64,000 bases of DNA from Paramacrobiotus metropolitanus (taxonomy: Eukaryota; Tardigrada; Eutardigrada; Parachela; Macrobiotidae). The stretch covers positions 1,054,001 to 1,118,000 of the forward strand of contig NW_026570259.1 in the NCBI RefSeq assembly GCF_019649055.1, written 5' to 3'. Below the pieces are notes generated by a model, which saw only the letters and a program-made list of their open reading frames with translations, did no database searches and had not been told where the DNA came from. A program made the position numbers and the translations under genes. Below, in pieces: positions 1-64,000 of the stretch (position 1 is its first letter; every line of letters begins with the position of its first letter).

Positions 1-105
1 CACGGGTAAACTTAAGATTAAGGTCAGCACTGTGTACAGTCCTGCTTGTGGCAGCTGTTCCGACAGGATGGTGCTATCCCGTTGTGCAGGATCCACATCG
101 CCCAT
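1..105 (-). CDS. Possible 5' end of a membrane protein gene, cut by window edge
   Basis: An ATG on the minus strand at 103-105 opens a frame that runs uninterrupted to the window edge (35 codons). It begins MGDVDPAQRDST, followed by a hydrophobic stretch around GLYTVLTLILSLPV that could start a transmembrane helix. I cannot name the family from so little sequence. The only support is the open frame and its composition, so this could be chance. Confidence 0.3.
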   Translation of the reverse strand, partial: MGDVDPAQRDSTILSEQLPQAGLYTVLTLILSLPV

Positions 106-472
106 TTATACGGAATAGTTTACTCCAATTACTGACTTTCAGGAATACGTATGAGGATGAGAAACGTAATGTTATTACAGATAATCCATATTAGAATTCT
201 TAAGCGCCATTTTATCGCAAGGATTTTTAGGAGTAAGACATGGTTTTTTAAGTAAATGCGATGGGCAAAAAACCAAGTGTATCAGCGATAAAAACTTTGC
301 ATTTTTAAGCTACGGTAAGTAGTACTAAACGAGAATTATTATAATGCTGTGTGTTACTAAGCAACCAGCAAACAGTCTTTGGGCAAGGCCCAAAAGGTAT
401 AACAATTACAGTAATGTCTTGAGGCAAGGTTATGCTTTCCAGGAAACATTCAGATGGCCGCGTATTACAGTA

Positions 473-3076
473 TCATGTTTGCCGCTTTGAATTTGGTTGA
501 GGCGATCGTGCGGTCAAGTGCACTGGGCGGAGCGATCGGCGTAATTTGTTGCGATGGTAGTCGCCTAAGGTTGTTCCATGATATGCGCTGTCCGATAAAG
601 CGTCTGCAGTAGCTGCCAGTCGTCGTCGCCCAGGTGTTAACCGTACGGCAGATCGGGCTTCTGCCATGAATCCAGGCTGATATCCAGTTGTTCGTCTTTC
701 GTTAATCAGTGCAAATATTGGCTTGGACTGGACAATTATGGAGTCACCTCTACCCGGGCGCAGGAACGGTTTATCATAAGGAAGGCCACGAAATTTATAA
801 CAGCGGCTTATAAGGTCATCCGGTCCACTGAAAATTTCTCGCAAAACGAACTACAAGCAGTAAATCTGTTAATATAGCCCGTTAGTCATGTTTCCGCACG
901 GAAAAAGCCGTATCCTTAGCTTGCAAGGTATTCCTAATGGCACTGGTTAAGGTATTTCCTAATGCTTACTCTAGCCGCCGCTTGCAGCTGATAGTCCAGG
1001 AGATCGGATCCCGGAAGGGAGCACAGCACGAGTGCATAACGCTCTAACGCAAAATTAAAATGGTCCCATGGGATCTTGGAGAACCGTTCCACGTAACGTG
1101 TAGTTTTGGTGCTCCCCATTACAAGTCTGCACTGGTCTTTAAGGTCCTCGAACCTATGAAAAGCATGATTATACCTGTTTTATGGAACTTCGACCAAGCA
1201 GATTATTATCCTTTATCAAATTTTATGATACAGAAGTATCGAACGCGACACCTCTCCTCTACTCGACAAAACCCTGGCTACTAAACTGTTCGCCAACGCT
1301 TACCACGTATTAACCCTAAGTTTATCCTTGGACTGTTGAAAGTTGTCCTGCATCTTTTCCCTGCTGGTCCGCAACTTCTTTTGCTGTTGCTTTGGATTTC
1401 TTAGTGTAGCAAACACAGACCTGCACCAAAAACGTTTCTTTTATGGCGCTCTCCTGATCTATGTTGTCGCATGATAAGCTATTCGCTAAACGTACGTACT
1501 CTTTTTTGCGATCCAGGAATTTTTCATATTTCACACGTTTTGCGCGTTCGGCTTTTAACCATCGTTCATGCATTGCGCGAATCAAATCTTCCGCGTTATC
1601 TTCGTTGACCTTACGTTGGGTTCTGCGGTAGGGACCACTAATTATTAGTTTTTCAGTATTTGCATCACAACATCACAATAACTACCGCTAAAACATACTT
1701 CTTGGCCAACGTCTGCAGGCTTATTTCACTTTTAACGGCCTGAAATCGAGTTTGTACTTTAGACATGCTTTCCAGCCATGGCGGATAACTTTTGAAGCGC
1801 CACTCATTCACTCCATCACTAAAGATGAAAAGCATAAGTTACAGTACACCGTAAACGCAGAAATCTTGCTGTATTGCAGACCTTGATGGACAGTGCCGAT
1901 CGAAGCGCCCAGCGAGCTTATTCCTGTGAAATTTTCTCCAAAGCAGCTGTTGCTGTTAGATAAAACACGAGTCAATTACGATGGAATCAAAGTTGCCAGT
2001 TTTCGACAACTACCACCATTACAGTTATCTATGGACAAACTTAAACCGTACCTGCTCTTTTGCGTTCATGTTCGAAGGACCGGTTTTTGAAAGGGTATCT
2101 GATCCCGATCCGTCACCGTCTTCTTGTCTTTGTGAGCGAAATTTTGGATTGAAGGTTACGCTGTAACAGGATGAATTTTTGACAGCTGGTTGAAGGAACT
2201 GGTTACTGAAGACTTTGTACCTCGGTGACCGGCTTAGAGCTTCCATATCAAAGTGATGTCGCAGTTCCTCCAAGCGATCAAAAGACAAAGGATGCTGGAA
2301 TTATTAGTTTACTGTAAATGTAGAGCTCACTTGTCAGTCACCGCCTCAAATCTGACAGACCGGCTTACCCACGAAAGAATTTCTCTGAGACGAACATTGC
2401 TTAATGATGTGAGGATGATGTCAATCCATCGGATGTATCTTGAAAAACAAGTGCGCTCAATTTGCTTCGTTGGCTCATCTCTGAAAAATGCGAGGTACAC
2501 AGACAAGGCAGAATTACTTTAGTACGGAACAAAAGGGATAAAAAGATTGTTATTTGATTCGATAAAGTTTTACATACCGCATACGTTGAGTCAAACAGTT
2601 TCTCCAACTGCTGAATGGAATAGACAAGGTGGTGAACCGTTCCCAGGTGTGGCGAATCGTGCATCAGCGCCACAATGCTCTGGAGTTTCATTTTTTGTAA
2701 AGCTGCCATAACGAACTAAAAATATTTTACTCACTTTATTCCCAACACAACAGTGTCCTATCAACGGTGTCTGAGTTGTGGTATTAATTGACCTGGTCAC
2801 TCTGGTCTAGAAAGTCTCCCAGCTCGCGCCCTTTCACAACTTTGTTCACACATCGGCGCATTTCTTTCATAAACATCTTCCAGGAAATGAAGCCGCCATC
2901 GCTTTTGGTACGCAAGCTGCCAGTTGGACGAAAAGGTTGATTGAGTAACTGGGGCAGATTTGATCGCGTAACAGATTCTTGGTCCAATGCATCTTCGTCT
3001 GCAGTATGTATAAGCAAACTCACTAGAAGTTGGAACGATACTTACAACATTCCAGCGTCGAACGAACGCCGACCAT
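473..3076 (-). CDS. Unrecognised 564-aa protein, eleven exons
   Basis: Exons on the minus strand, in transcript order: 3076-3046, 2998-2793, 2715-2585, 2480-2369, 2294-2052, 1952-1882, 1818-1699, 1622-1500, 1399-1304, 1153-970 and 850-473. All junctions are GT-AG and reading phase is kept through all ten introns, giving 565 codons ending in TGA. This is strong evidence for a real gene although no single exon is long. The N-terminal third looks alpha-helical. The middle is basic, with helix-forming runs such as KAERAKRVKYEKF and QQQKKLRTSREKMQ. A conserved-looking stretch near residues 370-440 (FSKIPWDHFNFALERY, then SGPDDLISRCYKFRGLPYD) precedes a basic, low-complexity tail. I see no signal peptide or transmembrane segment. 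I do not recognise the family. Because the window is rich in axonemal genes a ciliary role is possible, but nothing in the protein itself shows it. Confidence 0.68.
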
Positions 3077-3277
3077 GAAAGTTTGATGAAGGATGCAGCT
3101 GAGTGAAACGTAATATTAATTTTTATTATTGATTAATGAACGTAACTGCTAGCGTCCGGACGGATACCATGCGTCCCGTGTTGTCCATCCGTCTGCTGAC
3201 GCATCAGCCTGTAGCGGGTGCGAGGTCGCATGTTTTCCATGGACAACAACAGATCCGGCTATAAGAGGACATAGTTT

Positions 3278-3879
3278 TCAGTCTTCCTCAATGTTTATGA
3301 ACAGATTTTTGGGTCCAAGAGGGCTTACAATATGGCTGTTTAAGGCTTTCCTGATTAAGAGTTCGTCGAATACGGTTAAAGAACCCAGTGCCTTATATGG
3401 ATCCGTCAGAGGAGTAAAATCTCCTCTCTGGGCCGCGATTTGCTTCATTTCTTCAGATTTTTGTAGATATTCCGGGACTTTCCGCGGGTAAGCCGCGGGG
3501 ACATGATGATCGTTCGTAGCTGCATTATGTGAGGGGATTTCATCAGCATGTGTAGTTAGACCGAGACGAGCTAGGAAACATTATCTTTAACAGAAAATCA
3601 AATCTTCAACAGTGGTTTTTAGCTTAGAAGTGACATTGTCGTACAAGGATTCTCCACAAGATCACTGAGGACTTCCGTGTTCTTCAACTGCACTAGTTTG
3701 CGGAACTGGTAGCTGGATAGTCCTTTGGGAATATCCCACCATTTCCCAGCTCTGCAGGAAATACAACAAAACAGATCTATGTCTATTTTAAAAAAAAATA
3801 TCTCCAGTTTAAATACGCGATCGGACAGATTAGAAACGAATAGCTTGACTCACTTCTTCCCCATTTCAGGTGAAAACAT
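3278..3879 (-). CDS. Unrecognised small 141-aa protein, three exons
   Basis: Minus-strand exons 3879-3854, 3751-3645 and 3570-3278 join in phase across two GT-AG introns (the first starts GTGAGT; acceptors end TGCAG and CCTAG). The frame starts MFSPEMGKK and stops with TGA at 3278-3280. The protein is hydrophilic, with a Trp-rich start (KWWDIPKG), a Pro/His-containing middle and a helical end (VFDELLIRKALNSH). AATAAA-like sequence lies ~150 bp downstream, just before the next gene starts at 3076. An upstream exon cannot be excluded, since the frame is open for some codons before the chosen Met. Family unknown. The size and composition would fit a small structural protein, but that is a guess. 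Confidence 0.52.
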
Positions 3880-6800
3880 GCCCCTGTCCGAGCTGCGTAA
3901 CTCTTCAGCGTGCAAAACAGTTTTATTTTTGCCGTTGTATTTTTTACGGTGTGGATGGCATTACAAACTTGCCGCTGAGTACAGTATAGTATCAAAAAAG
4001 TCTCATGCTTATTCGTGATTTAATCACTGTAGCAGCGAGCATTTATTAATTATTGCCAAGAGACGGATTCTATTGCAAACAAAAGTTCTATCCCAACCAC
4101 CAGGATTTAGTACTCGACCTAACAATGTTTATGTATGTAATTATGTGAAAAGATGACACATTAATTATTGTTCTTGCATTGTAAAAATGCTTGCGTACGA
4201 ACATCGTAACCGGTAATCTGGTACTGCTTAGCGTTGTTTGATAATATTATTATTAATTTTAGTATGCAGCTGAGCTATTTAGTTTCATGCGTGCCCTCAT
4301 CTCGTTTTCTCGTGATTTTAATATGTTATTTAAATAGCTTCAAATATATCGCAGGTTTTATACTTTGTATCTCGTATCTCACCATCAGTAAAACCATGCC
4401 TATGAAGGTCGCAGCAGGTAATGATAATTTCTAGCTCCGTAACTCTTAAGACATTCGGATCGTTCTGGATTACAGTGTGCGTTAATATTAGATTGTACGC
4501 GTTACAGAAAGTGCCCAATGCCTAGGTACATTTTCATATTGTAATATAAATTGTATAGGAGTACGAAGTACTCGTACTTAATCCTATATATTAATAAAAT
4601 AAGCCTTAGCGAATTCCATTTCTGTCACCCTTTTTTGAGCGATCCACTGAACCAAACTTTGATGTCTATATGTCATTCAATAGCCGCGAGTTTGCAGATT
4701 TGCAGAAACCAGTTAGTTTTTTGAAAGTATGTGAAGTTTTAGAGAAAATCTTAAAAGAACTTAACATACAAAGTCTACGGGAAAAGTGCAGAACCCACCA
4801 CTGCAAACCCACCCAAGCCACCACTGTCACGAACAGCACAGGAAAAGACATCTACACTTGATGGAACTTTGGTGTCCGTTAGTTATCGGACTGCCTTTAG
4901 TTCATAAGATTTTTATTAAGAGTTAGTTTTTAAAATATGTAGGCTCGGAAAGTGATGTTTCTTAAAGACTGAACATGCAGAATCTCCTGGAAAGTGGGAG
5001 CGACCCAAATTCCAAAGATAAAGTAGTTGCCTTTCGCAACGGGTTGATTAGATGTATTATTAAAATTTAAAACTGCTTCCAAAGGGCGGTTGGCTTTTGC
5101 TGCCGTGCCAATAAAGTGGAATATTTTATCCTTTTTTTCAAATCTCAAATAAACATCATTTTGTGAGAGACTGAAAGTCGATTTTGAGAATTTTGGTGTT
5201 CGACTGGAAATGATGTGGACTACTCGAGCAAAACAGCGAGTCCCAGTCCCACCGGGCGTACGCACTAGGATTCGAGTCTAACCGCCGCCCGGGGAGAAAG
5301 CGGCCCAAGGCAAATCTTTTCACGGCGACCTAAATGAGGAGCGCGAGCCTCCAGCAGGGGAAGGTAGAGAAGGTAAAAATATTTTTCAGAAGGGATATTT
5401 TTCCGCTAAGGAACGTAGACAAAAACGGTTTTATAAAAACAAAACCGCATTTTAGCATTCAAAAATTTAAAATAAACAGAAAATTTAAAAGCGAAGCTTA
5501 TCCGCATTCTAATCTATGTTTCCGCCAGCTATAAAGCATTCCGTCAGATCAGCTCCCATCAAAGGTCAAAACAAAAAATTAGGGAATACCCTCTCCGGTG
5601 CGCCTGGGTGCGACAAGCTACATTAATGAACCATCTGTGAGGACGTAAGCGTGAAGCGACAATGCGTTTAATGGGTTGGGGATGTTGTTGGCGTTAAATG
5701 GGTTGGGTTTGGGATGGGTTGGGGTTGGGATTGGGAGGCGACAATGCGTTGGGGATGTACTATACAAATGCATAGATTTTTGCCAAACTTGAAACAAATT
5801 TTATAAGCACGTAACAGAAAGCGGAATCATAGGCGGCGCCTATCTGCAGCGGGGTCGCAAGCAAGACACTGTGCTTAAGTTGTCGACGTTAATCAATAAA
5901 AATTCACCAAAGAACACAACGAAATTTTGAAGTCTTCATCAGGTTTAAATTGTCTGTGTGTAAACAGTTGGAGGAAACTGGAAAGTATTTTTATTCTAAG
6001 TGGTCTAAAGGTTGACATCGGTGGTCGTACGGTCGCATCACTGGATTGTTTTGTCGGGACGCACTAACTAAAATTTAACGAAGCTCCGAATGGTATCTGA
6101 ACCAGTAGAAGTACTGAAATACGGCTACAAAAATTTCAGTAATTATGGAGCTTTTTTTATTTGTAGTTCTTGACAACTGACCGGCATATGCTGCTGATTG
6201 ATTTGCGAGAAGCTTAAAAACTTTGTTTTATAATTGCAAACAAAAAGGACATATTCCTGGAAATTTTCTAATTTTTCGGGTCTAATTTCGGGTTAAGTCA
6301 GCGGAACGCGACAATGTTTTCTCAAAACGGCCTTAAACATTTAATTATTAAACTGTGATACATTCTAACTGCTACCAATCTGTCAGTCAACTATGGTCAA
6401 AGGCCCAAAATAAAGAATAAGTTACGACATTAGTTATGATAAGCATAACCAAACAGGTATTGAGCAAATACCGTTTGTCTCTGCCAATGAAACTAATCAA
6501 ACTATATTATTATTAATATTCTTATACGCTCCGCTCAATAAAACTAAATTTGCAGTCATGGGTTTGTACTTTGTAGCTTTCCATAAATAACAATTTATCG
6601 CCGATTTATTCCGCGCAGTTTGCGCGGGGTCTACTAGTATATCTATATTGCGCGAGCTGATTGTGTCTTCTACCGCCCCATGCTACGCGCACCAGGTCAG
6701 CAGAATGAATTATCCTTACTTTACCATTACAACACCACTGGCTTAATCGAAAACAGGTTTTGAACCTTGATCAGACGTACGAATGGAAAGATATCGCAAG

Positions 6801-6999
6801 CCGGTTGCAAACGTGCAGGACCTGAATGTGCTTGTTGGAATGAGAATACGGTATGTGTACGTATGTTTTGCTGCAAAGTCTAACGAAGAAGCTGCGGTAA
6901 CTTTCACCACGCGGACACGTTTATGTAGTTTCATCTTCTCAGCTTCTCTATGCTGCAAGTTGGTTTGCTGTACTTGTACTGTATAATTATAGTCTTACA
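3880..6999. other. Gene-poor interval upstream of SUMF1
   Basis: No spliced frame or conserved protein could be supported on either strand. The longest frames (for example minus 4930-5265, 111 aa) have no recognisable domain and no convincing splice sites. The interval is AT-rich with a G-rich tract near 5.7 kb and a small GC-rich hairpin (CGCGCAGTTTGCGCG) near 6610. The SUMF1 promoter should lie near its right end. Confidence 0.5.
5671..5755 (+). repeat. G-rich tract with G-quadruplex potential
   Basis: Positions 5700-5736 carry seven runs of three or four G separated by short T/A spacers, of the type GGGTTGGGTTTGGGATGGG. The flanks repeat the phrase GCGACAATGCGTT before and after the tract. 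This meets the usual rule for an intramolecular G-quadruplex on the plus strand. The G/T-rich repeat also resembles degenerate telomere-like sequence. Confidence 0.6.
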
Positions 7000-9324
7000 A
7001 TGCATTCGCCCATTCAAAAAATATCGCTATCTGTCATAGCGTTAAGCGTCCTCGTTTTGGTAGTTTCGAGGGCGGATGATACACAATCGTGCAGTGCCTC
7101 CAGCAAGCCAGGCGAAAGCAAATCATGCGGATGTGGTTCCGACGCACTCAACCGGGCGCCGAAGGAAACGGTTAACAATCCCGTAACCGACGACGATATT
7201 ATTGTCGAGGACGATAGCTCCAATACTATCGACGCCAAGTCCGTGAAAGCACAGCCCCGCACCGACTCTACAACACAACATGCTAATATGGTGAAATTAG
7301 CCGGAGGAAAATTCACGATGGGCACGGATGAGGCGCATTTCCACGAAGACGGAGAAGGGCCAGCGAGACCGGTTATCATCTACCCTTTCTGGATGGATGT
7401 GATGGAGGTGTCCAATAAGGAATTTGCAGAATTTACCCGGGATGCTAGTTATGTGACGGAAGCGGAGAAATTTGGCAATTCGTTTGTGTTTTTTGATATG
7501 ATGACGGAAGAGCAGCAAGAACCGGTGCAGGAGTCAGTGGCTGCTGCTCCCTGGTGGTATAAGACTCCCAACGCTAACTGGAGGGAACCGGAAGGCATCA
7601 ATTCCAACCTCGACGAGCGGTGAGTAAAAAATTAATAACATTATGAGGCAATGTGGAACAGCAGTATAGTTTGATGATGGTTAGGCTTTTACGGTCTGCT
7701 TGTAAAAATTACGCAGAAAATCGTGGTGTTAGTATCGGTTATTTCTTCGTACAGCCGTACGCGTCGAATTTGATTGCACTAAAGCTTAAGTATAACAACA
7801 CCACTATGATTTCTTTTTGATAAATAGTTCATCGAAAAAAATGCTAACTAAATGGCGTTGCAGTTTTTAATAGTAGAACCTCGAATGTGGTTAACAATAT
7901 GAAATTACTGTTCTGGTTACTGTTTTTAGAAAGTTTCGTGGCAGTTGACAACACCACACACAGCCTTTGATAGTCCTGCGTGATGGTAACCGAATTCAAA
8001 ATTTGCAGATGGGACCACCCTGTGACGCATGTGTCATGGAATGATGCCGTTGCGTATTGCAAGTGGAAAGGGAAGCGTTTGCCGACGGAAGCTGAATGGG
8101 AGTACGCGTGCCGGGCCGGTCTGGAAGACCGTTTGTATCCGTGGGGAAATGTGCTGCTACCGAATGGTGAACACATGGCGAATATCTGGCAGGGAGAATT
8201 TCCTCTCAACAATACGGCGGATGATGGTTATAAATGGACGGCACCGGTGGACTTGTACAAGCCTAATAATTTTGGCCTCAAGCAAATGGTAAGCAACAAC
8301 TGCAAGAAATTAATTTGATAATATAGGCTATTTCACTTTTGGTCATCTACACGGCAGTTGACACGTATCTTTACTGCATTGCCACATAAAATGCTTGAGT
8401 TTATTTTCTACCGAAGGCAGATGAAATTTTTAATTGTTTCGTTTAAGCAACTAAACTTGTATCGATTTTTTTGTGTCTGAAAAATGTGATTCTGCCATTG
8501 ATATTGTGATCATACTGTCCAGTTTTTTTGCATTTTCGCAAAAGCGCAGATAAGAACCGTATAAATCTTTTATAGGCTGGAAATGTTTGGGAATGGGTTG
8601 CCGATTATTGGTCTATACATCACATGCAAGAACTGAAAAAGAATCCTACAGGTCCAAAGAAAGGCACTGAGCGCACAAAAAAAGGCGGATCTTTTCTGTA
8701 AGTGAACTTAAGTAATATATGGGGATGTTTTTAGTGAAAAAATTAATTATAGTCAAACTGTTGAATTAAGGGAAATGGTACCCGATACATAGTATGAAAC
8801 ATCTGTATACTTAGCTTACGGTTTTCACGCCACTGTGTACAAATCAGCTATCTACAGATACCACAAAACAATGCAAAAAAAGTGTCCATTTATCATTTTC
8901 TGAAAAGCAGCATTTTTCTTGCGACTACTTGAAGACGATAAAACACTGCCATATTGCTATCTACCATAACTGATGCAAATTAAAAAAATTAACAGTGCAG
9001 AAAGATGGGTAGATTTATTAAGTGTGCTAATGGTAAGTGGGACAGTTTCTTACTATAAGCACGAGCAAAATAAATCATGGGCACTTCAGCATTTTTGCTT
9101 TTTAAAATTGAATACTTGAATAATCTTTTGCTAGACTAAGCAAGTTACTCAATAACTTGTACTTGTTATTCAACAGCATATTATTAAAACTACCCTTTGG
9201 TTGCAGCTGTCATAAAAGCTACTGTTATCGGTACCGGTGTGCCGCCCGGAGTAACAACGGCGCTGATTCTTCGGCATCGAATCTCGGATTTCGCTGCGCT
9301 TCCGACATTGACACAGAAAGCTGA
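7000..9324 (+). CDS. SUMF1: Formylglycine-generating enzyme (sulfatase-modifying factor 1)
   Basis: The enzyme oxidises the active-site cysteine of newly made sulfatases to formylglycine in the ER lumen. Exons 7000-7619, 8009-8288, 8576-8697 and 9207-9324 join in phase across three GT-AG introns to give 379 aa, close to the 374 aa of human SUMF1. A hydrophobic signal peptide occupies roughly residues 8-24, followed by a Cys-containing, acidic N-terminal extension. The FGE-sulfatase domain then runs to the end: [90 protein letters not shown] and finally [20 protein letters not shown]. Both cysteines of CHKSYC, equivalent to the human redox pair 336/341, are present. The protein ends [15 protein letters not shown]. 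The start is the Met immediately before the signal peptide. All key motifs are intact. Confidence 0.96.
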
Positions 9325-10207
9325 CCTGTTTCTTTCATACTCAATATTTGACCAAATAACTGATCTCGTTGAGTAAAAGTAGCGTAACGCTGCACTAACG
9401 TCTTGCTTTGTACTTCTGTTTGGTAGCTATCTCATTAATTAATGTCCGTTTTTTGTTTCTGCATTTGTAACGATCACTATGATATTACTGAATAATAATA
9501 TTACACAGATTCACTGAGGCGCTTACATCATAAACAATCATAAAGCGGTGTTCATAACAAACAATGTGACAATGAATTACAATTAACAAGGAACATACTC
9601 TGCATGCGGAGACATCAATAATGTTAACGTTGAAATAATGTGCAGATTACTTTACACTGATAGTCAAGAATTTTTTGCATCAGTATTATGTGAGTTTAGT
9701 GTTACCATAATTCGTTGAAGCATACAAATCGCTTCTACAACCTTATTAATAACATTTACATGGAAAGAGAGTTTCATATGTTCAGATGAGTGGCTCGCAA
9801 AAAAACGGCATGTGATGGTAACACCTACGTAGTGCATTATAGTGTTACCATGGAGTTACTGGAGAAAGAGAAATCTTAATAAATAACTATGTATGCGTGG
9901 GCGTGGTTTTCGGAGGGATGTAACCTGCAGTATTTTCATTGCACTCCAACATGCTGGTCGATCGCTGTTTCTAGTTTTTTCACCATATGCCGGACTGGCA
10001 GATGCCGAATCTAGGGCCAGGATTTAGATCCTGTCATGTTAAAATTTAGACCTATGTCTGACCGACTATGAGTTTTGCTCTCGATACTACTTTTATCACG
10101 AATATTTTTAGTGATTAAATTAAAGAATAAAAAATTTGCTACTTACAGTTTTGTTAAACACCGGAATGCCGGCACTTCCAAACTGGCCATCATATCCATG
10201 AGATACG
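9325..10207. other. Intergenic, no gene seen
   Basis: AT-rich sequence without a supportable exon between the SUMF1 stop and the next plus-strand gene. It should contain the SUMF1 3' UTR and the promoter of the downstream gene. An acceptor-like CTTACAG at about 10148 precedes the next start codon, so a 5' UTR intron is possible. Confidence 0.5.
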
Positions 10208-11699
10208 ATGTACACCGAGCGCTCTAACATTATTCTGAAACATCATAAGCGAGAAACTGATGTTGCGAATCGGCTAGTGGCAATTCACAGTCGACTGGAC
10301 CGCTATGGTTATGATGTCAACATCAAGTCTGCTCTCGAGGGACAGCTGAATCAGTTTTTTCCTAATAAACTAGCGCACAAAGCCACACAAGTCAAGGCGG
10401 TAGGCTTAACAAAAATTAGTGCCAAAAGTAGTTACAATATTTGCAGTTTCACTCTCATTCCGAAGCTTAAAGCTTTGTATATACATTTCCCCGTTATATG
10501 TTTCTGAAAATAAAATTTCAGAAACTGCGCAACTTAGGCTACGATGAAATTCCGCCGCATCTTGACCGTAAGAGCGCAATTCCTGCGTCCACCCTTTTAA
10601 TTTGACGCCAGTATGCTCACTGTATTCAGAATGGAACCATTTGGTGTACCCTAAATTTGTGATTGCGTTCGGCGCGAGAGGACCTGCATGGAAGGAACGC
10701 CTGAAGATACAGCAGTATGACATGGACTGCTCACGTCATGGCATCGAATTTCCAACAGCGGCTCCGCCTGCTTTCGCCAAACAGTTTGCACCGCTACTAG
10801 GTCCAGATGTACGAGGTGATACTAGCCGGCGATAATAACCCCACAATAATATTGATTTCCATTTCATCGTGTCAGCAAAATACCTCAGTTTTTTTGCTTT
10901 TTAGCAATACGGAAATATTGAACTATTCAACAGGCGACCGCGTTCCACCATCGGTTACCAAGCACTAGCTTCTCGGACCGTTCGTTGGCCAGTTCGTGGG
11001 CAGTCCATGGTAGGCATTGCACTGCCTTTTGCAGTGAATGTTGTGAACAAAAAATAAATTGGTCGCTTCAAGCGGCCTTACCAACAAGGCAGATGCTAAA
11101 ATTTATTAGATGTTAAATTTTGCTGAATTTATCATTGCTTGATTACTGATGCCACAATTTTCAACAAATCCTGTAGTCGTCCTTCACCTCAGTAATAATT
11201 CTCAAAACTTTCACGACCGAAGATTATCTGAATATGTATGCTGCTTTAATCCGTCTAATTAATATTTTCGAATAACGTTTCGTTTTGCTTTCTGCCGATC
11301 CAGGTACCACAACAAAATAAAAAGGTACCCAAAAAGGTTTTCATCATGCGACCAGCTGCCGGCTCGAAAAAAGCTTCCACATGCGCGTCTAACGATAAAA
11401 CTGACCGGTGAAGTAACTTTTTGTGCTGTTGCGGTAAATTTAATGTAAATGCGATGTTGGTCTTTTCAAGATCTCGTACGAGATCTAAGTATTGGGCGTT
11501 TGCAACATATTTATTTTAAAATAGGATCACCTTTGAATAGTTTCGGTTTAAACAAAAATGTTGTACTACGGTATAGTCTATGAGTACTGCTGACATTGTG
11601 AGTCATAAAATTCTTATCATTTACCATTATTGCAGGAATAAAGCAGAACCGTTGGTGAGATTCGTGCAGTCACCCACATTCGCGAGTAACCGTCCATGA
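10208..11699 (+). CDS. Unrecognised 229-aa protein, six exons
   Basis: Exons 10208-10399, 10522-10567, 10630-10808, 10905-11009, 11304-11407 and 11636-11699 join in phase through five GT-AG introns, the second only 62 bp. They give 230 codons ending in TGA. An in-frame TGA lies just upstream of the ATG, which supports this start. The protein has a helical N-terminus (RETDVANRLVAIHSRLDRYG), a short conserved-looking hinge (LRNLGYDEIPPHLDQWNH), a central aromatic/basic part (FGARGPAWKERLKIQQYD), then FNRRPRSTIGYQAL and a Lys-rich tail. It has no signal peptide or membrane segment. I do not recognise the family. The consistent phase of six short exons is the main evidence that it is real. Confidence 0.68.
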
Positions 11700-12497
11700 C
11701 TTTTTGTTATTTTCTGTTTACATCAGCGAGCTAGTGTGCAAACTTTGGGTTCTTTTGTGGCCGCCCAAGCGTTGCCGAATACCGTAAAACCATGTCCGAA
11801 ATCAAGCCCGTTTTATGTGTCGGGTCCGCGCTTTCCTGAATCTTCCGACATCACCGTTCCAGGGTACACCGTATATGTACCTAGTACATGCTGTAATCAT
11901 GGCAGATTTAGAAAGTGTTGATCCAGTGTGGCATTAATCATCTTAGCTTTGTGATTTAACGACAGACCTGGGTCGTATAACACTCACGAAATGCGTATTG
12001 GACGCCGAATATCTGCGCAGCACAAGTTGGGACATGGTGGTTTTATTCCCCCTCCATTTCATGTTCGCTGTTCTCATCGGAAGAAAGAAAAGGTCAGTGA
12101 ATAAAAGTTTATAACGCAAAAGCACCAGCTGGTTTGCAAAAGATATTACTTTTTGTAGTGTCACATGTGCCAAATGGAAGTGTGGTGCCTTCCGACATTT
12201 TACGCCTTGCCGAAACGGAAGGTGTACCTCTGTCCACTTTGTTACCATGTACAACGGAAGAAAGCAGTCACACTGAAGCCGCGGTAATTTAAGAAGTTAG
12301 TGTTCAGAATAACTGCCCTTCGAATGATAATTTTTTTCTGCCAGTACCGTTGCACGAATGCGAAGAGTGGTTGATTGCGGATGGCTGCACACACATAAAC
12401 ATTTTCCGGACTCCGACCGCATACTAACGGTACTCGTACTCCATTCTCTGTAGTACTTGTACTCGTACTTGCTGTGGTTTCTCGATAGCTGTCTAAC
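11700..12497. other. Intergenic, no gene seen
   Basis: Downstream of the six-exon gene I find no exon with both splice sites and a convincing product. The sequence is unremarkable apart from repeated GTACT-type pentamers near 12420-12470. Confidence 0.45.
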
Positions 12498-12765
12498 TTT
12501 TCACCCTACTGCACGCGGCACAGTCAGAAGTTCCGTTGACTTAAGAGGGCCCGGGCTGCCTTTACCAGGTCTAGGAAATCCCTGTACTTGCTGCCGTCAA
12601 CCGGCTGGAGTGTGACGTTGCGGCAGTACTTATGGCTAAATCTGGCGCGCTACATAAGCACCATGTAGGGTCCACAACGTCAACGGCAGCAAGTATAGAG
12701 AGTGCCTAGATAAGTTGTTGACATCCCTCGGATTGATAGTGCCGGCGAAGTGCAGTAGGGTAAAA
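12498..12765. repeat. Fold-back (palindromic) element, ~268 bp
   Basis: The outer arms match as an inverted repeat: CACCCTACTGCAC at 12502 pairs with GTGCAGTAGGGTAAAA at 12750. An inner pair, TACTTGCTGCCGTCAAC at 12585 and GTCAACGGCAGCAAGTA at 12679, continues the pairing with small bulges. The whole segment can therefore fold on itself. It has no coding capacity and no clear target-site duplication. A non-autonomous MITE is the likely origin. Confidence 0.6.
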
Positions 12766-13434
12766 ACAATTGCTGTGAATATTAAGCAAAAAGTTACTGC
12801 AAAATTTGATGTGTAGAAGTGTGTAGAAGTACAATAACTGCATACTGCAGTATCACAAGATATTTTAAATGTACTGTATGTATGTTCTCCTGTACAATAC
12901 CGGGTGCAGTAAAACTGCAGGTGTGCATAAGTCCAGCACAATATCTGCACAAATGTAATGACCGTATGAGTACCGTTAACAAAACTGTAAATGTGGATTT
13001 TCAGCATGCAACCTTGGCGGAAGTAAAGTGGCTCGCACGGAAGGAACTTTACATGCATCTACATTTTCCAAAACGTAGAGATGCGATACCACAGAAGGGC
13101 GTACGACGTTACGCGGCACCATGAGACATCACCGGAAGAATGCATGGTTACCATCCAGAACAAAAGATGCCTCCAATACTATCGCTTACAACCAGCTAGG
13201 TTTCCTGTTAAGATGACCTATTAACGTAACCGCCCGGCTATGGGCAGATGTAGTGCGTATATAGTACTATATACGCGGAAGGAACCATGTGGCCTTTCAT
13301 ATGCATGAAACTGCTTGCTAATTTGTGAAGGAGATAATTACAGTGAGTTGCAACAAAATGCTACTAATGAAGCGCGACTGGTACAATCATCACGAATAAA
13401 CATCCTCGCACACTTGCACTGACCATGGAGATCG
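12766..13434. other. Intergenic, with a perfect short palindrome
   Basis: No gene is seen. The frame on the minus strand over the left part is low-complexity Tyr/Cys/Thr-rich and judged spurious. A perfect 22-bp palindrome centred on AGTACT occupies 13255-13276. The right end contains the 3' flank of the coiled-coil gene. Confidence 0.45.
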
Positions 13435-14868
13435 TTATGGTTGCTTCCTGCTGCGCTTTATTATACTTCTGGGGCTTTTTAACGGCTCTGCCCCGAAATT
13501 GGTTACAACTGAACTTGGTCTCCATCCCAGTGCTGGTGTCGCCAGTTCTTTTATTGTTTGTGCATAATGCAAAAATTTGACAAACCCGTCTTCAAAAGGT
13601 TCGATCAAGTCCCTCCTATGTAAACCAGTACTATTTTCTTGTTGGTAGTTTTGATATCTCTCTAAAGTCCTTCGCAGTTTATCCAGCTGACCATTTAATT
13701 GCTGGCCGCTTGTTGTTTCAGTTTCCATGTTTTGCTGAATTTTTTCTATCTCCTTTCGCAAAGCTGACCGGAGATTGTCGAAGATTGCATTCTTTTTCCT
13801 TAGTTTAACCAGCTTCTGATGCTTTAATAGCGAGTGTTCGTCCGTTGAAATTGTCGTATCCAAGAGCTCCAAAACACAGTCCTTCTTGTGGGCTAACTTA
13901 GCCGTGTAAGCCCATTCTTTGTCCCTGATATTGCCTTCCTGGAGGGAAACAGTCAGCAACTGGGTCTGCAAAGCCGTTTCGTGCTGGAGTCGGTTTGCCT
14001 GATCGTTGGTGTGCTGAAACGCTTTAATAGACCGAATGGCTTTCTTGGAGAATTCTCTAGCTTTCTGGCAGGAGGTGACGTGCTCACAACAAGCTTCCTG
14101 CAGATTATCGTTCATGCTTAACATGAGCGCTCGTTGGTACTCCAGAAAAACTTGGGCAAGTTTTCGTTCATAATTGCGGAACAGCTTGTTGCGCAGTTTT
14201 GCGGTGTTCAAAATCAGTTTGGATAATCGACTCGTATATAAATTTTTTTCTCGGATGGCTTGTCTTTTGAGAAGAGCAATTTCTGCCTCCATCCGGCGCT
14301 GTTTATCCACATTTTCGCGGAGAGTATAAATTTTGTACTGCAAGTCAACCTTTCGCTCCTGACAAAGTTTCTTCAGCTTTTCTCTCTCGCCTTCCAACCA
14401 GTTGATTGTCACTGTATTATGTACTACAATCTCATCCAGTTGCCCTTTTAGTTGCTGAAATTTATTTTTCAGTATTGCTGCTCTAGTGATTTCGTAATCG
14501 TTCTGATCAAGCAGGAAGTTGATGAACTGGTCTAGATCAGATAACTCAAATCTGGATTTTGTGCTCAGTTCATGGTGATCAAGTTCCAGCTCAATCCACT
14601 GTTTACGTTTTAGCTCGATCTGATGTTCAAGATTATGAATCTGGACTTGATAATACGCCGGAGTCTTTTCGTATTCGAGCACAGCTTCCATGGATTTCCA
14701 TCCTTGATTGCTGGAGTTTTCTTCCAAATACAACTCCGACCACTGTAGTTTAAGCTCCCGGCGAAGTTCGCTAGGCGGCATATGCAGGTCGTGTGCCAGA
14801 GCATACAGATCATCGATTGGTGAAGACTTACTTTTTTTCAGCTTCGCAGGTTTCTCCTGCAACATCAT
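13435..14868 (-). CDS. Coiled-coil protein, 477 aa, single exon
   Basis: A continuous minus-strand frame starts at the first in-frame ATG pair (MMLQEKPAKLKKSK; an in-frame stop lies further upstream) and ends ...SIIKRSRKQP. Nearly the whole protein from about residue 40 to 430 is charged and alpha-helical with heptad character, for example EGEREKLKKLCQERKVDL and LRSALRKEIEKIQQNME. The tail is basic. No membrane or signal segment is present. Length and architecture resemble the ciliary CCDC/CFAP coiled-coil families, but I cannot assign an orthologue. It lies 223 bp downstream of, and on the same strand as, the acidic-protein gene. It may be a separate gene or the 3' part of one longer spliced gene. 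No intron is needed within this frame, unlike the many-exon genes around it. Confidence 0.72.
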   Translation of the reverse strand: MMLQEKPAKLKKSKSSPIDDLYALAHDLHMPPSELRRELKLQWSELYLEENSSNQGWKSMEAVLEYEKTPAYYQVQIHNLEHQIELKRKQWIELELDHHELSTKSRFELSDLDQFINFLLDQNDYEITRAAILKNKFQQLKGQLDEIVVHNTVTINWLEGEREKLKKLCQERKVDLQYKIYTLRENVDKQRRMEAEIALLKRQAIREKNLYTSRLSKLILNTAKLRNKLFRNYERKLAQVFLEYQRALMLSMNDNLQEACCEHVTSCQKAREFSKKAIRSIKAFQHTNDQANRLQHETALQTQLLTVSLQEGNIRDKEWAYTAKLAHKKDCVLELLDTTISTDEHSLLKHQKLVKLRKKNAIFDNLRSALRKEIEKIQQNMETETTSGQQLNGQLDKLRRTLERYQNYQQENSTGLHRRDLIEPFEDGFVKFLHYAQTIKELATPALGWRPSSVVTNFGAEPLKSPRSIIKRSRKQP

Positions 14869-15091
14869 AGCAAGTAAATTTTTTTGAAGTTTTTTGAAGA
14901 AATATTCGTACAAAATACAACCATGACAAAGTTATATCAAAATCATCTAACTGTAGATCGTAATGTAGATCGTAATAGATGCACGAGCACATAAACCGGT
15001 TTGCGATTTCCAGTAGAAGTAGTGATCATGAAGGGTCCTTACTTTTAATTTTATCAAGCAGGTGATCATGCGAAAGAAGATCTAAGAAATC

Positions 15092-16681
15092 TTACCTTGG
15101 ACGAACCTTAGTAAAACCATTTTCCTTTCCCTTGTTGTAAGTTTTTGAGAATTCCTCATCAGCGGATTCCCATTCACTTGAACTACGGCCCGACTCATAA
15201 TAGTTATAGAGGTCATCCTCGTGGACGGGTAACTTCACCTTGTAAGGATCTTTAAAGACAGTTTCTTTTCGTAGTCCCATTGCGATAGATGTTTTAACTG
15301 ATTTTTCAAACGCTTGGACCGCCTGCTTTTTCAGATTATCGGCCGTAGTATTGCGGCTCGGTTCCTCTTCGTTGGAGGATGTATCTTCGTCATTTGGATC
15401 TTCGATTTGATTAACCTTTGTGGGTACAAGAGGGTTTTTCGGCTGGTCCACCTGATGGGGCTGTCCATTGACGTAGCCGGCGGACAAAGGGGGCCTTCCT
15501 GGGCTTTGAGCGCTGTTAACGTTAATTGAGTTCAAAGCTTTTATTGCTTGGGTTTCCGCTATTAACTCCATTGCATAATCGGCAACTCCTACTGGAACCG
15601 GCTGTTTGCCCAGTACCTGCTCGCGGCGATATTCCATAAATGCCAAGTCCTCGGCGCTTTCTACAAGCCATTTGTCTTGCTGGCTGTTAGTCATAAAAAG
15701 CTCATTTTGAGTAAAATATGGATTTTGAAGAGGCGTGGTACGCAAATCCTCTCTGTAACGCTCCGCTGGGTATTTTCTGTGGTACGCCTTTGGCTTTGTC
15801 TTCTGTGGAAGTGCAAGGGGTTCATCAGTTTTATTTGCGTCTTTCTCTGGTTTTGGCTTACTTTTCTTATCTTTGTTTATTTCCTCTTCTAATGGTGGAG
15901 CAGGTGGCAGTTGAACCTTGTCTTGGTAAAGGTTACCAACCGACGAGGCGGCAGAAGATGACGCGGTTTCGAAATCGTTTGACCTTTGCCCAACAGACCC
16001 AGGGCTCGAACTCCTCTCTGCCATTTTCTTTAATTTCGCCATTACATCAGGGCCAAGATTTTCGAAATCTAAGTTTGTTTCTAGTAAATCGTCAACCGTG
16101 AGTTGCGATAGGCTTGTCTTGGTAGTATCATCATTTAAGATGTCAACGAAAGTTTTGGTTATCCAATCCTCTTTTGACTGGGTTATCTCAGATGCGGGTT
16201 TGAAATGCATGCCACCAAACCGGGAAACTGTGTGGTCATTTTCCGGTTTCTCAGACAGTAGCCTACGTGTTGAGGCTCCCAAAAGCTCATTATCTGAATC
16301 ACTGCTAGTAGATTCGGATTCGGTTTGAGCAGAATCAATACTAAGATCTGAAGCTACTGCTTCGTCGAGGTTTTCTGTGGCACTACTCAGTGATTCAACG
16401 TCGTCACTGTTTTCCTCGGCTAGAGTAAATGCGTTGAGCGCATCTACACTAGGCTGTTCTTCCAGATCAAAAATAAGCTCCGCAGGAATATCCCCCAACG
16501 ATGATTTCTCGTCTGGTGGCTCGTCCTCGGCTTGCGGGGGTCGAAAATTGCCGACATTCTGGCCAAACTGTATGACATCGTCTTCCGAATATCTGAACAC
16601 AGGGCGTAAAAGCTCTGGTCCCGGAAGTGGATCAAGGGCGATCCCGCGCTCTTTCTTCCCTTTTTTGCCTTTTGGAGGCAT
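15092..16681 (-). CDS. Acidic, largely disordered 529-aa protein
   Basis: An open minus-strand frame begins MPPKGKKGKKERG, a basic start common in axonemal coiled-coil proteins. It then becomes Ser/Glu/Asp-rich and predicted disordered (runs such as SLSSATENLDEAVASD and SEWESADEEFSKTY). A more ordered section near residues 300-390 contains HRKYPAERYREDLRTTP and KWLVESAEDLAFMEYRRE. The frame ends KVRPR, stop. The last sense codons overlap a strong donor-like CCAAG/GTAAGA, so the transcript may splice onward, possibly into the coiled-coil gene downstream. The reading phase of the obvious acceptor does not fit, so I keep them separate. Function unknown. The intergenic space to the divergent plus-strand gene is 473 bp. 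Confidence 0.7.
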   Translation of the reverse strand: MPPKGKKGKKERGIALDPLPGPELLRPVFRYSEDDVIQFGQNVGNFRPPQAEDEPPDEKSSLGDIPAELIFDLEEQPSVDALNAFTLAEENSDDVESLSSATENLDEAVASDLSIDSAQTESESTSSDSDNELLGASTRRLLSEKPENDHTVSRFGGMHFKPASEITQSKEDWITKTFVDILNDDTTKTSLSQLTVDDLLETNLDFENLGPDVMAKLKKMAERSSSPGSVGQRSNDFETASSSAASSVGNLYQDKVQLPPAPPLEEEINKDKKSKPKPEKDANKTDEPLALPQKTKPKAYHRKYPAERYREDLRTTPLQNPYFTQNELFMTNSQQDKWLVESAEDLAFMEYRREQVLGKQPVPVGVADYAMELIAETQAIKALNSINVNSAQSPGRPPLSAGYVNGQPHQVDQPKNPLVPTKVNQIEDPNDEDTSSNEEEPSRNTTADNLKKQAVQAFEKSVKTSIAMGLRKETVFKDPYKVKLPVHEDDLYNYYESGRSSSEWESADEEFSKTYNKGKENGFTKVRPR

Positions 16682-17154
16682 TGCCCGCTAATCATATAAT
16701 AATATCTCGGAAAAACGCTTAACTCATCACGATTTCCGTTTTTATTATGGTATTAATCCATTTAAATGCGACAAACATTTGGCATCACAGTATCTACAAG
16801 ATCGCCAAACTCCACATAAGTCATTGTTCTGAAAATTTCGAACTGAAAGTTTATAACATTTCTGAAATAAGTGTTGATGTAATAACATGTTACAACCTGG
16901 AATTTTTTGTACCTGCTCGCAGCTTCTGCAGAACTCACATGTCAGTAATGCGGTATTCTATGTCGTTACTAGGGCTTCTGCGCTGCCGAGGCGAGCATAC
17001 TTAGATTTTCTTTGCAACAGGGCCATAATTTTTTACATTGAAGAAGCAGAAAATGATAATGATTTAGAAAGCGTTTTTGTGAAACCTCAGCTGTAGTATT
17101 TCGACTTACGATGCGAATTCGCTTGTAATCTCTGCAGTATTTCAATCTTGGACA
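16682..17154. promoter_or_regulatory. Divergent intergenic region, probable shared promoter
   Basis: This 473-bp AT-rich interval separates two head-to-head starts, minus at 16681 and plus at 17155. It has no gene of its own, so both promoters must lie within or near it. No specific element (TATA box or known factor site) can be named with confidence. Confidence 0.4.
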
Positions 17155-18476
17155 ATGAAGCAGACTGATAGTGATGCGAGCGGAGGGTGTTCGGTGGACA
17201 AACACCATGGATGCAACAGCTGTCATTCGATGTCGTCCACATCGTCCACTGGGTCGGGCCAAGGTAGTGATCACGATCATGAACATCATTCAGCATCTCA
17301 CCATAAGAAGGGTGGCAGCGTCAGGTTTAGCGGTTTGGATAATATGGACGACGATGATGCAACCCCTGGCGATAGTGGTGGGAGCAAAAACTCAAAGTGT
17401 TGTCATATTTACCGCGGCCCAGCTGCGTTTATGTCACCTGGTGGTAATGCAAGTGACAACAAGTATCGCTTTGGCAAAATAAATCCTATATCTGGACACT
17501 GTTTCGTCTGCTTCTGAGAACGACCATTCAAAATAAATACTGTTAGCGAATAGTTGTTTTCAACAAACATGAACGTTTTTAGGACGACATCACAGCTTTG
17601 AGGATGAGTTGAACATGGATATCGAAGAATCTCAACGTCATCAGCACGGCGGATGTGGTGACGAAAATTGCGGATGTCAAAAGAAGCGCAAGCGTTCCGG
17701 TTGTGCAAAGAAGAAACCACCCTGCCCTAAAAAGAAGAAAAGTGCGTGCCCCAAGAAGAAAGCCAAAAAGGTCAATGAGTGCAAAAAAGCTGATCCATGC
17801 AAAAGCAAGACAAAGGTGGACAAATGCGATAAGTGCCAAAAACCTAAGCCCAAATGTGGATGCAAGCCTAAGAAGGGTCCGTTTATACTATAGATCATCC
17901 GATAACAGAGAATAAGATGAATAGCCCACCGCAATTTTAGTTTTAACATGGGCATCTAAGCAGTTGGCGTATGGGGACGTAAACAGCCTTATGCCTAATT
18001 ACTGTTGTGGCAGTTTGAACTTTGGACTTGAGTAGACTAAGACCATCTGTAGCGTAATTACGCTGAAGCCAAATGCTTCATGTTTTTCCAAGCAAAGAAA
18101 TTCTATCTCAAAATAATTATCGCTTTGCAGATAAGTGCAGCAAATCTGATATATGTGAGCACGGTCGACCAGCGGAAGATCCATGCAGTAAGTGCCACAA
18201 GCCCGCTTCTGATGGATGCCACAAACTGAAAGAAGGTACGTACGCGAGGCAGTTGAGTTGCTTATTACATACTATCTTAAAGACTGATATCCTCAGTCAT
18301 ACAGTAGAAACAGTTTTAACGTTTATGCATAATACATTTCCTCAGATAAATGCAGCAAACCTGGTAAGCCCGACCCATGTGGCCATCGTCCTAAGCAAAG
18401 CGCAAAACCTGCCTGTGAGTGCCAGAACGACTGCTGCGCGAACCACAAGGAAGAAAAGCACTGCAATCATCAGTGA
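17155..18476 (+). CDS. Cys/Lys/His-rich repeat protein, four exons
   Basis: Exon 1 runs from 17155 to about 17450 (several possible donors of the right phase). Exon 2 is 17583-17876, exon 3 is 18131-18235 and exon 4 is 18346-18476, ending TGA. Exons 2-4 join in phase 1 throughout. The second donor (GTCCGT) is weak, and without it the frame stops at 17893. The protein starts with a Ser/Gly/His-rich part (CSVDKHHGCNSCHS, SDHDHEHHSASHHKK). It continues as a lysine-rich array of Cys motifs: GCGDENCGCQKKRKR, repeated CPKKK, then paired CxxC motifs. DKCSK recurs at the start of exons 3 and 4. The end is His/Cys-rich (CCANHKEEKHCNHQ). Such composition fits a disulfide-crosslinked or metal-binding structural protein, as seen in sperm outer dense fibre or protamine-like proteins, but homology is not shown. 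An AATAAA lies at ~18607. Confidence 0.62.
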
Positions 18477-18664
18477 TAAATATTTTGTTTGATTTGTTTG
18501 CCCTTTGCCGAAAAATATGAAAGTAAAGTAACTCTGTCAAACTATTTTCCCTAATTTCTGCTTTCAAAAATTCACCACGACCTATGTCCACAGAAGTGAA
18601 GTAAGCAATAAAGGTTAATGACATATGTGTACGAGGAAAGTGTTTTATTCATTTTATTATTATA

Positions 18665-18942
18665 ATCTTGGTAAATGTGTCTGTGATTTATTTATGTGTC
18701 TGTGATTTATTTTGGTAAATGTGTCTGTCCGTTACGAAAGGGCGTTACGAAACTGTTGCTGGCTAATATTGTTGCGTAGTTTAAATTAATATTAACCGTT
18801 AGGAGTGCTACTGGTAGGACGTTAAAAATTAATTATCACTCAAACGAGCGACAAGCTACGCTCCGGTCTGCCAAATGCACGCCAACGTGCATTTTTCCTA
18901 GTTATTGTAATTTTGGTAAATGTGTCTGTGATTTATTTTATA
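18665..18942. repeat. Short interspersed direct repeats (GTGTCTGTGATTTATTT)
   Basis: The phrase TTGGTAAATGTGTCTGTGATTTATTT occurs, whole or in part, at about 18669, 18693, 18714 and 18912. It flanks an AT-rich stretch downstream of the Cys-rich gene. The interval up to the dynein stop at 19345 otherwise shows no gene. Confidence 0.55.
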
Positions 18943-19344
18943 AATTTTTCGGTGTTAATTAGACGAAAAAATAAAAAGTTAAAAAATGCATAAATTCATG
19001 ACATTAAAGAAGCTGAAATCGGGGAAGCGACCATGAAAAGTGTGTGCTCAGAGAATTTATCAGTCTTAGGAATACGTATGATTCAGCCATAACAGCAGCG
19101 CAATCCTGTTAATGCATACACATCTACAGGCTTACAGCAGTAAAACACCTATTAGCGTTCTAATTAAGGCACAAAATCTGAAGTGATGCTCAACATTACA
19201 AGCCAGAGCATAAAAAGGTCAACAAATGGCATATCTCTCGCATTCTGAAGGTCAGGTATACCGTCCTTTACCTGGTTACACACTAGCTTTTGTGGAGCGT
19301 AACAAAGCAGCAGCGTCAGGACAAATAAACACAGCAGGTTTGAC

Positions 19345-40792
<21,448 letters not shown>

Positions 40793-42109
40793 TCTGTTTC
40801 TCCGTTAGTATGGTTGATAAAGTGGCTTCGTCCGTGCTCTCAAATACGATTCATTATTCTGAATGCTGACAGCGGAACTTACTTATTTATTATCGTTTTT
40901 TTTGACATCAGTTACAAGGACTTATGGCAACACGAATAGGCAGGACAACAATCAAATCAAATTAGCCCGCCCGCCAATCACAACTTCTTCGTTGTATGAA
41001 CCACTTCGCAAAACAGATCTAAGTTTTCGAACATGCCAAAATATTTTATGAACTAGACCAGGATAAAATGTAATATCTATGTCTAATATAATATCTATGT
41101 CTTTTTGTAACATACAAAATGCAAAAACAATTTTTCGAGTTATTAATTCATTCTGCGAAGGTTGCAAGGCCGTACACGTACTGTCCAACCGACATAAATC
41201 ATTCACTGGTGTACGAATTGATCAACATCAAACTTGCGCCACTCGGTCAACTGGTACCCGTGGCAACAGGGCTTACCGGTTAACTTCAAAAAACTTTACG
41301 GTGAGTACGAGTACGGTTTGAAAAACTTGGTTAAAGCGTATTATTCTAAGCAAAAACCGAGCATGGATGAATTCTGGCTATCGACTACTACTTTGATCTG
41401 AGCAACTAAATATTATGGCAATCCTTGTTATTACTTGTTAGCGCAACGGTGTAACATACGGTATAACAGGCATCTGTAACCGACCAAAACGCCCGGACGA
41501 CCAAGACGTCCGACGGATGTTGTGGTCACCGACTATACTGTCCGGGAGTAAAAAACCGTCCGCCGTAAATTTTGCCCTCCTCCAGTTTTTTCGCTTTCTC
41601 GGTGCAGCCTAGTGCTTCTTGCTTTTTTTTCGAGCCGGACACTTTGATCAGTGCACTATTAAAGCCGGGACACTTTGGTTGCAGCACGATTTTGCAGTTA
41701 AAACGGGTGCGTTTAAACGGAGCGATAACACAGGTGTGGTCCGTGTGGAAATTAAACCAAGGCGGCTTTAGAAAATACCAAGACTGCGGTTTACGTAGCG
41801 TCTGCCCGGTAATACTTTTTGCTTAGTTTGTGGGAGGTATGAGTACAATCAAGCTCAATATTTCGCATAGAAACCGATGTACCAAAAGCTGCATTCGGAA
41901 TTCGTTGTTCAGAAAATAGTGGGAGGAGTACAAGGTGGCCCAAACGTGGTGTGATGCTGGGCCTGCAACCACACCGGCACACATAGCAGACGTTTCTGCA
42001 TTTCAGTTTTAAAAGGTCTTATTTTCGGGTGTATTGTTTTTCAGTAACGCCATACGAGCTACCAAAAAAAGTAGTTATTGCGTGGCTATCTCATCCACAA
42101 TGGACAACT

Positions 42110-42152
42110 GAGAATACGAAGAGCGGTTACCCGCTCTTGGTTCCGTATTCTC
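42110..42152. repeat. Hairpin, 43 bp
   Basis: GAGAATACGAAGAGCGG pairs with CCGCTCTTGGTTCCGTATTCTC across a TTA loop, with one bulge. It is followed by GTCACTGAGTCCCGTCCCGT. It may be a transposon end or a structured RNA-like element; no terminator function can be assigned in an animal genome. Confidence 0.6.
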
Positions 42153-42320
42153 CCGTCACTGAGTCCCGTCCCGTGGCATTAGTTAGTTAAACTATGACGT
42201 CATTCGTGAGCTTTACTTCCGTAACAAACAGACGGACGGACAGGCAGACAGAAAGGCAGACACTTTTTATTTCGCCGCCTACCCAGGACCTTATATACGT
42301 ATAAAGCTGTTATGTATAAA

Positions 42321-42368
42321 CTTTTTCCCGGTTTATATATATAATATTATATATAAACCGGGAAAAAG
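42321..42368. repeat. Near-perfect 48-bp palindrome
   Basis: The arms CTTTTTCCCGGTTTATATAT and its inverse complement meet at an AT-only core (ATAATATTAT). Such palindromes extrude as cruciforms and often mark fold-back transposons. Confidence 0.8.
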
Positions 42369-42605
42369 AATTTCTACGCCTACTCCGTAGTTGTGTACGT
42401 ACAAGGATAAACTCTAAGTAAAGCAAAATTCTCTTTTAGCTTGAGCCTTGTGCGTTTTGCACATAATAATAATGCTTTTTATACATTCCCAGTCCGCACA
42501 CGTATGGGCGTAGTCGGCATGTGAAACTTTTTTGTCCCTTTTTTGTCTCTTTTTTACCATTAAGTCGTTAACGGACTTAAAAAAAAGCATTTGTCAGTTT
42601 CTCTC

Positions 42606-45600
42606 TTAAAGTGCATCAGAATCATCAAAATCCATTTCCCATTGTTCAAGCAGAGTACGTTCGTGTGATTCCATTGGCAGCCACATTTGTTTCAAAGAAT
42701 CTGCCGCGTCAGAAGTACAACCAAACGATGAAATTCGGTCAGGGGGGTTTGCAACTGATTGTTTTTCATTTCGTCCGTCTTCGTGCCAGTCCAATTTGAG
42801 TCGGTTCCAGTCCAAAGGACATTCATCTGTTTCATCTTTCTGCATTTTAAACTGTTTTGATGAGTGACCCTTTGACGGTAAGCAGCAGAATAGCAGAAAA
42901 TACTGCAAGATACGTACCATCTCCCGCACAAGTCGTGCAGTTGTAAGCGGATCACGACTTTGCTTTTTCAACTGATCTGACTGCCGTTCGTTTGAGTTAG
43001 CTGTGATTTCGGTTTTATTATTTTTCCCTTCAGCCTTGGCGATGAGACCAGAAGAAGGTGCCAAAGATGCCTTCTCTTTTCCGGGATGCGGCCATTGAGA
43101 ATTTCTCATCTGCTCTGGTGCAGGTTTTTCTGCTTCTCTGCGCGCTACCGCTGCACCAGCCGCAGTCATTTCTTTTTCAATGAATGCAGCCAGACGTTGA
43201 ATAGACTGTTCTTGGTAGGGTGAAAGATCCATTGATGATGTAACGCTGACTGATTCGCTACTTTGAATGTGCTTCTCGGTTTTGACAGTGCTGTCCGCGG
43301 CAGAGTTCGGTCTTTCTAAGGCAGTTCCTAGAAGCTCCATAACTGTTTGGTTAGGGCTAACGGTGTTCATGCGTAGTTCTTGCCAAACACGGTGCTGAGC
43401 GAGTTCTGACGCTTTCTGCTCGCAAGCTGAAGGACTGTTCGCCACGCGATAAGGAGTGAAAGTGCTGCAGTCAGCCGAAACGTAAGCTTCTCCTTCGGGT
43501 GAATCGCGCATTATTAATTTTCCCGGCACATAGATCAAGTCGACGATGTAATTTGCTTCAAGACTGACTTCATTCCAACAACAATTGTCTTTGCGATGCA
43601 GCGATACGGGTAAAAGAAACTGGTCTACCAGATACTTGAACAAAATAGCACGGTAATAGCAACTTCTGCTTAAAATTTGTCCCAGGGGCACGCACCTGTT
43701 ATCCAACATATTATCTGACAGGGTTCGAACAGGGCCTGCATAGCTTTCTGGATCCATACAGCTCATATGGGAAGCCACGAGTTTAGCTAAAATCGACATC
43801 TCTTCCCTGATCGAGCGACTTCCTTTCAATGCATCCGTCGCCTCACTTACCATTTTTACAAGATTCTGGTCGGCCGGAATTTTCGAGTGATCCTTGCTGA
43901 GCTTTATAGAAACAGTCGACGAATCGGGCGACTCTTCCAATCGAGAAGATGTGGCGCCATTGTCAATTCCGAGCTGTCCGTTTTCTGTGTCTGCTGCACC
44001 ACCACGTGCCGGGACTGCAAAATCTCTGACGCAGATGTAAACAACTGGTGACATTTCTGGCGAATGCTTGTTTTGTAGAAATTCTTCGAAGCTCCAAAAT
44101 CCTGATTCTTTAATTCCCGCTCGCATATCATAAAAGCCATGTTCAATGCGATCGTCGGAGCTAAGCGTATCTAACAGAGCGAATTTGAATGAAGTGTTCC
44201 AGTCAGCAAGACGCCGAAGCGCCGTCACTGCGCTCTGCTGATTGACAGGATTCATACAGCGCTGTGCTGTAAGCAGCCGTTGAATACAGCCAGCAGACGC
44301 CAGCTTAAATACAGCATCCTTCGTTATAGCCAGCACGGAGATTGCAAAGGTCACTTTGCGAAACACCTCTTCACTGCACGGATTGTCCATCATCGCGGTC
44401 AAGAGAGCGTAACCGTTCATTTTGGTGAACTCTGTCTTGCCCAAATCAGATTTTGTAAAAATGACGGCGCATGCAACAGCTGGAATGCGTACTGTTTCAT
44501 CCGGATGGGTTAACCATGTAGACAAACTACGAAATACAAGTCCTTCCAAAGCGCGCTTCGTATCTTCTCGATCGCAAATGTTTGTGATGCAAGAAATTAT
44601 GTTTCCCAGTAAGCCTGCGTTTTGGACCGAAATTATATCACTGAACGATGCATCGATTATGTCAGCTAACTTTTCCTTATGAAATTCGTTCTGAAATTGC
44701 TGGTCTCGTAGCACAAAATTATTGACTGCGAAAAACGCCCATTCGCGTACACATGCGTGTTTGGATTTCAGTAGCAGGATAAGTCGAGCTGGCACGGATT
44801 GATCTTGGAAATTCTTCCGGCAAACGTCGTTTACAGCAAGCTTTCCGATAACTTGCAAAACGACGGATTGAACTTGTGGTGAACTTGCTTCTAGTATTCG
44901 CATCAGTTTTTTGGCTACCCCGCTACTGCTCATTAACAAACATTCTTCTGGATAAGAAGCTGCATTTGAAATGCATCGCAAAGCAAAGATTTGAACGTTG
45001 TCGGCCTCGGCGTAATCAATCGATAGTGCCATATCAAGCAGGCAGTCATAGATACGTTGCTTTCCTAGTTCATGTGTAATACTTGGGATACCCAGTAGAT
45101 TGCATAGAATCTCCAGAGTTTGGGCATGGAGAAATTGGAATTCCTTCGAGCTGAAGATCGACAGTATTGTGGACATACCTCCTGCTTCGCGAAACCGATC
45201 AATTGCTTTCTCGACTGGTGCGGTCAATAAACGATGCATAAGCTTCAAAGCAATACACTGGATGGTGGGAATCTCGCTGACTGCCTGTTGACATGCGGCT
45301 TCAAATCCACCTTGCAGAATCAACCATTTTTGAATGTCCTCATTAGCGCTCAGTCTTTCCAGAGCCTCAAGAACGTTCTCAATTACATCAGGATCCTGAG
45401 CATCAAGCAACACTATCTGTAAAAGGTTTTCCAACAAGCCAAGTTCGAGTACTGAATGCTGAACACTATGTATAACGGCAAGGTTGCGCAAAGCATAGGT
45501 TAGTGGATCCAGCAGCAGCGAACGCGTGCGAACGGTAAAAAGTTTTTCCACTTCGGCAATCCACGAAATACGCTCCAGCTCTGCCACGCAAACGCTGGAC

Positions 45601-46229
45601 TGCGACAAACTCGCAAATAGAATTGCCGCTCGAAGTTGGATACTGGAACAATCACTTGATAAAAGCTGAATAATTCTTGCCACAGCCATTGATACATGCA
45701 GAAGTGCGGCTTTAACGTAGCCGTTGCCTCCTTCGTCGGGGCCATAAACAACATTTTTGGAAGAAAATTGCAACCGATCCTCACAACAGGCGATTAGAAT
45801 GTCTAAGGCCTGAAGCAGGACACTCCTTTCACAACTTCGCAATAATATGACGGCATCCAAAGGGTTGTCAATGCTGAACTGCAGAGGATAAGTTACTTCG
45901 CAATTGAATTTTTGAACTTTAGCAGATGTTGTGACCAGATCTAACGGAATACTATTTGCACTTAAGGCCACAATTTGACGTTTGTTATAAATTTCATCGA
46001 AAATTGTTTCATTTAAAATTCCCGCACGCTGGAATAATTCCACTCCTTCAATAATTACATTTCTAAAGTGATGCTGTGAGTTCTTGCCATTTTTCGAAGA
46101 ACTACCGTTGCCCGAATTCTTAAGTTCTTTCATATTCGCAACTCTTGCAGTGTCTTTCTTAAACTTAACAAAATTAGCAAAGGAATTAGAACGAAGTACC
46201 GTTGCCAGGTGACAAAAAAAGGAACACAT
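42606..46229 (-). CDS. ARMC3: Armadillo repeat-containing protein 3 orthologue
   Basis: A single uninterrupted minus-strand frame ends ...WEMDFDDSDAL, TAA. Possible starts are ATG at 46229 (MCSFFCHLA, 1207 aa) or ATG at 46133 (MKELKNSGNG, 1175 aa); the second looks more natural. The first ~650 residues are armadillo-type helical repeats (for example EALERLSANEDIQKWLILQG, VVLQVIGKLAVNDVCRKNF). A junction with IEHGFYDM and PVVYICVRDF then leads to the C-terminal EDR1-like transglutaminase/peptidase-fold domain: LAKLVASHMSC, GQILSRSCYYRAILFKYLVD, CWNEVSLEANYIVDLIYVPG, LIMRDSPEGEAY. The same order and motifs occur in human ARMC3, a ciliary/sperm protein of ~870 aa; this one has a longer Ser/Glu-rich tail. 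A hydrophobic run VRILQYFLLFCCLP (42870-42917) has GTACGT...AG ends and may be a retained 48-nt intron. Confidence 0.88.
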   Translation of the reverse strand: MCSFFCHLATVLRSNSFANFVKFKKDTARVANMKELKNSGNGSSSKNGKNSQHHFRNVIIEGVELFQRAGILNETIFDEIYNKRQIVALSANSIPLDLVTTSAKVQKFNCEVTYPLQFSIDNPLDAVILLRSCERSVLLQALDILIACCEDRLQFSSKNVVYGPDEGGNGYVKAALLHVSMAVARIIQLLSSDCSSIQLRAAILFASLSQSSVCVAELERISWIAEVEKLFTVRTRSLLLDPLTYALRNLAVIHSVQHSVLELGLLENLLQIVLLDAQDPDVIENVLEALERLSANEDIQKWLILQGGFEAACQQAVSEIPTIQCIALKLMHRLLTAPVEKAIDRFREAGGMSTILSIFSSKEFQFLHAQTLEILCNLLGIPSITHELGKQRIYDCLLDMALSIDYAEADNVQIFALRCISNAASYPEECLLMSSSGVAKKLMRILEASSPQVQSVVLQVIGKLAVNDVCRKNFQDQSVPARLILLLKSKHACVREWAFFAVNNFVLRDQQFQNEFHKEKLADIIDASFSDIISVQNAGLLGNIISCITNICDREDTKRALEGLVFRSLSTWLTHPDETVRIPAVACAVIFTKSDLGKTEFTKMNGYALLTAMMDNPCSEEVFRKVTFAISVLAITKDAVFKLASAGCIQRLLTAQRCMNPVNQQSAVTALRRLADWNTSFKFALLDTLSSDDRIEHGFYDMRAGIKESGFWSFEEFLQNKHSPEMSPVVYICVRDFAVPARGGAADTENGQLGIDNGATSSRLEESPDSSTVSIKLSKDHSKIPADQNLVKMVSEATDALKGSRSIREEMSILAKLVASHMSCMDPESYAGPVRTLSDNMLDNRCVPLGQILSRSCYYRAILFKYLVDQFLLPVSLHRKDNCCWNEVSLEANYIVDLIYVPGKLIMRDSPEGEAYVSADCSTFTPYRVANSPSACEQKASELAQHRVWQELRMNTVSPNQTVMELLGTALERPNSAADSTVKTEKHIQSSESVSVTSSMDLSPYQEQSIQRLAAFIEKEMTAAGAAVARREAEKPAPEQMRNSQWPHPGKEKASLAPSSGLIAKAEGKNNKTEITANSNERQSDQLKKQSRDPLTTARLVREMVRILQYFLLFCCLPSKGHSSKQFKMQKDETDECPLDWNRLKLDWHEDGRNEKQSVANPPDRISSFGCTSDAADSLKQMWLPMESHERTLLEQWEMDFDDSDAL

Positions 46230-46257
46230 AATTTTAAGGAAGTAACAACATAATTGT
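46230..46257 (-). other. Very short CLPX-ARMC3 gap
   Basis: Only 28 nt separate the CLPX stop from the upstream ARMC3 ATG (124 nt to the downstream ATG at 46133). The span up to 46133 includes pyrimidine-rich sequence ending in TTGTTAAG and TTTAAG, which could serve as a 3' splice acceptor. This spacing is too short for an ordinary promoter plus 3' UTR. Confidence 0.5.
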
Positions 46258-48852
46258 TTATGCCTGAATGTACAACGGTCGCTTGTGACCACCTACAACA
46301 TCCTTATCAATTCTAACAGCGTGGATCTGAGATCCTGGCGCGTCAAACATCGCGTCTAGAAGGAGAGACTCTAGAATTGCCCGCAGACCGCGAGCGCCAG
46401 TTTTTCTGCCAAGTGCTTTTTCTGCAATGGCCACCACTGCATCGTGTGTGAACTGTAAATCCACCTGCAATGTATTAGAGTACTGTAACTCCTTGTCTGC
46501 ATACTCGATATACGCTGCGTACTCGATCCACTCCAACAGTTTACATGAAATTTAAGCCGTACTCACGTTATCCATTTGAAAGAGCTTTTGGTATTGAGGA
46601 ATAACAGCATTTCGTGGCTCGGTTAAGATTTGGACCAACATCTCTACTGTCAGGTTATGGAAGGGCACTACAACCGGCAAACGACCAATAAATTCCGGAA
46701 TCAAGCCGAATTCCACAAGATCGCGGGCTTCCACACACTCGATCAGCGCATCTTTCACAGCGTTTTCTTCCGCCACACTTCTGGCTCGTTCGCAGCTTTG
46801 CGCGAATGCCTTCGCTGCAGTCTGGCTCTTCGCCAGAATTGAATGTTCGTTTTTCCGTGATCCAAATCCCAAAATCTACCAAATTCGGCACGGGCATCAT
46901 AATAAGTACTTTAGGGCGAAACGAAAGTTATTAGGAAGAAGTATGAAGTTATGAAGAAGGGAAGTCAGGCACATACACGTTCATTGTTTCGATTACTGAT
47001 TATCTTATCCAATCCAATAAACGCTCCCGATGCTATAAATAAGATATTGGTCGTGTCAACCGCTACGTTATTTTTTCGTCCTCCCGATGACTGTTGCACA
47101 CTGACAGTTGTTCCCTCCAATAGTTTCAATAGCCCTTGTTGGACACCTTCTCCACCAACATCCCGCATTTGCTGTCCAGAGCTGGCTGCGCTGATTTTGT
47201 CTACCTCATCCAAGAAGACAATGCCTTGCTCGGCATATGGTACATTACCGTGTGCATCTGCCAAGAGTTTCCCTATTACCGACTCGATGTCTTCGCCAAC
47301 ATAACCGGCTTGAGTAAGAGCGGTACAATCACAAATGGCAATGGGAACGTCCAGGCAACGGGCGATGCTTTGTGCTAGGAGAGTTTTCCCAGAACCGGTT
47401 GGGCCGAGCATAAGTATGTTAGATTTCTCTAAGCGAACGTCGTGTGCACCATTGACAGGCTCTTCGTCTAAGAAACTGCGACGCGGAGGGGCAGTTCGAA
47501 TTGATTCTCCTCCGTTAATGTTTTGCGGCGATCCTGCTGCAAACGTTTTTCTGTTATGTATGTTATTGTAAAGAGGTTAGAGGCTCGGTAAAGAGCATAT
47601 GAAGCCGACTTGCCTAGCAAAAGTATTGGACTTTGGTCGTGGGGTGTCAGTGGCTTGCCGGTCACTTGCAGATAATTAGGAATGTTTTTATGAAGTCGTT
47701 TGTAATGATTGTATACGGCCACTGATAACACCTTTTTGGCATGCGTTTGTCCGATGACGTACTTTTCCAGATAATCAAATATCTGAAAATATTGGTCATG
47801 TTCTTGTAGCTCAGGTGAATTAATCTATCTCAGCTCTCAGGGCGTTTTTAGTAAAGTAAGGAGTTGATCTTGCGTCTGCTCCTGTAGGTCTGAGATTCTG
47901 AGTGTATGCAAATGTAACTGCAACCCTTTGATCTTATACCGCTGTCATTTTTACATACAACTTTTGGGGGCGGCGGAGGTTTACGGACTGCTTGTTGCGG
48001 TTGTTCGGCAAGCGGAGGAACGGGGACTGGCTGTGGTGCAGCGGAAACTGATTGCGAAATTGGATGGTCCGGATTCAGTTTAGGTACCTTACCTAAGTCA
48101 GCACTTGTGCTGACGCCGTTAGATTTGGTTATCATCATAAACAGATGATTGCATGAGCGGCAGTTAGCAAATTTTGGAGACGCTGAAGTTGTAAAAATGA
48201 CACGGAATCAAAACGTGGTGAATATTGCGTCATGAGCTGATGTTTCACCTGGAGGCATGTCTAGCATGATACATGGTCCACCACACCTGGGACAGTTGAT
48301 GATTTCACGGTCACTACCGGCTCCAGATCTCCCAACTGAGCCTGACCCCGTTACGTGACTGCCGCTACCAGTCGATGATGATGGAATACTGGGGCCACTG
48401 TTCGATGCACCTTGTAAAAGTGTGCCATTTGAGTTTTCGCTGGCAAAGCTGTAATTTCTGAGTGAATTATGTAATCCAGGTCTGCCGTTGTGGGTTTCAG
48501 TCCAGTGAAACGTTCCAGTGGACCAACTGCTTCGATATGGCGGATAAGTTTTAAGTCGCCGTTGAATGTTGCATCGCTTCTTTTTCTTTCTTTTAGCCAA
48601 AGGTGATTTAGAAGTTTCCTCACGGTTTTTCCCCTGGCATTCATGGGCGCCGGTCTCATTTTTCCCGCATTTCAAACAAAGTGGCGATGATAAGGAACTG
48701 CGGTAATCTTTTGTGACGGAAGTGCCAATGCTTCGGTACAATGTTCCCGGAGTGATAACATGTTGTGAACCGAATGATGATGCTGGCCACAAGAAAGCTG
48801 GAGCGCGATTGAGAATCTGCAAGGATCTAACAGCTATCGATCCCCAGGCCAT
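46258..48852 (-). CDS. CLPX: Mitochondrial ClpX, ATPase subunit of the ClpXP protease
   Basis: ClpX unfolds matrix proteins and feeds them to ClpP. The minus-strand exons 48852-48249, 48182-47959, 47782-47614, 47536-46977, 46875-46567 and 46464-46258 join in phase to 690 aa (human 633). The third intron is GC-AG (GCAAGT donor). The N-terminus is basic and Ser-rich, fitting a mitochondrial targeting peptide with a long linker. A four-Cys zinc-binding domain follows (CPRCGGPC ... CRSCNHLF), then [19 protein letters not shown] and the AAA+ module: Walker [25 protein letters not shown], Walker [30 protein letters not shown], sensor region [13 protein letters not shown]. Then come [37 protein letters not shown] and [20 protein letters not shown]. 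All catalytic and pore motifs are present. The acidic C-terminal tail of vertebrate CLPX is absent. Confidence 0.95.
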
Positions 48853-49907
48853 TGCGTGACATGAGTGAGTAAGAAATACTACAGGCGCATTTTGAACCTT
48901 TTATATGTAATCCGTGTCGTTCATGGCGATAAGCTCCTTCTGGGAGCGGTGTCCTCCCACTTGCGGTTCGCTCTCCGTGTACGACTGCATACAGACGCAT
49001 TTTAACTATACGCTCGAACTAGACTCACGGGAATTTTTTTCGTTGCTCAGAGACCTGAGGCCAGTCTTGAGCTAACAGATAACAGCGCCAAGAGATTAGG
49101 TGCTTGGGCGTTGACGGTTTTTGGCGTCTGACGACCCGTGGGCAAGCAGGTTAGGCGTGCTATGTTGTGCTTTTAATATCAATAGCGCGATAACAATATC
49201 AAGATCTAGTTAAACAAAACAACATTTTCAACCGTACCCCTTACAGAAGCGGCAGTACCACGTTGAATTGCTAAAGAGATGTTTTTTTCAAATACTCAAG
49301 GCTACGAATGTCTCCGGTTTGTAGTGAAACCCTCTTTCCAATCTCATTAACAAATCTTTTGGCCGATGTACCGAAACTGACGAATGTTTCGAAGCCGACA
49401 GACGTAAACTCGTATCGCCCCGATGTGCTTGGTGTCCTAGGGCCATCATGATAACGTAATCAGTAATGCAACCCCTTATTTATAAATTGTGATCATACGA
49501 CCCCTCAAAGGGTTTATTGAAAAGCATTCAGAACGAAACATCCCAAAGCAAGATGGCCCGCCGCGCAGGGAAATTATGAACGTAACAGAAAAATGTCGCG
49601 GATTGGAACAGACAGGAAGACAATGCAAGGCTGTAAAATGAGCATGAGGGAGCATTGTATCCATACAGTATTATAATAATAAGGGATTTAGTGTCTTCGT
49701 GCGAGGGTCGTGCCCTTTTACAGCAGTGGACAGTGCAGCAATTTTGCATATAAGAACAAACGTGATGGAAAGTGATATAAAAATGCAAACAACAGCGGAA
49801 AAAAAAAAAAGACAAAAACGTTGGTGTTGGACTGAGTGCAGTGATATGAATGCAGTGAGTGCGATGGTTTGGACTGATAGTGGAAAAAAGGTGAGTTAGA
49901 CGATTGT
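48853..49907. other. Intergenic upstream of CLPX
   Basis: No gene is seen. The open minus-strand frame near 49528-49923 is low-complexity (His/Ser/Phe/Cys) and carries no domain. The CLPX promoter should lie at the left end. A poly(A) run and a GT-rich stretch are near 49798-49880. Confidence 0.45.
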
Positions 49908-50288
49908 ACTGGTGTCCATGCATAAAACCAAAAACCCGCCTAAGAAGAAAAATATCCGTAAAAAAATTAAGGTCAAAATTTTCACAATTTCAAAACATTT
50001 AATTAAACTTGTAGGAGAAATGGATAGCATGGACACTGGTGTCCATGCATAAAACCAAAAACCCGCCTAAGAAGAAAAATATTCGCAAAAAAATTAAGGT
50101 CAAAATTTTCACAATTTCAAAACATTTAATTAAACTTGTAGGAGAAATGGAAAGCATGGACACTGGTGTCCATGCATAAAACCAAAAACCCGCCTAAGAA
50201 GAAAATTATTCGCAAAAAAATTAAGGTCAAAATTTTCACAATTTCAAAACATTTAATTAAACTTGCAGGAGAAATGGAAAGCATGGAC
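49908..50288. repeat. Tandem repeat, three copies of a 127-bp unit
   Basis: Units start at 49908, 50035 and 50162, each with ACTGGTGTCCATGCATAAAA. They differ at only a few positions; the third unit ends in GCATGGACGCTAATGT. Each unit contains an AT-rich half with AATTTCAAAACATTTAATTA. The array abuts the 3' end of LINE A, so it may be part of that element's 3' tail or a local satellite. The unit length is not a multiple of three, so a coding repeat is unlikely. Confidence 0.9.
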
Positions 50289-52900
50289 GCTAATGTACTG
50301 ATCGTCTGTGTACTGAGACAACGAGCAAAATTACAAGCAGTAACATAACGATTTGATTGCATATGGGGGAACACTTTATTGCATATGCAAGAATTTCTTT
50401 GACCATTTCAGTTCTTTCCAATTGACGTCATCCAGAGCTTGACGGAACGTTCGGAGAAATTTGTAGGAGGATAGTGGTAAGGAGACTTCATTCCACAGAG
50501 GTGTTATTCTGTCACTGAAACCGCCGGAAACAGGGAGGACCGTAACGCGACATGCAGTTGTCGGTGCTGGCGAAATTGGTAAATAATGGTTTTCAAGCCA
50601 CCGGATACTTCGCGCGTTTCCAGAAACAGATTGAGACAAGACAGCAGACACTGTGTGCTTTTGTAAAAACTTGTCACATAAAGGTGTAATTTCAAAAAGA
50701 AGCTTGTAAATAAAAATCAATAATTTTTTGGCATTTCGTATTCTGAAATTGTCCGAGTGGAGTTCTTCCAGCCTGAGCCGATATTCACAAGTTTCGTTGC
50801 CGAGACGCACCGAGGACACAAACTTTTCGATACAACGCTCAACTTTATCCTTGGAAGTTTTAAGCAGTGGAAAAACGACAGGCGCACAATAATCCATAAC
50901 AGGAAAAACCAGTGATTTAAATAAAGAAATTCGTGCGGCAGAATCGCGAAAGCGAAACAATGAATTAATATACCAAATTCTTTTTTTGCATTTTAAAGAA
51001 ACATTGCCTGCATGGGGTTTAAAACAAAGTTCACGATCAATTTCAACGCCTAAATATTTAACTTTTTCGCGATAGCTAATCAGCACTCCGTTTAGACGAA
51101 ATTCACCCTTCATATCAACAAAACGTTTTTTGGAAAACTGCATATGAACGGACTTATCAGCTTTAAAGCATAAACCATTAGATGCCGCCCAATAGAAGAG
51201 AGAATTTATGTCTTCCTGCAAAAGGTCACTGCTGTTTTCGGCAACAAGAGGACGTAGTAAAACAATGTCATCAGCGAAAATCAATACGATGCTGTTATTA
51301 AGTAGTATCAACGGCACTTTGTTTAATATACAAATGAACAGTAACGGTCCCAAAATTGAGCCCAGAGGTACACCACTTGTAACTGCTGATATTTGAGAAC
51401 AGAACTCGCCAAGAGAAACACACTGGGTACGACCTTTAAGGTAATCGTAGATTAAATGGACTATTTGACTGGGTACACTTAGCTCGATTAACGATGTGAT
51501 GATGCTAAGGTGGTCGCACTTGTCAAAGGCTTTAGAACAGTTGAGAAAAACCGCAGCGACATCTATTCCATTACCAATAAAATCCGAAACAATTTTCACA
51601 AAGTAACAAATTTGCAATTCCGTGGAGCGTTTACGGCGATAAGCAAATTGGTGGTTGCCGAGAGCGTCGTTCGTGCGTAAACAATCATTTAAAACTTCGG
51701 ATAAACAGCGCTCAAAAATTTTCGAAATCGGGTTAAGCAAAGATATTGGGCGGTGGCTGCTGGGAAGGGTCAAATCACATCCTTTTTTGGGAATGGGCAC
51801 AACGTACGACTTTTTCCACACTTGTGGATATGTACCTTCATTGAGCGCTGCATTAAAAATTAGGCTCAATGGAAAAACGATTGGTTCACCCGCTGCTTTC
51901 AGCAACTTATTTGTCACTTCAAACTAACCACTTGACGTACTCGTACAAATTAACGACAACTGCAACAATATGGTAGAAATGTCGACAGTGACCCTAGAAG
52001 TGTTGCTGCATACCAAATCCGAAGGGGCGATACGACAATTTTGGAGACAGGCAGAATGAAATGCACAAAAAACAGTATTTAGCACCTCGGCTTTTTCACG
52101 ATCCGTACAGGCAAGAGCTGGGCCGTCAGTTTTAAGGGGGGCAATGGACTGTACACAATTTCTGGTTTTCATGAACTGCCAAAATTTCGTCGGATTATTT
52201 CGATAACTTAATGCACTTTCCGTTATTCGATGGCTTTCGAACTTTTTCACTACTTCCTCTGCATTACGGGATAACACTAGCCATTCTTCCCTCCTCTTAG
52301 CACGCAAGGTAGAGACAGCTTGGCGATAGCGCCTAAATGCTTTATCGCGAGCACGTATCGCTTTTTTAACGGGGAGCGGATATGCAGGCATGCCAGTTTT
52401 TATTTTACCCGCTTTAAGAAGAAATACAGATTTTGCAATACTTAAGAATTTTTCTTCAAAGGCAACAGCTCGTTCTTCAGCGCTAGAATTATTAAACATA
52501 GTTACCCAGTCAACATTATTTAAAATCTCTTGAAAAGCGATAAATTTATTAGACGCAAGAAACCATTTTTTTACTGTGAGTACTACAGCCCTTTTGACTT
52601 TCGCTTTCATATCAATTTGCAAACCGATGTGGTCATTAGATACGGATGGAGGGGCAATTTGGCTGACGTTTCTACACAAAGTATTCGTGGAGAAAAAGCA
52701 CAGATCGAGACAGTTTTGTTTTCTAGTGGGAAATTTAATCAGTTGCTGTGAATTAAACAGTTTGAGAGAAAACAAAAGATATTTAACACCAGCAGACCGA
52801 GCACAAAGCGAAAGCCAATCTATGTCAGGCAAATTGAAGTCGCCCATAAGAACAGTTTTTGCTAGCATTTCTGTAGAGAAATTATCATGCAGGTGTTCAA
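50289..52900 (-). mobile_element. LINE A, 3' half (rest at 60348-62438)
   Basis: This is the downstream part of a non-LTR retrotransposon lying on the minus strand. It holds the C-terminal part of the endonuclease, the reverse transcriptase and a 3' UTR with AATAAA. At 52900 it stops abruptly within the endonuclease. The next element begins there, and the matching upstream half resumes at 60348. Confidence 0.9.
50376..52868 (-). pseudogene. LINE A ORF2: endonuclease C-terminus and reverse transcriptase
   Basis: The frame is open for ~830 codons except for one TAG at 51924-51926. The upstream portion has the apurinic-type endonuclease motifs GDFNLPDIDW and SNDHIGLQ. The downstream portion has reverse transcriptase motifs: SSHRPISLLNPISKIFER, AVFLNCSKAFDKCDH, SGVPLGSILGPLLFICILN, the catalytic FADDIVLL and the thumb-side KVKYLGVEIDREL. 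In most such elements the second motif reads DxSKAFD; here Asn replaces the first Asp. The C-terminus lacks an RNase H domain. The architecture fits the Jockey/CR1-type group. The single stop and little else suggest recent activity. Confidence 0.85.
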
Positions 52901-53010
52901 GGTTAGGTAAGATTCACATAATCATAATCATAAAACATAACTCATAAAACATAAACATAAAACATAATTCATAAGCATAATCATAAACACAACTCATAAT
53001 TTTACTCATA
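52901..53010 (+). repeat. Left terminal inverted repeat of the 7.4-kb element
   Basis: It starts GGTTAGGTAAGATTCACATA and continues with ATCATAATCATAAA and further degenerate CATAA words. It matches the inverse complement of 60229-60338 with few differences. Confidence 0.85.
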
Positions 53011-53200
53011 AAAGTGTTCTTGCTCATAAAGAACGATAGCGCGCTTAATAAATGCTTTATACCGATAACATCTACATATATACACTACAGTACGTATTCT
53101 AAAAGTATGAAATAATTTTACCGACTGTTGCTTACACTAGTAAGCTGACACGGTAACTATGATACAGTACTGTGGTTTAATAAGACTTATTAAGGCTTAG

Positions 53201-53229
53201 TACTGTACTGTTACCCTGCACTTGCCGAA
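53201..53229 (+). repeat. Inner inverted repeat flanking LINE B, left copy
   Basis: The words TACTGTACTGT and ACCCTGCACTTGCCGAA recur as inverse complement at 58556-58583, on the other side of LINE B, with a one-base difference. The surroundings are rich in TACTGTA words on both sides. This may be the remnant of a further TIR element split by LINE B. Confidence 0.65.
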
Positions 53230-53512
53230 ATTTCGTACAGTGTGCGCAGTTAGGTGCTGTATGCCGTCTATGACAATAGACAACTTTATTCCCCCAGATT
53301 TCTTCTGGCAGAGGCACACCATGCGTTGTGCCGTATGCTCAAGCATAAACAAGCATAAACAATTATGTGATTTTGCAACACACACTGAAGATGTCAAGGA
53401 AATAATATTAAGCATAACAAGTTAGAGATGCAAAAAACCTCATGCAAAATTAAACAAAAATGAATTTATGGATTTGACTACATTTTAGTTATACCGTGCA
53501 CAATTTAAGGCT

Positions 53513-54348
53513 TTACGTAGGCAACAGTACTAATTCGCCGCTAAATACTTTGCGGCTATCTATCAAAACCTGGTTAAAAAAGTTGCTTAAACAAAAGAAC
53601 AATGTTTTCTCGTACTCCATCGGCGTCTCCTTTCTTCGTAGTAAAGTCTGCATTGTTTCCACTAGTCCGCCGTCCTGTATTGAATGGTCATGGGCAGCTA
53701 GCCGCTCCTGCAGTTTCTGTCTGTGTGGAAAATACGCAGGACATTCATTCAGAGCATGATACTCGTCCTCCACAACCCCATAGAAGTTACATATCCGCTC
53801 CTCTCGGGGCAAAGCGTTCCATCTTCCTGTCTCCACAGCAAAGTAGTGGCCGGAAGTCAACATTTTCATCCAGTTTCCGCTTGTCATTGCAGGCATCGTT
53901 TTCAATAGGTGCACTTCTCCGCTTTCTGGTAGACACTGAAACAAGAACGCAACCTGCTGCTCCTGGCAGCATTATCCTGTACCGACTTAAATAGATTCAT
54001 CCGGAATGTTTTCTCGAGCCTCGACATTATGTCAACTGAACTCAGCTTTGCTAGCTGAATACGAATATCTTGGACGGTATTTGTTAAGTTAATTTCGATT
54101 TCTTCCGGTAATTGCCTAAGCGCGTTTTTTAGCCAACATCGCGTTCTCTTTTTGCCAACCGAAATGCTTTCCTCAAATGCTGCTCGAAGAAGAGTGCCTG
54201 AGTTTGCGTGACTGAGCTTTTCGATGAAGCGCATCTGCTGTCTTACTTGTCTTAAACTTAGTGGTAAGAGATTCAAAAGGTATACAATAGCATCAGTGCT
54301 CGTAGTGCTTCGGAGGCTAAAAATCCGTTTGGCAAAGTTTATTTGCAC
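53513..54348 (-). pseudogene. LINE B ORF2 C-terminal region
   Basis: Two overlapping minus-strand frames (54348-53902 and 53944-53513) carry the region after the reverse transcriptase. The second contains WNALPREERICNFYG and EDEYHALNECPAY, the C-x-x-E-x-H-x-L-x-x-C type motif often found at the C-terminus of non-LTR ORF2 proteins. A frame change separates the two pieces. Confidence 0.75.
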
Positions 54349-54510
54349 TTTGTCAATTTCGCTGTTTTTCCCGCATAATTCCGACCCATTATTTTACTAC
54401 GCTTCCTACAATTGCTTCGAAAATTGTTTGCGCAGTCTTCCACGTAAACCCGGTTTTTAACCCTGACAATTTCTGTACTGCCATGTTATATCCCACTTTG
54501 ACTCGCTCCG

Positions 54511-56016
54511 TTAAATGTTCAGCTGATTTTTCAGATCACACTGTTCGTTTAACACAAAACCCAGGTACCTAAATTCTTCAACCTGTTTCAGTTGTCGCCC
54601 ATCGATCTCAATGTGGCAGGAAATCTGCCTTCGCATACCACCTTTCGCTACCATACAGAAAGACTTCGCGTAATTTATTATCAGCTCATGATCCAGCGCA
54701 AACTTACTTAATCGTTCTACCGAAACCAACAACTCATCTTTGTTTCCGCTTTTCAATACAATATCGTCGGCAAATTTTAGGAGGTACACTGGTAGTTCGC
54801 CAAGTGTAATATCGGTTGTACGCCCCTCTCTCACATATTTTGTTAAAAGGTCAACGTATATATCGAATAGCATTCCTGAGGACGGATCTCCCTGTCTAAC
54901 ACCTTTTTCTAACGGGAAAAATTTTGAAAACTGGTTATTCCATTTCACACAATTTTTTGCTTTTTTTTTTTTTAAAAAAAAATGCAGCATTTTTGATGAA
55001 ATTCCTAACTCAATTAAGCGTTCCCACAATTTTTGGTGGCACACTGTGTCAAATGCACTCGTAAAATCGATAAAAGCAAGGAAAACCGGCTTTTTCTGGA
55101 AAGCATATTTCTCACAGATTATATGTAATACGAACACCTGATCCATTGTGCTCCTGCCTTCTCGAAACCCACCTTGATCATCTTCAATGTTTGCCTAGAG
55201 CTCAATCCTTTTTGCTATAACTGACGATAACAGACGCATTGGTAACGGTTCTACGACAACTGGTCGACAATTTTCAGGACAATACGTTCTTGCTGGTTTC
55301 GGTACCGGCGTCAACGTGCCATTTAGCCAATCTTGTGGGATAAATCCCGTGTCAAGCACATAATTAAATGTATCTGCCAAAATTTGCAAAAACTGGTTGT
55401 TTGCACACATTTGTTTGAACGTTTCAGTGCGTAGCGGAAACGCACCGCTGCTGCTTCCGCCGCTTATTTTTTGAACAACTCTTTCAATTTCTGAAACAGT
55501 GATTTTAGAGTCTAATACCGGTATCGAGGGGGAAAGGTTCTCGTTTTGTTTTGTGGTTACCGCTGGAACATAGGCTGCCTGCTGTCTAAAATTTTCGTAT
55601 AGGTCATTCAAGTTGAGAGGAACGGCAGAGTCACATTTGACTTCGTTTCCCCTGAAGCCTAATATGTTCCAAAACATTTTCGGGTTTTCGTGTTGTAAAC
55701 GCTTTACTCGATTCCAGTACTCTTGCTCATAAATGGTATTGTACTGCCTTACCTTTTTCTGAAATTGGTTTCTCGCCGACCAAAAGACCTCCCGCGTTTC
55801 TTCAGTGTTCTTCGCATTCATTTTTTTCCAACATTGTATTTTGATGTTTTTTAGTTCGAAAATTTTGTTCTGCATTACCTGAAGTTGTGGTGTAAAAGGG
55901 TCAAAAGGTATCCGTCGTTTTCTGGTGTTCAGTCTTACATATTCGACCACGCTGTCAAACAAAGTTGTACCCAGATTTCTCATATACTGGGCTTTATTCC
56001 CGCTGAGAAAAAACAC
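54511..56016 (-). pseudogene. LINE B reverse transcriptase
   Basis: Pieces 56016-55195 and 55146-54511 together carry the connecting region and the palm: CRPVVVEPLPMRLLSSVIAK, LAFIDFTSAFDTVCH, KGVRQGDPSSGMLFDIYVD and the catalytic FADDIVLK. A stop and frame change near 55150-55195 separate the pieces, next to an A/T homopolymer at ~54960. The gene is not functional as written. Confidence 0.85.
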
Positions 56017-56110
56017 AACATGCTGTCAATCTTCGGCGTTATCAGCGAATTCTTGTCATTAAACTTTGTACCGTTATTTTTGGATGACCTTGCGATGTCC
56101 ATGTTTACCA

Positions 56111-57148
56111 CTATTTTGAGCGGTAAATGATCTGAAAAATCAGAATTTTCAAAATATCAAACTTTAAAACTTTTTCAACTGCCTGCTGAAAAATTATCAT
56201 ATAATCTACGACTGATTGACCATTGTAATGTATACACGTATACTTAGATGGGAAGGATTTTCCAAAAGACATTAAGCCATTTACCGGTATCATACCGTTC
56301 ACGTTACAAAACTCAATTAGTTTTTTCCCTCGTGCTGTCGGACGACTATGCTGATTATCCACATTCTGCAGATGAACATATTCAATAATTCCCGACTCAT
56401 TTTCCAGGAGAGAATCTTCCTGCCACGCTTTTGGCTCTAAATCTGCTATGCGTGCATTAAAATCACCGCATAACAAAACGTAGCCATCGGACTTTGCGCG
56501 CTGAACTATTTCTGTAAGTTTTTCGAAAGTTTCTTTATCATCAACGTTCACTACAGAGTTGTACGGGGCGAGGTAGGCACATACCATGACAACATTTTCT
56601 TTTTCAGAAACATTTATTTTTACTGCTAAAACATCGCAACTAGCTTCTTGGTCGTATACAATGCTACACTTGAACTTATTTTTTAAGTATACTGTAATGC
56701 CGCCTCCAGCAAATGTCGTTCGCACCTTTGACACCGTTTGATAGCCAGCCACTTGTTTTATTTCGTATTCGCTTTTCAGATGTGTTTCAACAAGTGCAAC
56801 AATATCATGTTTCTTGATGAATTCAGTGAAATCTTTTTCGAACAAATTAAACACTCTTTTTAAACCGTTAACGTTCAGATAGACTATCGATAACTTCGTG
56901 TGCAAATTTTCGGTTATACACGTATTCCTGCTGTTACCGCTCTCTTCCGTTGACCACTTGAGTAGCCCGACAGATGGTTCCATACTAAGATTACGTTCCG
57001 TTGACACATTTGGTAGCCCGACAAATTTTTCGTTAATATCGCACTGCTCCGTTAAGCTCAGCCGATCGTTAAGTCGAAATTCCGATTGACGCCATCTCTG
57101 TTTAGCTTTAGTATCCATTAGTACAAAATAGTCCCGATTGACGCTCAT
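56111..57148 (-). pseudogene. LINE B endonuclease domain
   Basis: After a ~80-residue variable leader the frame holds the apurinic-like endonuclease: SIVYLNVNGLKRVFN, DIVALVETHLKSE, AGGGITVYLKNKFKCSIVY, VMVCAYLAPYN, LLCGDFNARIADLE and SKYTCIHYNGQSVVDYMI. The expected Asn, Glu and Asp catalytic residues are visible. The frame breaks at its 3' end (about 56111), before the connecting region. Confidence 0.82.
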
Positions 57149-57496
57149 GTGGTTCAGCTAGTGGAGTATCGGTACACTGTCCACCATTTTTTATAAAACC
57201 AGCACACGAGTTATTCAGCTCGCTGTCTATCATGTTGGCCCTTCCGACCGTATCTTTTTCGATTATGTATACTTTCAATACAGTACATTCTGTTTGGTCT
57301 TCCAGTGACGGGCTATCAACCCGGATATCAATGTGCTCGATCATTTGCGAGGTCCGGCAGCCTGATCTACGGATAATTCCGGTCTGGTTTTGTGTATTCA
57401 TCTTGCTTTCATGACAGTAATCCGCAAACGTTTTACAAAAAGAACTTTCAGCATTTTTACACAAATAATATGGATCAGGGTCATTCGTTGTCAGGG

Positions 57497-58399
57497 CTAG
57501 TTTTTTGAAAAAGTTCGGGTTTTTAGAATTTTACTGACCTTTATTTTAGTATCGTGATAAACAGGACACCGCTTATGGTCAAACGCATGATGTTGGTTTT
57601 CTCCTGGCTGTCTTCCCGAGCTGATGCAATTAATGCATTTAGGAGCATCGTCCCAGTTGCAATTACAGTTTTCAAAACGATGTGATTCATTACAAAACCC
57701 GCAGTGTGTTGCAAAAGTGCATGTTTCTTTTCGATGGCCGTACCGACAGCAATTCCCGCACTGAATTATGTGAAAATGTTCTTCAACTGGACATATTTCA
57801 AAATCGACTGTAACCTTTCCCCTTCTCAGTAAAGATTCCGCAGTATCAGCGCTAACTTCAACTACAAAAGCACACGTTTTTATGTTTTCGTTTCCGCTCT
57901 CGAGCTTCACAACCACTTTGATATTTTCCTGAAACTTCTCCAGCGAATTTTGACTGATAAGCTTTTCCAGAAATTCAGCTTTAGAGACGACCTTGCTAAC
58001 TTTACGGATAATTAACCGAGGCAATTTCTGTTTAGGTTCAGACACAGAACATTTCAGACTGTCGCTGCGTTTAGTGATTTCCGCCTTACCTTTTTCGTAG
58101 TCCGCTCGAGTTGGAAACGTCATGATCACTGACTTCCCGTGGCCCGCTTTCACATTTTTCAGTGCGAATGTCCGGCTTTCGGGTGGGATATGGTCCTGAA
58201 GAGAAGCTTTGAATGATCGTATGGTTTGTGGGTCTGGCTTCGCGGGTGTGTTGGTGTTACCGGCTTTTTCCACATCTGTTGGTCGAATACTTAGCACATG
58301 ATCTGACTGCACATTTTCCCTGTTTGCGCTCCAAAATTCACGTCGGTTATGGGGTGCACCGGCATTATTGTGTTTGATATGAGCCGGTTGCGTGTACAT
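57497..58399 (-). pseudogene. LINE B ORF1, zinc-knuckle nucleic-acid-binding protein
   Basis: A 300-codon frame starts MYTQPAHIKHNN. It contains an RRM-like central region (TFALKNVKAGHGKSVIMTF, PRLIIRKVSKVV) and Cys/His knuckles: CGNCCRYGHRKETC, CGFCNESHRFENCNC and CINCISSGRQPGENQHHAFD. ORF1 of LINE A has the same order of motifs. The frame is intact as read, but downstream ORF2 is broken, so the element as a whole is inactive. Confidence 0.78.
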
Positions 58400-58555
58400 T
58401 CTGCTATGTCCGGGTGCGCCGCCATCTTGGATTTCGATTATCTCAGGTTTTTCACTGCCGGCTTCTTTCCATGCTTGTAAATCTTTTCACAGTTACGATC
58501 GCTATGTGAATCGTGATAGCGATCGTACAACGTACGCCTGGCTGCACTAGTGACT

Positions 58556-58583
58556 TTCGGCAAGTGCAGGGTACAGTACAGTA
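58556..58583 (-). repeat. Inner inverted repeat flanking LINE B, right copy
   Basis: TTCGGCAAGTGCAGGGTACAG and the following TACAGTA are the inverse complement of 53201-53229. Confidence 0.65.
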
Positions 58584-59727
58584 GGTAGCAGTACAGTACT
58601 TTACAGTATCGCTGTACAAAGACGTCACAAAATTAAGATATAAATGCATGTCACAAAAACACGAAATAACAAAATCTTAAAGCATGGAAACTGCCATAAA
58701 GTGGCTCGTGCACGGTAACATGAATCTTATGTCATTCAAAAGAAGTTTAATTGTAACTATTTTCTTGAAAAACAAAGATCAACGCAAAGCCATAAACTCA
58801 TCGCTATTCAACTGGCGAGTTTCTATTGTTCTCATACTGTGGCGAAAAAATCGGCAATCTCCTGTAACTCAGTTTGCGAAAACAAAATCGCTTTATCCAT
58901 TTGGCACTGCTTCGGAGAGAATTTTGGATGGCGTTTTCGGACACAAGCAACCTGCATGCAGTATCTTCTTTTTCGAGGTACACTGATTATGGACTTTCCT
59001 CCCGTTCCGTTTTGGTAGTCAAACTCCTCCCTCGCGACGAATAACTGTGACCCTGTCCTGTTCTTCAGGATAGTTTTACAACCTGGGCAGCAACATTGAG
59101 CGTGGACCTGGTTTTGTTTAGAAATAACGAATGGTTCCGAGGCCTCCGTTTTTCGGGTCTTTGAAACATGTGATACATCTTGCTGAAAAAAAAAGATCTT
59201 ATAGTCTTAATAATACCTTACAAGACTCAGAAAAATGAGAGCACCTGTCAATAACATTTGCCGGCGTACACGCCCCCGTTAATTTACCAGTTCAGGAAAA
59301 CTGACCTTGTCCAAATCTTTCCAACGGCTGTTTCAGTAGTGCCCGATTTTATACGCTCTTTATTGCCCCTGGCAAACAAGATATACGGTTCCGGATACAG
59401 ATCCACGACCGAATGTTCAGAATGCTCATCAGCTGACAATATTTCGGAGATGTCGTGCTCGGAACTGACAGAGTCCAGCGAAACTTACATGTCAGGAAAG
59501 CTCAAGCTCGGTGATGGAGATCTAAGTTCTACGGACCTGTACAACGAAGTTCGCCATGCATGACGTGTATAACCTGATATACAAAGAATTTACCTCTTTC
59601 GCTTTCTTGCCGGGTGCTCTTCGATGTCCATCGATGAGGCTGCTCTATCCATGGTGCCAAGAACGTCCATATTTATACTTAGCACGAAAACGTTCGGCGC
59701 ATGTCAAAGAGCTGAACGCAGGTCAAA
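58584..59727. other. Right part of the 7.4-kb element, no clear gene
   Basis: Two plus-strand frames (58684-58986 and 59258-59566) have no recognised domain. The second has an acidic Ser/Cys-rich stretch (CSECSSADNISEMSC) and may be a fragment of a captured or transposon gene. I see no transposase motif. Confidence 0.4.
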
Positions 59728-59960
59728 TTAAGCATACATCCTGCATAATCGAGTAAACATGGGAAGACACATTGTCTTTGGTAGCGGCACGGGCTTTGTT
59801 ACAAGCAGCGGTGCTGCCATCGCCTGCCACAAGAGCGGCACGGGCGCTATCAGCCTCAGCCTGGATAACGGGGGCAAACTGGTGCATGGGGTTAGATGGC
59901 GATTGTATTGCCTCCTCGGCGGCACACTGAACTGCTGGGTCAGTACTAGAGATTAGACAA
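59728..59960 (-). pseudogene. GC-rich coding-like segment, possibly a captured exon
   Basis: The minus strand encodes an Ala-rich, amphipathic stretch without stops (TDPAVQCAAEEAIQSPSNPM, IQAEADSARAALVAGDG, ACNKARAATKDNV) followed by a donor-like GTATGC. Base composition is clearly more GC-rich than the surrounding transposon DNA. No family is recognised. It could be a host exon captured by the TIR element, or chance. Confidence 0.35.
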
Positions 59961-60000
59961 TCAACAATAAGACCACTTCTAGCTTGGTAACAGATGTTTT

Positions 60001-60070
60001 CAGTGGCGCGTTTAGGGGGGTGCCAGAGGAGCCATGGCTCCCCGTAACTTGAAGATTCGGGGTACTCCAA
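60001..60070 (+). mobile_element. hAT-like transposon end (solo)
   Basis: The sequence CAGTGGCGCGTTTAGGGGGG, then GGAGCCATGGCTCCCC, resembles the termini of many hAT elements (CAGTGGCG start, G-run, GGCCATGGCC-type palindrome). No matching inverted end was found nearby, so this is at best a fragment. Confidence 0.35.
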
Positions 60071-60228
60071 AAATGGCAATGGTACCCCCTTGACAAATTT
60101 TCGGCTAATTTTAAAACTGGCGCACAATACAAAAAAAACCATGTTTTTGATAGATTTAAAGTTATCGCCCTGCGGTAGAAACAAGGAATCAGTTGTTGTC
60201 TTGACCACTGGCATTTAACTGGAATTTG

Positions 60229-60338
60229 GAATTTATGAGTTAATTTTTATGAGCGTAGTTTATGATTATGTTTATGAATTATGTTTAATGTTTATGAATT
60301 ATGGTTTATGATTATGATTATGTGAATCTTACCTAACC
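60229..60338 (-). repeat. Right terminal inverted repeat of the 7.4-kb element
   Basis: It ends TATGTGAATCTTACCTAACC, the inverse complement of the left end, and is preceded by degenerate TTATG words. The 9-bp repeat GGTGTTCAA follows at once. Confidence 0.85.
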
Positions 60339-60347
60339 GGTGTTCAA

Positions 60348-60755
60348 TCAGAACGAACATGTCAGAATGAGATTTGTCAGGGGAGGAGAGTAATATACAA
60401 TAAAGAATTTATCTAGGTCAGCCGAATGCACACAAATTGCTTCAATGCTTAATGGCTCTCGTTCAGGGCATCGGTACGCTGTGTACCGTTTGCGTATAAC
60501 CAGAGCAACACCACCACCCGTATCATAAGACCTTCTTCTTCGAAAGACGTTAAAAGACCGTTGATCAGCGAAGAGAGAATCAGTGTAGGGCTCTTTATCC
60601 CTGGTTTCGACAAGTCCAGTTATGTCTGATTCGGAACAAAACAGCTTGACCTGTGCCATTTTAATACAAATGCCATTAATAGTACAGAAACGGATACGCA
60701 CGTATTGCCGATTGCGCTTACGCGCGACACATTTTTTGGTAAAATATAACAACAA
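60348..60755 (-). pseudogene. LINE A ORF2 N-terminus (endonuclease, first part)
   Basis: The frame reads VRIRFCTINGICIK, SESDITGLVETRD, RRRRSYDTGGGVALVIRKR, SIEAICVHSADLDKFFIVYYSPP: the start of an apurinic-like endonuclease. A one-base frame change after YYSPP (near 60380) leads into a frame that continues across the insertion site into GDFNLPDIDW of the 3' half. Confidence 0.82.
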
Positions 60756-60792
60756 CTTTTAGTTGAATAATCAGTTAATTTTGCCGGTTTTT

Positions 60793-62438
60793 TTAATAAT
60801 TTCGGTTGAAAAAGTAACGTGAATTTCGAACTTCTGCAAAAGAGTGACACGTCGACTGATCAAAAGCAGAGTGTTGATTTTCTGGTGCCGGCACACCATT
60901 AGCAACACAGTTCACACAAACACAAGCATAATTCTCATTTTCCGGGCAATCGGAGGCTTTATGCGGCTTAGTACAGTATGCACAACGCGGAGCGTTCTGA
61001 CATTTCGATACAGTGTGGCCATACGCACAACAACGCCTGCACTGCGGAACGTAAAAGTGATCTTCACTGGGACAAACAAACCAGCGAATCAAAAGGGACT
61101 TTTTCGTTAGCAAGGAATTGCGACTTGCCTGATCAACATCCAAAACATAAGCGCACGTAGTTACATTTTCGCGATAGCTAGCACCCGTGCTCCATTCCTC
61201 ATTCAACTACGGATACGGCCGAACGATACGGACCTTGTTGTCTATAGCGTTTAGTCTGCGTGCTTTATACACGTTTATGTCAATGCTTAGCCATTGTTTA
61301 GTGTGCCAGTGCATGGGTCTAATAATGCTTGCAATTCTGAGCTGTGTTGTATCACATGCCTTCTGTAGCGGAGTTTGATAATGAGCGTGTGTTGTGTTCG
61401 GCCAGGTTTAAATTCCCATGCTGTATGCAAAACACAGCAGGTTAATGGGTTACCTGCTACCAAGAAGAAACTATTAAACTATTAAACTATAGCTTTTAAG
61501 TTTGGTAACAACCTTTAGTATGCATTCATCGGAAAGATTATTTTTTGTGCGAATATCATTTAAGACGACATCTTCCGCTAAATCAACAGGAACACGGCGC
61601 ACAATAATTCTGTTCAAGCGAACTTTAGTTTCGACTACCTCAAGCCCAATGGTATTAGCATGTTTACTCAAGATTTCTTTACCTTTCTGGGCGCTTTCGA
61701 TGTCGTTGAACTCCAAAAGAACTCCTTTTCCATGGATAGGCCGCATATGGGATACAGTCAGGTCAACGGTATCGGGAGGTAGTGCGTTATTCAGGGCGTT
61801 GGAGATCTTTGCCATTTCAGCAACGGTGGTGCGTGAACGGTCACCAGTCGGAGGGGACGTAGGCTTCAGGATAAGTGCCGGTGGCTTCGGAGTGGCATTA
61901 TTGGACAGACCGCGGCTTTCTTCCAGAATGGGACGATGTACAACGGGATTGATTTGGCAATGGACGCGAAAGAAGGCTTGAAGACAGCGGTTGGGAAGCT
62001 GACTGTTGACGTGGAAGCGCGAGATTCACTGAGTTTCTGTACTGTTTGTTCATGAAGTTCGGCCAATCGATCAGTCCATTTATGAAGAAGTCCAGCACTT
62101 TCACCAAGGAGACCATACTGAGCAGTAATGTTACACTGAACAAGCTTCGTAATAAATTTGTCGATCGTATTCTTCACTTTAGCAAAACCAAGATTAGATG
62201 GATCGGTAGATTTAAGAGATTCAACAAAATCAGCTATCTCATCCCCCATTTTGGGGATAAGTTTAAACGTAAAGGTCACCCAGTTATTACGTGCAGTTTG
62301 TAGACCATCAGAAAGTCTAAATTTATTACCCAGTTGATAGAGCTGCAGAGGCAAGAAAAAATATATATAACAGATGTGTAGTCGTACGCAGTCTGTAGTT
62401 TTGACCTTCGCACTATGCTGTAAACATAAAGCAGGCAA
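60793..62438 (-). pseudogene. LINE A ORF1, broken by frame changes and a SINE-like insert
   Basis: Three pieces are visible: 62438-61866 (contains MGDEIADFVESLKS and a helical part), 61815-61474 (RRM-like; DTVDLTVSHMRPIHGKGVLL, NRIIVRRVPVDLAEDV) and 61206-60793. The last has the zinc knuckles CRRCCAYGHTVSKC, CAYCTKPHKASDC and CVNCVANGVPAPENQHSAFD. A frame change lies near 61866-61930. Between KVVTKLKS and EEWSTGASYRENVT a ~290-bp non-coding insert interrupts the protein. Confidence 0.8.
61205..61497 (+). mobile_element. SINE-like insertion in LINE A ORF1
   Basis: The insert interrupts ORF1 at a position where the homologous LINE B protein is continuous. On the plus strand it has a possible Pol III A box (TAGCGGAGTTTGATAATG, ~61366) and a B box (GGTTTAAATTCC, 61405-61416) about 40 bp apart. 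It ends in a short tail of ATTAAACT repeats (61467-61491). A folded tRNA is not convincing and no clear target duplication was found. Confidence 0.42.
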
Positions 62439-63159
62439 AGCGCACGCCTAAGCAGAGCAGATCAATCATCAGAGAGAAAGGAAAGAACCGCCGCAACCTG
62501 GCCTATATAGACGCGGTCCCTGATAAAATATTATCTTTTGTCACAGCCAGCACTAATAAAACTTAAAAATATTAGTTCTTTTTATGAGACAGATACTGTA
62601 TGTACAGACGTACTGTTTTTACTTGGTAAGATGAGTATCTACTTGTATGTTAGATTGTTCTTCTATTTTTTAAGCATAGGCCGCTAAAAGCATAGAAATT
62701 AATCAGAAAGAGAAACCCATTACGAAGTTGCTAGCAGTCAATAATATTTTTCTTCGTTTTTGTCTCGGGAAGTTTGTAAGGGTTGGCTTGAATTTGTGCA
62801 CGATTCTCGACAGCATTCTGTACAGGAGAAAGTTGAAATTTCTTTAGCTGGCGCGGAGTGTGGGGAAGGCCTTATTGATTCAGTAAATTATGCCCGGTTC
62901 CCTTAAACGCAGTAAAGGAAGAACTTTTCTGCAAGTAAAAACAACCATTGAGACCGTGCAGCTTTAAAGAACTGGAAACAGAAGAACTTTTGGGACGACC
63001 AAGTTGCTTTCGCAACAATGTTTGTATATCTTGATAGTATTTCGTTATTTGAAACTGATAAAGGCCAAATAAACCAAATTAATCCCCATAGTGCAAAAGC
63101 CAGACCCTGCTGTCCCAGCAGTACTTACGGTTAGTACTCACTATAAATCATGTTAGTAC
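62439..63159. other. Intergenic between LINE A 5' end and UFD1 3' end
   Basis: AT-rich, with no gene seen. It should include the UFD1 3' UTR near its right end. Confidence 0.5.
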
Positions 63160-63983
63160 TCACTCACTCACTACTGTGATTCTACACGGTCTCAACACAC
63201 GTTTAGAAAGCTCTTGATAAAGCGACATTCTTGCCTGCTCTGGGAGCTCTGACTTTTGCATGCAACGTCGAAAGGTCAACAATCCAGGTCTCCAGTTATA
63301 ATTTGGAATCCCGCTAAAAGCACATTTCGAATAAAATTTAGTTACATACTCAACAGTCAACACAGTTGAAAATAAAAAAGTTTAAGTACAATGATTAACT
63401 ATTTCACAGGTCAGAAATCGACATTTGCAAACCGTTGCACTCGTATGGGCAAGTAATTTTTTTTCCAGCCACCTAGTGTACTGGCACCACTGGTATCGTG
63501 CTTGTGCCATGCACTAGTATGGGATTTACCGGATGCTTATGGTGGCGACATCAACCATGCGGGCAGTGTTGAGCAGATCTTGGGCTGTTTCCAGATTATT
63601 CTTTCGTTTCGTGCCCCCTAAACGCCTGCCCGCGCCTTCAAACGGCTGTAAATCGGATTTATTGCTGGCGCACTATCGAAATATTTACTCGAAACTTACC
63701 AAAAATTTCAGAACTCCAGGAATATCATTTGCATCAATTAGGATTGGCTAACATTAAGTAGATAAGTTAAAGAGTTCGGTTCATGATGCACTCGCTAATG
63801 TTACTAGTAATCAATGGTTTTTGATACTGCTAATTTTTTTACCTTCTCCTTAGCCGAAGAATTTTTTACTACACTTTTCGGCTCTTTATAATCCAGCGGT
63901 GCGACAAAATCCACTTGCATATCGCATTCAATTATGGATACGGCCTCTGCCGGCTGTGTTTCTAATACTATCAGTTCGAAAAT
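63160..63983 (-). CDS. UFD1: UFD1, C-terminal part (gene continues past right edge)
   Basis: UFD1 with NPL4 recruits ubiquitinated clients to the p97/VCP segregase in ER-associated and other degradation. Four minus-strand exons lie in the window: 63983-63843, 63747-63700, 63645-63530 and 63313-63160. They join in phase and end with TGA at 63160. The first encodes [20 protein letters not shown] and [14 protein letters not shown], matching the end of the UFD1 N-domain. The third holds [15 protein letters not shown], the p97-binding SHP box region. The last starts [17 protein letters not shown], equivalent to RGIPNYEFKLGKITFIR of the vertebrate protein. An acceptor at 63984 shows that more coding exons lie upstream, outside the window. 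No defects are seen in the visible part. Confidence 0.93.
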
Positions 63984-64000
63984 CTGTAAAATGCATTTTG

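Follow-up and report, generated by a model that had tools for sequence, protein, structure and literature searches.

How did a LINE in the genome of the tardigrade Paramacrobiotus metropolitanus come to lie in two halves, and in what order did the elements that now separate these halves arrive? The window, which is the whole stretch of 64,000 nucleotides analyzed here (contig NW_026570259.1, positions 1,054,001 to 1,118,000), contains the two portions of this element, LINE A, on either side of a 7438-bp element with terminal inverted repeats (TIRs) at window positions 52901–60338. The 9-bp sequence GGTGTTCAA is found at both borders of the TIR element, at 52892–52900 on the left and 60339–60347 on the right. 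A first-pass annotation, made from the letters alone, had described a LINE split by a 7.4-kb TIR element with a clean 9-bp target site duplication (TSD), and this is what we observe. We conclude, with a probability of roughly 0.87, that a Mutator-like cut-and-paste transposon whose ends are of Foldback style inserted into LINE A, within the endonuclease domain, and duplicated 9 bp of the target.

Both portions of LINE A lie on the reverse strand. The 3′ portion (50376–52900) encodes the C-terminal part of the endonuclease followed by the reverse transcriptase (RT), with Pfam matches to PF00078 (RVT_1, 1e-27) and PF14529 (Exo_endo_phos_2, 2.4e-6), and the 5′ portion (60348–62447) encodes in translation ORF1 with CCHC knuckles and the start of ORF2 with the N-terminal part of the endonuclease, so the cut falls within the endonuclease domain, as had been claimed. 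Both portions are homologous to L045 and L048–L052, the 5′ portion across the insertion site. Undamaged copies at other loci preserve the pre-insertion state of the site, which allowed the locus to be reconstructed layer by layer; the genome has 63 matches to nuclear-receptor zinc fingers, which mark it as animal. In six other LINE A copies from the same 170-Mb genome (68–92% identity), the insertion site is uninterrupted and holds one 9-mer, which reads (A/G)GTGTTC(A/G)A, and in L048 the join is visible at the protein level, where an intact 460-aa ORF runs through the empty site (...LLLIEHLHDKFS...). Since the two halves meet at a single 9-mer in the uninterrupted copies, the insertion claim survives the refutation test that the first-pass annotation had set for it, and the order of LINE A first and the TIR element second is established. 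When positions 52901–60347 are taken out of the window, the frame ...MFVLIEH/LHDNF... is restored, as proposed, but the open frame is local, as the window copy carries a 2-bp excess relative to L045 and L048 about 40 bp past the join; LINE A therefore decayed there independently of the insertion. The ORF1 of the window copy also contains a 309-bp SINE-like repeat (61180–61488) flanked by the TSD ATAGCT (61174–61179 and 61489–61494), which is missing from L045 and recurs in the genome about a dozen times at full or nearly full length (92–97%).

The ends of the TIR element are the left TIR (52901–53013, forward strand; GGTTAGGTAAGATTCACATAATCATAA...), which contains CATAA words, and the right TIR (60232–60338, reverse strand). 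The inverted ends of about 110 bp that had been proposed are 83% complementary when gaps are allowed, and their outermost 67 bp are 90% complementary without gaps. The two 112-bp arms contain 13 and 11 CATAA words, compared with a mean of 0.65 and a maximum of 4 in 1000 shuffles. TIRs made of short tandem repeats typify Foldback-type elements, and tandem-repeat arrays are present here at both ends, with 11–15 CATAA words per arm versus a mean of less than one in shuffles. The duplication of GGTGTTCAA is perfect and is the sole flanking direct repeat of 4–15 bp at the exact borders of the element, where the chance of a 9-bp repeat at a given border is 4^-9, or about 4e-6. A chance TSD was ruled out by this border-repeat test together with the 9-bp TSDs at other members of the family.

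A genome search for the element-end sequence, which the first-pass annotation had recommended, returned 4 exact places and 19 within 3 mismatches, compared with 1 for a reversed-pattern control. About a dozen copies share the same ends, including C74, C118, C381, C14, C73, C19 and C117, and together they form what we call the CATAA family, a small new family of Mutator/Foldback type that is apparently undescribed. Two other complete copies have exact 9-bp TSDs (TGCTTTGAT in C118 and GTCAGTGTG in C14), the TSD of C74 matches at 8 of 9 positions, and the C73 copies have a weak TSD only; for several family ends, the stretches compared contain no partner. The TIRs of C74 and C118 are 157–186 bp long at 93–94%. 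Published features of MULEs include TSDs of 8–11 bp, long TIRs and SWIM fingers (PMC6446971), and the exact 9-bp TSDs of the window element, C118 and C14 fall in this size range, while the TIRs of the window element (about 110 bp) and of C74 and C118 are likewise long.

Within the TIR element, the sequence at 53113–53182 is internal family sequence, colinear with positions 1328–1397 of the C74 element (74%). A second LINE had been placed within the TIR element, and LINE B is indeed present (53273–58501, reverse strand), with an ORF1-like region, an endonuclease (Exo_endo_phos, 2e-10) and an RT (RVT_1, 8e-27). A direct insertion of LINE B into the TIR element had to be replaced, however, as LINE B sits inside a palindromic TA-flanked MITE (53203–58581) whose halves, at 53203–53272 and 58502–58581, flank it; MITE copies in which these halves adjoin without LINE B are found in L019–L024, L043 and L044 at 91–99%. 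LINE B shows the hallmarks of LINE retroposition, a common 3′ end with variable flanks and a TSD: its 3′ end with a GACAA-type tail is common to 13 other copies, the tail here being (TTGTC)n, and the TSD CTATG lies within the MITE (53268–53272 and 58502–58506). To the right of the MITE are two relics of a transposase gene on the reverse strand, one of the 3′ exon with its Cys-rich domain (58664–59134, 78–79% to C74, C118 and C381) and one of the 5′ exon region (59304–59709, 75–78% to C118 and to positions 3418–3820 of the C74 element). These relics are colinear with C74, and the catalytic exons are absent between them; the window element is a non-autonomous, decayed copy.

Near its right end, the TIR element holds a 309-bp internal fragment of another LINE, LINE C, on the reverse strand (59745–60198, in two pieces at 59745–60000 and 60148–60198), which lacks either LINE end and is 93% identical to L028–L031. 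The latter are about 99% identical among themselves, and L031 has an RVT_1 match at 1.4e-23. The fragment is cut by a 140-bp repeat (CAGTGGCGC..., 60001–60140) with the TSD ATGTTTT (59994–60000 and 60141–60147). The proposed layering had thus correctly included LINE B and left three further insertions or fragments unlisted. The open frame at 59745–60200 was considered as a captured host exon, and this was ruled out when it proved to be the LINE C fragment. In carrying between its TIRs about 300 bp of foreign sequence that lacks ends of its own, the element resembles the animal Pack-TIRs, but the captured piece here is an RT-bearing retrotransposon fragment and falls outside their definition by "non-TE sequence" (PMC8277862); a survey of 100 animal genomes found no Pack-MULE (PMC8277862). 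Of the LINEs themselves, LINE A and LINE B resemble APE-type LINEs in their Pfam endonuclease and RT domains, and LINE C is a third, RT-bearing LINE; further shared features are the CCHC knuckles and the simple-repeat 3′ tail and short TSD of LINE B.

The larger, full-length members of the CATAA family encode an intron-containing transposase, with GT..AG exon borders in C118 and C9. The putative catalytic residues of the spliced C118 protein are D279, D357 and E485, assigned by motif and spacing only, with 77 residues between the two aspartates and 127 between the second aspartate and the glutamate. A CxxH motif (C377xxH380) follows 20–23 residues past the second D, and a SWIM-like CRCx11CKH is also present, with a comparable pattern in 5 of 2000 shuffles; all of these are kept in the C9 relative. 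Published MULEs have a D-D spacing of 60–76 residues (84 in Ghost) and a D-E spacing of mostly 120–135 (PMC13359780), and the corresponding residues of Muta1 are D214, D283, H307 and E419 (PMC5225508). The spacing of the candidate triad is close to that of published MULEs, its D-D distance being just above the usual range and below that of Ghost. C74 and C118 also encode a C-terminal Cys-rich domain.

Neither the single exons nor the spliced transposase proteins matched any Pfam model, including the MULE model PF10551, and the spliced transposase had no NCBIfam or PDB sequence match. The SWIM-like pattern is found in two relatives without a match to the Pfam SWIM model, and the conserved W of Muta1 was not found at its expected position. 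PF10551 scores above its cut-off at at least 38 places in the same genome, none of which belongs to the CATAA family. AlphaFold2 prediction for the 408-aa transposase exon, using three sequences, gave a mean pLDDT of 31, too low to show a fold. Because there is no match to a MULE model, we file the element as Mutator-like in structure and mechanism and not as a proven MULE.

Among described systems, Muta5, a MULE of Aedes aegypti, is similar in its TIRs of about 150 bp, in which a short terminal motif is followed inward by subterminal tandem repeats, its 8–9 bp TSDs, its multi-exon transposase and its many internally deleted derivatives (PMC5225508). Its repeat unit is 15 bp, however, versus words of 5–7 bp in the CATAA family (PMC5225508); Muta transposases are recognized MULEs, whereas that of the CATAA family has no Pfam match and displays a SWIM-like domain as well as a Cys-rich domain at its C terminus. 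Tm1, a Mutator/Foldback family of root-knot nematodes, likewise has composite TIRs with a terminal motif and tandem repeats that vary in length, 9-bp TSDs, and both MITE-like and transposase-bearing members, but it differs in its Phantom-like transposase with an N-terminal FLYWCH finger and in its asymmetric 7-bp end motifs (PMC3169594).

The Pfam result raises the question of whether the TIR element is a member of another group with 9-bp TSDs, either Rehavkus or a divergent DDE lineage of its own, and merely resembles MULEs in its TSD and ends. Foldback (FB/NOF) of Drosophila and Rehavkus have long, internally repetitive TIRs and 9-bp TSDs, and the CATAA family is like them in both respects, as compared by description only. 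Rehavkus has 9-bp TSDs and TIRs of 26–400 bp (PMC6446971), the Pfam MULE model detects many other elements in this genome while missing this one, and the C-terminal Cys-rich domain is of no recognized type. We nevertheless consider such a placement unlikely, as the SWIM-like CxCx11CxH, the CxxH past the second D and the D-D/D-E spacing are all compatible with a MULE (PMC13359780, PMC5225508), and the PHD finger and the minisatellite before the 3′ TIR described for Rehavkus (PMC6446971) were not seen here in a non-exhaustive look. A related and rather doubtful suggestion is that the CATAA transposase stands for a so far undescribed DDE lineage with 9-bp TSDs, beyond the present MULE models, existing beside ordinary MULEs in the same genome and having its own set of zinc domains (SWIM-like plus C-terminal Cys-rich). 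That the split in LINE A arose from a chimeric assembly or a rearrangement and not from transposition is exceedingly improbable. The surroundings are repeat-rich and the TIRs consist of low-complexity CATAA words, but the 9-bp duplication is perfect at the exact TIR borders, the TSD length is identical at other family members, and both flanks of LINE A align at about 92–93.5% to the single contiguous copy L045, which spans them with one 9-mer. The contiguity of L045 speaks against the chimeric assembly that the first-pass annotation had named as a possible refutation.

Turning to the history of the nest, a cut-and-paste insertion into a LINE A already in place would have been carried out in trans by a full-length member, whose transposase may bind the CATAA-repeat ends and act via an RNase-H-like active site of DDE type (D279, D357 and E485 in C118). 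The MITE would then have inserted inside the TIR element, with LINE B retroposed into the MITE afterwards. The LINE C fragment probably arrived by gap repair or template switching and not by retroposition, and the 140-bp repeat would have struck it later. The first-pass annotation had put "LINE B or capture" third, which is refined here to a retroposition of LINE B into the MITE. Nesting by itself gives no order between an internal insertion and the transposition of its carrier, and MULE-type elements of 7–10 kb are on record (PMC13359780), so there is some chance, though the lesser one, that LINE B and the MITE were already aboard when the TIR element jumped, in which case the LINE B insertion was not the last event. 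Against this, the loci compared yielded no second copy of the element with LINE B in that position, and private substitutions are fewer in LINE B (11/880) than in LINE A (57/2447; P = 0.052), a difference that only leans toward LINE B being the younger.

Nested transposons are common as such, and this nest is itself ordinary; its resolution is unusually good, as the insertion order is resolved with an empty site as control. The locus also serves as a reference point for a small family of animal transposons with a transposase that current libraries miss. If the CATAA family is truly a new MULE-like clade, then the annotation of animal genomes would underestimate the MULE-like group.

The TIR element occupies window positions 52901-60338, with GGTTAGGTAAGATTCACATAATCATAA at its 5′ end and the reverse complement of the same sequence at the other, and it is flanked by the 9-bp TSD GGTGTTCAA at 52892-52900 and 60339-60347. 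Direct repeats of 4-15 bp were tried at these exact borders, and no length but 9 bp fits. Aligned without gaps, the two ends are 90% complementary over 67 bp; once gaps are allowed, the pairing extends to about 110 bp at 83%. Both are arrays of CATAA words far in excess of shuffled sequence. Both LINE A flanks, joined at the TSD (812 bases), were searched against the 169.8-Mb assembly (533 contigs; the window is C39:1054001-1118000), which 63 nuclear-receptor zinc-finger matches mark as animal. One locus, L045, is 92% identical across all 812 bases, five further copies match at 68-72%, and in all six LINE A relatives found the site is uninterrupted with a single (A/G)GTGTTC(A/G)A. The first-pass annotation's view that a TIR element split LINE A therefore stands. 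The in-frame rejoining it read across the halves, ...MFVLIEH/LHDNF..., is matched at locus L048, where a 460-aa open frame is kept across the site (...YYSPPNKSYSDILLLIEHLHDKFSPAMLSRTVLVGDFNLPDINW...). Some 40 bp from the join, the window copy of LINE A has 2 bp too many, and these break its frame independently of the insertion. Directly past the LINE A 3′ end, a 127-bp unit stands three times in tandem at 49908-50288, with about 98% identity.

Further layers lie within the nest. LINE B had been placed in the TIR element, and it is inside the borders, but its target was a palindromic MITE within the element: the MITE halves (53203-53272 and 58502-58581) enclose LINE B with CTATG on either side, and the MITE is unbroken and TA-flanked in at least six other places in the genome. 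The LINE B tail here is a degenerate version of its family's (TTGTC)n. An internal piece of LINE C (59745-60000 and 60148-60198) is interrupted by a 140-bp repeat with the duplication ATGTTTT. Full LINE C copies (L028-L031, on C402, C50, C121, and C36) are about 99% alike over up to 3 kb, so LINE C is young and probably recently active; it has an RT domain and a CCHC-like knuckle. Because both LINE ends are missing from the fragment, retroposition fails to explain it, and it was likely acquired through repair-type capture, a mechanism that has been put forward for animal Pack-TIRs (PMC8277862). At 61180-61488, LINE A ORF1 is cut by a SINE-like repeat of 309 bp whose repeated end is of the CTATTAAA type (duplication ATAGCT); the repeat is absent from L045 and has about a dozen full or near-full genome copies at 92-97%.

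The order LINE A, TIR element, then LINE B or capture had been proposed, and its first two steps are certain, as it is certain that the MITE predates LINE B and the LINE C fragment predates the 140-bp repeat. That LINE B inserted after the TIR element landed in LINE A is likely, if weakly so, since private substitutions are scarcer in LINE B (11/880) than in LINE A (57/2447; P = 0.052, with outgroups that differ between the two comparisons).

The end motif has 19 genome matches at up to 3 mismatches vs 1 for a reversed control, which gives a CATAA family of about a dozen elements. Both ends are present in elements on C118 (7,073 bp, TSD TGCTTTGAT), C14 (980 bp, GTCAGTGTG), C74 (4,335 bp, ATGCTACTG/CTGCTACTG), and C73 (1,077 bp, weak TSD). 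On C73 (L075, 375483 and 379988), a left end plus flank CGGTCTAGCCCGGTC is present twice, 4.5 kb apart, which suggests a tandem duplication including the element end. The C74, C118, and C381 elements are about 92-95% alike, each with a multi-exon gene; the exon junctions examined have GT..AG borders. The window element is a derivative that is colinear with C74: past the left TIR, a 70-bp stretch corresponds to C74 1328-1397, 58664-59134 to 1571-2044, and 59304-59709 to 3418-3820, followed by the right TIR. The exons with the catalytic residues, assigned by motif, are missing, so if the element moved in its present form, transposase would have been supplied in trans.

The spliced transposase has conserved blocks with the first D (SVDLDVKFNLT), the second D (KIKTDDEAAL), CxxH (LCCNH), E (PHTNDVEGVNNLLG), and a SWIM-like motif (KFECRCx11CKH). 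The two Ds are separated by 77 residues, the second D and E by 127, and CxxH lies 20-23 residues past the second D. In arthropod MULEs, D-D is 60-76 residues (84 in Ghost) and D-E mostly 120-135 (PMC13359780); active Muta1 has D214, D283, H307, and E419 (PMC5225508). No match was found in Pfam, NCBIfam, or PDB sequences, and the CATAA family is not among the places above cut-off in a genome search with the Pfam MULE model (PF10551). That model does exceed the Pfam cut-off at no fewer than 38 other places: ordinary MULEs are abundant in P. metropolitanus, and several of the matches have long open frames (843 aa on C50, 512 aa on C68). Transposase relatives about 60% identical lie at C58:884263-885393 and C9:336900-340600; no CATAA ends were seen in the flanks examined, and these relatives would be sister families or, alternatively, domesticated copies. 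Among known elements, the CATAA family most resembles Muta5 of Aedes, whose 151-bp TIR consists of nine 15-bp repeats and which has an 8-9 bp TSD and three exons (PMC5225508), and Tm1 of root-knot nematodes, which combines composite TIRs with a 9-bp TSD (PMC3169594). It is doubtful that the CATAA-family transposase forms a separate lineage. The TIR element appears to work like a Mutator-type element, its formal membership being based on structure and motifs instead of a sequence match, and we class it as a new family within the Mutator/Foldback group.
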